From: Flavobacteriales bacterium
GTDB taxonomy: Bacteria > Bacteroidota > Bacteroidia > UBA10329
Assembly: GCA_021739695.1 (NCBI GenBank)
Contig: JAIPBM010000009.1
Span: forward strand, 62,001-126,000
Length of the DNA: 64,000 nt
Reading direction: 5' to 3'
Shown: positions 1 to 64,000 of the stretch, piece after piece
How positions within the stretch are numbered: position 1 is the stretch's first letter
How the letters are laid out: the number at the start of each line of letters is the position of its first letter
Position numbers and translations under genes: made by a program
Notes under the pieces: generated by a model
What the model was told of the DNA's origin: nothing
Database searches by the model: none
The model's input: only the letters and a program-made list of their open reading frames with translations

Positions 1-698
1 GCGAACATTTTACCCGTTCTCCCAAAACCGCATTGAATTTCGTCAAGCACCAGAAGTGTCCTTGTTTCTGAACAGCGGTTTCTTAGTGCCTTCATGTATG
101 TTTCAGAAGGGATTCGAATGCCAGCTTCGCCTTGTATGGTTTCGAGGAAAACAGCCGCTGTTTTTTCAGTGATGGCTTCCAGGTCATCAAAATTGTTCAA
201 TCTGATGAGCGAGGTTTCGGGCAGAAGAGGGTAGAATGGATACTTGAACGCTTCATTTCCCATTAAACTCAAAGCTCCGTTTGAACTGCCGTGATAGGCA
301 TTTTCGAAACTAATGAGTCCGCTGCGACCAGTCACTTTTTTTGCCAGTTTGATGGCGCCTTCCACAGCTTCGCTGCCTGAGTTCACGAAATAAACGGAGT
401 TTAATGTCGATGGAAGAGCAGCGGTTAGTTGGTCAGCAAACTTGAACTGAGGCGATTGAGCGTATTCGCCATATACCATCAAATGCAAGTGTTTGTCTAC
501 TTGGTCTTTAATGGCTTTAACCACTTGCGGATGCCGATGCCCAACATTACTGACAGAGATTCCGGCAATGAGATCCATGTATCGTTTGCCCTTAGGGTCG
601 TACATGTAAACGCCTTCGGCACGCTCAATTTCAAGTCCAATTGGGCTTTCTGAAGTCGGTGCAAGATGTTTAAGCAGTCGCTCTCTTTCGCTTGGCAT
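1..698 (-). CDS. Class III PLP-dependent aminotransferase (partial)
   Basis: The window start cuts this gene; about 232 N-terminal residues are visible from an ATG at 698. The fold-type I class III pattern is clear: an N-terminal cofactor-pocket region with NSGSEAVEGAIKLA, then AYHGSSNGAL, and near the cut LVLDEIQCGFGRTGKMF, whose Asp normally contacts the pyridine nitrogen of PLP. The lysine that binds PLP lies outside the window. The family transfers amino groups from ornithine, acetylornithine or related omega-amines; the visible part does not decide the substrate. A TAnnTTTG box at 703-710 (minus) is too close for a normal leader, so a slightly later start is possible. Confidence 0.9.
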   Translation of the reverse strand, partial: MPSERERLLKHLAPTSESPIGLEIERAEGVYMYDPKGKRYMDLIAGISVSNVGHRHPQVVKAIKDQVDKHLHLMVYGEYAQSPQFKFADQLTAALPSTLNSVYFVNSGSEAVEGAIKLAKKVTGRSGLISFENAYHGSSNGALSLMGNEAFKYPFYPLLPETSLIRLNNFDDLEAITEKTAAVFLETIQGEAGIRIPSETYMKALRNRCSETRTLLVLDEIQCGFGRTGKMF

Positions 699-764
699 TC
701 GGCAAATGTAGAGCAAAAAAAGAGGGAAGCTTTTGGCTTCCCTCAATGTCTTTGGTTCAGAAAT

Positions 765-1355
765 TTATTTAGAACCTTTCAGCGTAACGCTGAATTTTAG
801 AATGTCATCAATTGCTTTATCGCCTAGGTCATCGAAGAACGAACCTGAACCATAACGAACATCGAATTTTGAACGGTCAACTTCAATATTAGCGGTTGCA
901 GTCATTTCACCACTGTCAGTGTATGTGATAGTTACTGGAAACGTTACTTCGTGCGTAATTCCTTTGATTGTCAAATTCGCAGTGATTTGATTTCCGTTCG
1001 CACTTTTGATGGCGATGTTGGCGGTTTTGAATTTCTCCACGTTGAAGAAATCCTCATTCTTCAAGTGACCTTCCAATTTCCCTTTCATGTCACCGTCAAG
1101 GTCTGTTACTGAAATAGTGGTCATGTCAATTGAGAATTTACCATTTGAGACAACACCACCAGAAATCTGTAGGCCACCTTCCATCAGGTTAACAGTGCCA
1201 GTGTGTGTTTTTCCTGTGATCTTAGAGCCTGACCATTCAATTTTGCTGGCTGCAGCATCTATCCGGTAAAAACCGTCAATGTCAGAAGTTGGGGTAAAAG
1301 CACTCAGAACCACGAAGGAAATGATGCTTGAAATGATTGTAATCTGCTTTTTCAT
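765..1355 (-). CDS. YceI family secreted protein
   Basis: A 196-residue protein with a signal peptide (hydrophobic stretch at residues 8-20, cleavage probably after the SAFTPTS region). The rest is a single YceI-like beta-barrel (lipocalin-like): it opens with YRIDAAASKIEWSGSKITG, carries GHLKNEDFFNVEKFKTA in the middle and ends with SVTLKGSK. YceI proteins bind polyisoprenoid or other amphiphilic ligands in the periplasm, and their exact role is usually unknown. The length is normal for the family. It is a single gene between the aminotransferase and the BNR protein, separated from each by about 65 bases. Confidence 0.9.
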   Translation of the reverse strand: MKKQITIISSIISFVVLSAFTPTSDIDGFYRIDAAASKIEWSGSKITGKTHTGTVNLMEGGLQISGGVVSNGKFSIDMTTISVTDLDGDMKGKLEGHLKNEDFFNVEKFKTANIAIKSANGNQITANLTIKGITHEVTFPVTITYTDSGEMTATANIEVDRSKFDVRYGSGSFFDDLGDKAIDDILKFSVTLKGSK

Positions 1356-1421
1356 TTTTGTTTTATTTGTTGGTTTATTAAGTCAATGTTGCAACACTAA
1401 ACTACACTTTTACAGTAATGT

Positions 1422-3965
1422 TCAATGCCCACTTACAATAAATCTGCCAACAGGTTTATTGCTCATGTCTGTTAAGTAGTAGACGCCACTTGCCAGTTGT
1501 TGGATGCCTATTCTTATGATTGAATTTTGCGATGGATTCAAAGATTGTTCTATTGTTCTTCCGTAAGCATCAATCAGGTTCAGATTTTTAGAAGTCTTCG
1601 AATCTTTGAACTGAATTTCCACGAAATCTGATGCTGGATTTGGCCAGATTTTCACTTCCAAAGAAGCTGATATTTGCTCTTCGCTAATTCCAACATTCAA
1701 GAAATTCCTCGTCTCAGATTCCCACAGACCGCGTCCGAAAGTAGCCGCCCGAATTACTTGAGCAGATTCTTGAATCTCCAATTCCGAAACAATCACATTC
1801 GGAAGTCCAGTCATATAAGGCTCCCATTCCGTCAGATTACGATCCCAATAATAAACGCCTACATCAGTTCCTACATAAACTCCACCAGCTGAGCTTCGCT
1901 CAATCTCGATACAGTTAACAGGAAGGTTCGGCAAATTCATGCTCATGTTTTCCCAAGTTTGGCCCGCATTGGTGCTTCGGTAAACTTTCTTGCCATCGGT
2001 ATAACCGGAAAACGTTACCCAAATGGTATTTTCTTCAAGTGGATCAAAAGCCACATAGGTTAAATTATTGGTTGGAAGACCTGTGATGATATTGTTCCAA
2101 GTGTCACCAAGATCGGTAGTTAGACGTAGCGTTCGTTTCGATCCTGAAACGATGTATTCTGTATTTGTGTGGGCCACATCCAACAAGATCAGCGGACCAT
2201 TATTGCCACTCGTAAGCGATGGCGAAAATTCGAACCAATCTGATCCTCCAGTATCTGAACGATAAACGATACTTCCTGAAGCTGCATAAAGCACTTGAGG
2301 TTCTCCTGGTTCCATCATAAAAGGCGTTACCCAAGCACCTTGAGCAGGGGCAATGTCGTCACCGAAAGAATTGCCACCGTCATCACTTCTATGCAACTCT
2401 CCATTCTGAATAGTGCAGTACATTATATTCGGATTCGTAGGGTCGATCATAGCTTCCATGCCATCGCCACCAAATACACCTAGCCATTGGTTGTTTTTCC
2501 ATCGGAAAGTGCCGTTGTCTTGTGCTCCGGCCAAAATGATCGTTGGATTTGAAGGAGCATTTGCCAATCGGTAAAACTGAGTAATGGACATGCCGCTGCT
2601 TATGCTTTCATAGCCGTTGAAATAATGCGATCTCCTGTAAAGTCCACCATCGCATCCTGCGTAGAATTGGCCAGTAATAGGTTGATACTGTAGCCGATGC
2701 TGGTCTGCATGAACATAAACTCCATTTGCTCCGAACCAATGGCCATCAAGTATGAAGTTGGTGCCTCCATTGATTGATTTCCAAATGTTGATACCGCCAA
2801 CTCTGACTTCATCCTCATTAAATGGAGACACGGCCAAATCCATGGAATACCAACCTTGTCCGCCACCTTCGATGCCAAACTCGTCACCAGACATCATGTT
2901 TGGTGTACTTGTTATCAAGGCCCAAGTTGCGCCTGAATCGTCAGAACGATAAAGACCTTCCATTCCTTCGTCTGACCGACTGGCTAGAGCGTACACCACA
3001 TTAGGAGCTACTGGTGAAACGGCAATTTTCACGCGGATCATGGCATTTGAGTTCATGCCAGTTGTGCTTTCAGTCCAAGTCAGTCCATTATCAGTTGATA
3101 TGAAAAATGGAGGAAGCGAACCTGAATTGGTAGAAGCATAGATCGTATCAGAACTGAATGGTTTGAATTCGAGATCGGAGAAATTCCCTGTCCTTGTTTG
3201 TGTCCAAGTTACACCTGCATCTTCTGTGCGGTAAATTCCATTTGTTGTGGCCGCAATCAAGACATTCGTGTGTGCAGTATCCATCAACATTCTTGTAATG
3301 TTATATTTTGAACTCACCGCAAAACTCAATCCTGTTGTGTCCCAAGTTGATCCACCATCCGTGGAAATCATTACCCCGTAAGTGTATGTGTCGCTCGCGC
3401 TTTCATCTCCCGAAGCGAGGTAAATCGTATCTGGATTGTGCGGGTTGACAACCACTTCAGCAATGCCAATATTCAAGAGGTCGTCTGTCAAAGGCTCCCA
3501 AGAAAGACCGTTATCGGCAGATTTCCACAATCCGCCACTTGGCGCTCCGGCCCAGATCTGATTGGTGTCTGTGGGGTGAAAGGCTACAGCGGAAATACGA
3601 CCAATAGATTCGCCTTGTCCGTTTAGAGGTTCTTCAATTGGACCGATCAATTGCCAATCGCCATTGCTACCTCTGTATTGTTTTTGAAGTGCTGCTCGTT
3701 TAACTTCTTCGTAAATGATTCTGGAATCTGCTGCATCACCGTTTTCGGAAAGTCGCTGTTCTATGAACCATTCCCAACGTTTGAACTGTTTCCATCCTGA
3801 TCCTTTAGGCCCTACGGAATCACCGAATTCGGCATAAAATGCCTGTTGCACATCTTGAAACCGTACATCTGGATCAGAGATCATCTCTCTCCAATTTCTC
3901 GTTTGAGCCTGCGCTCCCAAACCAAATACCACTAAGCAAGCTAGAATGCCTGTTAAAGCTTTCAT
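1422..3965 (-). CDS. BNR/sortilin-like repeat protein with T9SS sorting tail
   Basis: An 847-residue secreted protein. Residues 1-20 are a signal peptide ending in GAQAQ. The body is a repeated Asp-box/BNR beta-propeller pattern (SxDxGxTW: SADNGLSW, STDGGSTW, STDNGLTW, SDDSGATW, STNAGQTW), as in sialidase-like and VPS10/sortilin-like propellers. The last ~80 residues have the type A T9SS sorting layout: a VKIWPNPASDFVEIQF start, an IDAYGR core and a GVYYLTD strand before the end. It is therefore probably exported across the outer membrane and anchored or released. No catalytic residues can be assigned. Its ATG overlaps the stop of the upstream methyltransferase gene (ATGA), so it is the last gene of a three-gene operon. 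Confidence 0.9.
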   Translation of the reverse strand: MKALTGILACLVVFGLGAQAQTRNWREMISDPDVRFQDVQQAFYAEFGDSVGPKGSGWKQFKRWEWFIEQRLSENGDAADSRIIYEEVKRAALQKQYRGSNGDWQLIGPIEEPLNGQGESIGRISAVAFHPTDTNQIWAGAPSGGLWKSADNGLSWEPLTDDLLNIGIAEVVVNPHNPDTIYLASGDESASDTYTYGVMISTDGGSTWDTTGLSFAVSSKYNITRMLMDTAHTNVLIAATTNGIYRTEDAGVTWTQTRTGNFSDLEFKPFSSDTIYASTNSGSLPPFFISTDNGLTWTESTTGMNSNAMIRVKIAVSPVAPNVVYALASRSDEGMEGLYRSDDSGATWALITSTPNMMSGDEFGIEGGGQGWYSMDLAVSPFNEDEVRVGGINIWKSINGGTNFILDGHWFGANGVYVHADQHRLQYQPITGQFYAGCDGGLYRRSHYFNGYESISSGMSITQFYRLANAPSNPTIILAGAQDNGTFRWKNNQWLGVFGGDGMEAMIDPTNPNIMYCTIQNGELHRSDDGGNSFGDDIAPAQGAWVTPFMMEPGEPQVLYAASGSIVYRSDTGGSDWFEFSPSLTSGNNGPLILLDVAHTNTEYIVSGSKRTLRLTTDLGDTWNNIITGLPTNNLTYVAFDPLEENTIWVTFSGYTDGKKVYRSTNAGQTWENMSMNLPNLPVNCIEIERSSAGGVYVGTDVGVYYWDRNLTEWEPYMTGLPNVIVSELEIQESAQVIRAATFGRGLWESETRNFLNVGISEEQISASLEVKIWPNPASDFVEIQFKDSKTSKNLNLIDAYGRTIEQSLNPSQNSIIRIGIQQLASGVYYLTDMSNKPVGRFIVSGH

Positions 3966-5119
3966 GATTGGTGTTTTTTAGATCCTTCGTATACGTCAAA
4001 GCGTGCCAATCGGCATTCAATTGATCCGTTGAATAACTCCAGTTTGCTGGTTGATTTCAGGCCAACCTTTTTTAATGCGCCAAGATTACCGGTGATCATG
4101 AAACAAGAGAAACCTTTCCAGTTCTGCTTAAAAGCATCGCCTAGGTTTTTATAAAGTTCATCAATATCTTCCTTGTCCATGCGGTCGCCATACGGTGGAT
4201 TTAGTACCAGCGTACCTCGTGTTTCCGTTGGTTTCAAGTCAAGGAATTCCTGCACTGAAACTTGAATGTCCTCATCCAATTCAGCACCGTAAATATTCTT
4301 TTTGGCCTTAGAAACCACATTTGCACTCACATCTGAAGCATAGATCTTAAGATGTGTATTAGAAATGCGTTCCATTGATCCGTCAATGATGGTGTCAAAT
4401 AGTTTCTGGTCAAAATCAGGCCATTTTTCGAAGGAATAACCTAGCTTTCTGAACAGCCCGGGTGGCATGTTCAGGCCTTTGATGGCCGCTTCAATGGCAA
4501 TGGTTCCAGAACCGCACATGCCATCATAGAATGGAGTAACTGGATCCCAACCAGATAATTCAACGATGCCTGCGGCAAGCACTTCATTTATCGGTGCTTG
4601 CCCGGTAATTTGCCTGTAGCCGCGCATGTGCAACGAATGCCCAGTCGAGTCAAGCGAAAGGGTCACCAACTCCTTATCGATATGAACATGTATAGGAAGG
4701 TCAGGATTTTCTCTGTCTACGTTCGGCCTATCTCCCGTTTTCTCTCGCAGTCTGTCAACAATGGCATCTTTTGCCTTCAGTGACATGTACAGAGAATGGG
4801 TAAACGTTTGCGAGTTGAGTGCGCATTTAATGGAGAACGTCTTATCGTTACTCAAATAATTTTCCCAAGGAAAAGCTTTGATCCGAGCGTAGTAAGCGCT
4901 CTCATCCATCGCAACGAAGGATTTGATCGGTTTCAGTACGCGAAGCGCAAATCGCGAGCGGAAGTTGACCTTGTATATAAAACCAAGGTCGCCTTTGAAG
5001 TAAACGGCACGTTTTCCGATTTCCACATCTCTAGCACCAAAAGATCTTAGTTCGTGAGCCAGAATCTCTTCGAAGCCTGCCAACGTTGTGGCTGTTAATT
5101 GATGGACGTCTGCGCTCAA
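3962..5119 (-). CDS. THUMP-domain class I SAM-dependent RNA methyltransferase (RlmL-like)
   Basis: A 385-residue protein. The N-terminal third is a THUMP RNA-binding domain, followed by a UPF0020/RlmL-type methyltransferase domain. The SAM-binding segment is DGMCGSGTIAIEAA and the catalytic motif is LVLNPPYGDRM near residue 305, the NPPY signature of N2-guanine methylation. By family it should methylate 23S rRNA at a G2445-like position. It matches only the RlmL half of the fused E. coli RlmKL. It sits one base after the flavin reductase stop and overlaps the BNR gene by 4 bases, so all three are probably co-transcribed. Confidence 0.92.
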   Translation of the reverse strand: MSADVHQLTATTLAGFEEILAHELRSFGARDVEIGKRAVYFKGDLGFIYKVNFRSRFALRVLKPIKSFVAMDESAYYARIKAFPWENYLSNDKTFSIKCALNSQTFTHSLYMSLKAKDAIVDRLREKTGDRPNVDRENPDLPIHVHIDKELVTLSLDSTGHSLHMRGYRQITGQAPINEVLAAGIVELSGWDPVTPFYDGMCGSGTIAIEAAIKGLNMPPGLFRKLGYSFEKWPDFDQKLFDTIIDGSMERISNTHLKIYASDVSANVVSKAKKNIYGAELDEDIQVSVQEFLDLKPTETRGTLVLNPPYGDRMDKEDIDELYKNLGDAFKQNWKGFSCFMITGNLGALKKVGLKSTSKLELFNGSIECRLARFDVYEGSKKHQS

Positions 5120-5120
5120 C

Positions 5121-6020
5121 TTATATGCATTGTATGGATAGAAGCATTTTCCATGCTTCGGTTGTTTTTCCCTCTTCTAACAAACGCTGCGCATTTTTGT
5201 GCAGCATGTGTTCCACCTCCTTCGGGTTCTGAGAGTGGTCTTTTATCAATTCTTTCAGATTAGCTTGATTGCAATATTCTTGAATTTCACTCGAAGGTGG
5301 TAGGGCAGAAGCCATGGCAAGTTGGCCAAGATCATTGCCTGTAAGTACCGAACTATGGCGGATGTTCAACGGTAATCCGTCAAATCCCATTCCTACAATA
5401 CGACCTGGTTTTGCAACTTCAAAAACCGCATCGCCATGCGCACGGCAGTACCAATTCTGACCCATTCGGGCTACAAGGTCAAGTTTCTGTGGGTCGATAT
5501 TGCCGTCTTCTCCGAATACATTTTCCGATACGTGGATTCTCACCACTTCAGAAACGACCAGATTTCCTGCGCCTCCATTTTCTCCCAAATGAATCACTTC
5601 GCGAACCTTGCATTCCAGTTGAACAGGTGCTTCCTTCACACGAAGCGCTTTCACCACATCAGAGGCAATACCAGTCAATCCAGCCTTTTCAAATTCATTC
5701 ACACCGTCTTCAAACTCGCAACTGGCCAAATTCATTTGATGCAGAATATCGTAGCTAACCACGTTTATGACACATTCATTGGTAGCTTCCACATTATCCA
5801 AAGTGTGTTTAGTGGTATTTCCCTGAACGCGCCTTGCCGGAGAAAAAATGGCAATTGGTGGATTGGCACTAAAAACGTTGAAGAAACTGAATGGTGCCAA
5901 ATTCGGTTTTCCATCTTTATCTACAGTACTCACAAAAGCAATGGGTCGTGGCGCAATGGCACTAAGCAACAGGCCGTGCAACTGCGGAGTTTCCATTTCC
6001 ATTGGTGTGTAACTTCTCAT
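5121..6020 (-). CDS. Flavin reductase / FMN-binding split-barrel protein
   Basis: A 299-residue protein whose first ~200 residues form the flavin reductase-like split barrel. PRPIAFVSTVDKDGKPNLAPFSFFN contains the FMN-binding strand-loop, and FSPAR, TKHTLDN and NVVSYDIL match the flavoredoxin/DIM6-NTAB family. Residues ~205-299 are an added helical tail, seen in many Bacteroidota members. It probably reduces or carries FMN; the partner enzyme is unknown. A TACCTTTG -7 box on the minus strand lies just upstream, suggesting this is the first gene of the operon with the rRNA methyltransferase and BNR protein. Confidence 0.88.
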   Translation of the reverse strand: MRSYTPMEMETPQLHGLLLSAIAPRPIAFVSTVDKDGKPNLAPFSFFNVFSANPPIAIFSPARRVQGNTTKHTLDNVEATNECVINVVSYDILHQMNLASCEFEDGVNEFEKAGLTGIASDVVKALRVKEAPVQLECKVREVIHLGENGGAGNLVVSEVVRIHVSENVFGEDGNIDPQKLDLVARMGQNWYCRAHGDAVFEVAKPGRIVGMGFDGLPLNIRHSSVLTGNDLGQLAMASALPPSSEIQEYCNQANLKELIKDHSQNPKEVEHMLHKNAQRLLEEGKTTEAWKMLLSIQCI

Positions 6021-6039
6021 CTAATTCAGAATTTGAATG

Positions 6040-6047
6040 CAAAGGTA
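6040..6047 (-). promoter_or_regulatory. Putative -7 promoter box of the flavin reductase operon
   Basis: On the minus strand the bases read TACCTTTG, matching the Bacteroidota -7 consensus TAnnTTTG, 20 bases upstream of the ATG. No good -33 TTG at the usual distance was found, so the call rests on the -7 box and its position. Confidence 0.45.
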
Positions 6048-6156
6048 ACTGAACGGTTTCAAGTTGTCTTCAGCTTGAAAGCCACGTGTTCAAATCATCG
6101 ATTTGGCAACATATTATTCAGCTGAAAAAAAGAGATGTTTGTTTTCAATAAAAAAT

Positions 6157-6164
6157 TAACTTTG
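6157..6164 (+). promoter_or_regulatory. Putative -7 promoter box of tRNA-Leu
   Basis: TAACTTTG matches TAnnTTTG 35 bases before the mature tRNA. A TTTG at 6138-6141 could act as the -33 element, although the 15-base spacing is shorter than usual. Confidence 0.5.
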
Positions 6165-6198
6165 CCGTCCCGAAAACGGGATGGTTCTTATAAAACAC

Positions 6199-6283
6199 GC
6201 GGATGTGGTGAAATTGGTAGACACGCCAGACTTAGGATCTGGTGCCGTGAGGTGTGTGGGTTCGAGTCCCTCCATCCGCACCA
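6199..6283 (+). tRNA. tRNA-Leu (UAG anticodon)
   Basis: An 85-base tRNA with acceptor arms GCGGATG and CATCCGC, discriminator A and an encoded CCA end. The D-loop is AAATTGGTAGA, the anticodon stem-loop is CCAGA-CTTAGGA-TCTGG (anticodon TAG), a class II long variable arm follows, and the T-arm is GTGGG-TTCGAGT-CCCTC. The long variable arm and the UAG anticodon identify leucine. Confidence 0.97.
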
Positions 6284-6290
6284 TTAAAAG

Positions 6291-6322
6291 AGGGAACTGC
6301 TGAAAAGCAGGTCCCTTTTTTT
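6291..6322 (+). terminator. Rho-independent terminator after tRNA-Leu
   Basis: The hairpin GGGAaCTGC...GCAGgTCCC has a TGAAAA loop and is followed directly by seven T residues. It lies 8 bases after the tRNA CCA and ahead of tig, so the tRNA is probably a monocistronic unit. Confidence 0.75.
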
Positions 6323-6349
6323 GCTAATAGGAGTTATTAAAAACAATAA

Positions 6350-7717
6350 ATGAGTACGATGAACATTACCAAAGAGAGCATTGACGAACTGAATGCACGG
6401 GTAACAATCAAATTGCAGCCAACAGATTATCAGCCTTTGGTTGAGAAAACACTAAAAGATCAAGCACGTAAGGCTAACATACCAGGATTTAGACCAGGAA
6501 AAGTGCCAGTTGGCGTTGTGAAGAAAATGTACGGTGCATCCATCTTGGTAGATCAAGTGAACAAGATGCTTGGCAATAAACTGTACGAATACATCGGAAA
6601 CGAGAAGTTGGAGATACTTGGAAATCCGCTTCCATCTGCCACTATTGAACCAAAGGCCGATTGGGAGAATCCAGCAGAGATGGAATTTACCTACGATCTT
6701 GGTCTAGCGCCAAAGATCGAACTCGATCTAGGAAAGAACTTCAAGTTTGATTACTACCTGATTGAAGCGACAGATAAGGATATCGAAAGCTCTCTAGAGA
6801 ACATTTCTAAACGAAGTGGAGAAATGGTGGAGCACGATACCATTGGCGAAAATGACCTCGTCAAGGTTCAATGGGTTGAGTTGAATGAAGACAAAAGCAT
6901 CAAAGAAGGTGGTGTGCTTCACTCATCAAGCATTGCGTTGGATCGATTGAATGAAGATGTGAAGAAGCAGATCGTTGGTAAGAAATTAGGCGATGTTGTA
7001 ACCGTGGTTTATTCTGATTTCTCTGTTAATACAGCAGATACAGCTGCCATGTTGGGTGTGTCGAAAGATGCGCTGGCAAACTTGAACAAGGATTTCAAGA
7101 TCACTATTGAAAAGATTCAGCGCTTGAAGCCAGCTGAACTGAACGAAGACCTTTTAAAGAAAATGTATCCTGACGGATCTGTGACCAACTTGGAGCAGAT
7201 GAAAGAGAAGATCAAGCAGGATTACTCAACGTACTTTGAAAAGGAAAGCGATCGGAAATTGAAGAACGACATCGTTGTTGATCTATTGAAAAACACGAAA
7301 GTCGAATTGCCAGATGAGTTCCTAAAACGCTGGTTGACCACCGTTAATGAGAATAAATCAAGCAGAGAACAAATTGAACTTGAATATCCGAACTATCGTG
7401 ATGGGTTGAAGTGGCAATTGATTGAGAACAAGGTTATTCGCGAAAACGATATCAAGGTTACTTCAGATGAATTGAGAGACGGAGTTCGTGCTCAACTTCA
7501 TCAGCAGTTTGCTTATTACGGAATGCAGCAAGCGGACGATGAGATCATGGATGATATGGTTGAGAAGTTTATGAAACGTCAGGATGAGGTTCGCAAATTG
7601 AATGATCAATTGTATGATCAAAAGGTAATGGAGCTATTCAAAAGCAAAGCTCATTTGAACGAGAAGAAAGTTAGCAGCGAGAAGTTCTACGAAATGCTAG
7701 CAAAAGAGAACGTTTAA
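6350..7717 (+). CDS. tig: Trigger factor (ribosome-associated chaperone)
   Basis: A 455-residue protein. The N-terminal ribosome-docking domain contains the signature GFRPGKVPVGVV near residue 46. A degenerate FKBP-like middle domain and a long helical C-terminal chaperone domain follow. Trigger factor binds beside the ribosomal exit tunnel and shields nascent chains. The PPIase-like part is poorly conserved here, as is common in Bacteroidota. It is followed by clpP and clpX in the classical tig-clpP-clpX order. A hairpin lies between tig and clpP. The ATG at 6359 (fourth codon) is an alternative start. Confidence 0.95.
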   Translation: MSTMNITKESIDELNARVTIKLQPTDYQPLVEKTLKDQARKANIPGFRPGKVPVGVVKKMYGASILVDQVNKMLGNKLYEYIGNEKLEILGNPLPSATIEPKADWENPAEMEFTYDLGLAPKIELDLGKNFKFDYYLIEATDKDIESSLENISKRSGEMVEHDTIGENDLVKVQWVELNEDKSIKEGGVLHSSSIALDRLNEDVKKQIVGKKLGDVVTVVYSDFSVNTADTAAMLGVSKDALANLNKDFKITIEKIQRLKPAELNEDLLKKMYPDGSVTNLEQMKEKIKQDYSTYFEKESDRKLKNDIVVDLLKNTKVELPDEFLKRWLTTVNENKSSREQIELEYPNYRDGLKWQLIENKVIRENDIKVTSDELRDGVRAQLHQQFAYYGMQQADDEIMDDMVEKFMKRQDEVRKLNDQLYDQKVMELFKSKAHLNEKKVSSEKFYEMLAKENV

Positions 7718-7751
7718 AGAACAAATGGCAGTTAAAAACTGTCTTATACTG

Positions 7752-7800
7752 AGAATGCCGCGTATTGCCATTAATTGCGATATTCGGCATTCTTCGTTTT
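7752..7800 (+). terminator. Probable terminator/attenuator between tig and clpP
   Basis: The inverted repeat AGAATGCCG (7752-7760) and CGGCATTCT (7785-7793) is followed by TCGTTTT. The loop contains a second, weaker inverted repeat. It would separate tig transcription from clpP, or partly attenuate it. Confidence 0.6.
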
Positions 7801-7825
7801 AAACAACAATAAGTAGCAGAAAGAA

Positions 7826-8485
7826 ATGGACGGTAACGAATTTAGAAAGTACGCAATTAAGCACAGAGGCATTAGCAGCACCACTTTCGATAGTGTGATT
7901 GGCTCAATGACTCCATATATCATCGAGGAACGCTCGTTGAACGTGGCACAAATGGATGTGTTCTCGCGTTTGATGATGGACCGAATCATCTTCCTTGGAA
8001 CTGGGATTGATGATACCGTGGCAAACATCATTCAAGCACAACTTCTTTTCTTGGAAAGTGCAGACAATAAAAAAGACATACAGATCTATCTGAATTCTCC
8101 TGGAGGGTCAGTTTATGCAGGTTTAGGAATTTACGACACCATGCAATATATCGCACCGGATGTAAGTACTATATGCACTGGAATGGCGGCATCGATGGGA
8201 GCAGTACTTCTTTGTGCAGGCGCAACAGGAAAGAGAACAGCTTTGAAACACTCTCGAGTAATGATTCATCAGCCATTGGGCGGAGCGCAAGGTCAAGCGT
8301 CTGATATCGAAATCACAGCTCGCGAAATTGCCAAGTTGAAAAAGGAATTATACGACATTATTGCAACTCATTCTGGACAGACCTATGATAAAGTTTGGGC
8401 AGATTCTGACCGCGATTATTGGATGACAGCGGAAGAAGCAAAAGCGTACGGAATGATTGATGAGGTTCTGGTAAGAACTAAATAA
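7826..8485 (+). CDS. clpP: ATP-dependent Clp protease proteolytic subunit
   Basis: A 219-residue serine protease subunit, close to the usual ClpP length. The catalytic Ser is in [12 protein letters not shown] (about Ser123), the His in [12 protein letters not shown] (about His148) and the Asp in the DRDYWM segment near 197. The [15 protein letters not shown] oxyanion-loop motif is intact. It forms the tetradecameric chamber that degrades substrates unfolded by ClpX, encoded 69 bases downstream on the same strand. Confidence 0.97.
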
Positions 8486-8554
8486 GCCGTAAATTGGAAC
8501 CCAAAGCTGGACTTTACGATATTCCGTGAGGTCCAGTGAAAAGGATAGTGGAAC

Positions 8555-9802
8555 ATGAAGGCAAGTAAGGATAAAGAACATATCAAGTGTTCTTTCTGCG
8601 GAAGGGACAAACAAGACACAGCAGTGTTGATTGCTGGTATTAACGGACACATTTGCGATAGGTGTATTGCGCAAGCATACCAGATCGTGAACGAAGAGTT
8701 TGCCAGCAAACAGGATAAGACGATCAATCAATCATTGAATCTGCTTAAGCCGATTGAGATCAAAACCTTTTTAGATGAGTATGTCATCGGTCAGGATCAG
8801 GCGAAGAAAGTATTGGCTGTTGCCGTGTACAATCACTTTAAGCGACTGGTGCAAAAGCCAGACAAGGAAAATGATGATGTAGAAGTAGAAAAGTCAAACA
8901 TCATCCTTGTTGGAAGAACAGGAACGGGTAAAACCTTGCTGGCGCGAACCATTGCTAAAATGCTGAATGTCCCATTCTGTATTGCAGATGCAACTGTACT
9001 TACTGAAAGCGGTTATGTTGGCGAAGACGTAGAAAGTATTCTAAGCAGATTGCTTCAAGCTGCCGATTACGATGCGGCTGCTGCCGAAAAAGGAATCGTT
9101 TTCATTGATGAGATTGATAAAATTGCGCGCAAGGGCGATAATGCTTCCATAACGCGAGATGTTTCTGGCGAAGGAGTTCAACAAGGATTGCTGAAACTGT
9201 TGGAAGGTTCTGTGGTTAATGTTCCACCTCAAGGAGGAAGAAAACATCCTGAACAAAAGATGGTAGCCATTGACACTAAGAATATTCTATTCGTTTGCGG
9301 AGGAGCATTTGATGGCATCGAGCGCATCATTGCCAAGCGTATGAAGAAACAGACGATCGGCTATGCATCTCACACGGGTAAAGAAGAGATTGATGAAGAC
9401 AATCTGCTTCAATACATCTCGGCTCAAGACATTAAAAACTTTGGTCTCATTCCAGAATTGATCGGACGATTACCGGTTGTTACCCATCTTAATCCGTTGG
9501 ATGCTGATGCATTGAAACGCATTCTCACAGAACCAAAAAATGCTTTGGTAAAACAATACAAGAAGCTTTTCAAAATGGACAAGGTTGAACTTGAAATTGA
9601 GGAAGGCGTGTTGGATTATGTAGTAGAAAAGGCCATCGAATTCAGTCTCGGTGCGCGCGGATTGCGTTCCATCTGCGAGGCCATTCTTATTGATGCGATG
9701 TTCGAGTTGCCATCGTCTGACGATAAGCACATTACCGTAACGGTTGATTACGCACGTGAAAAGCTGTCTAACTCTACCATCAGTAAGCTTAAAGCCGCTT
9801 AA
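8555..9802 (+). CDS. clpX: ATP-dependent Clp protease ATPase subunit ClpX
   Basis: A 415-residue AAA+ unfoldase. The N-terminal C4 zinc finger has Cys12, Cys15, Cys34 and Cys37. The Walker A is GRTGTGKT at 120-127, GYVGEDVES follows, and the Walker B is GIVFIDEIDKIA near 180. ClpX recognises tagged substrates, unfolds them with ATP and feeds them into ClpP. The gene follows clpP with a 69-base gap containing an inverted repeat (CTGGAC 8507-8512, GTCCAG 8531-8536) of unknown use. A strong terminator follows the gene. Confidence 0.97.
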   Translation: MKASKDKEHIKCSFCGRDKQDTAVLIAGINGHICDRCIAQAYQIVNEEFASKQDKTINQSLNLLKPIEIKTFLDEYVIGQDQAKKVLAVAVYNHFKRLVQKPDKENDDVEVEKSNIILVGRTGTGKTLLARTIAKMLNVPFCIADATVLTESGYVGEDVESILSRLLQAADYDAAAAEKGIVFIDEIDKIARKGDNASITRDVSGEGVQQGLLKLLEGSVVNVPPQGGRKHPEQKMVAIDTKNILFVCGGAFDGIERIIAKRMKKQTIGYASHTGKEEIDEDNLLQYISAQDIKNFGLIPELIGRLPVVTHLNPLDADALKRILTEPKNALVKQYKKLFKMDKVELEIEEGVLDYVVEKAIEFSLGARGLRSICEAILIDAMFELPSSDDKHITVTVDYAREKLSNSTISKLKAA

Positions 9803-9828
9803 GTCGATTACCATTGATTGAAAACTAA

Positions 9829-9862
9829 AAAGGCTGCTCCATCGGAGCAGCCTTTCTTTTTT
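9829..9862. terminator. Bidirectional terminator between clpX and the small lipoprotein gene
   Basis: A perfect 9-bp stem GGCTGCTCC/GGAGCAGCC with a 3-base loop, flanked by A-runs on the left and TTTCTTTTTT on the right. It can end transcription of clpX (plus) and of the convergent gene ending at 9879 (minus). Confidence 0.85.
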
Positions 9863-9878
9863 AAAACTCGTTTAACGA

Positions 9879-10070
9879 TTATTTACAAGTGTATCCTTGG
9901 GTCTCCAAAGATCGGATGTAAGCATCATACAGTTGTGGTGTTCCGTAATCATCACGGCAGATTTCTACTTCAGATCCACCTTGGTAAGTGCAGGTTTGAC
10001 ATTTTTTACAAGCAGTTGTTGAAACGGCAACTCCAACAAGCATGGCAAACAGTAAGTACTTTGATTTCAT
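9879..10070 (-). CDS. Small cysteine-rich lipoprotein
   Basis: A 63-residue protein starting at the ATG at 10070 (MKSKYLLFAMLVG). A longer reading frame from 10109 adds 13 residues without sense for export, so the internal start is preferred. The signal peptide ends in a lipobox-like VSTTAC, giving a lipidated Cys followed by KKCQTC. The mature part is about 43 residues with four further cysteines, possibly forming disulfides or binding a metal. Proteins beginning CKKCxTCxY recur as small lipoproteins in Bacteroidota. The function is unknown. Confidence 0.75.
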   Translation of the reverse strand: MKSKYLLFAMLVGVAVSTTACKKCQTCTYQGGSEVEICRDDYGTPQLYDAYIRSLETQGYTCK

Positions 10071-10136
10071 AGTGTATAAGATTAATAGGTTGTGCGACAA
10101 TAATACCAACTTGTCACCAAATAACCATACGTAGAA

Positions 10137-11081
10137 TTACTTATGTGCTACGATGCTGTTATTTCGCTCTCTACGCAACTGCTCAGAAGTCTTGCTTCTT
10201 CCATCATGACTCCATCCTGGTGCAGCAAAAATATATCCCAGCTTGGTCTTCAGGTCTGGTGCACTTTTCACATCCATCCAAATATTGCCGAACTCATGAA
10301 ACGCAATTTTGAAGAGGTTATAAGTGTGAATATTGGAAGTGATTCCATAAACCACAGGATCAGATTCTTCTTCTTTCTGAAACGTGCCTAACATGCGATC
10401 CCAGATAATGAGAATGCCTGCATGGTTCCTATCCAGATAACGAACATTACTTGCATGATGCACCCGATGGTGCGATGGTGTATTGAAAATCCATTCAATC
10501 GGACCAAGCGATTTAATGGTTTTGGTATGCACCCAAAACTGATAGATCAGGCTGATTCCGATCATCGTAAAGATCATGATAGGATGAAAACCGATGAGAG
10601 GAAGCCACATCCAAAAAACATATTTATAGAACAGTTCTGTCCAACTCTGACGAAGCGCAACGGCCAAATTGTAATTGACCGAAGAATGATGATTGATGTG
10701 CGCAGCCCAAAGAACACGTATAGAATGGCTGAGTCGGTGATGCCAATAGAACGAAAAATCGTCTGCAAAAAAGAGAATAACCCAAGCGTACCACTTGTCC
10801 ATTCCTAAATATTGCTTGAAACCCAAAAGATCGAATTGGTAGAGGTATAGGAAAAAACCGAAAGCTGCGAATTTCACGCCAACGCCAAGAATCAAAGAAC
10901 CGATTCCCATTCCAATGCTTGCCAAACTGTCTTTTGGTTCATGCAGCTTGAGATTTTCACGGTATCCAATGTAGAACTCAAGAAGAATCAAGATTGCAAA
11001 TCCCGGAACGAAGTAGACGGTTACATCATCTGTAAATCCCCAAACTTCGGGTGAACGATATATTTCCAGAAGACTTTTCAT
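10137..11081 (-). CDS. Sterol desaturase/fatty acid hydroxylase-family protein (AGMO-like)
   Basis: A 314-residue integral membrane di-iron enzyme. The histidine clusters are HHRLSH (about 114-119), HINHH (128-132) and HHRVHH (204-209), with NYNLAVALRQS directly after the second cluster as in alkylglycerol monooxygenase (AGMO/TMEM195). Hydrophobic helices lie near residues 25-40, 55-80 and 98-112, with two more at 155-185. The family uses O2 and a non-haem di-iron centre to hydroxylate lipid carbons; AGMO cleaves ether lipids. A longer paralogue lies at 20833-22062. The substrate is inferred, not shown. Confidence 0.9.
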   Translation of the reverse strand: MKSLLEIYRSPEVWGFTDDVTVYFVPGFAILILLEFYIGYRENLKLHEPKDSLASIGMGIGSLILGVGVKFAAFGFFLYLYQFDLLGFKQYLGMDKWYAWVILFFADDFSFYWHHRLSHSIRVLWAAHINHHSSVNYNLAVALRQSWTELFYKYVFWMWLPLIGFHPIMIFTMIGISLIYQFWVHTKTIKSLGPIEWIFNTPSHHRVHHASNVRYLDRNHAGILIIWDRMLGTFQKEEESDPVVYGITSNIHTYNLFKIAFHEFGNIWMDVKSAPDLKTKLGYIFAAPGWSHDGRSKTSEQLRRERNNSIVAHK

Positions 11082-11140
11082 TGAAATTTTAACTTATTAT
11101 CCGAAGGTAACGAGTTCAAAGGTCAAATTTCTGATCAATG

Positions 11141-11968
11141 TCACTCATCGTCAAATTTCTGATTTCGGCTGTTTTCAATTGGAGGCATAAGTGGTGTGTA
11201 AATCGATTCTCCACCGTCAACAGCAAGATTGATTCCAGTGATAAATGCGGCCGCAGGCGAAGAAAGAAAAACTACAGCACCAGCCACTTCTGCTTCTGTT
11301 CCCAATCTGAAATGCTGATTGTTCTTACCATATCCTCTCACGTATTCTTGAAACTGAGGCGCGTAAGTATCCAATCCGCTTGATTCGATGGTGCCAGGAG
11401 AAATACTGTTTATTCGTACACCATGCTTGCCCCATTCATTGGCTAGGCTCATGGTTAAGTTCTGAATGCCTGCGCGCGCAGCAGCCGAGTGTGCCAGCAT
11501 TGGAAACCCATTCCGATTGTCCATGGTTATGTTGATGACCGAACCACCATTTTTGGAGAAAGATTGATTGAAAACCTCTTGGGTCAGAAAGAATGTTCCG
11601 GTTAAATTGGTTTCAATCACCGCATGCCAACCTTTTCTATTGATGAATTCTGCGGGCGATGGAAATTGTCCACCTCCGTTATTTACAAGCACGTCAATTC
11701 GTCCGTATGTTTCGATGGCAGCGGATACGCATGCTTTGATGCTGTCCTCATCACGGATATTGCACTCCAAGGCTATGGCTTCAGAACCGTCATCATGAAG
11801 AATTTTCAATCCAGCATCCAGTTTTTCTCTGTTTCGGCTTGCAATGATCAACTTGGCTCCAAGTAGGCCGAACTCGCGTGCAATTCGCAGTCCAATTCCA
11901 GTTCCACCACCGGTTATCAGCACCACCTTCTCTCTAAAAAGTCCTTCTTTAAAAACAGTATTTATCAT
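11141..11968 (-). CDS. SDR-family oxidoreductase (dienoyl/enoyl-CoA reductase-like)
   Basis: A 275-residue short-chain dehydrogenase. The start at 11968 (MINTVFKEGLF) is chosen because an upstream extension would run into the preceding gene and lacks family similarity. The cofactor site is VVLITGGGTGIGLRIA, followed by LVNNGGGQFPSP. The usual catalytic YxxxK is absent: the corresponding segment reads LAHSAAARAGIQNLT. This is typical of a bacterial subgroup annotated as 2,4-dienoyl-CoA reductase-like SDRs, which points to fatty acyl-CoA substrates. It follows the GNAT gene by 52 bases on the same strand. Confidence 0.88.
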   Translation of the reverse strand: MINTVFKEGLFREKVVLITGGGTGIGLRIAREFGLLGAKLIIASRNREKLDAGLKILHDDGSEAIALECNIRDEDSIKACVSAAIETYGRIDVLVNNGGGQFPSPAEFINRKGWHAVIETNLTGTFFLTQEVFNQSFSKNGGSVINITMDNRNGFPMLAHSAAARAGIQNLTMSLANEWGKHGVRINSISPGTIESSGLDTYAPQFQEYVRGYGKNNQHFRLGTEAEVAGAVVFLSSPAAAFITGINLAVDGGESIYTPLMPPIENSRNQKFDDE

Positions 11969-12020
11969 TCTTTGATTGTTTCGAGTATGAGTTGAGCAGG
12001 GTTGGATTACTTCGCAAAGG

Positions 12021-13040
12021 TCAAAAAGAATCGTTGTCGTAGGTTGTAATTCCCCAATCAGAAGGAGAATGATAGTTCTCCATTTCATCCTCGTGAGTAT
12101 AAAACAAGAAAGGTATTCGTTCTTGATAAGGGCCAAAGCTGAAGGAGTTACCCAGAAATCCTAATTGCTTAAGAACTTTGGCATCAACACCATTTTCTTG
12201 ACTACAAGAAACAATGCCGGTGAAACTTTTTTTTACAACTTCCTGACTCAGAAAAGCAATCATTTTCTTTCCACTTTCTAAGGTGGTCAAACGCAGATCA
12301 AAGATCACCAACTTGTCCTTGTCTACATAGAACAGAATGTAGCTTCCATCGTCATTTTTCAATCGAAGGGCCAAGTAGTTGTATCGCGGATTGCTTAATC
12401 GCCAGTTGATCTGATCAGGGGTGCGCAACGCCCTAATGCTCGAAGAAATTTCTATTCTATTGGCGTCCAATCCTTCCTCAATAGCTTTTTTGGCTGTGCT
12501 GAGTTTGATTTCGGCTCGAACAGAATCCGATCCTTGTGAAAACCGACATAGGATTGTAGGTTTGAAATAGTAGCGATAATCAAATAAATGTTGCCAACCG
12601 ATTTTGAGGAATTGACTCGTTGTTTGATCATTTCCCAAGCCGATAACAAAAAGATTTCCCTCTTCTTTAAGTTCTTGAAAACAGCGCCCTGAAAGTTTCT
12701 TAAGAATTCCTCTTTTCCGATGTGAAGGATGTATCATGATCTCGCACGAACGGTAAATCGTTCGTGGATTACCTGAAAATTCAAAAGTTTCCGAGGTAAC
12801 GCCAAAAAAACCTCCCAAGTTCTTCGTGAATGTGTCAATTGCCACATACCCAATGAAACGTCCTTCAGGGTTTTGAATATATTTCCATCGGAAGTAATCA
12901 ATATCTATGCTCGTTCCGAAACAGTCTTGCATGAGAGGAACAAGTTGGTCAAAATCGTTTGGTCCAATCCGCTGAATATCGTAGGCGAAATCTTCTGGAC
13001 GCTTCAGGTATTTTTCTTGCTTAACAGCCATTCCCATCAC
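12021..13040 (-). CDS. GNAT-family N-acetyltransferase
   Basis: A 339-residue protein with an N-terminal GNAT domain. It opens with FDQLVPLMQDCFG and the acetyl-CoA-binding motif is SHRKRGILKKLSGRCFQEL near residue 105-125. The C-terminal half looks like a second, degenerate GNAT-like domain, the double architecture often found next to polysaccharide or lipid genes. It would transfer an acyl group from acyl-CoA to an amine; the substrate is unknown. Three Met codons (MMGMA) make the start uncertain by up to three codons. Confidence 0.75.
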   Translation of the reverse strand: MMGMAVKQEKYLKRPEDFAYDIQRIGPNDFDQLVPLMQDCFGTSIDIDYFRWKYIQNPEGRFIGYVAIDTFTKNLGGFFGVTSETFEFSGNPRTIYRSCEIMIHPSHRKRGILKKLSGRCFQELKEEGNLFVIGLGNDQTTSQFLKIGWQHLFDYRYYFKPTILCRFSQGSDSVRAEIKLSTAKKAIEEGLDANRIEISSSIRALRTPDQINWRLSNPRYNYLALRLKNDDGSYILFYVDKDKLVIFDLRLTTLESGKKMIAFLSQEVVKKSFTGIVSCSQENGVDAKVLKQLGFLGNSFSFGPYQERIPFLFYTHEDEMENYHSPSDWGITTYDNDSF

Positions 13041-13277
13041 GATTTTTTAAATCTCAATTCAAAGCCGACCATTACGCATGGATCACCATTAACCGTCCAA
13101 AGACTTCTAATGCTGTTGGCTCGATGAAATGTTGTTGGTTGCATGAAACTCAATTCGTGATGAAGCCGATCAACGAATTTATAATCTCAATTGGGATTTA
13201 CGGCAATTGCAGCACTTGATTATTCAAGAAGTGGGTTTCTGCCAACTTTGCTTGAATCCGATTTGGTAATGGAAGTC
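13041..13277. other. Intergenic region, no feature recognised
   Basis: A 237-base stretch between the GNAT gene start and the end of the beta-helix lipoprotein gene. I see no ORF with family similarity, no strong hairpin and no clear promoter box. It presumably holds the GNAT promoter. Confidence 0.5.
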
Positions 13278-14732
13278 CTATTGTTGTCGCTCGTAAGCGC
13301 CTAGATCAGGTTTTGGGCCTACAATTCTAAGATTGCCAGCAACATCTTGACTTAGCAATGCATCGTTGGTAATTGATTCTTTCCCGACATTAATGGCGGC
13401 AGAAAGAGTATCCAGTTCAAAATTCTGATCTACCGGGTCAACGAATTTCGGATCCTGATTGTAGATCATCTCATGGAATTCACTCACGCTGCTGATGTCG
13501 ATGGGTTCCTCGGCATTGAAGTCCACTTTAAGTAGGCAATTGTCAAATTCAATATTGAAAGCTGCAAATGCATCCTTGTCCAATCCAAGTTCGGTTTGGT
13601 TGTTCCCATAGATGATGCAGTTTCCGAAATAACTAGCTAAATCAACTCTATAAATAATATCACCAATTTCGATCCAATTTGTAAGCAGCAACGAAGGGGT
13701 TTGACGATTTCCATTCACCCAATAATTGCCGATTGTACAGTGATAAAAATTATGAACTCCACCATTTAAAAGTGCAACCGAGTATTGGCCAGCATTACCA
13801 AAGACGCAATTGTATGCGTCAATTGTTCCTGAATAGGATACTAGGCTTGCACCAGCCATGTTTTCAATTATGGTGTTGCTTATGGTTAAGGTTGGATTGC
13901 TTGAGCCAGGACTGATGGTGTCGACCTCTATTCCAACATTTCCATTTTTGATGACTGCGCCATTGATGACGTTATTCTTGCTACCGTTGTACAACCAGAT
14001 TCTGTTCCATTCACCAGCCTGATCTTCATAAAAATCATCTAAACGATCACTTGCAAAAACCACCTGATTCTGGGGTGTTCCGTTTACGATAAGCGTTCCA
14101 CCCTCATCCACAATAATTCCCGAACCCTTGTGGCTATAAATACGACTTCCGGCTTCAATGGTAAGCGTGCATCCATCCGGTACAACTGCCCAACCATATA
14201 TGACGTGAGGAACGGCAGATGTCCAAGTAATGTCACAGTTCAAGAAACGATATGGCCCAATCGGATTATCAAATACATTCGGATAGGTGAAGTCTGCATC
14301 CCAACCGAAAGCCACCAGGTCCACGTCTTGAATCGTCCCGTTGGTATTGAAGACAACACTGTCTGTTACAATGGCAGGCTCGCTTAGATTGTTCGGGTCA
14401 AGCGTTACATCTACAAACACAAACAACGAATCTTTGCCAGGAATGGTAATGTTGCTGAACGCCACACCTGGCACACCATCCAAATTCATTCTATACTTAG
14501 ATTGTTGTCCGCCAGCCAGCATGATGGACGAAATGGTCACCTCGCTGCTGCTCGGATTATAGATCTTGAATTGTCTGGTTACAGAGCCGATTGTTGTGAA
14601 AACCGTATCGAAAATCACGGTGTCGGTAGAAAAACTCAATGCGCCATTTCCGTTCAGAGCATCTTTTTTACAACCACTGCTTAGCAGTGCAATTAGAATA
14701 GCAAGTGGAAACGCGAGTCGGAGTATTTTCAT
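13278..14732 (-). CDS. Lipoprotein with right-handed beta-helix repeats
   Basis: A 484-residue secreted protein starting at the ATG at 14732 (MKILRLAFPLA). The start three codons upstream would lie inside a -7 promoter box, so it is less likely. The signal peptide ends in the lipobox LLSSGC at about Cys21. Residues ~25-140 form a beta-sandwich with the pattern of CARDB/choice-of-anchor modules. The rest has repeated asparagine-rich short strands typical of pectate-lyase-like beta-helices (NNVINGAVIKNGNVGIEV, NPTLTISNTIIENMAG). It ends with the LGAYERQQ motif common to choice-of-anchor Q proteins. No catalytic residues or T9SS tail are visible. It is probably cell-surface exposed; its ligand is unknown. 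Confidence 0.8.
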   Translation of the reverse strand: MKILRLAFPLAILIALLSSGCKKDALNGNGALSFSTDTVIFDTVFTTIGSVTRQFKIYNPSSSEVTISSIMLAGGQQSKYRMNLDGVPGVAFSNITIPGKDSLFVFVDVTLDPNNLSEPAIVTDSVVFNTNGTIQDVDLVAFGWDADFTYPNVFDNPIGPYRFLNCDITWTSAVPHVIYGWAVVPDGCTLTIEAGSRIYSHKGSGIIVDEGGTLIVNGTPQNQVVFASDRLDDFYEDQAGEWNRIWLYNGSKNNVINGAVIKNGNVGIEVDTISPGSSNPTLTISNTIIENMAGASLVSYSGTIDAYNCVFGNAGQYSVALLNGGVHNFYHCTIGNYWVNGNRQTPSLLLTNWIEIGDIIYRVDLASYFGNCIIYGNNQTELGLDKDAFAAFNIEFDNCLLKVDFNAEEPIDISSVSEFHEMIYNQDPKFVDPVDQNFELDTLSAAINVGKESITNDALLSQDVAGNLRIVGPKPDLGAYERQQ

Positions 14733-14738
14733 TTTCGG

Positions 14739-14746
14739 CAAATATA
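14739..14746 (-). promoter_or_regulatory. Putative -7 promoter box of the beta-helix lipoprotein gene
   Basis: The minus strand reads TATATTTG, a match to TAnnTTTG, 7 bases before the chosen ATG. It overlaps the alternative upstream start codon, which supports the downstream start. Confidence 0.45.
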
Positions 14747-14805
14747 CTTAACGGGCTAACTACGTTGAACAAACCATTAAATTGTACGCCAACTACTAAA
14801 TATCA

Positions 14806-15969
14806 ATGAATACCCCAATCGAACTTATTTCTGAGATCATTGATCGCTTTGGACCGCGAAGAGCGGGGAGTGAAGCAGAGCGAAATGCACAGTATTTTTT
14901 GAAAGAGCGCTTGGAATCGTATTGCAACGAAGTTGAAGTGCATGAGTTTGAAGACGCGCTTACGGCAAAGTTCAGTTCGCTCAGACTTTTCTGTGTGGGA
15001 TATTATTTGTCGTTGGTATTTGTTTGGATTTCTGTGCCAGTTGCTTTATCGCTTGCCTTTGTCAATGCCATTTTGTTCTTCGGGCATTTTGTCGCTTATC
15101 GCAATTGGCTCGATTTCCTTTACCCGAAGAAACGTTCTTTGAACATTATAGGAACGATTGAACCGCAAAGCGAAGTTCGTTCTACATTGATTTTTTCAGG
15201 GCACATGGACAGCACGCCCGAATTTATTTGGTGGTATTGGCTCAAAGATTGGGGCATTCGGTTGATGATTTTGAGCAGCTTAGCTTTTGTGCTGCTTCCA
15301 ATTCTTGTTCTATTCCTTTTCTTGAATGATTGGACGCCATCAATTGAAATAGCCTACTGGATATTTGTCGGAATTGTTCCAGCAACCGTTTCATTCTTTT
15401 TCATTCATGGAAAAACGGTGGTTGATGGTGCGCAGGACAATCTTTCTGGCGTTGCTGTTTCCGAAGCCATTGCGCAAGCTTTGGTAGGAAAGCTTAAGCA
15501 CACACGTGTTAAAATGGTGTCTTTCGGAAGTGAAGAAACCGGATTGAAAGGTTCATCGGCTTACGTGAAGGAGAATTTGAATCTTCTAAGGGGTGAGAAT
15601 GCACACGTCATTAATCTAGATGGAATCCTCGAAAAGGACGAAATGCACCTTATCGAAAGAGAGTTATCCTTGTTTTTACGTCATGATTCTGAGCTTCTCG
15701 CTCAAGTAGAAGAGGTTTTTTCTGCGCATGCGCTCGACCCGAAACGCGGAACGATTCCAGTAGGAGCTACAGATGCGGCCAGTTTTTCGCAGCACGGAAT
15801 TCCGGCACTTTCAATCGTAGGAATGTCCATGAAAGGGCTTCATCCAACGTATCATACACGTTTAGATAAGATCGATCGGCTGTCTTCAAACACCTTAAAT
15901 TCTGTTGCAAAAGCGCTAATTGATTTTGCCTTAAAATGGGATCAAAAATCGAATACAAACTTTCATTGA
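14806..15969 (+). CDS. M28-family metallopeptidase with membrane segments
   Basis: A 387-residue zinc peptidase. The metal ligands are visible in order: SGHMDSTPE (His ~133), VVDGAQDNLSG (Asp ~211), FGSEETGLKG (two Glu near 246), NLDGIL (Asp), and HTRLDKID (His ~350). Unusually, hydrophobic stretches at about 62-95 and 155-205 interrupt the N-terminal half and suggest two to four membrane helices, so the catalytic domain is anchored. M28 enzymes are aminopeptidases or carboxypeptidases on small peptides. It is divergent from the neighbouring lipoprotein gene. The ATG at 14806 is the only sensible start. Confidence 0.85.
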   Translation: MNTPIELISEIIDRFGPRRAGSEAERNAQYFLKERLESYCNEVEVHEFEDALTAKFSSLRLFCVGYYLSLVFVWISVPVALSLAFVNAILFFGHFVAYRNWLDFLYPKKRSLNIIGTIEPQSEVRSTLIFSGHMDSTPEFIWWYWLKDWGIRLMILSSLAFVLLPILVLFLFLNDWTPSIEIAYWIFVGIVPATVSFFFIHGKTVVDGAQDNLSGVAVSEAIAQALVGKLKHTRVKMVSFGSEETGLKGSSAYVKENLNLLRGENAHVINLDGILEKDEMHLIERELSLFLRHDSELLAQVEEVFSAHALDPKRGTIPVGATDAASFSQHGIPALSIVGMSMKGLHPTYHTRLDKIDRLSSNTLNSVAKALIDFALKWDQKSNTNFH

Positions 15970-15999
15970 CCTCAGTGTTTTTTAAAAGAAGCTTTTGTT

Positions 16000-16007
16000 T
16001 ATCTTTG
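16000..16007 (+). promoter_or_regulatory. Putative -7 promoter box of rpmE2
   Basis: TATCTTTG matches TAnnTTTG exactly and lies 27 bases upstream of the rpmE2 ATG, giving a leader of roughly 20 bases. No convincing -33 element was recognised. Confidence 0.6.
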
Positions 16008-16033
16008 CGCTCCATTCTGAAAAACGAGTTATT

Positions 16034-16327
16034 ATGAAAGAAGGAATTCACCCGTCAGATTACAGATACGTTGTATTCAAAGACATGTCTAACGAACAAT
16101 CGTTTCGTACAAAGTCTTGCGTGGCATCAAAAGAGACTATTAAGTGGGAAGATGGGAATGAATACCCATTGATCAAATTGGAGATATCAAATACTTCTCA
16201 TCCATTTTACACTGGAAAAATGAAGTTGGTAGATACTGCCGGACGTGTTGATAAATTCCGTAACCGATACAAAACTCACCGTGCTTCTGCTGTTAAACCA
16301 GAAGAAGACGAGAATACTGAAGGATAG
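16034..16327 (+). CDS. rpmE2: 50S ribosomal protein L31 type B
   Basis: A 97-residue ribosomal protein. The start at 16034 ([19 protein letters not shown]) matches the family; an in-frame extension to 15995 would cross the promoter box. The sequence contains [24 protein letters not shown] and VDKFRNRY, the classical type B L31 pattern. It lacks the zinc CxxC pairs of type A L31, so it does not need zinc. Type B often replaces type A under zinc limitation in Proteobacteria, but in many Bacteroidota it is the standard copy. A terminator follows. Confidence 0.96.
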
Positions 16328-16346
16328 TCACAGACGATTTTATTCA

Positions 16347-16386
16347 GAAAGCCCCGATCACTTTGTGTTCGGGGCTTTTTATTTTC
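16347..16386 (+). terminator. Rho-independent terminator after rpmE2
   Basis: AAAGCCCCGA (16348-16357) pairs with TCGGGGCTTT, with an 11-base loop, and is followed by TTTTATTTT. It isolates rpmE2 from the GlmU-like gene. Confidence 0.85.
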
Positions 16387-16402
16387 GCACTTTAGCTCTT
16401 GC

Positions 16403-17572
16403 ATGAACTACATTCTTTTTGACGATTCGCGGGAGAAACTGCTCCCTTTGACTTTCACCCGTCCAGTGTGCGATTTGCGCATTGGTATTCTCACCATTCG
16501 CGAGAAGTGGGAACGCATGATGAATATGTCAACGAGTACAATAACAGAGGATTACCTTTCGGTCAAATTCCCTTTAGTTTCTGCGCAGGAAAACATTCTG
16601 GTAAACGGTAGTGTTTGCCCGAATGCAGAGTTGATTGCTGCCATCGCTTCGCTAGAAATAGGTGGGCGATTGGTGAAAGCAGGCAAACTGCTTGCTCTCA
16701 GGATAGAAGGAGATGTTTCTTCGGCTGATCTTAGCGACAGATCAGGAATTGAGTTCGAACCAGCAATTCTGACAGTTGAAAATCCTTGGGACATTTTTTC
16801 AAGGAACGGAGAAGCGATTGAAGCTGATTTTGAATTGATCAGCTCAGGAAGAAGCTCTCAAAAGCTTTCTGAAAGCAACACAGTTATCGGAAATGGAAAG
16901 GTATTCTTGGAAGAAGGTGCAAAGGCGGAAGCGTGCATTTTCAATACATCAAGCGGTTCCATTTATCTTGGTAAGAATAGCGAAGTAATGGAAGGTTCCA
17001 TTATCCGCGGTTCTTTTGCGCTTTGCGAAGGAAGTCAAGTGAAGATGGGGTCCAAGATCTATGGTCCAACTACCGTTGGACCCGAAAGTAGAGTAGGAGG
17101 CGAGGTCAATAATTCGGTCATTATAGGCTATTCGAATAAAGGGCACGATGGATTTTTGGGCAATTCGGTGCTTGGCGAGTGGTGCAATTTGGGTGCTGAT
17201 ACCAACAATTCCAATCTCAAAAATAACTATGACGAGGTTCGGGTGTGGAGCTATGAAACGCAGCGATTCGCCAAAACAGGCTTGCAATTTTGCGGCCTCA
17301 TCATGGGCGATCATTCCAAATCTGGAATCAATACCATGTTCAATACAGGAACAGTTGTAGGCGTGAGTTCCAATGTTTTTGGTTCAGGATTTCCACGCAC
17401 TTTCATTCCCTCATTTCAATGGGGCGGAGCAGCTGGATTCACCGAATACACAATGGAGAAAGCGTTCGCAACTGCGGAACGCGTGATGCAAAGACGTGGC
17501 AAACAGTTCGATGAAAAAGAGAAAGCGATCTTTTCGTCAGTCTTCGAACTGACAAAGAGTTACCGAAACTGA
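16403..17572 (+). CDS. GlmU-like putative sugar nucleotidyltransferase/hexapeptide protein
   Basis: A 389-residue protein opening MNYILFDDSREKLLPLTFTRPV, the conserved start of a Bacteroidota family annotated as GlmU family or putative glucose-1-phosphate thymidylyltransferase. Residues ~1-90 form a reduced Rossmann-like part without the classical GxGTRM nucleotide loop. From ~150 to 370 it has left-handed beta-helix hexapeptide repeats (LGKNSEVMEGSIIRGSFALCEG and following), as in acyltransferases. By analogy it may act in UDP-GlcNAc or other activated sugar metabolism, but the activity is not established. It starts 76 bases after rpmE2 behind its terminator. Confidence 0.8.
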   Translation: MNYILFDDSREKLLPLTFTRPVCDLRIGILTIREKWERMMNMSTSTITEDYLSVKFPLVSAQENILVNGSVCPNAELIAAIASLEIGGRLVKAGKLLALRIEGDVSSADLSDRSGIEFEPAILTVENPWDIFSRNGEAIEADFELISSGRSSQKLSESNTVIGNGKVFLEEGAKAEACIFNTSSGSIYLGKNSEVMEGSIIRGSFALCEGSQVKMGSKIYGPTTVGPESRVGGEVNNSVIIGYSNKGHDGFLGNSVLGEWCNLGADTNNSNLKNNYDEVRVWSYETQRFAKTGLQFCGLIMGDHSKSGINTMFNTGTVVGVSSNVFGSGFPRTFIPSFQWGGAAGFTEYTMEKAFATAERVMQRRGKQFDEKEKAIFSSVFELTKSYRN

Positions 17573-17576
17573 CCTT

Positions 17577-17594
17577 TTGACCGAAAACGGTCAA
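17577..17594 (+). terminator. Hairpin after the GlmU-like gene
   Basis: A perfect 7-bp stem TTGACCG/CGGTCAA with an AAAA loop starts 5 bases after the stop. The T-run after it is short (TTT), so it may be a weak terminator or a stabilising hairpin. Confidence 0.4.
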
Positions 17595-17642
17595 TTTGAA
17601 ACTTCGGCACATTCGTTGACAATTCCGAGGGCGTTATCAAAG

Positions 17643-17650
17643 TAGTTTTG
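17643..17650 (+). promoter_or_regulatory. Putative lon promoter -7 box
   Basis: TAGTTTTG matches TAnnTTTG 17 bases before the lon ATG. A TTG at 17616-17618 could serve as the -33 element with 24 bases between, slightly wider than usual. No CIRCE-like heat-shock operator is visible. Confidence 0.5.
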
Positions 17651-17667
17651 CCCCAAACCCCTATTAC

Positions 17668-20115
17668 ATGAATGACCCATTTGAGGATATTGTGCAATTT
17701 TCGAACCTGATTGAGGAAGATTCGGAGTTCATTCCGTTACTTTCCCCAGAGGACGAAGAGCACATGAATGCAGAGGAGATTCCCGAATTGGTTGGGATTC
17801 TTCCGTTAAGGAACACCGTCCTTTTTCCTGGAGTTGTCATTCCGATAACCATCGGAAGAGACAAATCAATTAAGCTTGTTAAAGATGCCTATCACAGTAC
17901 AAAAGTGATTGGTGTGTTGGCACAGAAAGATGTTGCTGTGGAAGATCCTGAACCAAAGGATATGAACCGTATTGGAACGGTTGCGCGCATCATTAAGATG
18001 TTGCAAATGCCCGATGGCAGCACAACGGTGATCATCCAAGGAAAAAGACGTTTTGAAGTGCGCGAGATCGTAGAGGTTGAGCCGTATTTCAGAGGACGCA
18101 TTACCGCTTTTGATGAGATTAAACCGATCAGGAAAAGTAAGGAGTTCAATGCGTTGGTCGATTCGCTGAAGGATATTGCCTTGGACATCATCCGCCAATC
18201 TCCGAATATTCCTTCCGAGAGTGAGTTTGCGCTTAAGAATATCGAAAGTCCATCATTCCTCATCAATTTCATTTCTTCTAACATGGATGCTTCTGTAAGC
18301 GAGAAGCAGAAAATGCTGGAAGTGGCCGATCTGAAGCAGCGAGCCGAAATGGTGCTGCATCACCTTACCAAGAACCTACAGATGTTGGAACTGAAAAATC
18401 AGATCCAATCGAAGGTGAAAGTTGATATCGACAAGCAACAGCGCGAGTATTTCCTTAATCAGCAGATGAAGCAGATCCAAGAAGAATTGGGTGGCAGTTC
18501 GCTTGATCAGGAAATTGCTGAAATGGAGGCTAGGGCAGACAAGAAGAAATGGACTGCCAAGGTTGAAGAACATTTCAATAAGGAGTTGGATAAATTGGGC
18601 AGAATGAACCCGAGTTCGGGAGAATATTCGGTTCAAATGAACTACCTCGATACACTGCTTGAATTACCTTGGGGTGAGTTTACAAGTGACAATTTTGATC
18701 TGAAACGTGCCCAAAAAGTATTGGACAAGGATCATTTTGGACTGAAGAAGGTGAAGGAACGTATCCTAGAACATCTTGCAGTCCTTAAACTGAAAGGCGA
18801 TCTGAAAGCACCGATTCTGTGTTTGGTCGGTCCTCCGGGAGTTGGTAAAACGAGTTTGGGAAAATCCATTGCTGAGGCCGTTGGTCGCAGTTATGTGCGT
18901 GTTTCCTTGGGAGGATTGAAAGATGAGTCTGAAATCCGTGGACACCGTAAGACATACATTGGTGCCATGCCAGGGCGGATCGTTCAGAACATCAAAAAGG
19001 CAAAATCATCCAATCCGGTTTTCGTATTAGATGAGTTGGATAAAGTAGGGACAGATTTTCATGGCGATCCATCTTCAGCATTGCTCGAAGTGTTGGATCC
19101 AGAACAGAATAATGCCTTCTACGATAATTATTTGGAAGTGGAATACGACCTATCTAAGGTCATGTTCATTGCAACAGCCAATAGCCTGAACACCATTCAG
19201 CCAGCGTTGCGCGATCGATTGGAAATCATTGAAGTGAGCGGTTACACTATCGAAGAGAAGATGGAAATTGCCAAACGTCACTTGGTTCCAAAGCAGATTG
19301 AAGAGCACGGGCTCAAAAAGTCAGATGTCAAGTTGAGCAAGCAAGCACTGGAAAAGGTGATTGAAGAATACACGCGCGAAAGTGGCGTGCGTGGATTGGA
19401 AAAAACGATTGCCAAACTGGTGCGTAATCGTGCCAAGTTTGTGGCTATGGACGAACCGAAAGATCCCAATATCACAATACAAGATGTGGAGGAGATTTTA
19501 GGTCCTCCTCGAATGCAACGCGACCGATACACCGACAACGAATTTGCTGGAGTGGTAACGGGCTTAGCTTGGACCTCTGTTGGTGGCGATATTCTTTTCA
19601 TCGAGTCTAGTCTGAGCAAAGGAAAAGGCAAATTGACTTTGACTGGAAACTTGGGCGAAGTGATGAAAGAATCGGCTGTTATTGCCTTGGAATACTTGAA
19701 AGCGCACGCAGATAAACTCGGTCTCAAACCAGAGATCTTTGACGAGTGGAACTTGCACATTCACGTTCCAGAAGGAGCAACTCCTAAGGATGGACCGTCA
19801 GCAGGAATCACCATTTTTACTGCTTTGGCATCGCTTTATACGCAACGCAAAGTGCGCGACAAACTGGCCATGACAGGAGAGATAACGCTTCGCGGAAAAG
19901 TACTTCCAGTAGGTGGCATCAAGGAGAAAATATTGGCTGCTAAACGCGCCCGAATAACGGAGATCATTCTTTCTGCCGAGAACAGAAAAGATGTAGAGGA
20001 AATAGAAGCAGAATACCTAAAAGGCCTCACTTTTCACTACGTAAAGAATATGGACGAGGTAATGGACCGTGCTCTACTCAAGCAGAAAGTCAAGAACCCG
20101 TTGAACATATCTTAA
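17668..20115 (+). CDS. lon: ATP-dependent protease Lon (LonA type)
   Basis: An 815-residue protein of typical LonA length. The N-terminal substrate-binding LON domain begins at [21 protein letters not shown] (~35). The AAA+ module has Walker [10 protein letters not shown] near residue 390 and Walker [13 protein letters not shown]. The C-terminal protease domain has the Ser in PKDGPSAGI (~709) and the partner Lys in [16 protein letters not shown] (~752). It degrades damaged and regulatory proteins in the cytoplasm. The first 35 residues form an acidic extension common in Bacteroidota. Confidence 0.97.
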
Positions 20116-20133
20116 TAGGTTTTAAAACCTATT
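20114..20133. terminator. Perfect 20-bp palindrome between convergent lon and yhhN genes
   Basis: AATAGGTTTT followed by its exact reverse complement AAAACCTATT begins within the lon stop codon and ends 18 bases before the convergent yhhN stop. It may be a shared terminator, but it is AT-rich and has little T-run, so a protein-binding site is also possible. Confidence 0.35.
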
Positions 20134-20150
20134 TAAGCTATACGCTCAAC

Positions 20151-20849
20151 TTATTTTCGATTCTTATTGGCGTAGAAAACTGCACCAATAGTGATCATAA
20201 ACTGTCCGGTCAGGTATAGCACCATGTTCAGAATGGCGTCATAGTCAAAGTCGTAATAGAACTTGTTCACGGCAATCACGCAATCGGAAAGAATGAACAG
20301 AATGGCTCCGATAACAATCCAATTGTAGGATTTAGAATCTACATGGCTGTAGCGCGCAGCTGCGGTCATTCCCATAATACTGATGACGATGGTGTAGGCC
20401 AATACGGGGACAAACAGATCGCTTGGAATACCATCTTTAATGTAATAGAAGAAGGCACCCGTAAATAGAGCAAAGGGAATGGCGATCAATATCGATCGGC
20501 CCACATTCAGTGGTTTTCCTGAATCCGTAATGGTGCGAACAAACCCAATGGCATAACCAACGTGTGCAATTAGAAAAGCACCCAATCCAACTACGAAAAG
20601 AATAGGGTAGCGCTCATCAATCATCAGCGCAATGTCGCCTATCCAAGAGAAGAACAGTCCGAACTGAACCGCTTTGGAGAAGAATCCGAAACCACCTTCA
20701 ACCTGCTTTCGATGAAAGATCATCAGCGCAACCATAAACAATGGTTTCACCATGTAATGAACCAATAGTTGGTCAAACAAAACGGTGCCCATGAATATGG
20801 CCACCAAACCATAATATAGAATGGAAAACTTCTTAAGCGAGTCGAACAT
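20151..20849 (-). CDS. YhhN/TMEM86-family lysoplasmalogenase-like membrane protein
   Basis: A 232-residue polytopic membrane protein with about eight hydrophobic helices. The YhhN pattern includes VHYMVKPLFMVALM (~30), FSWIGDIALMIDE, FLIAHVGYAIGF and GAILFILSDCVIAVNKF. The conserved Asp of GDIALM and of SDCVIA are the putative catalytic residues of the family. TMEM86B hydrolyses the vinyl-ether bond of lysoplasmalogens. The gene overlaps the upstream AGMO-like gene by 17 bases, so the two are co-translated. This supports ether-lipid catabolism, though bacterial YhhN proteins are little studied. Confidence 0.85.
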   Translation of the reverse strand: MFDSLKKFSILYYGLVAIFMGTVLFDQLLVHYMVKPLFMVALMIFHRKQVEGGFGFFSKAVQFGLFFSWIGDIALMIDERYPILFVVGLGAFLIAHVGYAIGFVRTITDSGKPLNVGRSILIAIPFALFTGAFFYYIKDGIPSDLFVPVLAYTIVISIMGMTAAARYSHVDSKSYNWIVIGAILFILSDCVIAVNKFYYDFDYDAILNMVLYLTGQFMITIGAVFYANKNRK

Positions 20850-22062
20850 CTCCTTGTAGTCTAATATATTTTACAACGCGACTGAACCAAACAAAGTTGA
20901 CCAGCGCAAATACAGCAGCACCGCGCATAATGAGCATGAAATTCGGATGCTCCCAAAACAGGAGTGCAACGATCAGTGTGGCAAAAATGCGTGCATATTC
21001 TGCAGGAATAAGCCAACGCTGGTTTTCCATCAAGCCGCCCGAAATGCCCAAAGTGGCCAATAAGTAGAACATGGTTGCGTAAAGCGGAATGGTGCCTAGC
21101 GAATCTTTCAAGAACAACACAGCGGTAGATAAGGCAAGCGCAATCATAAACACGAAGAAAACATATATATGATGGTGCTGAAGCCCATCAACCTCGTACT
21201 TGTGGTAGGCCTTCAGGTCTATCTCCTGCGGAGCTTGAAAACCGCCCAAATAATCGGGTTGCCAGCCAGGAGGTTTCAGAAATACCAGCACCTTGTCCAA
21301 GCCTTTTGAACGTTTGGACAGTTGCCACAGATCTTTCCAATAGTGGAAGTTGGCCCAAACGGGATTCCAACTGTTCAGTGGACTCGTTATTCCATACACT
21401 ACCTCCTCTTCTTCTTGTTGAAACGTGCCGAACATGCGGTCCCAAATGATCAAACTCCCTGCGTGGTTCTTATCGATATACTTCGGATTACTTCCATGAT
21501 GCACTCGGTGGTGAGATGGTGTGTTGAATACCCATTCCAAAGGCCCCATTGTTTTGATGGTGGTGGTGTGTATCCAAAACTGATACAGCGTATTGAACGA
21601 AGCCATGGCTGCAAAAATGATCGGGTCGAAACCGACCACTGCCAACGGCAGATAGAATACCCATGAGAACCACCCTTGAAACCAAGACTGTCTAAGCGCA
21701 ACCGAAAGGTTGTAATCTTCGCTCTGATGATGCACGATATGGGCTGCCCAAAGCGCGTTTATTTCGTGGCTAGCGCGGTGGAACCAATAGTAGAAGAAAT
21801 CAACCCCAAGGAAAAGGAGTACCCAGGTCCACCAAGTATTCTCAAAGGTATAAACGCGGTTTTCGTAGAGATAGAGATATGCCAGAAATAGCAGACCCTT
21901 TGTCATAATACCCACCACCTGCGAACCGATACCGAGATTGATGTTCGTAAGTGCATCATTAAAACGATACAGCTTCTCCTTCTTCAGATATCCCACCAAA
22001 AGTTCCACGCCTATCAGCAAAAAGAAAATCGGAATGGAAAGGGCGATGTAGTTGACTTTCAT
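20833..22062 (-). CDS. Alkylglycerol monooxygenase-like sterol desaturase-family enzyme
   Basis: A 409-residue membrane di-iron enzyme with the histidine boxes HRASH (95-99), HIVHH (108-112) and HHRVHH (184-189). The segment HHQSEDYNLSVALRQS is very close to vertebrate AGMO, which cleaves the O-alkyl bond of ether glycerolipids using tetrahydrobiopterin. Residues ~295-400 add four further hydrophobic helices, also as in AGMO. It is a paralogue of the 314-residue protein at 10137-11081, which lacks this C-terminal extension. It overlaps the lysoplasmalogenase-like gene, suggesting linked ether-lipid turnover. The substrate and the pterin dependence are inferred. Confidence 0.9.
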   Translation of the reverse strand: MKVNYIALSIPIFFLLIGVELLVGYLKKEKLYRFNDALTNINLGIGSQVVGIMTKGLLFLAYLYLYENRVYTFENTWWTWVLLFLGVDFFYYWFHRASHEINALWAAHIVHHQSEDYNLSVALRQSWFQGWFSWVFYLPLAVVGFDPIIFAAMASFNTLYQFWIHTTTIKTMGPLEWVFNTPSHHRVHHGSNPKYIDKNHAGSLIIWDRMFGTFQQEEEEVVYGITSPLNSWNPVWANFHYWKDLWQLSKRSKGLDKVLVFLKPPGWQPDYLGGFQAPQEIDLKAYHKYEVDGLQHHHIYVFFVFMIALALSTAVLFLKDSLGTIPLYATMFYLLATLGISGGLMENQRWLIPAEYARIFATLIVALLFWEHPNFMLIMRGAAVFALVNFVWFSRVVKYIRLQGDVRLA

Positions 22063-22389
22063 AAGATAAAACTACGATTTGTTCGAATTTGAGGATGAAT
22101 AGTGCAACAATAATGTCATTGAGGAATAGAGATGACGTGAACGAAACTAGGAATGAGCTAAACTAATCTGTAGACGATGTAAACAACGCTACTGATGATA
22201 TGAATCAATTCAGGGATGTAGTAAACTTAATATGGAAATAATAACGTTGAATTAGGAATGAACTAATGATGATATCGGCTATTGGACCTACGATCAACAA
22301 ACAAAACAGACTGAAAAACGGAATATTACAGAGTGCCGCTTTTTATGGACTAAACAAAAGAGAAGTGGAACTACTTTTAGCCACTTCGA
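22063..22389. other. Divergent intergenic region with a degenerate 21-nt periodicity
   Basis: A 327-base spacer between the divergent AGMO-like gene and the TPR regulator gene. From about 22134 to 22280 it can be written as seven consecutive 21-base units. Most of these begin GA, have TAAAC or TGAAC near positions 5-9 and end GGAAT or similar. Similarity between units is low, so this is tentative. No ORF with family similarity and no clear promoter box was seen. Confidence 0.4.
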
Positions 22390-24066
22390 ATGAAAAGACC
22401 TGGCGTTACCATTTTTTTCTTGTTGGTTGTGCATTTGGTTCTTGCACAGACGCCTATCGATTTCAATCTGCTGGTCAATCGCACACATGCAGATAGGACC
22501 TTTCTGCTCAACGATTATTACGAAGGACAAATTCGTGCTTACGACTCGCTGCAGGTTGCCGAGCACATCGAAGTGGTGCGCAGTTTGGCCCAAAAGTATG
22601 ATGATGTGGAACTTGGCTATGAGGCTGAGGTCATGCGAGGCCATTACTTAGTGAACGCTATTCCGATAAGTGATGAATACGTGGTTGATGAATGTAAGAA
22701 GCTAATTGAGCTTGGCGAAAAGGATAAGGTTATCTGGTTGCAGGTGAGGATGCATAGCGTACTTGGCCATTTCTATCTCAATAGAATGCAGCAATATGCC
22801 TACGGATTATTCCATCTGACCAAAGCGGCCGAGCTGATGCGAAATTTGGATCTGGCAGATTATCCATTGAAATACCTCTGCAATTACCATGTTGGACTTT
22901 GGCAATATCAGTTGGATGATATGCAAGAGGCACTTAAGTCCTTCAGATTGGCCCTTGATCCTAAACCAGAGGCAATGTTCGTGCGCTCCAATATATTTAC
23001 GCTCAATGCCATTGGACTCATATTCCGTAGATCCAATCAGCTCGATTCGTCTGATGCATACATCACGAAGGCATTACGGCTAAGTGAAGCCAGTAATGAT
23101 ACGGCATGGGAGGCCATTACTAGTGGAAATCTAGGCGAGAACTATTATTTAAGAGGCGAGTTTGAGAAGGCCGTTCCATTGTTGCAAGCGGATCTGGCAA
23201 TGGCAGAAAAAACCCTTGATTGTGGTCTTGCGTCCAATGCTTTGGCCTTGCTTGGTGAGATCGCGTTGCACCAAGGCGATATCAGAACCGCTGAAGTTCA
23301 ACTGACCAAAGCCTTGCTATATGCACGGCAATGGAATGAGGTGAAACGCTTTGCCAAGGTTTATCCCGGTTTGGCAAAACTTGCAGCAAAAAAGGGAAAT
23401 GCAGCATTGGTAGCGGCCTACATCGATTCTGCCACCATGGTAAAAGACACCATGGACAAGCTGAAAAGCAGTCTTTTGACCACCAAAGCACAGCAAAGTG
23501 TGGAGCGCGAGCATTTAGAAGACGCCATGCGTATTTCGCAGCTCGAAAAAGAGAAAAACGTGGCAGAACGTAATATGGCCCTTGCGCTGGTGTTGGCGCT
23601 ATCGGTCATTTTTGTTGTCATATTCAGCCGATTGTGGAACCGATTTAAGAACAAACAATCGGAGCTGACAAAGGCCAAAAAAGCGCTGGAAGAATTTGCC
23701 TACATGCTGGCCGAAAAGAACATCCGATTGGCCGAATTTGACCTGAAAGCAGAAATTGAATCTGACGAAGAACTTCTGGAGCTTCAACAGACAACCATCC
23801 TAACCGATGAGGATTGGGCAAACTTCCAGGTTCTGTTCAATAAGGTTTATCCAGGATATCTGGACCGACTGACTGAAAGACATACTCACCTGAGTTTTAC
23901 CGAAGTGCGTTACATGGCACTGCTCAAGATGAATGTATCGCCCAAACAGATGTCTTCTATGCTTGGTGTGGGTGACAATGCTATCCGCCAGTACAGGCTT
24001 CGCATCCGAACAAGGCTCGGCATTACCGCTGCCGATGACCTTCAGGCTCTGGTTGAAAACATCTGA
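22390..24066 (+). CDS. TPR-containing membrane protein with LuxR-type C-terminal HTH
   Basis: A 558-residue protein with a signal peptide (VTIFFLLVVHLVLAQ), about 350 residues of TPR-like helical repeats, and a coiled-coil segment. A transmembrane helix at about 398-415 (MALALVLALSVIFVVIFS) is followed by a cytoplasmic C-terminal region ending in a helix-turn-helix. The C-terminus reads FTEVRYMALLKMNVSPKQMSSMLGVGDNAIRQYRLRIRTRLG, a LuxR/GerE-like DNA-binding fold. This is a one-component sensor layout common in Bacteroidota: periplasmic TPRs, one membrane span and a DNA-binding tail. Its neighbour, the giant surface protein, is a plausible target. The ligand is unknown. Confidence 0.85.
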   Translation: MKRPGVTIFFLLVVHLVLAQTPIDFNLLVNRTHADRTFLLNDYYEGQIRAYDSLQVAEHIEVVRSLAQKYDDVELGYEAEVMRGHYLVNAIPISDEYVVDECKKLIELGEKDKVIWLQVRMHSVLGHFYLNRMQQYAYGLFHLTKAAELMRNLDLADYPLKYLCNYHVGLWQYQLDDMQEALKSFRLALDPKPEAMFVRSNIFTLNAIGLIFRRSNQLDSSDAYITKALRLSEASNDTAWEAITSGNLGENYYLRGEFEKAVPLLQADLAMAEKTLDCGLASNALALLGEIALHQGDIRTAEVQLTKALLYARQWNEVKRFAKVYPGLAKLAAKKGNAALVAAYIDSATMVKDTMDKLKSSLLTTKAQQSVEREHLEDAMRISQLEKEKNVAERNMALALVLALSVIFVVIFSRLWNRFKNKQSELTKAKKALEEFAYMLAEKNIRLAEFDLKAEIESDEELLELQQTTILTDEDWANFQVLFNKVYPGYLDRLTERHTHLSFTEVRYMALLKMNVSPKQMSSMLGVGDNAIRQYRLRIRTRLGITAADDLQALVENI

Positions 24067-24149
24067 TATTCAGTTGCTTAGTAAACTGTAACGCAACTGT
24101 AACGCCTATTTTTAGTGATTACCAGACTGATGCCTTCATCTTTGGGGTC

Positions 24150-24311
24150 ATGAGTTCTCAACTACATCCCGAATATTTTCCACTGACCAAAGGAACCTTC
24201 CTTTTTCTTGGACTGCTGCTGTTTTTTGCAACCATCAATCTGGCTATCTATCTCTGGTACGACCTGCGCTTGGCAGAGATTGAACAACCGCTTTATCATC
24301 TGAATCCATAG
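24150..24311 (+). CDS. Putative small single-pass membrane protein
   Basis: A 53-residue ORF starting MSSQLHPEYFPLTKG, with a hydrophobic helix at about 17-36 (TFLFLGLLLFFATINLAIYL) and an acidic C-terminal tail LAEIEQPLYHLNP. It fills the gap between the regulator and the giant surface protein and ends 30 bases before the latter. A promoter-like CATCTTTG lies just upstream (24137-24144), so it could also simply be leader sequence. I do not recognise the family. Confidence 0.4.
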   Translation: MSSQLHPEYFPLTKGTFLFLGLLLFFATINLAIYLWYDLRLAEIEQPLYHLNP

Positions 24312-24341
24312 TAAACGCCTTATCAAACTCAAATCCAAAGC

Positions 24342-27300
24342 ATGAAAAACCTCCTTACCATCTTACTTGTTTTACTTGGCAGCACCGCGTTTGCACAAGA
24401 CGGAACATTGGATACCACCTTTGATGCAGGAACTGGGTCTTTGTATCCGCCTTCTTCCACTAACGCAGTGGAGTGCGCTGAACTACAGGCTGATGGCAAA
24501 GTCATCGTTGGGGGCTATTTTTCCTCCTTTAATGGAAAAGCCGTAAGGCACGTGGCGCGCCTAAATGATGATGGTGCTGTTGATACCACTTTCTATGCAT
24601 CTATTGCCGGTGTTAATACTGTTTATGATGTTGCCATTCAAGCCGATGGATATGTTATTGTGGGAGGAACTTTCAGCTCTATTGAAGGAAGGTCGAGGAA
24701 CGGAATAGCCCGACTCAAAATAGATGGCTCGTTGGATACCCTCTTTAATCCGGGATCAGGGTTCAATGGGCCAGTGAGATCAATGGCAATACAGTCTGAT
24801 GGTAAGATCATTGTCGGTGGAGCTTTCACTTCGTTTAATGGAATACCTGTTGGGAACATTGCACGTCTTAATGCAAATGGTTCGTTAGATGCACCTTTTG
24901 TCACGGGCACAGGCTTCGGTTCTTACATCCGAACCATCACTTTACAAGCTGATGGTAAGATCATTTGCGGAGGGATCTTTACGTCCTATAACGGAACAGC
25001 TGCACCTAAAATAGCCCGACTGAACACGGATGGTTCGTTTGATTCAAGTTTTGATGTTGGTACCGGATTTCAAAGTGGCACAGGTAGTCAAATAACAGCA
25101 ACGGCTTTGCAGTCGGATGGCAAGATCATCGTTATCGGAGGGTTTTCCATTTTCAATGGAGTAAATGCAGGGAGTATCGTCCGACTGAATACAGATGGAT
25201 CGGTAGATGCCTCGTTCAACGTAGGGGGGATAGGAAGCGCTGGAAGTAATCTTCAAATTGCCGCCATACAAGCAGATGATAAGATCATTATTGGAGGCAT
25301 GCTTTCCTCCTATAATGGAACGCCTGTAAGCAGAATAGCCCGCCTTTATGCAGACGGTAGCTTAGACGCCACCTTTGATCAGGGAACAGGATTTAATAGC
25401 CAAACTTTTGCCCTTTGTGTACAGCCTGACGGCAAGATCATTGCTGCGGGTTCTTTTTCATCCTACAATGGCGTGTCTAAGAATGCCGTTGTGAGGTTGA
25501 ATGTGGAAAATAGCTTCGTTACCCGTTGGGATCTATCGATCGGTGGCGCAGCTACTGATCTTAGCTTTTTCGCCACCACAAGCGGAACGGTAAGTTATTT
25601 TTGGGAAGAGCTTTCTCCTGGCAATGCCACAGGAAGCGGCACCTTCAGTGGTGATGCTACGATAAGTGGTCTACCTTCTGGTTCCATTATCAGATTGAGC
25701 ATTGCTCCAGCAAATCTCAACAGTTTCTCCCTTAATAATCTGGCATCCCATCGCAACCGTTTGGTAGATGTGGAACAATGGGGCGACATGCAATGGACGT
25801 CTGCACAGTCGGCATTCTATGGTTGTGCTAATTTGCAGATATCTGCCACAGATGTGCCCGACCTTTCTGCAGTTACCGACATGAGCCAGATGTTCCGTGG
25901 CTGCACAATACTTAACGGACCAGCCAATATCAGCACTTGGAATACAGCTTCTGTAACAACCATGAGAGGCCTATTCTATTCAGCAGCGGCATTTAACCAG
26001 CCTATTGGTAGCTGGAATATGGCTTCAGTTACAGACCTATATGAAATGTTCAGAAGCGCTACGGCCTTCAATCAAGCCATTGGGACGTGGAATACAGTTT
26101 CGGCCGAAACCATGACCAGGATGTTCTGGGGTGCTACCTCTTTCAACCAACCAATTGGAACTTGGACCACCACCAATGTGACCGATATGGGAAATATGTT
26201 CAGAGCCGCCACATCCTTCAATCAGAATATTGGTGGATGGAATACGGCTTCTGTCACTGGCATGGCATCTATGCTAAACGGTGCCGCGGCATTCAACCAG
26301 AATATCGGAAGTTGGAACACGGCTTCGGTTATCAGCATGGCGTCCATGTTTAATGCGGCTGCATCATTCAACCAGAACATCGGTTCGTGGACATTGAATT
26401 CTGCTGTAAACATGAGCGCTATGCTCGATAACTGCGGCATGGATTGCGAAAGTTATTCCAATACGCTCAACGGCTGGAGGACCAACAATCCAAGCTTGAC
26501 CTATCGTGTTCTTGGGGCCTCGGGGTTGCAATATGGTACCAATGCGCTGTCAACACACTTGGCATTGGTTTTCTCACTGGGCTGGAGCATAAGCGGTGAT
26601 GCCTCCATTTATTCTGACTGTCGAAGGTTCATTACCCGCTGGGACCTTTCCATTGGTGGAGACGTTTCTGAAATTGCCTTTGCGGTGGAAACAAGCGGCA
26701 CGGTAAACTATTCGTGGGAGGAAGTATCGCCCGGCATGGCTTCAGGTGCTGGAAGCTCCACTGGCACCACAGCCACCATCAGCGGACTTCCAGCAGGAGC
26801 CATCATCAGCTTGCGTATTGAACCTGCAAATTTCAATCGAATCAATATAAACAATGGCACCCACAAGAACAGACTGGTAGATGTGGAGCAGTGGGGGGGC
26901 GTAGCATGGACTTCGATGGAGAATGCTTTTTATGGCTGTTCCAATCTGCAGATATCTTCAACGGATGTTCCCAATTTATCTGGGGTAACCAACATGGACT
27001 ATATGTTTACAAGGTGCACGATCCTTAACGGGCCATCCAATATTAACAGTTGGAATACCAGTACTGTCAATTCTATGGAGCGCACGTTTTATTTTGCTTC
27101 TGCATTCAATCAAAACATTGGCAATTGGAATACCGCAGCAGTAACCAGCATGTTGTGGATGTTCACTCGGGCAGAGGCATTCAATCAAGATATTGGAGGT
27201 TGGAATACTGGCTTGGTTACAAACATGCAGTATATGTTCCGTTACGCTATTTCATTCAATCAGAATATCAGTGGTTGGAACACGGCCAATGTATCGGACG

Positions 27301-30300
27301 TGCTGGCCATGTTTGAAAATGCCACTGCATTCAACCAACCGATAGGAAGTTGGGACATCGGCAATATGGTTAGTATGACCAGCATGTTTAGGAATGCTAC
27401 CGCCTTCAATCAGGATTTGAGTGGCTGGAACACAGCAGGCGTAATTTCTTTTGGTACTATGTTCGAAGGCGCTAGTTCTTTCAACCAGAACCTCGGCTCA
27501 TGGATATTGAATCCCAGCGTCAGTGCCTCCATGGGCGATATGCTTACTGACTGTGGCATGGACTGCGAAAACTATTCTAAAACGCTCATAGGTTGGCTGG
27601 CCAATAATCCAACGGTGACAGGTCGCTACCTCAGTAGCACCAACCTCGAATACGGCACCAACGCAGTGGCAGCCCGCCATGCGCTCACAACCACGCAGGG
27701 CTGGACCATAACTGGGGATGTTGCCAGTGGTGTGTCATGCGATCCAGATCTGTTCGTTACCAAGTGGGATCTTTCCATTGGTGGAGATGTTTCTGAAATT
27801 GCATTTGATGTGGAAACAAGCGGCACGGTAAACTATTCATGGCACGAATTATCTCCGGGCTCAGCCTCGGGTATTGGAAGCTTTAGTGGCACCACAGCCA
27901 CCATCAGCGGACTTCCATCAGGAGCCATCATCAGAGTGCATATTGAAGCTGCAAATTTCAATCGAATCAATATAAACAATGGCACCCACAAGAACAGACT
28001 GGTAGATGTGGAGCAGTGGGGGGGCGTAGCATGGACTTCGATGGAGAATGCTTTTAATGGCTGTTCCAACCTCGACATCACCGCCACCGATGTGCCGGAT
28101 CTATCTGCTCTTACTCAGATGTCATCCATGTTCGAGCAATGCACTGCCCTCAATGCTCCTAGTAACATAGCTACTTGGAATACCGCTGATGTTACCCACA
28201 TGAATTCGATGTTCAACGGGGCAAGTTCATTCAATCAGGATATAAGTGGATGGAATACAGCTGACGTCATATTTTTGAATGGAATGTTCTTCAATGCGAG
28301 TTCGTTCAATCAGAACTTAGGTTCATGGATATTAACAACCGATGTGAGTATGGCAGATATGCTGAGCAATTGCGGCATGAACTGCGAAAACTATTCGACC
28401 ACGCTTATTGGTTGGCAAGCAAATAATCCAACGGTAACAGGTCGCAGCCTTGGCGCAGCGCTTCTGACCTACAACAGTGATGGAGAAGTGGCACGCGATG
28501 CGCTTGTCTCATCACAAGGCTGGGAATTTGAAGATGGTGGACTAGGCTACACAACGGGAACCGATGTTCAAACAGCCTGCGGAAGCTACACGTGGATGGA
28601 TGGAAACGAATACACGGCAAGCAATAACACCGCCACTTATAGCATAGTTGGAGGTTCGTCCACTGGCTGCGACAGTATTATAACCCTGAACTTGACCATC
28701 AGTCTAGGAACCACGTGGTATGCCGATACGGATTCGGATGGTTTTGGAGACGCCCTCAGCACGCAGGTTGCTTGCACGCAGCCTTCTGGCTACGTGGCTA
28801 ATGACACAGACTGTGACGACACGAACTGGCTCCTGTGGTCATCCTGCTACCAATGGACTGGCGCAGTGAGCACAGATTGGAACGATGGCGGCAACTGGAG
28901 TGGAGGAAACGTGCCTACTGCCGCAGACGATATCACCATCACATCCATACCTAGCAGTCAACCTCACGTAACCAGCACTGCAGCATCCCCTGCTGCTTGC
29001 GCCAACCTGATCATTAATGGTCTTGCCTTACTAACAGTTGATGCCGGCAAGGCACTCACCGTCAATGGCAATATGGTACTGACTGGAGACATCCTTGTGA
29101 AAGCGGATGAGACCGGAATCGGTTCGCTCATCACCTACGGAAACAAAGCGGGCAACGGCTTCTGCAAAATGGAGCAATACCTCACAGGTTCAAACAATGC
29201 TGGAACACCCAATGGCGTGTTCTATTACGTCACCCCGCCTGTTACTTCGGCACAGGCATCTGTTTACGACCTGGCCAGCGGCAACAAACTATGGGCCGCT
29301 AATGAAAGCTCGCAAAGCTACCCGCAGATTACGGATGGGTTCAACGTGCTTGATGCTGGAAGAGGATACGTGGTTCGCATGGGCGATATAAGCACCATTA
29401 CCTATAGCGCAAACGCCTTCAATACAGGCGATGTAGAGATAGGAGCACTTACGCGCACTGGAACAACAGCAACCAACCGTGGCTACAATCTGGTGGGCAA
29501 TCCGTATCCAAGTTCGGTTAACTGGAGCAATGTGGATACCACCAATCTCTACGGCTCCATTTGGTACAGAACGCATACGTCTAACGATGTAATGACATAC
29601 GACACCTACAATGCCGTTGCGGATCTGGGAACTTCAAACAATTTCAACGGAACAAATGCCACAGGTATCATACCACCTGCACAGGCATTTTGGGTTCGGG
29701 TGAAAAATGACAACAGCACCGCTTCGGTCAACTTTACCAACGCTATGCGAAGCCACGGAACACTTTCTGGCATCTACAAGCAAGCGGCAGAAGATGGAAC
29801 AGTGAGAATGACCTTGAGTGATGGAACAACTTCGGATGAGACCATTCTTCTTTTCAATGAGAATGCTTCGGATGATTTTGATGCCTACGACAGCCATAAA
29901 TTCTGGGCAACGGCAAGTTTGTCGCAGATATACATGAACGAAGCGGTAGACACCCTTGCCATTAACGGACTTTATAGCACGCAGACGAACCCGATTGTTG
30001 AATTGGGAGTGAAACTACCATCAGCCGGAAGCTACACCCTCAACGCAACGAGCATCACGTTAAATGAGGATGTGTACTTGGAAGACCGAATGCTCGGTAT
30101 CTTCCAAGACTTGAATCTGGAACCAAGCTATGCGTTCAGTTCATCTGTTGGTGGAAATATCCCAACGCGCTTTGCACTTCACTTCGGCATGGCCATTACT
30201 GGAATTGAAGATGGAGTAGAAGCAAACTCACACGTGTACACATCCAGTGGAAGCCAGTTGAACGTCATCCTATCTGAGAACATCGAGAACGGAAACGTAC

Positions 30301-30449
30301 AGGTGTTAGATATGGCAGGGCGAATCATTCTCACTGCGAACCTCACTTCATCGAGAACCACCTTGGATATGAATGCCTCAACAGGTGTTTATCTCGTGCG
30401 AGTGGAGACTGAAAAAGGAACATATACACATCGCGTAATACTTAACTAG
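24342..30449 (+). CDS. Giant mosaic surface protein: delta-60 repeats, BspA-like DUF285 repeats, T9SS tail
   Basis: A 2035-residue secreted protein with a signal peptide ending FAQ at 19. Residues ~20-385 hold about eight delta-60-type repeats (DGKIIVGGxFTSFNG..IARLN.DGSLD). Three modules then follow, starting near 391, 762 and 1137, each opening F.T.WDLSIGG. Each contains BspA-like DUF285 repeats of the form FNQ.IG.WNTA.V..M..MF..A. Residues ~1459-1480 are a MopE-like YADTDSDGFGD motif, then a NWSGGNVPTAADDI segment, a beta-rich region, and a T9SS type A tail ending in VYLVRVETEKGTYTHRVILN. It is probably a surface adhesin or scaffold. Modules 2 and 3 share a 106-base identical block containing G7 runs. 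Confidence 0.9.
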   Translation: MKNLLTILLVLLGSTAFAQDGTLDTTFDAGTGSLYPPSSTNAVECAELQADGKVIVGGYFSSFNGKAVRHVARLNDDGAVDTTFYASIAGVNTVYDVAIQADGYVIVGGTFSSIEGRSRNGIARLKIDGSLDTLFNPGSGFNGPVRSMAIQSDGKIIVGGAFTSFNGIPVGNIARLNANGSLDAPFVTGTGFGSYIRTITLQADGKIICGGIFTSYNGTAAPKIARLNTDGSFDSSFDVGTGFQSGTGSQITATALQSDGKIIVIGGFSIFNGVNAGSIVRLNTDGSVDASFNVGGIGSAGSNLQIAAIQADDKIIIGGMLSSYNGTPVSRIARLYADGSLDATFDQGTGFNSQTFALCVQPDGKIIAAGSFSSYNGVSKNAVVRLNVENSFVTRWDLSIGGAATDLSFFATTSGTVSYFWEELSPGNATGSGTFSGDATISGLPSGSIIRLSIAPANLNSFSLNNLASHRNRLVDVEQWGDMQWTSAQSAFYGCANLQISATDVPDLSAVTDMSQMFRGCTILNGPANISTWNTASVTTMRGLFYSAAAFNQPIGSWNMASVTDLYEMFRSATAFNQAIGTWNTVSAETMTRMFWGATSFNQPIGTWTTTNVTDMGNMFRAATSFNQNIGGWNTASVTGMASMLNGAAAFNQNIGSWNTASVISMASMFNAAASFNQNIGSWTLNSAVNMSAMLDNCGMDCESYSNTLNGWRTNNPSLTYRVLGASGLQYGTNALSTHLALVFSLGWSISGDASIYSDCRRFITRWDLSIGGDVSEIAFAVETSGTVNYSWEEVSPGMASGAGSSTGTTATISGLPAGAIISLRIEPANFNRININNGTHKNRLVDVEQWGGVAWTSMENAFYGCSNLQISSTDVPNLSGVTNMDYMFTRCTILNGPSNINSWNTSTVNSMERTFYFASAFNQNIGNWNTAAVTSMLWMFTRAEAFNQDIGGWNTGLVTNMQYMFRYAISFNQNISGWNTANVSDVLAMFENATAFNQPIGSWDIGNMVSMTSMFRNATAFNQDLSGWNTAGVISFGTMFEGASSFNQNLGSWILNPSVSASMGDMLTDCGMDCENYSKTLIGWLANNPTVTGRYLSSTNLEYGTNAVAARHALTTTQGWTITGDVASGVSCDPDLFVTKWDLSIGGDVSEIAFDVETSGTVNYSWHELSPGSASGIGSFSGTTATISGLPSGAIIRVHIEAANFNRININNGTHKNRLVDVEQWGGVAWTSMENAFNGCSNLDITATDVPDLSALTQMSSMFEQCTALNAPSNIATWNTADVTHMNSMFNGASSFNQDISGWNTADVIFLNGMFFNASSFNQNLGSWILTTDVSMADMLSNCGMNCENYSTTLIGWQANNPTVTGRSLGAALLTYNSDGEVARDALVSSQGWEFEDGGLGYTTGTDVQTACGSYTWMDGNEYTASNNTATYSIVGGSSTGCDSIITLNLTISLGTTWYADTDSDGFGDALSTQVACTQPSGYVANDTDCDDTNWLLWSSCYQWTGAVSTDWNDGGNWSGGNVPTAADDITITSIPSSQPHVTSTAASPAACANLIINGLALLTVDAGKALTVNGNMVLTGDILVKADETGIGSLITYGNKAGNGFCKMEQYLTGSNNAGTPNGVFYYVTPPVTSAQASVYDLASGNKLWAANESSQSYPQITDGFNVLDAGRGYVVRMGDISTITYSANAFNTGDVEIGALTRTGTTATNRGYNLVGNPYPSSVNWSNVDTTNLYGSIWYRTHTSNDVMTYDTYNAVADLGTSNNFNGTNATGIIPPAQAFWVRVKNDNSTASVNFTNAMRSHGTLSGIYKQAAEDGTVRMTLSDGTTSDETILLFNENASDDFDAYDSHKFWATASLSQIYMNEAVDTLAINGLYSTQTNPIVELGVKLPSAGSYTLNATSITLNEDVYLEDRMLGIFQDLNLEPSYAFSSSVGGNIPTRFALHFGMAITGIEDGVEANSHVYTSSGSQLNVILSENIENGNVQVLDMAGRIILTANLTSSRTTLDMNASTGVYLVRVETEKGTYTHRVILN
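26825..26930 (+). repeat. Intragenic direct repeat, copy 1 (of 106 bp)
   Basis: This block appears identical to 27950-28055 and encodes the start of DUF285 modules 2 and 3. It includes a run of seven G (26893-26899). The identity suggests recent duplication or gene conversion. Confidence 0.85.
27950..28055 (+). repeat. Intragenic direct repeat, copy 2 (of 106 bp)
   Basis: Second copy of the block at 26825-26930, 1125 bases downstream and in the same frame, with the same G7 run at 28018-28024. Confidence 0.85.
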
Positions 30450-30450
30450 A

Positions 30451-30521
30451 GCGTCATTGCGAGGACGCAGGGCGAAGCAATCTGATTGCAATAAGAAGAT
30501 TGCTTCGTTCCACGCAATACC
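30451..30521. repeat. REP-like imperfect palindromic element
   Basis: The stretch opens GCGTCATTGCGAGGACGCAG. Arms GCGAAGCAATCT (30472-30483) and AGATTGCTTCGT (30497-30508) pair, as do outer arms GCGTCATTGCG and CACGCAATAC. Sequences of this type are dispersed intergenic repeats in many bacterial genomes. It follows the giant gene by one base and may also stop transcription. Confidence 0.75.
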
Positions 30522-30552
30522 AATAACAGCTAACTTCTAATACCTAAAAACC

Positions 30553-30702
30553 ATGAAGAAAAGAACCTACAAGAAACCAGCGGTCAAAAAAACAACCATC
30601 GATAACGAGATCAGCATGGTCATGATGTCACCGTTTGGTCCGACAGGAGACCCCGAAGCATCGGTCATCAAAAAACTGAACCCGTTGAGGTGGTGGAGGT
30701 AA
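30553..30702 (+). CDS. Small basic ORF (49 residues) of the Bacteroidota KKxYxKP type
   Basis: MKKRTYKKPAVKKT leads into IDNEISMVMMSPFGPTGDPE and ends NPLRWWR. Bacteroidota genomes contain many short ORFs beginning MKKxYxKPxI whose middle reads like xSLVMMSPxGP; this fits that pattern. It may be a small structural or precursor-like peptide. It lies between a palindromic repeat and a strong terminator, which suggests a real transcript. No signal peptide is visible. Confidence 0.55.
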   Translation: MKKRTYKKPAVKKTTIDNEISMVMMSPFGPTGDPEASVIKKLNPLRWWR

Positions 30703-30726
30703 TCAGTACAAAATAGATTCTTGTGA

Positions 30727-30761
30727 AAGAGCCGCCAATTTGGGCGGCTCTTCTTGTTTTT
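30727..30761 (+). terminator. Rho-independent terminator after the small KKxYxKP ORF
   Basis: GAGCCGCC and GGGCGGCTC pair across an AATTT loop and are followed by TTCTTGTTTTT. It begins 25 bases after the stop of the 49-residue ORF, supporting a short transcription unit. Confidence 0.85.
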
Positions 30762-31074
30762 AAACCCGATTCAGACGTGTGACGCTTTAATCTTTGGTGT
30801 TCGTAATCAAACATGAGGTTCATTCAGCAAATTCTGGTGCACAGGTCCTACGGTTTCTTTATTCGTAGATCCTATTCCATCGAGAATAGTTCTTACTGTT
30901 GACACTTAGATCACAAATCCTTAGTTGATTATCCATTGTTACAAAGCTTCAAACCGTTCTCACTTTTCCATTCTGCTTTTTCTTCGTTTTCGCACGCTTT
31001 TAAGCGCATCACTGTTCAAACCTCCTTGCTTAAATATCAATTATACTGCTCAATAGAACCTTCCTGCCATTCAG
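30762..31074. other. Intergenic region, no gene recognised
   Basis: A 313-base stretch of plain AT-rich sequence before the 21-nt array. A promoter-like AATCTTTG (30789-30796) precedes a 29-codon ORF starting near 30812, but the ORF has no recognisable features. I see nothing else that can be supported. Confidence 0.5.
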
Positions 31075-31410
31075 TAGATCAACGCGGCAGGTCACTGTAA
31101 CGCTGCGGAAGGTCTCTAGATCAATGCGGCAAGTCGCTGGAACGATGCGGAAGGTCTCTAGATCAATGCGGCAAGTCGCTGGAACGATGCAGAAGGTCTC
31201 TAGATCAACGCGGCAGGTCGCTGGAACGATGCGGAAGGTCTCTAGATCAACGCGGCAGGTCGCTGGAATGATGCGAAAGGTCCGTAGATCAATGCGGCAG
31301 GTCGCTGGAACGATGCGGAAGGTCCGTGGAACGATGCGCAAGGTCTCTAGATTAACGCGGAAAGTGAGTGAACCGATGTATTGAGTCTGTAAATCAATGT
31401 GAATTAGGCT
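31075..31410. repeat. Tandem array with 21-nt period (42-nt higher-order unit)
   Basis: Sixteen consecutive 21-base units without spacers. Two unit types alternate: one begins TAGATCAA and contains GCGGCAGGTCGC, the other begins TGGAACGATGCGGAAGGT and ends CTC or CCG. Together they give a 42-base higher-order repeat. The last three to four units are more diverged. Both strands stay open in one frame because 21 is a multiple of three, which produces spurious repeat ORFs (minus strand motif IVPATCRIDLETFR). I consider it non-coding. Confidence 0.85.
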
Positions 31411-31489
31411 CAATCAGTTTCAGGATACTGCAATTTCTAATCCTGAAGCGGCTGGAAAAGTCTTGCCACGTAAAATGGTAGTGGATATA

Positions 31490-31526
31490 AAAGAAAAAGG
31501 GGCGATTTCGCCCCTTTTTCTTTTAA
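31490..31526 (-). terminator. Terminator of the outer-membrane protein cluster
   Basis: On the minus strand AAAAAGGGGCG pairs with CGCCCCTTTTT around a 4-base loop, followed by TTTTTCTTTTAT. It lies 21 bases after the stop of the last cluster gene and could also act on the plus strand. Confidence 0.85.
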
Positions 31527-31546
31527 ATTGTGGGCTCTAGAGCTGC

Positions 31547-33490
31547 TTATTCTGCAGGAGTTACTTGTTGCATTTCAGACTCTTTCTCTTTCGCTGCGTC
31601 AAGGTCAATCTCTTGATTGTTGAATTTAGCCGTTACTGCAGGGTTTTTCACACCCAACGAAATTACTTGCTCAAGTAATGCCTCCGCTTCTGCAAACGTC
31701 TTGAAAGAGCCAATGGTGTACACTTTCAATCCACCCGTTGTCGATTTCATTTCCACACCATGCTGGGCAATCAGTTTAGAAAGCTTATCAAGCTCAATAC
31801 GCAAGCGATATTCTTTCAGTTCTACACCATAGCTCAACACATCCACATCTTCAATGTCAAGCGACACTCCTTTAGGCTGTTGATTTCTTGCTTTGTCAAA
31901 GCCTACAACTCCAAGGTCAACACCCACATCTGGAATAGCACCTTCGTTCACACCAAATGCTTCGTCAATCCCGCTGCTGATCAGCTCATTCTGTTTTTTC
32001 TCAGCAGCTTCAAAGTTGTCGTAAGAACCAAGTGTGAAAACAGAGATTGAATCATTCACCTTTGTTTCAACCAACCCTTGCATCTTGGCCAAACGCATTT
32101 TGATCTGCGTTGGGATATCATAGTTTGTATATGTTCCAACGTGAACCGTGTATTTCGGATCAATCGATTTTTGCGAATAGAGCCATTCTTCGTTTACGTT
32201 CTTTCTCAACAAAGAAGTCGTATCTGAACCATAGCTCTTGTAAATATCTTGATAGCTCACACCAACACCATTGGCATCCACAATTCTACCAGCAGGCGTT
32301 TTAAGTTCCTTGTCACGGTAATCTGGAATTCCATCGGCATCCTCATCAGCAGGACAACCATGTTCATCTACTACCAATCCTTTAGGGGTTCCTCCGCAAC
32401 GGTCGTTGAAATCTGAAACACCATCACCATCAGAATCTTCGTCTACAACGGCACCGAAATCAGCATAGTCAGCTCCGGCCATGTCAACCTTTGGCGCTTT
32501 CTTTTTAAATGGGTCGAATTTGAAGAACACAGAAAGTGATGTATAAAGGAATCCATCATTCGAGAAGAATCCTTTGCTTCCTCCACTTACATTGTCCATC
32601 TTGTCAGTTGTGGTGAAATAATAGAACGAACCAAGGCGAATAGCAAATTTTCTCGAAGCGTTGAAATCGAAACCTGCTCCAACTGGAATGCTGACAGCTG
32701 CTATAGGATATTCACTTACGCGTGTTTCATATTTATAGTCTCGGCTTAGAACTTTAATGTCATCCGTGGCTGGGCTGCTTTGATTCACATTTCTGATCAG
32801 ACCATCGTCCCAGTAGTAATATACATTGCCACTACCATCTTGAAGATCGCTGTAGACACTGTAATCTGAATAGCTCACCCCAACCGATACGAAAGGAGTG
32901 ATACCGACCGGATTAAGGATCACGTTCTTGAAGTTGTAAACCAAACTTGCTCCAACCGTAAAAACCTTCGACTCAAAGTTCTTTGGGGTATCATGCAACG
33001 ATTGATTTTGATCCCAGCTCAATTTGGCAAGCAATACATCCACATTCAATTCCAAGTAATTGGTCACGTTGGCGCCAACACCGAAATTCCATCCAGGATG
33101 ACTTCCAATACGGTGAACTGTAGTGCCAGGATTGTCTCGCAAGTCTCCGAAATAGTTCATCAGGCCTACTCCGCCATGCACATTGGCCATAAAATGATAA
33201 GGCACTTTCGCTTTTGGCCCTTTGCTCTTTGCTTCTATTTTTTGCTCTGGTTTCTCTTGAACTTTAGGAGCAGCAGCTTTCTCTGGCGTAGGTTGAACTA
33301 CTGGTTCTTTTTTAGTCTCAGTAGCTTTTTCTTTGGCTACTTTTTCCTTCTTGACTTTAGCAGGTTTTTCCTTCTTAGGTTCTGCTACTTTTTCTTTAGG
33401 AGCCTCCTTGTTTTCTCCTTGGGTATTGTCTTGGCCGAAGGCCTGAAGAGTCAGGAAGCTGATGGTCAGTATAAGTATGGTGTACCTCAT
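31547..33490 (-). CDS. Outer-membrane beta-barrel protein with TSP3-like repeats and two SPOR-like domains (paralogue 5)
   Basis: A 647-residue protein with a signal peptide ending QAFGQ. Residues ~25-90 are a Lys/Pro/Glu-rich linker (KEKPAKVKKEKVAKEK). A ~240-residue beta-strand-rich barrel follows (FMANVHGGVGLMNYFGDLRDN). Then come thrombospondin-type-3-like calcium repeats DEDSDGDGVSDFNDRC and DEDADGIPDYRD. Two C-terminal SPOR-like repeats follow (YTVHVGTYTNY.. and VYTIGSFKTFAEAEALL..). SPOR domains bind denuded peptidoglycan glycan. It lacks the EF-hand tail of its four paralogues. The OmpA peptidoglycan domain that usually follows TSP3 repeats in Bacteroidota is replaced by SPOR. Confidence 0.85.
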   Translation of the reverse strand: MRYTILILTISFLTLQAFGQDNTQGENKEAPKEKVAEPKKEKPAKVKKEKVAKEKATETKKEPVVQPTPEKAAAPKVQEKPEQKIEAKSKGPKAKVPYHFMANVHGGVGLMNYFGDLRDNPGTTVHRIGSHPGWNFGVGANVTNYLELNVDVLLAKLSWDQNQSLHDTPKNFESKVFTVGASLVYNFKNVILNPVGITPFVSVGVSYSDYSVYSDLQDGSGNVYYYWDDGLIRNVNQSSPATDDIKVLSRDYKYETRVSEYPIAAVSIPVGAGFDFNASRKFAIRLGSFYYFTTTDKMDNVSGGSKGFFSNDGFLYTSLSVFFKFDPFKKKAPKVDMAGADYADFGAVVDEDSDGDGVSDFNDRCGGTPKGLVVDEHGCPADEDADGIPDYRDKELKTPAGRIVDANGVGVSYQDIYKSYGSDTTSLLRKNVNEEWLYSQKSIDPKYTVHVGTYTNYDIPTQIKMRLAKMQGLVETKVNDSISVFTLGSYDNFEAAEKKQNELISSGIDEAFGVNEGAIPDVGVDLGVVGFDKARNQQPKGVSLDIEDVDVLSYGVELKEYRLRIELDKLSKLIAQHGVEMKSTTGGLKVYTIGSFKTFAEAEALLEQVISLGVKNPAVTAKFNNQEIDLDAAKEKESEMQQVTPAE

Positions 33491-33510
33491 GGTGTATGGT
33501 TTTGGCGGTG

Positions 33511-33518
33511 CAAAGGTA
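33511..33518 (-). promoter_or_regulatory. Putative -7 promoter box of paralogue 5
   Basis: The minus strand reads TACCTTTG, matching TAnnTTTG, 20 bases before the ATG at 33490. This suggests the gene can be transcribed separately from its upstream paralogue. Confidence 0.45.
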
Positions 33519-33529
33519 ACAAGCTGGTA

Positions 33530-35371
33530 TTAATCTTCGAAATATAGATCGATCAGCTCGTTGATCATTTCTTGTGTGTAGTTAGACTTCCCTTGTTGGA
33601 AAAGAGCAATCATCTTGTTCACTTCGTCAGGCGTCAATTTTCCGTCATTGTTAAAATCAACTTCTTTGAATTTGTTGGCCAAGTAACGCTGCGTGTCAGA
33701 CAATCCATCTTTCTTATAGTTTTCCAGAATATTCAATGTGCCATCAATATAAACAGCCATCGTTCCTCCAAAGTTGATCGCTTTCGCATCTTCCATGTAC
33801 TCATGGTAAAAATCGATCAGGTTATACAGTTGCAAAATGCTCAATGGAGAGACTCCTTCTAGCACGTCTTCAATTACACGCATAACCTCATCTGCAGTTA
33901 TAAGACCGTCTGCATTGTAGTCCGCATCGCTGAATTGTGGCGGAATAGAAGCTGTGCTGTTCTCTTCCTTAGTTATAGCTAATGGCTGTTTTGGTGAGAT
34001 TACTTTTTCGGCCACCAACTGCTTATATACACGGTCGATGCTAGAATAAACCTCGTCAACAGAACTAGCTTGCTCAGGCGATTTACTGAAAATCTCGTTG
34101 GTTATCTCCTCAAACAACTTATCGTATTCACTTTCATTCTCAACACGGTTTTGAATATCAAGCATCATGATGGCCAGCTTGGTCGAATCTTCCGCTGTTA
34201 GACTGGCTTTTCTTGAAAGTATTCCACTTGGATAGATCTGATGCATGCGAGCTCGCTCAGTAGCAACTGAATCGGCATAAGCGGCCAACATCATCTCATC
34301 CGTTAAGGTCACACCTTCTGTGTTAACCACGTTGCCCAAAGCAGTGGCCTCTTCCTTATCACGGTAATCGGCAATCACATCAACATCTGTGTCTATTGGG
34401 CATCCAAACTCGTCTACTTTCACGCCACTAGGTGTTTTGGCACAACGATCATCAAAATCGTTCACACCGTCTTCATCAGAATCTTCCAAAAGCATGGCAT
34501 AGAAGTCGACATCTTCATAGAATTTGTCTTTCATGCTTTTCGTGTAATCACGTTTTACGCCAATGCTGTAGCTAACTGAAGCAGAGGTATAAAGGAACAT
34601 GTCGTTACGGGAATTCCCCTTACGAAGACTTTCACCTTTGTCAGATACATCATCGATCAGGTCGGTAAACGTATAATAGAAACTCGCTCCGATTCGTGCA
34701 CTTATTCGTCTTCCCATTTTAAAGTCTACGCCTGCGGATACTGGCAATGAAAAGGTGTATTGATTGTATTTTCCTAACCCGTCTTGGTTCTCATCTCTGA
34801 GGTCAGACTCATAAGTATAATCGCGTTGCAATGGCACAGCTTGTTCACTATTAGGGTCAGTTTGTGCCAAGCTCATGATGGAGCCGTCAGACCAATAATA
34901 ATATCTGTTACCGTTAGCATCAAACAGATCAGACTTGCTATCGAAGTTTATGAACGATACTCCAAATCCAACATAAGGCTGAACAATGCCTGGTTTCTTA
35001 TACAGGTGATTGAAGTTGTAGCTAACACTTGCTGTACCAATGAATGTTTCTGATTTGAAGTTCAGATTGCGCGTTGTACTTCGTTCGTTGATAGTGATGT
35101 TGCCATAGGTAGCGTCTAAATTGATATCGAAGTATCTTGATAGGTTGGCACTGGCCAATACGGAAACGCCATATGTGCTGGTAAACATATGCTGATAATT
35201 GTTGTCGTTCACATCTCCGAAGAAAGTGAAAGCCCCAGCACCAATGCCAATTCGAGGGGCGAGTAGGGCATCACGCCCTCTGTTATCAACATAGTAATTA
35301 TCGTTCAACTGCCCAAAGCAGTTTGCACTAAATAGAACGATAATGGAAAGGAGTTGTAAAGCTTTATTCAT
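33530..35371 (-). CDS. Outer-membrane beta-barrel protein with TSP3-like repeats and two EF-hand modules (paralogue 4)
   Basis: A 613-residue protein using the ATG at 35371 (MNKALQLLSIIVLFSANCFGQ, a proper signal peptide); 22 extra upstream residues are not credible. The barrel (residues ~25-290) contains the family motifs GAGAFTFFGDVNDN, YVGFGVSFINFDSKSDLFDANGNRYYYWSDG and RDYTYESDLRD. TSP3-like repeats follow (DSDEDGVNDFDDRC, DTDVDVIADYRD). A helical region leads to two EF-hand modules, loop DYNADGLITADE followed by LIDFYHEY, and loop DFNNDGKLTPDE followed by LIDLYFED. Loop positions 1, 3, 5 and 12 are all acidic or Asn, as needed for calcium. Confidence 0.85.
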   Translation of the reverse strand: MNKALQLLSIIVLFSANCFGQLNDNYYVDNRGRDALLAPRIGIGAGAFTFFGDVNDNNYQHMFTSTYGVSVLASANLSRYFDINLDATYGNITINERSTTRNLNFKSETFIGTASVSYNFNHLYKKPGIVQPYVGFGVSFINFDSKSDLFDANGNRYYYWSDGSIMSLAQTDPNSEQAVPLQRDYTYESDLRDENQDGLGKYNQYTFSLPVSAGVDFKMGRRISARIGASFYYTFTDLIDDVSDKGESLRKGNSRNDMFLYTSASVSYSIGVKRDYTKSMKDKFYEDVDFYAMLLEDSDEDGVNDFDDRCAKTPSGVKVDEFGCPIDTDVDVIADYRDKEEATALGNVVNTEGVTLTDEMMLAAYADSVATERARMHQIYPSGILSRKASLTAEDSTKLAIMMLDIQNRVENESEYDKLFEEITNEIFSKSPEQASSVDEVYSSIDRVYKQLVAEKVISPKQPLAITKEENSTASIPPQFSDADYNADGLITADEVMRVIEDVLEGVSPLSILQLYNLIDFYHEYMEDAKAINFGGTMAVYIDGTLNILENYKKDGLSDTQRYLANKFKEVDFNNDGKLTPDEVNKMIALFQQGKSNYTQEMINELIDLYFED

Positions 35372-35411
35372 GGGCGTTGCCAAGCAAATTCTGCTAAAAA
35401 TAACCAAAGAA

Positions 35412-36854
35412 TCATTCCTGCTCAAAATAATAGTCAATCAGTGTTTGAATGTCTTCAACAGACCGAACTGCCTCACCTTCAAAAAGCAGATCAATGAAGT
35501 ACAGCACCTCATCAGGAGCTATCATCCCGTTTTGGTTCAAATCAGCCCAATGGAAATCACCCGACTCTTTTGGTGCTGCATTCTTGATATCCTCCATGGT
35601 ATGGTTGACTACTCCGGGTTCTTTGGTGGTAATCACTTCAGAAGTCTGCTTTTCTTGAACAGGAAGAGTGGTTTCTTCTTTGGAAGTTGAACTTGTTTCA
35701 GTGCTATTTATGTCTGCGATTTCTGTATTGATGATCTCTTCAGCTTCAACTGTTGAATTGTCTCCCGGAGTGGTCTCAACTGTTTCAGTTTCCTGATTAA
35801 GTTCGTTGCCGGATGTGTTTCCAGTTGTTGTTTCTACTTCTACACTTTCCTGCTTAGTTGACGAGATATTTTTTTCTGGAACTACTTCATTTTCCAACGC
35901 AGCATTTTTCTTAGTAGCAACATAGTCCGATTCGGCTGGTGCTTTCTCAACAGGCTTGTCGTTTGGTGAGTCTGCAGCAACATCCTCAACAAAAGCGGGC
36001 GTTTTTGTTTTGGAAGATGGTTTCGTCTGACCTAAGAACACGCTTAGCCCAACGGATGCAAAAAGATGGTTGTCGTTTCCAGACTTTCCTTGCCTATCGC
36101 CAACTCCTTTATCACTTACGTTATCCAGCATGTCGCTAAAGTTTAAAGCATAGCAGAAAGCTGCATTGACCCCAATATTCTTCGTTATTTGAAATCGAGC
36201 GCCAGCGTTAAGCGGCAAACTGAACGCTAACTGCGAATATTTCTTCAATCCGTCAAGATTTGCATCACGCAGATCAGATTCGTAATTAAAATCACGAGAG
36301 AGGGGAGTGGCTTCGCTAGCATCAACAGTTCCTTCAGCTTCAGCATTCACGCTTCCATCAGACCAATACTGATAAACAACGCCATGAGAATCTTTTAAAT
36401 CTCCTTTAGATCGGAAGGAAAGCAAACCCACTCCGAATCCGACATATGGACGAACAAGTTGTCGTCCGTCTGGCCGAGGTTTTAGCAGTGGAAAGAAATT
36501 GTACTCAACGTTCAATCGTTGACTGAAAAGGGAAGTTTTATAATTGAGGTTGGTCAGATTCCGTTGTTCTTCCCCATACAATGTTCCTGCATATAACTCC
36601 AACGAGACGCTGATGAAGTTCGCAATGCGTTGCGTAATGGTCAACTGATACCCGAATTGACGAAATGGAGATGGTCCGGATTTGCTAAGCGCAATGTCAG
36701 ACATGGTGTGGTTAAAACCGAAATTGACACTGATAGTTGGTAAGGGAATCATCTCGTTATCCTTAGCCAGTTCGGTAACGCTTGCCTGCTGAGCAACAAG
36801 TCCTTTACAGGAAAGAATCAAGTAGAAAGTAACCGCATGTTTTATCGACCTCAT
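35412..36854 (-). CDS. Outer-membrane beta-barrel protein with EF-hand tail (paralogue 3)
   Basis: A 480-residue protein with signal peptide ending GLVAQ. The barrel shows VNFGFNHTMSDIA, YVGFGVGLLSFRSKGDLKDSHGVVYQYWSDGS and RDFNYESDLRDANLDG, shared with the neighbouring paralogues. It has no TSP3 repeats; instead a long Glu/Thr/Ser-rich disordered linker (about 285-415). The C-terminus is a single EF-hand loop DLNQNGMIAPDE followed by a FIDLLFEGE helix and LIDYYFEQE. It lies 41 bases upstream of paralogue 4 on the same strand. The function is unknown; an outer-membrane anchor displaying a calcium-dependent docking tail is inferred. Confidence 0.82.
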   Translation of the reverse strand: MRSIKHAVTFYLILSCKGLVAQQASVTELAKDNEMIPLPTISVNFGFNHTMSDIALSKSGPSPFRQFGYQLTITQRIANFISVSLELYAGTLYGEEQRNLTNLNYKTSLFSQRLNVEYNFFPLLKPRPDGRQLVRPYVGFGVGLLSFRSKGDLKDSHGVVYQYWSDGSVNAEAEGTVDASEATPLSRDFNYESDLRDANLDGLKKYSQLAFSLPLNAGARFQITKNIGVNAAFCYALNFSDMLDNVSDKGVGDRQGKSGNDNHLFASVGLSVFLGQTKPSSKTKTPAFVEDVAADSPNDKPVEKAPAESDYVATKKNAALENEVVPEKNISSTKQESVEVETTTGNTSGNELNQETETVETTPGDNSTVEAEEIINTEIADINSTETSSTSKEETTLPVQEKQTSEVITTKEPGVVNHTMEDIKNAAPKESGDFHWADLNQNGMIAPDEVLYFIDLLFEGEAVRSVEDIQTLIDYYFEQE

Positions 36855-36886
36855 CCCGATTAATATGGAATTGTAAGGTAAAAAAT

Positions 36887-36917
36887 AACCCAGGTCTTTC
36901 GGCCTGGGTTAGTTTGT
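36887..36917 (-). terminator. Terminator between the cohesin-like gene and paralogue 3
   Basis: AACCCAGG and CCTGGGTT pair around a TCTTTCGG loop. On the minus strand the stem is followed by ATTTTTTACC, so it probably ends transcription of the gene that stops at 36939. The cluster is thus split into at least two units. Confidence 0.75.
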
Positions 36918-36938
36918 TTTATCAAAAAGTCAAAGTGA

Positions 36939-38066
36939 TTATTGTCCAGCAATATCAAGCGCTTCTTTCACGTGAATACGAACGCCATCGTTGTAAGCAG
37001 TCACAAAAGGACCTTCAACGTTGTTGCTGTCACGCAATTCATTGCTGAAAGTCTTCGCTGGTCGGTAAGAACCGAATTCTCCTACAACATATTTGAACAT
37101 GCCATCATGCTCTTCGATCACGATTGTTTCGTTGATGCCATATTTAGATTGGTAAATGGCTGGGTCTACACGGTTAGGACCCGCAGCTACTTGAACACGG
37201 AAAACCAGTCCTGGTTTCGATTTCATCATAGCATCGTTGTAATTAGGTGCCTCTTCAGCCACTGCAACAGGTTCGGCTTTAGCTGCTTCTGCTTCTTTGC
37301 GTGCATTCTCAGCGTCTTTAGCAGCTTTTGCGTCTTTCGCTTTTCTAGCTTCTTCGTCTTTCTTTGCCTTAGCCGCAGCAGCTTCTGCTTCAGCAGCAGA
37401 ATTATCAACTACCTCTACAGCAGCTTCCACAACTTCTTCAGCCGCTTCCACAACTTCTTCAGCCGCTTCCACAACTTCGGTAGTTTCAACCGTTACCCGA
37501 TCGTTTTCTCTTGTAACTTCAGGCTCAGCAGCTTTTTCTGGTTCTGGAGCGGCTTCCTCTCGGGCAGCGTTAGCAGCCTCTTCCTTGGCTTTTTGATCCG
37601 CCAATATTTTATCCATTGCTGCTTTTTGCACGGCTTCTGCTTGATCTGCCGTCACAGTGATAATATCCTTTGGGATTACAAATTTCTCTGTTTCGTTATC
37701 TTTAATGTAGGCGAATGTTCCGTCAATTATCTGATTTCCACTCAATGAAGCATCAACAGAAACTTTATAAGATACTTTGAAATCGTTGTTCGGAAGCGCC
37801 ATCCAAAGGAACTTCACCTTTTGCTCTTTGAAGGAGAAAGTAGCGTTAGCAGATTCTCCTGCTTCTGCTGTAAATCCAGGAGGCAATTGCTGTTGAAGCT
37901 TCGCGAAACCAGAAACGTCACCTTTAGTGATATTAAGTTCCATGGTAAAACTACCACCAGGTTCTACGGTAGCAGGTAGTTTCGTTGAAACAGATACCTG
38001 TGCCATTAGGCTGCCTGAAATCAGGATAAGTGCGAATGCAGTGATTAGTGTCGATCTCTTGATCAT
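36939..38066 (-). CDS. Secreted protein with cohesin-like N-domain, Ala/Glu linker and C-terminal SPOR domain
   Basis: A 375-residue protein with signal peptide ending SLMAQ. Residues ~22-140 are a beta-sandwich resembling cohesin/BatD-type domains: KLPATVEPGGSFTMELNIT, then FAKLQQQLPPGFTAE, VKFLWMALP, and a FAYIKDNE strand. Residues ~145-280 form an Ala/Glu/Lys-rich helical linker with a threefold VVEAAEE repeat (21-base DNA repeat). The C-terminal ~85 residues look like a SPOR domain (VFRVQVAAGPNRVDPAIY ... YRPAKTFSNEL). It would bind peptidoglycan at the C-terminus and a partner at the N-terminus. Its position among EF-hand-tailed barrels suggests those are the partners, which is inference. 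Confidence 0.75.
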   Translation of the reverse strand: MIKRSTLITAFALILISGSLMAQVSVSTKLPATVEPGGSFTMELNITKGDVSGFAKLQQQLPPGFTAEAGESANATFSFKEQKVKFLWMALPNNDFKVSYKVSVDASLSGNQIIDGTFAYIKDNETEKFVIPKDIITVTADQAEAVQKAAMDKILADQKAKEEAANAAREEAAPEPEKAAEPEVTRENDRVTVETTEVVEAAEEVVEAAEEVVEAAVEVVDNSAAEAEAAAAKAKKDEEARKAKDAKAAKDAENARKEAEAAKAEPVAVAEEAPNYNDAMMKSKPGLVFRVQVAAGPNRVDPAIYQSKYGINETIVIEEHDGMFKYVVGEFGSYRPAKTFSNELRDSNNVEGPFVTAYNDGVRIHVKEALDIAGQ

Positions 38067-38113
38067 GCTGTTTATTTTAGATTCTGATTGGGTGACTAAG
38101 GTATTATTTTTTG

Positions 38114-39520
38114 TTATTGATCAAAAAAGTAGTCAATAAGGTCGTTGATATAGGAAGCTTTCACATCAAGTTCTCCATCAAAGAATTTATCAATAGCGCC
38201 ATAAACTTCCCCTACTGATATAGTTCCGTTTCGGTCTTCATCAACCAACGCAAACGGATAATCGCCTGTTGAGGTTTCATTTGATGTGGATAGAGATTTA
38301 TTATTTCGATCATTCTCACTTCCGTAAACTTCAAGCATGTCAGGGTATACTTCGAACATTCTAGCACGAATGGTGGCTACCGTATCGATATCTCCAGAAA
38401 GCATCTCATCAGTAAGTCCAACGCCTTTCCCGTCAACATTCAGATTTTTATCAGTGTTCGGTTCGTCATCTCCGTAATCGACAACTCCATCTTCGTCTGT
38501 ATCCAAAGGACAGCCAATTTCATCTACTGATGTTCCAGATGGTGTTTCTGGACAAACATCTTTTTCATCAGAAATACCATCTCCATCAGAATCTCCGTCC
38601 AACGAGAAGAATTCCATGTCATCATATTTTGATTTCTTTTCCTTTTTAGGACTAAAGAAGTCAAAATGGTACGACACTGAGGTGAATAGGAACATGTCGT
38701 TTGCCTTGTTCCCAACACGTCCAGCAACTCCATCTCGAGTATAATTATCAATTAGATCAGTAAACGCATATGAAAAGGTCGAGGTCAATCTGATAGCAGA
38801 ACGAGGAGAAACCTTGAAGTGCAATCCGAATGTAAATGGCAGTGTCAGGGCAAATTGCTTATAAGTACCCAAGCTATCAAGATTAGCTTTGCGAAGGTCA
38901 GTTTCATATACATAGTCTGAACGAAGAACAACAGCATCTGGATCTGAACCATTAGCTGGCTGAGCTAAACTTCTTATGGTACCATCACTCCAATAGTTGT
39001 AGGCTACACCATTTTCGTCTTTCAGGTCTCCCTTCGCATCAAAGTTGACTGCACCAACCCCTACAGAAATGAAAGGGTTAAGGAATCGCTTTGGTGGTAG
39101 GATGCCAGCAAAGTTGTAAGTAGCATTCAAGTTGAAGGAGACGATATCCGTACTGAAGTTGAGATTACGTTCAACTGAACGTTCTCTTGCAGTCATTTTG
39201 CCATAAGCAACATCAAACCGAACACCGAATGATGGACTGAAATTCTTGATGACACTTGCAGAAAAGCCGTAGTTATTGATCAGTGGATTAGTCCGCTCGT
39301 TGTTGTTTACTTCTCCAAAGTAATTGAAGATACCAGCACCTAAACCTATAATAGGTTTATAGATGGTGTTCTCTTCATTCCAAGCTTTGCGTGCCGACTT
39401 AATGGCATCTCTCGATGCCTGAGCGTCTGCTTTAGCTGAATCGGTGGCAGCACCGTCCTGAGCGAATACGTTGAAACTGAATCCGGTAATAACCAGAATT
39501 GCGAGCAGCCTTTGGAACAT
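38114..39520 (-). CDS. Outer-membrane beta-barrel protein with TSP3-like repeats and EF-hand tail (paralogue 2)
   Basis: A 468-residue protein; the start at 39520 (MFQRLLAILVITGFSFNVFAQ) gives a clean signal peptide and lies 7 bases after paralogue 1. The barrel carries GLGAGIFNYFGEVNNNE, FISVGVGAVNFDAKGDLKDENGVAYNYWSDG and RSDYVYETDLRKANLD. TSP3-like repeats read DGDSDGDGISDEKDVC and DTDEDGVVDYGD. The C-terminus is one EF-hand loop DEDRNGTISVGE, an AIDKFFDGELD helix and LIDYFFDQ. It is co-oriented and nearly contiguous with paralogue 1, so the two are probably one transcript. Confidence 0.85.
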   Translation of the reverse strand: MFQRLLAILVITGFSFNVFAQDGAATDSAKADAQASRDAIKSARKAWNEENTIYKPIIGLGAGIFNYFGEVNNNERTNPLINNYGFSASVIKNFSPSFGVRFDVAYGKMTARERSVERNLNFSTDIVSFNLNATYNFAGILPPKRFLNPFISVGVGAVNFDAKGDLKDENGVAYNYWSDGTIRSLAQPANGSDPDAVVLRSDYVYETDLRKANLDSLGTYKQFALTLPFTFGLHFKVSPRSAIRLTSTFSYAFTDLIDNYTRDGVAGRVGNKANDMFLFTSVSYHFDFFSPKKEKKSKYDDMEFFSLDGDSDGDGISDEKDVCPETPSGTSVDEIGCPLDTDEDGVVDYGDDEPNTDKNLNVDGKGVGLTDEMLSGDIDTVATIRARMFEVYPDMLEVYGSENDRNNKSLSTSNETSTGDYPFALVDEDRNGTISVGEVYGAIDKFFDGELDVKASYINDLIDYFFDQ

Positions 39521-39527
39521 CACTTGA

Positions 39528-40949
39528 CTATTGGTCGAAGAAGAAATCGATAAGGTCATGCAGTTTTGCAGCAGAGAAATCGAGTTCACCTTCAAAGAAA
39601 GCATCAATGGCCCAAGTTATCTCGTCAGCAGAGATGAAGCCATCACCATCACGATCAACCACAACGAAAGATCCAAGTTCTTTTGTTTCTTGCTCTTCTT
39701 GCGGTTTTTCGAAAGAATAGTATGAACCTACTTTTGCCCTTTCCATAGTTGGATAAGCTTCGTAAATGATGTCGTGAGCCACTGAATTAGTATCAGGCAA
39801 TACGATGAAATCAGGGTCGATTGTCATACCATTTGCATCAACCATGGCAGAGTCTGCAGATGTTTCTTGATCTCTATAATCAGGAACACCATCATGGTCA
39901 GAATCCAACGGACAACCAGACTTGTCTACCGCTGCTCCAGCAGGCGTATTGGCACAAAGGTCTTCTACGTTGATAACGCCATCTCCATCCTCATCTGCAT
40001 TATCCAGTGCAAGGAAGTCGAAGCTATCAAACTGTGAAGAGTCTGGTTGTTGTTTTTTAGCAGCGATGTGATATGCAAATCCAACAGAGGTATATAGGAA
40101 GTGATCTGTTTGTTTTCCGCTTTTGTATCCATCCAACTGATCGCTCAAGGTCCAGTAGTATGTAGCGCTGATGTCAGCATGGAACTTGCGTCCGAATTTG
40201 TATCGAAGACCAAGACCAAAAGGAAACGCAACCGAATTGTGTTGCAATTTGCTTCCGTCAAATGATTGCTTCAAGGTTGTCTCGTACTTGTTGTCGATGT
40301 CCAAAGCAACAGCGCTGCCCAATTCGCCTTGTACTTTCGGACGGTCCATAATGCGACCATCATCCCAATAGAAGTATTGGTTTCCATCCGCATCCAAAAG
40401 GTCTGTCTTCTGTGTCATCTTAAGAATGTATCCAACCCCACCGAATAGGTAAGGAGAGAAGTGAGATGAACGGCTGATGAAAAGATTGTTATCGAGATAC
40501 ACGTTTACTTTAAAGTCGATGTTCATCAACTCTGTTTGAACGTTTCTGTTTCCAAGATTAAGATTGTCTGTGGTGGAAGTTATTGGTGTTCTTTCCTTTT
40601 CTCCTAACCAGCCATAAAGAAAGTTCAACGAGAAACCCACAGCACTGAAAGTTCTGTGCTCAATTCCAGCGTTAATTCCCCATTTCCAATTAGTAGTGTT
40701 GTAAAGGTTGGTGCCACTGGAAATATCATCTCCAAGCAGCGACATGTTACCACCTCCAACATAGATATACGGCATCTTATTGTCGTAATAAGGAGGTCGA
40801 GGTTTCTTTTCCTTTTCTTCCTTTGGCTCTTGTTCGGTCTTTTCCTTCTTCTCTTTTTTAGCCTTGCCTTCTTCGGCAGGTGCATCTTGGGCGTAGGTGC
40901 CAAAAGAAATTGTTAGAATAAGAAGTGAGAGTATAAGTCTAAGCTTCAT
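39528..40949 (-). CDS. Outer-membrane beta-barrel protein with TSP3-like repeats and EF-hand tail (paralogue 1)
   Basis: A 473-residue protein with a signal peptide ending GTYAQ, then a Lys/Glu-rich linker (KAKKEKKEKTEQEPKEEKEK). The barrel contains PYIYVGGGNMSLLGDDI, GGVGYILKMTQKTDLLDADGNQYFYWDDG and KYETTLKQSFDGSK. TSP3-like repeats are ADEDGDGVINVEDLC and DSDHDGVPDYRD. The C-terminal EF-hand loop DRDGDGFISADE is followed by AIDAFFEGELD and LIDFFFDQ, the clearest example of the shared tail. It is the first gene of the five-paralogue cluster, after a 115-base gap from the LOG gene end. Confidence 0.85.
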   Translation of the reverse strand: MKLRLILSLLILTISFGTYAQDAPAEEGKAKKEKKEKTEQEPKEEKEKKPRPPYYDNKMPYIYVGGGNMSLLGDDISSGTNLYNTTNWKWGINAGIEHRTFSAVGFSLNFLYGWLGEKERTPITSTTDNLNLGNRNVQTELMNIDFKVNVYLDNNLFISRSSHFSPYLFGGVGYILKMTQKTDLLDADGNQYFYWDDGRIMDRPKVQGELGSAVALDIDNKYETTLKQSFDGSKLQHNSVAFPFGLGLRYKFGRKFHADISATYYWTLSDQLDGYKSGKQTDHFLYTSVGFAYHIAAKKQQPDSSQFDSFDFLALDNADEDGDGVINVEDLCANTPAGAAVDKSGCPLDSDHDGVPDYRDQETSADSAMVDANGMTIDPDFIVLPDTNSVAHDIIYEAYPTMERAKVGSYYSFEKPQEEQETKELGSFVVVDRDGDGFISADEITWAIDAFFEGELDFSAAKLHDLIDFFFDQ

Positions 40950-41064
40950 CCGGTCGGTTTTGCGCTAGTTGGGGCTGAAATATTGCGCGTAAAAATAGAA
41001 TAATTCTCCTAATTCACGTTGGTTTAACATTCGATGCTTTCAACATCGGCACAATGGCGTGAGT

Positions 41065-41775
41065 TTAGAAATTCGGCTTGATGCTGTATTTGGAGTAGAA
41101 TTCTGTGATCACCGCTGTGGCTTCGTCAGAAGTGTCCACAAGATGGATAAGATCAAGGTCTTTTTCGTTGATGTTCTTCGCGTTTTCGTGCATGGTCTGC
41201 TTGATCCAATCCATTAGTCCGCTCCAAAAGGACGTACCTACAAGTACAATGGGAAACTTGGCAATCTTGCCAGTCTGTATCAGCGTAAGTGCTTCAAACA
41301 ATTCATCCATTGTGCCGAAACCACCTGGAAGCACTACATATCCTTGGGCATACTTGGTAAACATGAGTTTACGCACAAAGAAGTAATCGAAATTGATGAG
41401 TTTGTCCATATCTATATATGGGTTCGATTTCTGCTCGAATGGTAGGTCGATGTTCAGACCAACAGATTTGCCGTTGGCCAACCTTGCGCCTTTATTGGCA
41501 GCTTCCATAATACCGGGTCCACCGCCTGTAATGATTCCAAAACCGTGAAGTGACAGTTTATAAGCGATGTCCTCGGCCAGTTTGTAATTGGGATTGTGCG
41601 GTTCTGTTCTGGCCGAACCGAAGATGGAAACGCAGGGACCGATACGTGCCAAGGTCTCGAAGCCTTCTACAAACTCGGCCATGATCTTAAAGATCTGCCA
41701 CGAATCTTTGATCTTTATCTCACTCCAGTCCTTGTACTCAAGGGCTTGTTTGATGCGATTGTCGTCTTCGGTCAT
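41065..41775 (-). CDS. LOG-family protein (TIGR00730 Rossmann fold)
   Basis: A 236-residue protein starting at 41775 (MTEDDNRIKQALEYKDW). A longer frame to 41883 would overlap uvrA by 71 bases and is rejected. The nucleotide-binding motif is IITGGGPGIMEAANKGA and the active-site signature PGGFGTMDELFEALTLIQ, the PGGxGTxxE of cytokinin riboside 5'-monophosphate phosphoribohydrolases (LONELY GUY). These release a base from nucleoside monophosphates; the bacterial role is often unclear. The gene follows uvrA by 37 bases. Confidence 0.9.
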   Translation of the reverse strand: MTEDDNRIKQALEYKDWSEIKIKDSWQIFKIMAEFVEGFETLARIGPCVSIFGSARTEPHNPNYKLAEDIAYKLSLHGFGIITGGGPGIMEAANKGARLANGKSVGLNIDLPFEQKSNPYIDMDKLINFDYFFVRKLMFTKYAQGYVVLPGGFGTMDELFEALTLIQTGKIAKFPIVLVGTSFWSGLMDWIKQTMHENAKNINEKDLDLIHLVDTSDEATAVITEFYSKYSIKPNF

Positions 41776-41812
41776 AGTGTAAAAGTCAGAATTATTGCGA
41801 GAACCTCTAAGC

Positions 41813-44662
41813 TCAAAGAGCCCCAAGGCTTTCCAGCTCCTTGCGCAGAAACTGTCCTGTAAATCCTTTCGGAGATTTGGCAAGTTGCATGGGCGTGCCC
41901 GTTTCGAGGATCATTCCGCCACGCTTACCACCTTCCGGACCAAGGTCAATGAGGTGGTCGGCACTGCGGATGATGTCCATGTTGTGCTCAATCACCAGAA
42001 CAGTATTGCCGCGGTCGGCCAATTGGTTCAGCACCTCCAACAGCACACGGATGTCTTCGAAGTGCAATCCCGTGGTAGGTTCATCCAATATATAGAAGGT
42101 GTTTCCCGTATCGCGCTTACTGAGCTCAGAAGCCAGCTTGATGCGCTGCGCCTCGCCACCAGATAGGGTAGTGGAACTCTGTCCAAGCTTGATGTAGCCA
42201 AGGCCCACATCATGAATGGTCTTTATCTTTTTAAGGATGGAAGGAATGTTTTCGAAGAAGACAACCGCATCGTCAATATTCATGTCAAGCACATCCGAAA
42301 TGGATTTGCCTTTGTAGCGTATTTCTAGGGTTTCGCGGTTGTATCGATTGCCGTTGCACGAAGGACACTGAATGTGCACATCGGGCAAGAAGTTCATTTC
42401 GATGGTCTTGAGGCCAGCGCCCTGGCATTCTTCGCAGCGACCGCCTTTTACATTAAAGGAGAAACGCCCCGGTTTGTAGCCTCTTATCTGTGCCTCTGGC
42501 ACCATGGCAAAGAGGTTTCTGATGTCAGAGAAAACACCTGTATACGTAGCAGGATTGGACCTTGGCGTGCGGCCAATGGGGCTTTGATCAATGGCAATTA
42601 CCTTGTCTACATGCTCCAATCCAATCACGCGGCTGTATGGCATGGGTTCTTTCTCTGCCCTAAAAATGGCCTTATTCAGAATAGGGTAGAGGGTTTCGTT
42701 GATGAGGGTTGATTTGCCACTGCCCGAAACGCCTGTTACGCAGATAAATGTTCCAAGCGGAAACTCGGCAGAAACATTCTTCAGATTGTTGCCTGTGGCT
42801 CCGCTCAAACGCAGCGTGTGGCCGCTTCCTTTTCGGAACTTTTTCTTTACTGGAATAAGATGACCGCCATTAAGGAAAGCTGCCGTAAGCGAATCGCGTT
42901 TCAGAAGTTCTTTGGCTGTTCCTTGTGCCACAATTCGTCCGCCATGTATGCCAGCCTTGGGGCCAATATCTATGACCTGGTCGGCAGCTTCCATCATGTC
43001 CTTATCGTGTTCCACCACAATGACCGAATTACCCGAATCGCGTAGTTTCTTCAAGGCATCGATCAAACGTTGATTATCGCGTTGATGAAGGCCGATGCTT
43101 GGTTCGTCCAAAATGTAGAGCACGCCAACCAGCTGCGAACCAATTTGTGTGGCCAATCTGATACGCTGCGCCTCTCCACCAGAAAGTGAGCGTGCAGGTC
43201 GGTCTAACGAGAGGTAATCCAAGCCCACATCTAACAGAAATTGAACCCGTGTTTGAATCTCTTTGATGATCTCTGTGGCAATTATCAGTTGCTTATCATC
43301 AAGTGTAGATGGCAGTTCTGTGAACCAGTTTTGGAGTTCTTGAAGATCGAGGGCAGATACCTCGGCAATGTTTTTACTCTGAAGCCTGAAATGCAGTGCT
43401 TCTTTTTTCAGTCGTGCACCGTTGCAACTAGGGCAGGTTTTAAGATGAGTAAAGCTCGAAGCCCACTTTTGCAGTGCAGTGCTATCCGATTCATCGTTCT
43501 GTCTGCTGATGAAATTCACAATTCCTTCGAACGACAGCGAATAACTACTGGCATTTGAATGCGCATCTTTCACCTTGAAAACTTCGCTGCTACCATAAAG
43601 GATCACGTTCAGCGCCTCTTCAGAAATATCTTCGATGGGCGTTTTCAGGTCGAATTCATGTTTTATCCCAATGGCTTCCAACTGATTGAAAATCCAGTTG
43701 CTGCGTGCTTCTCCAATTGGGGCAATTCCACCACGGGCAATGGAGAGTTTTGGGTTTGGGATGATCTTATCTACCGAAATTTCAGCCACGGTGCCAAGGC
43801 CGTTGCATTTATTACAGGCGCCATAAGGCGAATTGAACGAGAAGAAGTTTGGCGCTGGTTCATCGTAGGCAATGCCTGTGGTTGGGCACATCAACGAACG
43901 ACTGAAAAACCGAACCTCGTTCGAATCGTTCTCCAATGTCATCATCGAACCTTTGCCATGTTTCATGGCCATCTGCACCGAATCTGAAAGACGCTTGGTA
44001 CTCTTCGAATCGATCACCAATCGGTCAACCACAATTTCTATATCGTGAACCTTATATCGGTCTAATTTGATGTCGGAATCAAGGTCAAGCACCTCTCCAT
44101 CAACACGCACTTTCTGAAATCCTTGCCTTTTTATCTGAACAAAAAGTTCTTTGTAATGTCCTTTTCTGCCTTTGATGACCGGAGCGAGCAACTGCACTTT
44201 TGCATCGGCCAATTCTGACTTAAGTATGCGAATGATCTCTTCGTCTGAATACTTAACCATTCTTTGGCCCGTGTTGTAACTGTAGGCTACTGCTGCTCGG
44301 GCAAATAATAACCGAACGAGGTCATAGATCTCTGTAACCGTGCCAACCGTTGAACGCGGACTTCTGTTGGTCGATTTCTGTTCGATGGAAATGACAGGAC
44401 TCAGTCCAGTGATATTATCCACATCCGGCCGTTCCAGCGTTCCTAGAAATTGGCGTGCATAAGATGCAAAGGTTTCAATGTAGCGCCTCTGGCCCTCTGC
44501 ATAAATGGTGTCGAAAGCAAGCGAAGATTTGCCGCTGCCGCTCAATCCTGTGATGACTACCAGTTTATCGCGGGGAATTTTAATGTCGATGTTCTTCAGG
44601 TTATGGACCCGAGCACCGTAAACCTCTAGAAAATTGTCTTGACTTTCAATAGTCTCACTCAT
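41813..44662 (-). CDS. uvrA: Excinuclease ABC subunit UvrA
   Basis: A 949-residue ABC-type damage-recognition protein of normal length. Walker A motifs are GLSGSGKSS (39-47) and GVSGSGKST (near 644). Two signature sequences LSGGEAQRI(R/K)LA precede their Walker B segments ([28 protein letters not shown]). Zinc-finger cysteine pairs are visible ([28 protein letters not shown]). UvrA dimers find bulky lesions and load UvrB in nucleotide excision repair. It overlaps the upstream lytic transglycosylase gene by 8 bases; no SOS-type box is recognised. Confidence 0.98.
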
Positions 44663-45683
44663 CTCCGCCTTTCAATTGTAAGGTGTCCTGAGATGATTTC
44701 AAGCTATCTATTACCGATTCTATTTCTGTGGAAGTGAAATCGTAATAGCCAGATTTTGGAAGAAGAATGTCGTAATGCCTACCTGATTTGTTGGCAAGAT
44801 ATGTATCGCGCAACCACGGATTAAATACCTTCAGAATCTTGTAATTCGCTTTATGATCGTGGGCAAATTTGGCCAGATCAGCAATGGCCGTATCTACACC
44901 AAGCGTGTAGGTTTGCTGCGGTGTGTAAAGGTCCTTAAGCCGATAGTGAAATCCGTATTTGGTTGGATGTTCGTGAATTTCTTTGGCAGCAAGAACTCGA
45001 AAAACGTACCTACTGGTTTCATCATTCAGAAGAAGATCGTAATAGTTGTTTGCTTCCTGCCGATTCATTTGTCTCTCAACCCCATTCATGCCCATGTTAT
45101 AGCTGGCGGCAGCCAAGGTCCAACTGCCATAGCGTTTATACGCGGCATTCAAATATTTGCAGGCTGCTTCTGTCGATTTCACCACATTATATCTCTCGTC
45201 AATTACTTCATTCACTTCTAGACCATACTCTTGCCCAGTTGTTTTTAGCAACTGCCAAAATCCAACTGCTCCAGCTGATGAAACCACGTTCATCAATCCG
45301 CTTTCTACCAGCGCCAAGTATTTGAAATCGTCTGGAATTCCGTTGGCCTTTAAAATTGGTTCGATAACAGGAAACCACTTGTTTGCACGCTTATGATAAA
45401 GCATGGTGTTCGACTGCCAATACGTGTTGATCAGTAACTCACGGTCCAATCGTTCGTGCACGTCTTCATCAATTACAGGCACTTTCTCACCACAGAAGGC
45501 AAGATTTTCGGGAATATTTACGCTATAAACACGGTAATCCTCATTGAAGCGGTCCTGAAAATTCTCATCCTCATTCTTGTGGTCATCGCTCGAGAAAAGG
45601 AATAGATGAGGACCTAATAAAACGGTCAACAGAAGCACGATGCTTGTAACTAAGCGTTGCGTTGTTTCTTTCATCTCGATCAA
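44655..45683 (-). CDS. Lytic transglycosylase (SLT domain)
   Basis: A 342-residue protein with an N-terminal membrane anchor or signal (RLVTSIVLLLTVLLGPHLF). The SLT domain has the catalytic Glu in LALVESGLMNVVSSAGAVGFWQL and the motifs YGLEVNEVIDERYN and AAASYNMGMNGVERQM. It cleaves the MurNAc-GlcNAc bond of peptidoglycan, forming anhydro-muropeptides. The C-terminal ~90 residues lack an obvious LysM. It overlaps both neighbours (4 bases with the MraY-like gene, 8 with uvrA), so a cell-wall gene, a polysaccharide initiator and a DNA repair gene share one transcript. Confidence 0.88.
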   Translation of the reverse strand: MIEMKETTQRLVTSIVLLLTVLLGPHLFLFSSDDHKNEDENFQDRFNEDYRVYSVNIPENLAFCGEKVPVIDEDVHERLDRELLINTYWQSNTMLYHKRANKWFPVIEPILKANGIPDDFKYLALVESGLMNVVSSAGAVGFWQLLKTTGQEYGLEVNEVIDERYNVVKSTEAACKYLNAAYKRYGSWTLAAASYNMGMNGVERQMNRQEANNYYDLLLNDETSRYVFRVLAAKEIHEHPTKYGFHYRLKDLYTPQQTYTLGVDTAIADLAKFAHDHKANYKILKVFNPWLRDTYLANKSGRHYDILLPKSGYYDFTSTEIESVIDSLKSSQDTLQLKGGDE

Positions 45684-46771
45684 CGTTTTTCCTTGCTTTT
45701 ATTCACGCGTGTAATTCCGTAAAGAAATCCGAACAGAATCAGAAAATAAGCGAGGAATATTCCAAAGTGGATATATTCCCAACGCGCAATGAGTCGATCT
45801 ATTATTATCAGAAAGATCACTGATAAGAAAGACAATCCGAAGAACGAAAGCGCAACTTGCCTATCTGTTAGTCCAAGATAGGAGAGATGGTGGGTTGTAT
45901 GATCTTTACCTCCCACAAACGGTGATTGTCCTTTTAAAAGTCGGTTAATGGTCACAGTTGTCGTGTCAATGATTGGAACGATGAATACCAATAACGCTAC
46001 AATGAACTGTTTTGTTTGAATACGGAAATCGGGCTCAGCATGTCCGTTCCATAAATATAGGATACCGATTGCTGCCAAGAACACTCCTAGGAATTGACTT
46101 CCTGTATCGCCCATATACATTTTGGATGGATTCCAGTTGTAGTAAAGAAATCCAAGCAATCCTGCCAATACGCCCAAAAGCGTAATGAAGTAGATGCTTA
46201 GTACTTCTCCTTTTGAAAATAGCATGTAAAGCACAGCCAATATCACTGAAATGGAAACCGTTGTCGTAATCCCGTCCATGTTGTCTAACATGTTGATGGA
46301 ATTCATAAGTCCAACAACCCAGAGAATGGTTAGGAAATAGTCTACAGGAGTGATTCCAGAAATGTTGATGCTTGTACCAGTTGCAATTAGAATAATCGCA
46401 CTGCTGAACTGAGCAAAGAACTTGAGAAAGGGTTTCGTGTTGTACGCATCATCAGCCAATCCAACAACGAAACCTAATGAGCAAGCAGCCATTACTCCTA
46501 AAAATTGGACAATGTCGTTGATGTAAGTGACAGCCTCAAATAGAATTGAATAGCAAGCGATCGAGAAGAGAAACATGATGTAAAACGAGATTCCACCGAA
46601 TGCAGGCTTGGAAGTGGAACTCCATCTGACCATAGATTCTGTCTGATCCTTTACCCCCAAGTTCCGTGAGAACTTCAAGAATAGGCCGTTAATAAGGAAT
46701 GAGAACAATGTGGCGCAGACCAAGAATGCTGCGTAAACCCAAAGGACCTGTTCTGCGTTTAGTTTTAGCAT
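45680..46771 (-). CDS. MraY/WecA-family undecaprenyl-phosphate sugar-1-phosphate transferase
   Basis: A 363-residue protein with about ten to eleven transmembrane helices. Signature segments are VVGLADDAYNTKPFLK (Asp pair for Mg2+), NMLDNMDGIT, YMGDTGSQFLG, and VGGKDHTTHHLSYLG (cytoplasmic His-rich loop, as in WecA/TagO/WbpL rather than MraY). It would transfer a sugar-1-phosphate, probably GlcNAc- or FucNAc-type, to undecaprenyl phosphate and so start an O-antigen or exopolysaccharide. The context agrees: rfbC, Wzc-like kinase and OPX protein lie directly upstream. Confidence 0.92.
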   Translation of the reverse strand: MLKLNAEQVLWVYAAFLVCATLFSFLINGLFLKFSRNLGVKDQTESMVRWSSTSKPAFGGISFYIMFLFSIACYSILFEAVTYINDIVQFLGVMAACSLGFVVGLADDAYNTKPFLKFFAQFSSAIILIATGTSINISGITPVDYFLTILWVVGLMNSINMLDNMDGITTTVSISVILAVLYMLFSKGEVLSIYFITLLGVLAGLLGFLYYNWNPSKMYMGDTGSQFLGVFLAAIGILYLWNGHAEPDFRIQTKQFIVALLVFIVPIIDTTTVTINRLLKGQSPFVGGKDHTTHHLSYLGLTDRQVALSFFGLSFLSVIFLIIIDRLIARWEYIHFGIFLAYFLILFGFLYGITRVNKSKEKR

Positions 46772-46807
46772 CTTATTCAGATATGAGCGACATGATCAAC
46801 GTAATTA

Positions 46808-47350
46808 TTAAAACTGGCTATTCAGTTCAGAAAAGCGAGGCGCCAATGAATCTTTTTCAGAAAGAATTGGGTTTTGAATTCCCCAGTCTATTCCGAGTTC
46901 AGCGTCATTCCATAATATGCTGCCTTCCGAATCTCGGTTGTATTCTTCGGTACAGTCATAATAAAATATGGTATCGTCCATCAAGGTTTTGAATCCGTGA
47001 GCAAACCCTGGAGGCACCCACAGTGCTTTCTTGTTTTCCTCTGATAGTTCAATGGAAAAATGCTTGCCATAGGTCATTGAATTCTTGCGTATATCCACTA
47101 CCACATCTAATACCGCGCCTTTCAAAACGCGAATCAATTTCCCTTGAGAAAATGGCGGATTTTGGAAGTGTAATCCTCGGACGACTCCTCCCTGCGATTT
47201 CGAAATATTCGTCTGTTTAATGTCCATAACCAATCCATCAGCTTCGAATGCTTGCTTGTTGAATGCCTCATAGAAATATCCTCGAGGGTCATCAAAAACT
47301 TTAGCTTCTACAATAAACAGGTCTTTAAGCTCAGTTTCAATTAATTTCAT
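46808..47350 (-). CDS. rfbC: dTDP-4-dehydrorhamnose 3,5-epimerase
   Basis: A 180-residue cupin-fold epimerase of normal length. It shows DPRGYFYEAFNK, VRGLHFQNPPFSQGKLIRVLKG (catalytic His), VVDIRKNS, and WVPPGFAHGF. It converts dTDP-4-keto-6-deoxyglucose to the L-lyxo isomer in dTDP-L-rhamnose synthesis. The rest of the rml pathway (rfbA, rfbB, rfbD) is not in this window. It lies 10 bases after the Wzc-like kinase gene. Confidence 0.95.
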   Translation of the reverse strand: MKLIETELKDLFIVEAKVFDDPRGYFYEAFNKQAFEADGLVMDIKQTNISKSQGGVVRGLHFQNPPFSQGKLIRVLKGAVLDVVVDIRKNSMTYGKHFSIELSEENKKALWVPPGFAHGFKTLMDDTIFYYDCTEEYNRDSEGSILWNDAELGIDWGIQNPILSEKDSLAPRFSELNSQF

Positions 47351-47360
47351 TCAACTCTCG

Positions 47361-49841
47361 TTATTCATATTTTTTCTGGAAAAGACGTTTCCAAAGGCTC
47401 CCTTGTCCTTTTTCTTCATCTTCCTCGTAATAACCATAACCATAACCATAACCATAACCATAACCATAACCATAACCATAACCATAGCCGTAACCATAGC
47501 CGTAGCCGTAGCCATAACCAGAGCGCTGTGTATCTTGACCATTTAGGATAACAGAAAGATTACTCACTTTATTCTCATGCTTTAATCGATAAATGTTGTC
47601 GATAAATGGCTTCTTGGAATAATTGGCTCTAGCAATATATATAGGGTAGTCTGCCTTTTGCATGTTCAAGATACCATCTGTAACTATTCCACAAGGAGGG
47701 TTATCAATGATGATGATATCGTAGGATTTCTTTAATTCTCCGATTACAAGATCCATTCGGTCATTGATAATCAACTCTGAAGGGTTTGGCGGTATGGGGC
47801 CTGCCGTGATAAAATAAAGGTTTTCTAACGTACTTGATTTAACACAATCAGAAATTTCATCTTGCCCAATCAAAAGCGTGCTCATGCCCTTGTCATTTTC
47901 CACGTTGAAACCAAGGTGAATTTTCGGTTTTCTCATGTCTAGGTCAAGGATGATTACTTTCTTGCCAGCATAAGCAATTATTCCCCCTAAATTGATGGCC
48001 ACAAATGTTTTGCCTTCCCCAGAAATGGTTGATGTGATGGATATTAGTTTTGATTGCCCACTTTCGGCAGAAATGTACTTAAGATTAGTTCGGATGGATC
48101 GGAATGCTTCCGATATCATCGATTTAGGGTTCTTGTCAACCAACAGTTGAGAGTTGGGAATATCCTTTTTGTATCTCGGAACTACTCCCAAAACAGCAAC
48201 ATCAATGTGCTTTATAATGTCGCGGATAGATGTTATCTGGTTGAACAACAGATACTTAAATAGCACAATAGCGATGCTTAACATGAGTGCTGCAACAAAA
48301 CTTAGAGATATAACCGATTTGCGGTCGGGGAAAACGGGGTTTGTTGGAAGGTTCGCAGTTTCTAAAACACGATTGTTGGATACATAACCTGCTTTGGAAA
48401 TGGAATACTCAGCTTTTCGGTCTACGAGTGTATTATAAAAACTTTCATTTACGCGATAGATTCGCATCAATCTTGAATATTCAATCTCGTCATAAGTTGA
48501 CTCTTCAGCCAGCGTCTCATTTTTGTAGATCTTGATTTGTTTGTTAATCTCCGTTAGCCGATTGTTAATGTTTTGCTTTACGGAGGTCAGACTCTCAATT
48601 ATCAGTTTTTTTTGAATTCCAATTTGATAATTCAGCGCTTTGATCTGATCACTGGTTTCTTTAACTACGTACAGTGCTTGCTCTTTCTGTAGCAGCATTC
48701 CCTGTAAGCTTTTTAAGGAGGTCGCAATGATTCCTTCGTGTTCAGAGCCAGCCAAAAGAGAAACAAGCCTGTAAACATCGAGATTGACATTTTCAGCAAT
48801 TTCAGCTTCTACTTCACTTAAGATCGTTTGTTCCACTGTTAGGTCTACAGCTTCATCTTCTAGCGTTTTTAAGCGGCCTTCAACAGAAGGTAGAGCCCGT
48901 GATTCGATGGCTGACTTATCATTGATTTTGTGTTCTTTTCTGAATGACTGAATGTTGTTTTCGGACTCATATAATCGGTCGTATATCTTTGCTAACTGAG
49001 CGTCAATGAATTCCAGAATTCCATTTGCGGACTCTTGTTTTCGTAGCTTATCGCCTTCAATGAAGTCTTCTGCAATTTGTTGCACGATGTCTCTGGCCTT
49101 AACTGCATTATGATCTTTCAGTTTAACATTAATGGTTTTCGCGTATTCATTTAGTATCTCAACCTCAAGTTTTCCTAAATAGCTATTTAGGTACGTTTCT
49201 TCACTGTTAATAATCACATAAAATTGATTCTGTTCCTCGTTTTGATTCTGAAGAATTCTTTCATAATTGTTCACAACAACTTGAAAAGCAATATCCTGCG
49301 TGTTAATTGAATCTAGAAGGGAACTTTCAAGTGCAATTGTCTGATCACTTAGGCTGTATTCAACGTAAATTCGATAATTATCAATAAATGTGAGGTTTAT
49401 AGGTTGATTGTAGATTTCAGGATTTTTGATTGAATAAGTAATTGAAAAAGGAGAGCTTTGGTAAAGCTCAGAACTTAGAACTTCACCTTTTATCATATAG
49501 CTGATGTCCAATGGAAGTTTGGACAGCGACTCCTTGATTGAGACTGGAGAACGAAGCAGTTCAATTTCCTGTTGAATTGTTTCACTATGAAGATCACTCG
49601 TTTGAAGAAGCGCATTCGTTCTGGCATCGTGTCCCAATTGAACCGTTGCTACAGATTGATAAACGGGAGGAGTAAACCTTAGATAGAGAAACGCTACGAA
49701 CGCAAAAAAAGTGAACAATATGATAATGGCCAGAATGTTCTGCCGCGTGATTGATAGCAGAAGGCCAACGTCTATCTCATCATTGATGAGCGATATGTTC
49801 TTCTTATTGTCCAAGTTGTTGAAGTCTAGTAACGATGGCAA
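47361..49841 (-). CDS. Wzc-like polysaccharide co-polymerase/BY-kinase with (Gly-Tyr)15 tail
   Basis: An 826-residue protein with two membrane helices (near 35-52 and 515-530) flanking a long periplasmic coiled-coil (Wzz/GNVR) region. The C-terminal cytoplasmic BY-kinase has Walker A TSTISGEGKTFVA (~605), Walker A' VIILDLDMRKPKIH and Walker B IIIIDNPPCG. The tail is fifteen Gly-Tyr pairs, then YEEDEEKGQG and a basic end. Tyrosine-rich tails in this family are autophosphorylated and control polymer export; a tail of perfect GY pairs is unusual. The gene overlaps the upstream OPX gene by 38 bases. Confidence 0.92.
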   Translation of the reverse strand: MPSLLDFNNLDNKKNISLINDEIDVGLLLSITRQNILAIIILFTFFAFVAFLYLRFTPPVYQSVATVQLGHDARTNALLQTSDLHSETIQQEIELLRSPVSIKESLSKLPLDISYMIKGEVLSSELYQSSPFSITYSIKNPEIYNQPINLTFIDNYRIYVEYSLSDQTIALESSLLDSINTQDIAFQVVVNNYERILQNQNEEQNQFYVIINSEETYLNSYLGKLEVEILNEYAKTINVKLKDHNAVKARDIVQQIAEDFIEGDKLRKQESANGILEFIDAQLAKIYDRLYESENNIQSFRKEHKINDKSAIESRALPSVEGRLKTLEDEAVDLTVEQTILSEVEAEIAENVNLDVYRLVSLLAGSEHEGIIATSLKSLQGMLLQKEQALYVVKETSDQIKALNYQIGIQKKLIIESLTSVKQNINNRLTEINKQIKIYKNETLAEESTYDEIEYSRLMRIYRVNESFYNTLVDRKAEYSISKAGYVSNNRVLETANLPTNPVFPDRKSVISLSFVAALMLSIAIVLFKYLLFNQITSIRDIIKHIDVAVLGVVPRYKKDIPNSQLLVDKNPKSMISEAFRSIRTNLKYISAESGQSKLISITSTISGEGKTFVAINLGGIIAYAGKKVIILDLDMRKPKIHLGFNVENDKGMSTLLIGQDEISDCVKSSTLENLYFITAGPIPPNPSELIINDRMDLVIGELKKSYDIIIIDNPPCGIVTDGILNMQKADYPIYIARANYSKKPFIDNIYRLKHENKVSNLSVILNGQDTQRSGYGYGYGYGYGYGYGYGYGYGYGYGYGYGYYEEDEEKGQGSLWKRLFQKKYE
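47430..47519 (-). repeat. Hexanucleotide tandem repeat encoding (Gly-Tyr)15
   Basis: Fifteen in-frame hexamers, mostly ATAACC on the plus strand (GGTTAT on the coding strand), with ATAGCC, GTAACC and GTAGCC variants clustered at the 5' end of the coding strand. The nine hexamers nearest the 3' end of the gene are identical or nearly so. Copy-number change would alter the tail by two residues each and keep the frame. Confidence 0.95.
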
Positions 49842-50565
49842 CAGTACTTACAACTGAACTGAGAATTGCTAAATATGGTGCAAGTTCGGACAAGACTTTT
49901 GAAACGTAGTTGCCTCTTGTTTCGATATAAATGATATCGTTTGCCTGCATCACCAAATTTGCACTTTGAATACCTTGAATAGTAGACAGGTCAACGAGAT
50001 ATACACTTGGATTTCTCAAATCGCCACGAACGATCTTAACTTTGTTCGCTTTTCCTTGAGATGGAATACCTCCGGACATGGCAAGGACTTCAAACAAAGT
50101 GGTATTGTCGTTAACTAAGCTTACAACACTTGTGTTAGCACCAGCAAAAATCATTACTCTTTTGTTGCTGACCTCAAGAAGAACAAATGGGTTATTGTAA
50201 AATTCTGAGAACTTGTCCTCAATTAACATTTCTGCTTGGCGAATCGTGAGTCCTTCCAAATAAATTCTCCCGAATAATGGAAGTTTCGCAAAACCGTCAG
50301 ATTCTATTTTTATCTCAAGATCTGTAGCTCCTCCAACGGAACCAGAAGCACCGCCAGAAATATTGATCATGCCAGCCCCATCATTCGTCATCAATCTAAC
50401 AGCAATTCGATCGTTTGCAGCAATCCGGTATTGTGTCTCTTGAATTTCCGAAAAATCAGAATATTCAAAACCAGGACCAATTCTCATCATCCTGTCTCTG
50501 TATAAATACCGTTCGCAAGAACTGAACAGAACCAAGAGAAGTAAGCCAAAAAAACGGTATCTCAT
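49804..50565 (-). CDS. OPX-family polysaccharide export lipoprotein (Wza-like)
   Basis: A 253-residue protein with a lipoprotein signal peptide (FFGLLLLVLFSSC, lipid Cys ~17). The polysaccharide export domain covers ~45-130 (YRIAANDRIAVRLM ... GFAKLPLFGRIYLEGLTIRQAE). A SLBB domain follows (VMIFAGANTSVVSLVNDNTTLFEVLAMSGGI). The C-terminal helix at ~225-245 is hydrophobic, as in many Bacteroidota OPX proteins. It should form the periplasm-to-surface conduit for the exopolysaccharide with the Wzc-like protein encoded next. Confidence 0.92.
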   Translation of the reverse strand: MRYRFFGLLLLVLFSSCERYLYRDRMMRIGPGFEYSDFSEIQETQYRIAANDRIAVRLMTNDGAGMINISGGASGSVGGATDLEIKIESDGFAKLPLFGRIYLEGLTIRQAEMLIEDKFSEFYNNPFVLLEVSNKRVMIFAGANTSVVSLVNDNTTLFEVLAMSGGIPSQGKANKVKIVRGDLRNPSVYLVDLSTIQGIQSANLVMQANDIIYIETRGNYVSKVLSELAPYLAILSSVVSTVAIVTRLQQLGQ

Positions 50566-50583
50566 CTAAAGCTTAGATTTCTG

Positions 50584-50591
50584 CAAAGGTA
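50584..50591 (-). promoter_or_regulatory. Putative -7 promoter box of the OPX/Wzc operon
   Basis: The minus strand reads TACCTTTG (TAnnTTTG) 19 bases before the OPX start codon. It would drive OPX, Wzc-like, rfbC and possibly the downstream transferase, transglycosylase and uvrA genes. Confidence 0.5.
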
Positions 50592-50614
50592 AGTATTAAT
50601 CGAGGCTGATTCTG

Positions 50615-51811
50615 CTATTTGCCATTCTCCAACAGCCGCTTGTAGAGACTGTCCATTTTTGATGTAAGTTGACTGTAATGGAACCGCTCTCCTACGTGGC
50701 TCCAGCCCTTACCAGACATTTCATTTCTCAGTTCGTCAGATTCAATCAAACTCATGAGATTTTCGGCCATTTTTAATTCGTCCGTAGGTTCGGCAAGTAA
50801 ACCAGTTATGCCATGGTCAACTACGTTTTCAACGCCACCAACATTTGTAGAGACAACCGGAGTTCCGCTTGCTTGCGCTTCAATTAAACTTACTGGAGTC
50901 CCTTCATTTTTTGACGTTAGAATTACAATATCTAATCCTGCATTTATCGCGTCAATATCGTTTCTCCAAGAACAAAAAGTGAGCGGAACACCTTCAGGTT
51001 TGTAATCTGGAAACGCATTAAATGGGATGCTGATTTCTGAACAGAATGCTTCCAGTTCTTGGCGCATTTCACCATCGCCTACAATGAAGAAGCGGACCTT
51101 TTTGGTCGTATTGTCGAGCACGTGCCGAACCAATCGAAGGAAGTATTTATGGTCTTTTATATCCACTAGACGACCAATGATTCCAACCGCAATTTCATCA
51201 TTCTGCACATTGAATTCTTTTCGGAATGCAGCTCGTTTTGATTCGGTATCTGTTCTGAAACGATCAAGGTCAAATCCCAGTGGAATTACCTCAAACTTAT
51301 CTGGTGGTGCAATTTTGTGTTCGATTGAAAGCTCGTGCTTTTGAATGTCGCTAATAGCGATAATCTTGGAAGTTCGCTTGGCCAACGAACGCTCTATTTG
51401 TTTGAACATGTTGGTCTTTAGCGAACCGAAATACGAATGGAAGTAATGGCCGTGAAACGTATGAACGATAACGGGAACCTTCCGATTATGCGCGGCTAAT
51501 CTTCCAATGGCACCAGGTTTAGAAGCGTGCGTATGAACGATATCAGGTTTGAAATCGTCAATGATCTTCTCAATGGCACGGTAAGCGGCCATATCAACAC
51601 CCAGACTAATTTCCCTTTGCATTTCTGGAACTATGACAGGCTTAATGCCTAAATCAGCAAGTATGTGACTCGAACTCGCTTCGTTCTCTTCCTTATCGCC
51701 ACCAATCAGCAGCGTTTCATATTCCGATGGAAGGTATTTGGTCAAATAGGCCACATTGAATGTTGGCCCGCCCAGGTTAAAGCGGTTGGCTATTCGAAGA
51801 ATTCTTGGCAT
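50615..51811 (-). CDS. Family 4 glycosyltransferase
   Basis: A 398-residue GT-B enzyme. The N-terminal domain starts MPRILRIANRFNLGGPTFN and contains IVHTHASKPGAIGRLAA and HTFHGHYFHSYFG. The C-terminal nucleotide-sugar domain has VGIIGRLVDIKDH, FFIVGDGEMRQELE and the ExxE segment LTSKNEGTPVSLIEAQASGTPVVSTNVGG. It would add one sugar to a lipid-linked exopolysaccharide intermediate; donor and acceptor are not decidable. It lies 3 bases after the asparagine synthase gene, so they are co-transcribed. Confidence 0.93.
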   Translation of the reverse strand: MPRILRIANRFNLGGPTFNVAYLTKYLPSEYETLLIGGDKEENEASSSHILADLGIKPVIVPEMQREISLGVDMAAYRAIEKIIDDFKPDIVHTHASKPGAIGRLAAHNRKVPVIVHTFHGHYFHSYFGSLKTNMFKQIERSLAKRTSKIIAISDIQKHELSIEHKIAPPDKFEVIPLGFDLDRFRTDTESKRAAFRKEFNVQNDEIAVGIIGRLVDIKDHKYFLRLVRHVLDNTTKKVRFFIVGDGEMRQELEAFCSEISIPFNAFPDYKPEGVPLTFCSWRNDIDAINAGLDIVILTSKNEGTPVSLIEAQASGTPVVSTNVGGVENVVDHGITGLLAEPTDELKMAENLMSLIESDELRNEMSGKGWSHVGERFHYSQLTSKMDSLYKRLLENGK

Positions 51812-51814
51812 TGG

Positions 51815-53743
51815 TCAGTGGCGAATATACCTTTTCCACCACGTTTGGAAAACAATCAGATTCCAGACGTGCGTGGCGGAATCGCCAGGGTCGTTAGAGT
51901 GTAATTTGTTGAGCAGTGTTTGAATCGCTGACCAATTGAAAAGTTGCTGCTCATCAACGAGTTTCTTGCTCAAAAGGTCTTCGTTTATAAGTGAATTCAA
52001 TTCTCCTTTGAACCAATTGAGTAGTGGAACCTCAAATCCGTGTTTTGGTCTTCTGAAAAGCATTTCTGGCAAATCCGCTCGAAACGTTTCTTGTAGAATC
52101 CGCTTTCGGATGGCGGAAGTGATCTTGTATTCTTCAGGAAGGGAACAAGCAAATTCCACAATTTCATGGTCCAAGAACGGAACGCGTACTTCCAAACTAT
52201 TTGCCATGCTCATTAGGTCTACTTTCGTGAGCATATCGTTTCTCAAAACCTGATGCAAATCGGTGTAAAGCACTTCGTCCAAGTCGTTAGTTGTGCCGAG
52301 TTCTTGGGTGAGTTTTTGCTTTCGTTTATTTAAATCCCCCGGCTCGTACCTCGCCACCCCCTTTGAAAGGGGGAAAATGGCATCTTCACCGTTTACCTTG
52401 AACATTAAGCGTTGAATGTCCTTTTCAGACATAAAGCTCGCCCAATTCCAATATCGATCCTTCGCGACAAGCGAAACGCCTTCGCTGAATTTCTGTAATT
52501 GTCTGACGCGATTTCCAATGCTCGAATTCCTTGAAGCAGGAAGTAAGAACCAAAGCGGTTTCAACGCTGCAACTAGTTGTTCTTTCATTCCTAGATTCCG
52601 TGCCCTGAACTCAGCTGCATGCTTATTGTAACCGCTGAAAAGTTCATCGGCACCATCACCAGAAAGGGCAACGGTTACGTGCTTTCTGGTATGGCGACAA
52701 AGGATATGAACGGGCAGGGCAGAGGAGTCTGCAAAAGGCCTGTCGATGTAGTTTAATACATCATGCAAATCTGCATACAGATCATCATTGGTGAGCTTGA
52801 AAACCGTGTGGTTCGAACCAATGTTTTTCGCGACAGCTTCAGCGTAATGTGTTTCGTCAAATAACGGTTCATCGGCATAACCGATAGAGAACGTATTCAG
52901 TTTATCGGTCTGTCTGGCTGCCAAAGTAGCTATGATGGAACTGTCAATTCCACCGCTCAAGAATGAACCCAGCGGTACGTCCGCAATCATCCTTCGCTGA
53001 ACGGATTTCTCCATCAACTCGCGCAGTTTTTGCTGCGCTTGCTCGTAAGACATGTCGGTTTTCGGAGCTGTTGGTTTTGGAATGCTCCAAAATGCCCCAC
53101 TTAGAACTTCCGAACTTCGAATTTTCATCCAAGTTCCAGGTTCCAACTCAAGCACATTCTTGAAAATCGTCTCTGGATAAGGCGTGTAATTGAACTGATG
53201 ATACAGAAACTGCGAATCTGCGTCAATCACTTTCGGTATTCCGAAAGCCATCAACGATTTCATTTCACTTCCGAAAACCAATACATCCGCATCTTGATAA
53301 ACCAACAGCGGTTTGATGCCCATTCGGTCACGAGCTAAAAACAACTCATCAGTTTCTTTATCGTGAATTGCTAGCGCGAAAAAGCCGTTCAATTTATCCA
53401 ATACCTTTTCGCCCCATTGAACATATCCTTGAAGTAGAATCTCGGTATCAGAACTGGTTCTTGGTTTGAAATTGGTCAGTTGCGCTTCAACTTCCTTGTA
53501 GTTGAATATCTCACCATTGAAAACCATTGTAAAACGTCCGCTTGCATCGGTGAATGGTTGATTGGCTGAAGCAGATGTGTCGATGATTGCCAAACGTGAA
53601 TGCCCCAAGGCTGCGCTGCCTTCAACGTACTTTCCACTACCGTCTGGACCGCGGAGCGCCATCGTTGCAATGGCGGCATCGAGCTTGGAATGGAATTCCT
53701 TGCCTTTATCGGTTATCGCATACGTTCCTGTAATGCCGCACAT
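51815..53743 (-). CDS. asnB: Asparagine synthase (glutamine-hydrolysing)
   Basis: A 642-residue AsnB-type enzyme. Met1 is followed by the catalytic Cys2 (MCGITGTYAI), the N-terminal glutaminase domain contains GHSRLAIIDTSASANQP and VFNGEIFN, and the synthetase domain has the PP-loop SGGIDSSIIATLA (~260) and ALSGDGADELFSGY. Members next to glycosyltransferases in Bacteroidota polysaccharide loci are suspected to amidate sugars or other carboxylates rather than make asparagine, so the substrate is open. A terminator separates it from lpd. Confidence 0.92.
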   Translation of the reverse strand: MCGITGTYAITDKGKEFHSKLDAAIATMALRGPDGSGKYVEGSAALGHSRLAIIDTSASANQPFTDASGRFTMVFNGEIFNYKEVEAQLTNFKPRTSSDTEILLQGYVQWGEKVLDKLNGFFALAIHDKETDELFLARDRMGIKPLLVYQDADVLVFGSEMKSLMAFGIPKVIDADSQFLYHQFNYTPYPETIFKNVLELEPGTWMKIRSSEVLSGAFWSIPKPTAPKTDMSYEQAQQKLRELMEKSVQRRMIADVPLGSFLSGGIDSSIIATLAARQTDKLNTFSIGYADEPLFDETHYAEAVAKNIGSNHTVFKLTNDDLYADLHDVLNYIDRPFADSSALPVHILCRHTRKHVTVALSGDGADELFSGYNKHAAEFRARNLGMKEQLVAALKPLWFLLPASRNSSIGNRVRQLQKFSEGVSLVAKDRYWNWASFMSEKDIQRLMFKVNGEDAIFPLSKGVARYEPGDLNKRKQKLTQELGTTNDLDEVLYTDLHQVLRNDMLTKVDLMSMANSLEVRVPFLDHEIVEFACSLPEEYKITSAIRKRILQETFRADLPEMLFRRPKHGFEVPLLNWFKGELNSLINEDLLSKKLVDEQQLFNWSAIQTLLNKLHSNDPGDSATHVWNLIVFQTWWKRYIRH

Positions 53744-53759
53744 ATCGGGTTCTAATTAA

Positions 53760-53792
53760 CAGAAAAGCCGTCAGTGAGACGGCTTCTTTCTG
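53760..53792 (-). terminator. Rho-independent terminator after lpd
   Basis: AAGCCGTC and GACGGCTT pair around a 5-base loop; on the minus strand the stem is followed by TTTTC. It lies 17 bases after the lpd stop. Confidence 0.8.
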
Positions 53793-53808
53793 AATATGTT
53801 GTCACCTA

Positions 53809-55197
53809 TTACAGGTGAATTACTTCATCGTAAGCAGCAGCGGCTGCTTCCATGATTGCTTCGCTCATTGTTGGGTGAGGATGAACAGTCTTAATGATCT
53901 CATGACCAGTTGTCTCTAGTTTTCGGATGGCAACGATCTCCGCGATCATTTCGGTTACGTTCGCACCAATCATGTGTCCGCCAAGCAATTCGCCATACTT
54001 TGCATCGAATATCAGTTTCACGAAACCATCTTTCGCGCCAGCGGCACTTGCCTTACCTGAAGCAGAGAATGGGAACTTGCCCACTTTGATCTCGTATCCG
54101 GCCTCTTTCGCTTTTGCTTCGGTGTACCCAACAGACGCCACTTCTGGAGAACAGTAGGTACAACCTGGAATGTTTCCATAATCCAATGGTTCTGGACTGT
54201 GACCAGCAATTTTCTCCACACAAATAATACCTTCTGCACTTGCCACATGCGCCAAAGCTGGGCCAGGAATACAATCACCAATAGCAAATACATGCGGAAT
54301 ATTGGTGGCGTAGAACTCATCTACTTTAACGCGACCGCCATCAACAATTACGCCCACATCTTCTAATCCGCAGCCTTCTACATTGGCCTGAATGCCAACT
54401 GCAGAAAGTACAATATCGCATTCAATTACTTCTTCGCCTTTCTTGGTTTTAACGGTCACTTTGCAACCATCGCCAGAAGTATCTACCGCCTCAACGGAAC
54501 TTTCTGTCATGATCTTAATCCCCGATTTTTTGAACGAACGGCCAAGTTGCTTGCTCACTTCTTCGTCCTCTACTGGAACAATATTCGGAAGGTATTCCAC
54601 AATCGTCACATCGGTTCCGATGGCGTTGTAGAAATACGCGAACTCCACGCCAATGGCGCCCGAACCAACCACAACCATTTTCTTAGGTTGCTTATCAAGC
54701 ACCATGGCTTCGCGGTAACCAATGATCTTCTTGCCGTCTTGTTTTAAGTTCGGAAGCTCGCGGCTTCGTGCTCCTAATGCAAGAATCACATTCTTGGCCG
54801 TTACATCGCTTTTCTTTCCGTCAGCATCAGTTACTTCAACGGTCGTTCCGTTCTTCAGCTTTCCGAAACCTTCAATATGATCGATCTTGTTCTTTTTGAG
54901 CAGGAATTGAATTCCCTTGCTCATACCCTCGGCCACACCACGGCTACGTTTTACCATCTCACCGATATCCGCTTTGCTTTCGCCAACAGAGATACCGTAA
55001 TCGCTAGCGTGATTGATGTATTCGAAAACCTGCGCACTTTTAAGTAATGCTTTGGTTGGAATACATCCCCAGTTAAGACATATTCCGCCTAATTCTGAGC
55101 GTTCTACCACACCCACTTTCATTCCCAATTGCGAAGCTCGGATGGCTGCAACATATCCTCCAGGACCACTTCCAACTACTATCAGATCGTAACTCAT
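53809..55197 (-). CDS. lpdA: Dihydrolipoyl dehydrogenase (E3)
   Basis: A 462-residue flavoprotein. FAD site VVGSGPGGYVAAIRA at the N-terminus, redox-active disulfide GGICLNWGCIPTKALL (Cys40 and Cys45), NAD site VVGSGAIGVEFAYFY, and the C-terminal dimerisation domain with HPHPTMSEAIMEA (active His-Glu pair). It reoxidises lipoamide in 2-oxo acid dehydrogenase or glycine cleavage complexes. The E1 and E2 genes are not adjacent here. Confidence 0.97.
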   Translation of the reverse strand: MSYDLIVVGSGPGGYVAAIRASQLGMKVGVVERSELGGICLNWGCIPTKALLKSAQVFEYINHASDYGISVGESKADIGEMVKRSRGVAEGMSKGIQFLLKKNKIDHIEGFGKLKNGTTVEVTDADGKKSDVTAKNVILALGARSRELPNLKQDGKKIIGYREAMVLDKQPKKMVVVGSGAIGVEFAYFYNAIGTDVTIVEYLPNIVPVEDEEVSKQLGRSFKKSGIKIMTESSVEAVDTSGDGCKVTVKTKKGEEVIECDIVLSAVGIQANVEGCGLEDVGVIVDGGRVKVDEFYATNIPHVFAIGDCIPGPALAHVASAEGIICVEKIAGHSPEPLDYGNIPGCTYCSPEVASVGYTEAKAKEAGYEIKVGKFPFSASGKASAAGAKDGFVKLIFDAKYGELLGGHMIGANVTEMIAEIVAIRKLETTGHEIIKTVHPHPTMSEAIMEAAAAAYDEVIHL

Positions 55198-55235
55198 AAT
55201 CGTTTCTGTTTAGGTCAGCGAAAGTACCAAGGAAA

Positions 55236-55310
55236 TATAAATTCGAAATCCTAAATGCTTAAATCCGAAACTGTTTCGAATTTTTTCATTTAGTGCTTCG
55301 TGCTTCCCAT
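55236..55310. repeat. AATCCGAAA/GTGCTT intergenic repeat, single copy
   Basis: The gap between lpd and the M61 peptidase gene contains TTCGAAATCC, AAATCCGAAACTGTTTCGAA and TAGTGCTTCGTGCTT. These elements recur (some in reverse orientation) in the tandem array at 57468-57690. They seem to be a dispersed family rather than regulatory sites of one gene. Confidence 0.5.
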
Positions 55311-55320
55311 ATTTGCGCAA

Positions 55321-57060
55321 ATGGAAGGGAAGATCGCATACAAGCTCATTTATGCCGAACCACACAGGCATTTTGTGGATGTGGAATTGACGGTTTCTGA
55401 ATTGAATCAGGAGAAAGTACAGTTGCAATTGCCTGCTTGGCGGCCCGGTAGGTACGAGTTGGGCAACTTTGCCAAGAACGTGCAACGTTTTGCAGCGTTC
55501 AACGCTTCTGGACAAGAATTGAAGTTCAGAAAACTCACCAAAGACCTTTGGGAAGTAAATTGTTCAGGGCAAACTTCCATTCGGGTTGAATACAACTATT
55601 TTGCCAGTGAACTGAATGCGGGTAGCACGTATGTGGATCAGAAGCAGTTGTACGTAAATCCAGTTAATTGCTGCATGTATGTGCCAGAATGGATCGGTCT
55701 TCCTGCCACCTTGCAATTGGAAATTCCCGAAAATTGGACGGTTGCCTCTGGCATGACAGCTATCGGGAAGAACCATTACCAGCTGAAGGATTTTCATGAG
55801 TTGGCTGATAGCCCGTTCATTGCTTCGGCAGGCTTGCAGCACAATACCTATCAGGCAGGCGAAACACTTTTTCATATCTGGTTTCAAGGTGAGTTTAAGA
55901 CCGAGTGGGAACGCATTCTAGATGATTTTAAGAAGTTCACTTCGGTACAGGTAGAAGCCATGGGCGATTTTCCTGTCAAAGAGTATCACTTTCTTTTCCA
56001 GATCAGAACTTATAAGACCTATCATGGCGTGGAGCATTCCAATTCAACGGTGGTTGCATTGGGACCGAGTTATGATATCCTGAAACCCGTTCTGTATGAC
56101 GAGTTCTTGGGAATCAGTTCGCATGAGCTGTTCCACACCTGGAATGTGAAAGCACTGCGGCCTATAGAAATGTTGCCTTACGATTACACCAAAGAGAACT
56201 ATACCCGTCTTGGTTATGTGGCCGAGGGTGTGACCACTTACGCTGGTGATCTGTTTCTTTATCAGTCGGGTTGCTTCAGCGATTTTGACTTCTTCAAGAA
56301 CATTCATACGCTCTTTCAACGCCATTTTCATAACTACGGGCGTTTCAATCTTTCTGTGGCCGATAGCGGTTTCGATACTTGGTTGGATGGTTACCAAAAA
56401 GGAATTCCAGACAGAAAAACCTCCATCTATAACGAAGGAGCCTTGCTTGCTTTGATGTTGGATATCTCCTTGCTACGCGATACCAACAATCAGAAATGCC
56501 TAATGACGGCCATGCGCCTGTTGTACGAGCGTTTCGGAAAGACCGGAATTGGGTATACCGAAAAGGATTACCAGAATGCCATCGAAGAAGTAGGAGGCCG
56601 TTCTTACGAGGATTTTTTCAAGAATTACTACTACGGCACTTGCGATTTGGAAGCTGACCTGAACGAATTACTGCATTATGTAGGATTGGAGATCCGCGAA
56701 ACCCGTTCGCGACTTTATTTCGAAAATCGCTTCGGTTTCAAGGTCGAATACATCCGCGAGCGAAGCGCACGTATCACCGAAATTGCGCCTAATTCCATTG
56801 CAGACAGGGCAGGATTGAAACTCGGAGATGAGATCGTTTCCATGAACGGCATCCGCATTCTCGGAAACCTCAAAGAGTGGTGCAAATATTTCCAAGAAGA
56901 AACGGTAACGCTTACGGTGAATGCTGATGATGACACGCACAAAATTCAGCTGACACCAACTGACGAACGTTATTACCGCACACGCTGGCCGCATAAAGTG
57001 CATGATGCAAGCGATGCGCAGAAAGCAAACTTCAGCGCTTGGACAAAGCGGAGTTTTTAG
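55321..57060 (+). CDS. M61-family glycyl aminopeptidase with C-terminal PDZ domain
   Basis: A 579-residue protein starting at 55321 (MEGKIAYKLIYAEPHRHFVDVEL). Seven residues upstream of this are also open but unneeded. The N-terminal beta-domain is followed by the catalytic zinc motif SSHELFHTWN (HExxH near 268) and a downstream Glu in YVAEGVTTYAGDLF. Residues ~480-560 form a PDZ domain (ARITEIAPNSIADRAGLKLGDEIVSMNG). M61 enzymes trim N-terminal glycine or alanine. No signal peptide is visible, suggesting a cytoplasmic enzyme. Confidence 0.93.
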   Translation: MEGKIAYKLIYAEPHRHFVDVELTVSELNQEKVQLQLPAWRPGRYELGNFAKNVQRFAAFNASGQELKFRKLTKDLWEVNCSGQTSIRVEYNYFASELNAGSTYVDQKQLYVNPVNCCMYVPEWIGLPATLQLEIPENWTVASGMTAIGKNHYQLKDFHELADSPFIASAGLQHNTYQAGETLFHIWFQGEFKTEWERILDDFKKFTSVQVEAMGDFPVKEYHFLFQIRTYKTYHGVEHSNSTVVALGPSYDILKPVLYDEFLGISSHELFHTWNVKALRPIEMLPYDYTKENYTRLGYVAEGVTTYAGDLFLYQSGCFSDFDFFKNIHTLFQRHFHNYGRFNLSVADSGFDTWLDGYQKGIPDRKTSIYNEGALLALMLDISLLRDTNNQKCLMTAMRLLYERFGKTGIGYTEKDYQNAIEEVGGRSYEDFFKNYYYGTCDLEADLNELLHYVGLEIRETRSRLYFENRFGFKVEYIRERSARITEIAPNSIADRAGLKLGDEIVSMNGIRILGNLKEWCKYFQEETVTLTVNADDDTHKIQLTPTDERYYRTRWPHKVHDASDAQKANFSAWTKRSF

Positions 57061-57443
57061 CCTTTAAACGCCACCACGCTTATTTCCACATTCACACCTT
57101 TCGGTAGTCCGGCAACGGCCACTGTTTCGCGAGCTGGCAGGAAACTTCCTTCAGGGAAATAAGAACCGTAGATCGCATTGACCGAAGCAAACAGGTCCAT
57201 GCTTGAAAGGAAAATGGAAGTTTTAACCACGTGGCCAAAATCCATTCCAGCTTCCGAAAGAATGGCTTTCAGGTTTTGCATCACACGTGTGGTTTCCACA
57301 TCAATGTTCGCCATATCCAAATCGCCCGTTTCGGGTATGAGCGCCACTTGACCAGCGGTGTATAGAAATCCGTTGACAAGAATGGCCTGACTGTAGGGGC
57401 CAATGGCGGCTGGTGCCTTTTCTGTATGTATGATTTTTTTCAT
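57057..57443 (-). CDS. RidA-family imine/enamine deaminase
   Basis: A 128-residue Rid protein of normal length. Conserved parts are APAAIGPYSQAILVNGFLYTAGQ, the substrate-binding Arg in LPARETVAVAGLPKGVNVEISVVA, and the ETTRVMQNLKAILSEAG helix. It hydrolyses reactive enamine/imine intermediates formed by PLP enzymes. It is convergent with the M61 peptidase gene and overlaps it by 4 bases. Confidence 0.95.
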   Translation of the reverse strand: MKKIIHTEKAPAAIGPYSQAILVNGFLYTAGQVALIPETGDLDMANIDVETTRVMQNLKAILSEAGMDFGHVVKTSIFLSSMDLFASVNAIYGSYFPEGSFLPARETVAVAGLPKGVNVEISVVAFKG

Positions 57444-57467
57444 GAATATTGAATTGAAGCACTAAAC

Positions 57468-57660
57468 TCGAAATAAAAAAGCACGAAAGAGCTAAAGCAC
57501 GAAATCCGAAATAAAAAAGCACGAAAGAGCTAAAGCACGAAATCCGAAATAAAAAGCACGAAAGAGCTAAAGCACGAAATCCGAAATAAAAAAGCACGAA
57601 AGAGCTAAAGCACGAAAGAACTAAAGCACGAAATCCGAAATAAAAAAGCACGAAACCGTT
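57468..57660. repeat. Tandem array of a ~38-bp AT-rich unit
   Basis: About five head-to-tail copies of a unit that opens GAAATAAAAAAGCACGAAAG and continues AGCTAAAGCACGAAATCC. One copy lacks an A in the A6 run, and one has an inserted partial unit. It ends GAAACCGTTTCGAATTTCAG. It lies upstream of ridA. Related words occur at 55236-55310 and in 57661-57735. Confidence 0.9.
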
Positions 57661-57771
57661 TCGAATTTCAGGATTTAGCTCCGCTGAACTTACGTTTCGC
57701 ATTTCGAATTTCTTCTTTTAGAATTTCGGATTTTAGCCGACCGGTATTCGCATATTACCTAATTACCCGAA

Positions 57772-58338
57772 TTGAAACTCCTCCTCCTCGATAATTACGA
57801 TTCATTCACTTTCAATCTGCTGCATTATGTAGAGCAATTCTGCGATGATGTGACCGTGAAACGAAATAATGAGCTCACATTAGATGAAGTAGAAGCCTTT
57901 GATGCCATCATCCTGTCTCCCGGGCCAGGATTACCGAAAGATGCGGGAATTATGCCTGAACTCATTAAGCGTTATGCATCCTCAAAGAAGATTTTAGGAG
58001 TCTGTTTGGGTCATCAGGCTATTGGCGAAGCATTTGGAGCGAGCCTCAAGAATCTGAATCAGGTGCATCATGGAATTTCCATCCCCACCAATATCATCGC
58101 GAAAGAAGATTCGCTTTTTACAGCTATTCCTACAAAAATTGAAACAGGCCGCTACCATTCGTGGGTAATTGACCAAAGCACCATTCCGTCAGAACTTACC
58201 GTAACAGCCACGGATGATAACGGAGAAGTAATGGCCATTCGTCACAAACTGTTTAATGTCTGTGGTGTTCAGTTCCATCCCGAAAGCCTGCTCACTCCCG
58301 AAGGATTGAAGATCATCGGGAATTGGGTCAATTCCTGA
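57772..58338 (+). CDS. Anthranilate/4-amino-4-deoxychorismate synthase glutamine amidotransferase subunit (TrpG/PabA)
   Basis: A 188-residue class I amidotransferase. The start is a TTG at 57772 (LLLLDNYDSFTFNLLHYVEQ); an in-frame TAA at 57760-57762 excludes anything longer. Catalytic Cys lies in GVCLGHQAIGEAFG and the His-Glu in VQFHPESLLTPEG; HSWVID and LSPGPGLPKDAG are also conserved. It supplies ammonia to a chorismate-using partner, which is not in the window, so TrpG and PabA cannot be separated. Its stop overlaps the convergent T9SS gene by 11 bases, and its last 54 bases are echoed at 60458-60511. Confidence 0.92.
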   Translation: MKLLLLDNYDSFTFNLLHYVEQFCDDVTVKRNNELTLDEVEAFDAIILSPGPGLPKDAGIMPELIKRYASSKKILGVCLGHQAIGEAFGASLKNLNQVHHGISIPTNIIAKEDSLFTAIPTKIETGRYHSWVIDQSTIPSELTVTATDDNGEVMAIRHKLFNVCGVQFHPESLLTPEGLKIIGNWVNS

Positions 58339-60370
58339 TAATCCGTTCCACCTGCGTTCCTTTCTCTGTTTGAATACGCAGAAGGTAGATACCTCTACTA
58401 AGCTGGCTCAGATCAACCTTAGAGATTCCGCTTCCTGTTTGTTTGAGTAGCAATCTTCCTTGCGCGTCTATTATCTCCACAGAATTGATGGTATTTCTCG
58501 GACTTGAGTTTGAAAGGAATACTTCACCCGTGGTCGGGTTCGGAAACACCGTAATGGAACCTGTACTTAATTCGTTGATTCCAGTAAAATCTCGAATCTC
58601 GCTTTGAACTGTTCCAGTCGATTGAGCATAAGGTAGTTCAAGGTAAATATCAGCTCGATTTTCGATGATAGTTCCTACAGGATTCCCAGGTGTCTGGTAC
58701 ATTCTAAATGTCACGTATAGCTGACTACCTACAAAATCTGAATCTTGAGCTGGCAGATTGATGTCAAAGAAATTAAAGGTGAGTGCACCATCGTTGTAAT
58801 TCATGTTGAAATCATGACTTGAGATGATGGGTTCGAAATATGTATGGTTCAGGAACGGGGAAATGGTATCAACAATCGTCAAATTTTCAATTGAAGCCAT
58901 TCCGCTATTCATGTATCGGATTCTATATACCAGCTCATCGTCTGCTCCGATGTACTGATGAAGAACCCACTTGTTTGTTTCAGAAATGGATTGAACGCGC
59001 TTATCCAGGGTTGGAATCTGTAACGTTACGCTTTCGCATACCTGAAATGAATTGTTCTCCGTTTGCGCTTCACCATTTAATATTTCAGCCTGCGTAGTAA
59101 AGCAAGTGATATTTCCTTGCAAACTTGAATCGCACGCAACGGTTCCAAGTAGACGATAAGTTAAGCATGCAAACGGTGGAACCGTATCAATGGTCATGGT
59201 GAGTTGGCTGTCATTGATCAAAGAAAAACCACTCAAGGAATCGAGGTTGTATTCCATCAACGGATTCGAGATATTGACCGTGATATCTAATCCAAAAACG
59301 GCCGAAGCTCCATTATTACAAACTTGAATGGTCTGAATACTAGGTTGGCATGGAGTCAGTCCGGTTGAACCAATGCTGATGCTTATGTCTGTTGTTGATG
59401 TGGTTTCATTACCAAATAATACCTCTGCAGATGGTATGTTCGGACTTAGTGCGAATGGAATGTAACTGCCAGTGCAGGTGTAATTTAAGAATCCTGGATT
59501 GAGCAGACTTTGCGTGATAAAGTATTCTCCTGAATCTAATAGCAAGGCGTATTCCCCGTTAAAATTTGTCCATACGTCAATGTCATTTGGCAACACATTC
59601 AATCGCACGTTCGGAATGGTCGGTTCATTTGCTTCGTAATCGCAATTGCCATTAAGGTCTTCATACACATTTCCGTGCAACACAAATTGTGCTGGTTGGG
59701 CTACGGAAGGACAGCTACAGATTGGAGTAAAGCGATAGGCGTCATCATAAGCTTCCCATTGCTCAGGGAAATTCCTTCCGGGCACTATGAATGCTTCTGT
59801 TCCGTCTTGGTTTACAATGCCCTCAACAGCAGCTCCGCCATTCCATGTAGCGCAAATGGCTTTTTCCTTTATGTTGATATCAATGACGTTGGTCGATTCG
59901 TGTAACACAATTTGATTCGAGAATTGGAGTGAAGCGCACGAAAACATCGCCACCTCATAATAGCTGATCACGAATGTTCTGAATGGCGCGTTGCCGTATG
60001 TATTGTAGAATATGCCAGCTGCCCCTGCGCCAGGGTTAATATCCTGCCAAGGTGCTAAAATGGCGAAGGTTGGGCTGCTTGAGTATGGCATAGTATCATT
60101 AATTGACCAAGGTGAACCTTGGCCAGCTACTGAATCATTGAACGTGATGTAGCCGTTGGATGATACAACCAATCGATTGACCGTGTCTCCAAAAAAACAG
60201 AACGAGAAACCGATTTCAATCACCTCCGAGTACATATCGTCATTTGTGAGTTCGATATCTATTCCCTGATCATAAGGATAGGGGGAATATGGTATTGGGC
60301 TCAGCTGATAGCATTGAGCAAATGCTAGTTGCGGTAAGAAAAGGCTCAGAAGTAAGATAATGCGATTCAT
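58328..60370 (-). CDS. Secreted protein with DUF11-like domain and T9SS sorting tail
   Basis: A 680-residue protein starting at 60370 (MNRIILLLSLFLPQLAFAQ, clear signal peptide); 16 further upstream residues are not needed. Residues ~25-210 have the nidogen-like pattern GFSFCFFGDTVNRLVVSSNGYITFND. Then come a carboxypeptidase-like or SdrD-like beta-sandwich (VYEDLNGNCDYEANEPTIPNVRL), conserved-repeat/DUF11-like segments (EYNLDSLSGFSL, DDELVYRIRYMNSGMASIENLTIVDTI) and a T9SS tail (ITVFPNPTTGEVFLSNSS ... GIYLLRIQTEKG). It is secreted to the surface or medium. The gene lies exactly between two copies of the amidotransferase 3' end. Confidence 0.88.
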   Translation of the reverse strand: MNRIILLLSLFLPQLAFAQCYQLSPIPYSPYPYDQGIDIELTNDDMYSEVIEIGFSFCFFGDTVNRLVVSSNGYITFNDSVAGQGSPWSINDTMPYSSSPTFAILAPWQDINPGAGAAGIFYNTYGNAPFRTFVISYYEVAMFSCASLQFSNQIVLHESTNVIDINIKEKAICATWNGGAAVEGIVNQDGTEAFIVPGRNFPEQWEAYDDAYRFTPICSCPSVAQPAQFVLHGNVYEDLNGNCDYEANEPTIPNVRLNVLPNDIDVWTNFNGEYALLLDSGEYFITQSLLNPGFLNYTCTGSYIPFALSPNIPSAEVLFGNETTSTTDISISIGSTGLTPCQPSIQTIQVCNNGASAVFGLDITVNISNPLMEYNLDSLSGFSLINDSQLTMTIDTVPPFACLTYRLLGTVACDSSLQGNITCFTTQAEILNGEAQTENNSFQVCESVTLQIPTLDKRVQSISETNKWVLHQYIGADDELVYRIRYMNSGMASIENLTIVDTISPFLNHTYFEPIISSHDFNMNYNDGALTFNFFDINLPAQDSDFVGSQLYVTFRMYQTPGNPVGTIIENRADIYLELPYAQSTGTVQSEIRDFTGINELSTGSITVFPNPTTGEVFLSNSSPRNTINSVEIIDAQGRLLLKQTGSGISKVDLSQLSRGIYLLRIQTEKGTQVERIIRN

Positions 60371-60457
60371 TTCAGCGTATTTGTTGTTAAATATAAAACT
60401 TCCAACGTTAGAAGGCAAGGTTTTACATAGATGCGTTTGCCGCCTAATAGGTTACAC

Positions 60458-60511
60458 AGCTTGCTTACACCTAAAGGATTGAAGATCATCGGGAATTGGG
60501 TGAACAGTTAG
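60458..60511 (+). pseudogene. Remnant 3' end of the TrpG/PabA-like gene
   Basis: Eighteen codons ending in TAG encode SLLTPKGLKIIGNWVNS, differing from the C-terminus of the intact gene (58285-58338) by a single Glu to Lys change. A 26-base core starting GGATTGAAGATC is identical; the other codons differ mostly at synonymous positions (for example GTC AAT TCC TGA against GTG AAC AGT TAG). Homology ends sharply at the Ser codon. It is a displaced or duplicated gene end, not a new gene. Confidence 0.9.
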
Positions 60512-60607
60512 TCGATAGTCCACTGTCCACAGTCGACCGTCCGTCCACAGTCAATGGTCAACCGACTATGGTCTATGGACCATCGACTATGGACCATCGA
60601 CTCAGCA
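60511..60607. repeat. Short palindromic direct repeats (GTCCACAGTC / CCATCGACTATGG types)
   Basis: Begins right after the gene remnant. GTCCACAGTC occurs twice within 20 bases, then ACCGACTATGG, GGTCTATGGACC and CCATCGACTATGGACC words follow in overlapping direct and inverted copies. This degenerate GAC/TAT/GGAC style of intergenic repeat is of unknown role. Confidence 0.75.
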
Positions 60608-60615
60608 TGACAGAC

Positions 60616-60656
60616 AAAAAAAAGGGTCGGGGCGCAACAGGATAAGGCCCCAACCC
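60616..60656 (-). terminator. Rho-independent terminator of the fibronectin-III gene
   Basis: On the minus strand GGGTTGGGGC pairs with GCCCCGACCC (one G-U pair), followed by eight T. It lies 43 bases after the stop. A second GC-rich hairpin (GGCGCC TAA GGCGC) lies between stop and terminator. Confidence 0.85.
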
Positions 60657-60699
60657 TCAGCGCAAGGCGCCTAAGGCGCGCTGCGTTTACCATAGCGCA

Positions 60700-61362
60700 T
60701 TAGCGTGCAATGCTTTGCGCTTCGCCACTGTAAGGACCCATGCCGGCACTGTTCTGTGCCGCCACCCGAAAGCGGTAATTCTTTCCGGAAGTGAGGCCTG
60801 TTACCTCATACTTGCGTGTTCCTTGAATGGTAAGTACTTCCCAGGTGCCGCCAGCCTCTGCCGTAGGTTCTGTGCCGGTGCTGTTGTCTGCTGGCTTATT
60901 GTCAGCATCCATCCACATTTCCAGAACGTACGTTTTCTTGTGCGTAACGGCATCCCAAGTAAGTGCAACAGTACCAGGGTTTCCCCCTGGTGCGGCCCTC
61001 AAATTCTGCACTGCCAACGGAAGTTCCCATGGTTCGGGATCCTTCTGCACATCCATGCCCGATTTTACGATCAGTTCTGGAATTCCTTTGCTCGTCAGCT
61101 GCACGTAGTCTACCAATCTGTTCATCAGCAGGGTAAGCTCGTCATAGCGCGCATTGCGTTCTATGGTACGGTCTGTCCCACCTTTGATGGTCAACGATTC
61201 GGCAAGTGCAAGCGCCTCTGTCTTCAGTTGGATCTCTTCCAACGGAGGATCTGGAGTAGCATACACATCCGCATTCTTGGCCATGGTAACCCTTACGGCA
61301 ATAGCTTTGATGATCGCCTGCGGAATGGTCAATGAAGCCCATCCCAATTTGACTCTAGCCAT
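60700..61362 (-). CDS. Small fibronectin type III domain protein
   Basis: A 220-residue protein starting at the ATG at 61362 (MARVKLGWASLTIPQAIIKAIAV); a TTG-initiated eight-residue extension is possible. Residues ~1-110 are a helical N-terminal domain (KTEALALAESLTIKGGTDRTIERNARYDELTLLMNRLVDYVQL). Residues ~125-215 are one FN3 domain (AVQNLRAAPGGNPGTVALTWDAVTHKKTYVLEM ... NYRFRVAAQNSAGMGPYSGEA). No signal peptide or sorting tail was recognised, so it may be cytoplasmic. I do not recognise a function for the N-terminal domain. It sits among intergenic repeats. Confidence 0.75.
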   Translation of the reverse strand: MARVKLGWASLTIPQAIIKAIAVRVTMAKNADVYATPDPPLEEIQLKTEALALAESLTIKGGTDRTIERNARYDELTLLMNRLVDYVQLTSKGIPELIVKSGMDVQKDPEPWELPLAVQNLRAAPGGNPGTVALTWDAVTHKKTYVLEMWMDADNKPADNSTGTEPTAEAGGTWEVLTIQGTRKYEVTGLTSGKNYRFRVAAQNSAGMGPYSGEAQSIAR

Positions 61363-61386
61363 TTGATCAGGATTTAGGTTAAACAA

Positions 61387-61545
61387 TTGCAGCCGATCCC
61401 TAGCTGCCTATCTACCCTGTTGCCAACCGGTGAGACCTTACCATACCGGTGTTCGGTTCTTAAACGCAGCGTGTTTTGGATTTATTATTCTGATGACGAT
61501 TTTTTTTCTGCGCTCTTGAAAAAATAGCTTTTCCGATTCCGAGCA
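61387..61545. other. Intergenic region, no gene recognised
   Basis: A 159-base stretch upstream of the FN3 gene, with a CCGGT...CCGGT direct repeat near 61425-61456. It would hold the FN3 promoter; none was recognised with confidence. Confidence 0.4.
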
Positions 61546-61776
61546 AACGATCTTAGGAAGAGACCGCCATAGCTTAGGAAACCTCTGCCCAAGCTATGCC
61601 GAAGGCTGCCATAGCTTAGGAAGAGACCGCCATAGCTTAGGAAACCATTGCCCAAGCTATGCCGATGGCTGCCATAGCTTAGGAAGAGACCGCCATAGCT
61701 TAGGAAACCTCTGCCCAAGCTATGCCGATGGCTGCCATAGCTTAGAAAGACATGGAACAAGCTTAGGAAATGATGA
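61546..61776. repeat. Tandem array of eleven 21-nt units with 63-nt higher order
   Basis: Eleven contiguous 21-base units. Two of every three begin CCATAGCTTAGGAA; the third begins CCCAAGCTATGCCGA, which is the inverted form of the same word (AGCTTAGG/AGCTATGG). The order A-B-inverted-A repeats every 63 bases. The last two units are diverged. No spacers separate the units. Frame stays open on the minus strand (FLSYGG-like repeats), but this is a by-product of the 21-base length. Confidence 0.85.
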
Positions 61777-62032
61777 AAAGGACGATTTTCCATGGCTCTG
61801 TTCAGCAAACTGTGCTCAACCATGGTCTATTACTCCCTGGCATGGCCATTAACCCTCATTTTGTGCGGGTAGGGGTGAGGGTGTTGTGGATGTGAGGGGG
61901 AATGGGTAGTATTGAGGGAGTAAACGCAACAGAGATGAATTGATGGGCTTGTAGCGGAGAGGGGAAAGAGTATTATAGAAAGTTATGTGTGAAAAAGTAC
62001 GAGGTTAGTTATTACAATAGTTTCGTTGTCTG
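61777..62032. other. Intergenic region before the candidate defence pair
   Basis: A 256-base G-rich then A/T-rich stretch (GGGTAGGGGTGAGGGTGTTG around 61868). Base use changes to clearly AT-richer after about 61960. TAGTTTCG at 62019-62026 resembles a -7 box for the gene that starts at 62033, with one mismatch. Nothing else was recognised. Confidence 0.4.
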
Positions 62033-62944
62033 ATGAAAAATGTCACAGTATTATTGATTGTTGGAGTCTCGCTGATTACTATCTGTGTAAGCTTTTTTGT
62101 AATACCGTATTACGTATCTCAAACTAGCTCATACTGGTATTATGACAATAGCACAGGTGTTATCGGAGATACAATAGGTGGTATCGTTGGCCCCGTAGTT
62201 GGGTTTATTGGAGTTGTTCTCACGTTTTTAGCATTTTACGTGCAATACGATGCAAATAAAGTACAGAGAACCGCGCTTTACATGGAGCAATTTGAAAGCA
62301 AGTTCTTTGAACTACTTCGGTTACATCGTGAAAATCTAAAAACACTGGAAGCTAACGGTCAACATGGGATCAAGTTTTTTGAAAAATTATCTAATGACCT
62401 TAATATCTCACTGGACAAAGCAAAAACTAAAAGTTCAGGTAAATTCACAGATGATGAACTAATAATTATTGTCTTTTACGTATTCTATTATGGAAGTGAG
62501 ACTTCAACACGATCCGCGATTAGGAATAAACTGTTCAAGGCGGACACTCATCCTAATGATCCTGTGCTAAGATCTATCTATGCTGAACTTACCAGCCAGC
62601 TCGATAAGGATGGCAACTTCAAGTTCCAAGGCCAGTTCAGTGTGCTATTGGATAATTATTTCAATATGCTTTTCTTATTGTTGAAATTTTGTCATCGGCA
62701 TGTGAACCAAACAGATGCAACTGATATTCAATTACCTAATAAAGATTTTTACGTTGATACGATCGTAGCTCAGTTTAGTGTATTTGAAGCTACAATTCTG
62801 TTTTTTTATTTACAATCTGGATTTGATCAAAGAGTACTAACACCTATAAATCTAGTTAACGAATTCGGTCTATTAGATAAATTATTCTTGCAAGGGATAA
62901 AAGGCGTAAATGCCAAGGACTTGTTCACTAAACTTAAAGCATGA
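62033..62944 (+). CDS. putAbiC-like membrane protein (putative phage abortive infection)
   Basis: A 303-residue protein with two N-terminal transmembrane helices (~5-27 and ~45-68; VGFIGVVLTFLAFYVQY). A cytoplasmic helical domain follows, containing MEQFESKFFELLRLHRENLKTLE, LDNYFNMLFLLLKFCHRHVNQ and YVDTIVAQFSVFEATILFFYLQSGF. This layout and the FExxFFxLLxLHxxN motif resemble the putative phage abortive infection (putAbiC) family. The gene is AT-richer than the window. Its stop overlaps the start of the DUF262 gene (ATGA), so the two are probably a functional pair. Function is inferred from the family only. Confidence 0.65.
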   Translation: MKNVTVLLIVGVSLITICVSFFVIPYYVSQTSSYWYYDNSTGVIGDTIGGIVGPVVGFIGVVLTFLAFYVQYDANKVQRTALYMEQFESKFFELLRLHRENLKTLEANGQHGIKFFEKLSNDLNISLDKAKTKSSGKFTDDELIIIVFYVFYYGSETSTRSAIRNKLFKADTHPNDPVLRSIYAELTSQLDKDGNFKFQGQFSVLLDNYFNMLFLLLKFCHRHVNQTDATDIQLPNKDFYVDTIVAQFSVFEATILFFYLQSGFDQRVLTPINLVNEFGLLDKLFLQGIKGVNAKDLFTKLKA

Positions 62945-64000
62945 AAAATCATTTTGCAGTTGAACCACTAGAAATAGTTGAAATTTTGAAAGATGTTGAA
63001 TCTGGCGCAATACAGCTGCCAAGATTTCAACGGGGATATAATTGGTCAACGGGAGCCGTACTTAAATTATTGGAGTCAATTCATAAACGGCATCCATCGG
63101 GTTCTTTGTTGTTTTTGGAGACTACCAAGCCTAAAACAATAGTTGGTTATGAACCAATAAGAACTGTTGATAACGAAAAATTATCATATCCAGAATATCT
63201 AATACTCGATGGGCAACAGCGAATCACATCATGTCATGCAGTTTTTTATAATAAGGGTAGCTATTCCTATTACATTAGTTTGTCGGATATCTATAGGATA
63301 TTTAAAGATAAAGATGATTTGACTTTAGACGATTATGATGAACTGGATTTGATTGAAGATGAGAATCATAGAATAATCGTAGCGAAGAAACATTCTGAAC
63401 ATCCGGATGAATTTCTATTTAAGTCTGACCTACTTCCTCTTAGTTTTTTACGCGACCCATCTATTTATCGCAAGAAAATCTTTTCATATAAGCAGAATCT
63501 CAGGGAATCAGATGGCGTGGATAAGGCATATGTAGACTTCTTGGATTTACACTTGGATAACTTTGTTGATCCTTTTTTTCAATACAAGTTTCCAGTTATC
63601 AAGTTATACAAAGACCTAAGTATTGAAGGTGTTTGTAAGATATTTCAAACAATCAATAGTACGGGGTTAAAGCTGACCGCTTTTGATATTTGTGTTGCTT
63701 CGTTCATGCCGTTTGATATCGACCTCAAGCTTAAAACTGATAAGGTTATAGATGAAAAAGACCGATTATCCGTTCTCATTGATTCGGAGCGAACTATTAT
63801 TCTTCAGACGATTGCGTTGCTAGCAGGTGTATCACCTAAAAAGAACGGGTTGCCAAAGAATTTAGAAGCAGATCACATAAGAGATGAATGGGAGGGTGCC
63901 ATTGAGGGCCTTAATCTAGCAGTTGAATTATTAGATGAATTTGGAGTTGGGTTATCATACAGTACTAAGATTGTACCTTATAAACCAATGATTCCAGTAC
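62941..64000 (+). CDS. DUF262-domain protein (GmrSD-like N-terminal part), partial
   Basis: At least 353 residues; the end is beyond the window. It opens MKNHFAVEPLEIVEILKDVE. DUF262 motifs are visible: LPRFQRGYNWSTGAVLKLLESI (~31), the YLILDGQQRITSCHAVFY nucleotide-binding loop (~93) and INSTGLKLTAFDICVASF (~237). The family includes GmrS/GmrD-type modification-dependent restriction enzymes, BrxU and phosphorothioate-sensing proteins. A C-terminal nuclease (DUF1524 HNH) could follow but is not visible. It overlaps the putAbiC-like gene by 4 bases and has the same AT-rich codon use. Confidence 0.88.
   Translation, partial: MKNHFAVEPLEIVEILKDVESGAIQLPRFQRGYNWSTGAVLKLLESIHKRHPSGSLLFLETTKPKTIVGYEPIRTVDNEKLSYPEYLILDGQQRITSCHAVFYNKGSYSYYISLSDIYRIFKDKDDLTLDDYDELDLIEDENHRIIVAKKHSEHPDEFLFKSDLLPLSFLRDPSIYRKKIFSYKQNLRESDGVDKAYVDFLDLHLDNFVDPFFQYKFPVIKLYKDLSIEGVCKIFQTINSTGLKLTAFDICVASFMPFDIDLKLKTDKVIDEKDRLSVLIDSERTIILQTIALLAGVSPKKNGLPKNLEADHIRDEWEGAIEGLNLAVELLDEFGVGLSYSTKIVPYKPMIPV

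Follow-up and report, generated by a model that had tools for sequence, protein, structure and literature searches.

A beta-sandwich–SPOR protein encoded beside EF-hand-tailed PorG-like barrels is a candidate adaptor between outer membrane and peptidoglycan in Bacteroidota

Inside a cluster of barrel genes from a Flavobacteriales bacterium we identified a 375-residue protein that joins an N-terminal beta-sandwich to a C-terminal SPOR-like domain, and its relatives across Bacteroidota mostly lie next to genes whose products end in a short EF-hand tail. We give about even chances to the reading that outer membrane and peptidoglycan are tied together by a two-part tether whose periplasmic adaptor is this protein, with the EF tail docking on the sandwich and the SPOR domain holding the wall. 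This proposal is built on domain architecture, gene adjacency, co-occurrence and conservation of calcium ligands, all of which are direct observations. PorG-like barrels in the outer membrane would end in one calcium-loaded EF-hand, mostly after a TSP3 linker; this EF-hand would dock on the beta-sandwich of the adaptor in the manner of a dockerin on a cohesin, and the adaptor SPOR domain would in turn grip peptidoglycan. Outer membrane–peptidoglycan attachment is normally built into one protein, such as OmpA, Pal or Lpp. In the open-licence literature we found no published description of a sandwich–SPOR/EF-tail module. All coordinates without a locus name refer to the 64,000-nucleotide stretch analysed, termed here the window.

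The gene occupies 36939..38066 on the minus strand, and the plus-strand translation of the same interval contains stops. It is present in nine of nine genomes of the genus, with 57-79% identity among full-length copies, and this conservation indicates a real gene and not a chance open reading frame. Residues 1-22 (38001..38066, minus) look like a Sec signal peptide when the sequence is read by eye, and both A22 and the following Q23 are invariant in an alignment of eight copies from the genus. The same alignment holds two conserved blocks, at about residues 23-141 and at 284-375, separated by an Ala/Glu/Lys-rich linker of variable length (residues 142-283; 37218..37643, minus) that contains a 21-bp tandem repeat at 37414-37478. 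Just 3′ of the stop codon lies a hairpin followed by TTTTTT (36886..36911, minus) that resembles an intrinsic terminator, a type of site whose count in the region is near the mean for shuffled sequence. As a single query against Pfam, NCBIfam and PDB sequences the protein matched nothing useful, and profiles were therefore needed; these were built from 36 named Bacteroidota loci retrieved in a collection scan. A separate scan of viral contigs found no relatives. The preliminary description of this DNA had drawn the protein as a beta-sandwich, an Ala/Glu linker and a SPOR domain, and that architecture stands, with the word "cohesin" retained as an analogy only.

The N-domain (residues 23-141; 37644..38000, minus) is predicted by AlphaFold as a nine-stranded sandwich with a pLDDT of 96.2 and a pTM of 0.89. 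A fold search had been suggested as the way to recognise a cohesin, and Foldseek did return cohesins at ranks 5 and 7 (2xdh, TM 0.63/0.57; 2w1n, TMq 0.69), but the best match was a CLIPPER/DUF11 domain (9ifr, E = 1.2e-5), followed by a pilin domain; the TM-scores to CLIPPER, the pilin domain and the cohesins are all moderate, at 0.5-0.7. At the level of sequence the cohesin assignment was not borne out: the window N-domain has no match to Pfam cohesin (PF00963) at E<=1, and the family is absent among the best 25 of 31 families matched by the 66 aligned sandwich members. Weak matches to Pfam DUF11 (PF01345) occur in 6 of these 66 (best 1.5e-4), the window copy itself having none, while 16 of the 66 match GBS104 Ig in Pfam and eight match isopeptide-fimbrial families in NCBIfam. 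On the structure ranking together with these weak profile matches, we name the N-domain a CnaA/CLIPPER- and cohesin-like sandwich and not a cohesin.

Four conserved polar strand residues, K56, S78, K85 and S119, all lie on strands 3, 5, 6 and 8 of the sandwich (p ~0.01-0.02, computed post hoc). In cohesins these strands bind dockerin, and the positions would agree with a docking face on the sandwich if the strands map one to one. An isopeptide bond was considered in view of the CLIPPER match. In CLIPPER domains, although not throughout the family, it links a Lys near domain position 8 to an Asn near position 99 (PMC12617251), and it was rejected for the N-domain because neither equivalent position is conserved in the sandwich alignment; the sole invariant sandwich Lys, K48, has no invariant Asn or Asp partner. 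These residues also bear on a quite improbable reading that takes the sandwich for a structural stalk domain of CLIPPER/CnaA type which, as in the stalks of adhesins, does no more than hold SPOR at a distance. The top-ranked CLIPPER structure, the weak DUF11, GBS104 Ig and isopeptide-fimbrial matches, and the arrangement of the family, where two tandem sandwiches are usual and one relative has four, are what a stalk would offer; the missing isopeptide Lys/Asn pair and the partnerless K48 speak against it, and a spacer does not require the co-occurrence with EF tails described below. The sandwich is joined to SPOR beside barrel genes, unlike the CLIPPER and CnaA-like domains of adhesin stalks.

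The C-domain (residues 284-375; 36942..37217, minus) is SPOR-like, and here the preliminary description was right at the family level: 39 of 48 family copies match Pfam SPOR (PF05036, best 1.2e-9), and the C-domain profile matches the SPOR structure of CwlC (1x60, E = 6.1e-6). Ranked above 1x60 in the PDB search are two designed PPR proteins, placed there by summed repeat matches that are individually negligible. The window copy taken alone reaches 15.0 bits, below the SPOR cut-off of 21, and we expect that it would bind peptidoglycan as a member of this family.

The surrounding cluster consists of five PorG-like barrels, all on the minus strand, four of which carry C-terminal EF-hand tails. 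All five match NCBIfam T9SS_PorG (NF052316; 5.7e-9 to 1.1e-17) and in this resemble PorG of T9SS, but their scores of 36-65 bits are far under the curated cut-off of 130, and their long C-terminal modules set them apart. Two barrels, one of 497 residues as listed (38114..39607; T9SS_PorG 1.1e-17, below cut-off; TSP_3) and one of 473 residues (39528..40949), bear a TSP3 repeat and then an EF tail, at 38117..38263 (tail HMM 1.1e-19) and 39531..39677 (8.7e-22), respectively. A 480-residue barrel (35412..36854) has an acidic linker before its tail (35418..35567; 1.1e-21), and a barrel of 635 residues as listed (33530..35437; EF-hand_7 6.3e-8) has two tails, one internal (33797..33946; 8.5e-20) and one C-terminal (33533..33682; 1.2e-22). 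The fifth, of 647 residues (31547..33490), bears a TSP3 repeat and, at its C-terminus, a pair of SPOR-like domains (31913..32167, C-domain HMM 1.2e-22; 31577..31846, 1.8e-24) without an EF tail. The slot after the barrel is therefore filled by SPOR-like domains in one cluster member and by EF tails in the other four, and given its own SPOR-like domains the 647-residue barrel appears to do in cis the job that the others would do in trans. The listed TTG starts of 38114-39607 and 33530-35437 overlap the previous genes, and the true starts are likely internal ATGs followed by signal peptides as read from the sequence (MFQRLL... and MNKALQ...), that of the 497-residue barrel near 39520. Elsewhere in the same genome, on contig C22, an unlinked second PorG-like barrel of 786 residues (L097:1922-4279) unites TSP3 with a single SPOR-like domain and a pair of EF tails.

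The tail itself is 50 residues long and consists of a single canonical EF-hand with its E-helix and then one more helix, and it closes on a conserved FF-x-Q; its second half is helix only, so that there is one calcium loop in total. Loop ligands 1, 3, 5 and 12 are D, D/N, D/N and E in all 83 adaptor-adjacent tails. These tails had been called dockerin-like; they are indeed present on four of the five neighbouring barrels, but they are ordinary EF-hands, matching Pfam EF-hand families in 50-53 of 56 cases and Dockerin_1 (PF00404) in one of 56 (E = 0.001), and the two calcium-loop/F-helix repeats of a type I dockerin are not found in them. For both partners, then, "cohesin" and "dockerin" are analogies and not family memberships.

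In most loci of the family a gene for a tailed barrel is the immediate neighbour of the adaptor gene. After de-duplication we counted 87 locus pairs with a sandwich–SPOR gene beside an EF-tail gene, mostly separated by a few tens of bases, and 79 of the 87 have a tail that runs precisely to the C-terminus. No ORF was found that naturally fuses a sandwich to a tail. Both gene orders were seen, the tailed barrel preceding the adaptor in some lineages and following it in others, and this change of order is the better argument against mere inheritance of a gene block. Exceptions also exist: in G053, L036, L049, L063 and L196 the sandwich–SPOR gene is present although tails are missing from its surroundings or from the genome, L196 being an adaptor with no tail gene close by; around L192 the 5 kb read shows no neighbouring barrel, and in G342 the sandwich lies at the start of a contig. 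In the tail-bearing assembly G328, where no sandwich was seen, the only tail carriers are an OmpA-type protein and a fragment at a contig end. Most genomes of the G311 order also have an extra single-sandwich ORF of ~250-340 residues elsewhere, for example G326:C23:55079-55414.

Co-occurrence of the two gene types, set beforehand as a test, was strongly confirmed in samples where a full tail was defined as a match of E <= 1e-7 across at least 40 of 50 positions, with five weaker partial EF-hand matches set aside. Of 297 genomes sampled across the phylum, two had the sandwich and one of these, the window's own genome, also a full tail; none of the 295 sandwich-free genomes had one. In the order of G321, 58 of the 149 genomes have the sandwich, and a full tail was found in 34 of these 58 versus 0 of the 91 without it, an association whose p of 2.9e-18 is overstated since genomes within one order are not independent. 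The order of G311, with the sandwich in 34 and a full tail in 33 of 36 genomes (p = 0.16), varies too little to serve as a test by itself.

These counts bear on a different explanation, in which the EF-hand, stabilised by calcium, caps the periplasmic end of the barrel and binds no neighbour, the adjacency reflecting shared envelope structure. Such a cap would suit the plain EF-hand assignment of the tail in Pfam, its frequent position after calcium-type TSP3 repeats and the adaptors that occur without it; the lack of the tail in every sandwich-free genome of both the G321 order and the phylum sample, the retention of its FF-x-Q end, and its presence on unrelated proteins of the PorE-like kind where the genome has the sandwich, as expected of a docking module, all argue the other way, and we consider the cap unlikely. 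The last of these observations comes from G311, where three further tails lie on PorE-like proteins (L098:4278-15477) adjoining a gene that we take, from reading its sequence, to be PorP/SprF-like; the locus also holds a gliding-type C-terminal protein. Two of the tailed PorE-like proteins were scanned and both have OmpA domains, one with PD40 repeats in addition, which makes the tail a portable module and not a simple substitute for OmpA. The idea that the adaptor fills a role otherwise taken by OmpA domains is accordingly only partly right, the window's own genome having 15 OmpA-domain matches as well. The EF tail may mark T9SS-related outer-membrane parts. More tentatively than the tether itself, we suggest that the tail is an interchangeable calcium-dependent docking tag on PorG-like barrels and PorE-like proteins, binding a CnaA/cohesin-like sandwich with a SPOR anchor and widespread in uncultured Bacteroidota.

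Which adaptor domain the tail would touch was approached in three ways. A read-through pseudo-complex that links a tail to the sandwich encoded by the following gene, with the TAA stop of the tail gene read as Ser, is in frame in L043, L044, L045 and L048; folded, it gave high local confidence and a pTM of 0.63, about the value for an undocked tail, with the signal peptide sitting in the linker. Mirror-tree (distance-matrix) correlations of the tail with the adaptor domains, using the barrel as control, differ by gene order: in the tail-first group the tail tracks N1 (partial r 0.52, p = 0.001) and not SPOR (-0.27), whereas in the sandwich-first group the tail–SPOR partial r is 0.39 against 0.27 for tail–sandwich. 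Residue-level mutual information, averaged over the 20 top pairs, exceeds that of shuffled data for each of the three domains alike. Since these tests demonstrate linkage without singling out the contact domain, the coevolution results are not counted as support for docking. They do leave a little room for a complex of the same members wired otherwise, with the EF tail contacting the SPOR domain, or the SPOR-like domains of another barrel, and the sandwich binding something else. The sandwich-first correlations lean that way, as do the opposite median charges (+4 for the SPOR domain, -8 for the tails) and the retention of both sandwich and SPOR in tail-free lineages; the tail-first group, following N1 alone, and the fact that SPOR domains are otherwise glycan binders weigh against it, and we regard this arrangement as improbable.

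The docking of tail on sandwich that we favour invites comparison with several known systems. With the cohesin–dockerin pairs of cellulosomes it would share a nine-stranded sandwich in one protein, a short calcium-binding helix-loop-helix at the C-terminus of its counterpart, and a single scaffold copy facing several tailed proteins of different kinds. It differs in the profile matches of both partners, in the one calcium loop instead of two, and in its SPOR and outer-membrane context, and binding is here a prediction. CLIPPER (DUF11) and CnaA-like domains are closest in fold by Foldseek and likewise come in tandem copies. OprF is an outer-membrane barrel with a TSP3-type linker and a periplasmic C-terminal module, and the cluster barrels repeat this plan of OprF/OmpA-type barrels, but with the OmpA domain replaced by an EF-hand in four and by SPOR-like domains in one, so that wall binding by the tailed barrels would be in trans. 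The proposed role also resembles that of PorE, a periplasmic adaptor joining outer-membrane parts to peptidoglycan (PMC7192894, PMC12618676), whose relatives in L098 bear the same EF tails; PorE consists of an OmpA domain with TPR/WD40, unlike the SPOR and beta-sandwich of the 375-residue protein.

If the tether is real, its split design would allow a single wall anchor to serve many barrels, and attachment could become calcium-sensitive. Many uncharacterised barrel genes of uncultured Bacteroidota would gain a testable role, and the short C-terminal tail would serve as a sequence tag by which the system's cargo could be located in any genome. The cell envelope would then contain a cohesin–dockerin-like pairing that had arisen from other protein families.

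Next to the barrel cluster, a plus-strand gene (24342-30449) encodes a 2035-residue protein with a DUF5122 beta-propeller, DUF285 repeats and a T9SS Por_Secre_tail, a probable surface protein. Between it and the 647-residue barrel gene lies a 42-bp tandem repeat of ~6 copies with 92% identity (31075-31378), open on both strands because its period is a multiple of three. Two further tandem repeats were seen in the window, of 38 bp in 4.3 copies (57457-57617) and of 63 bp in 3.2 copies (61552-61750).
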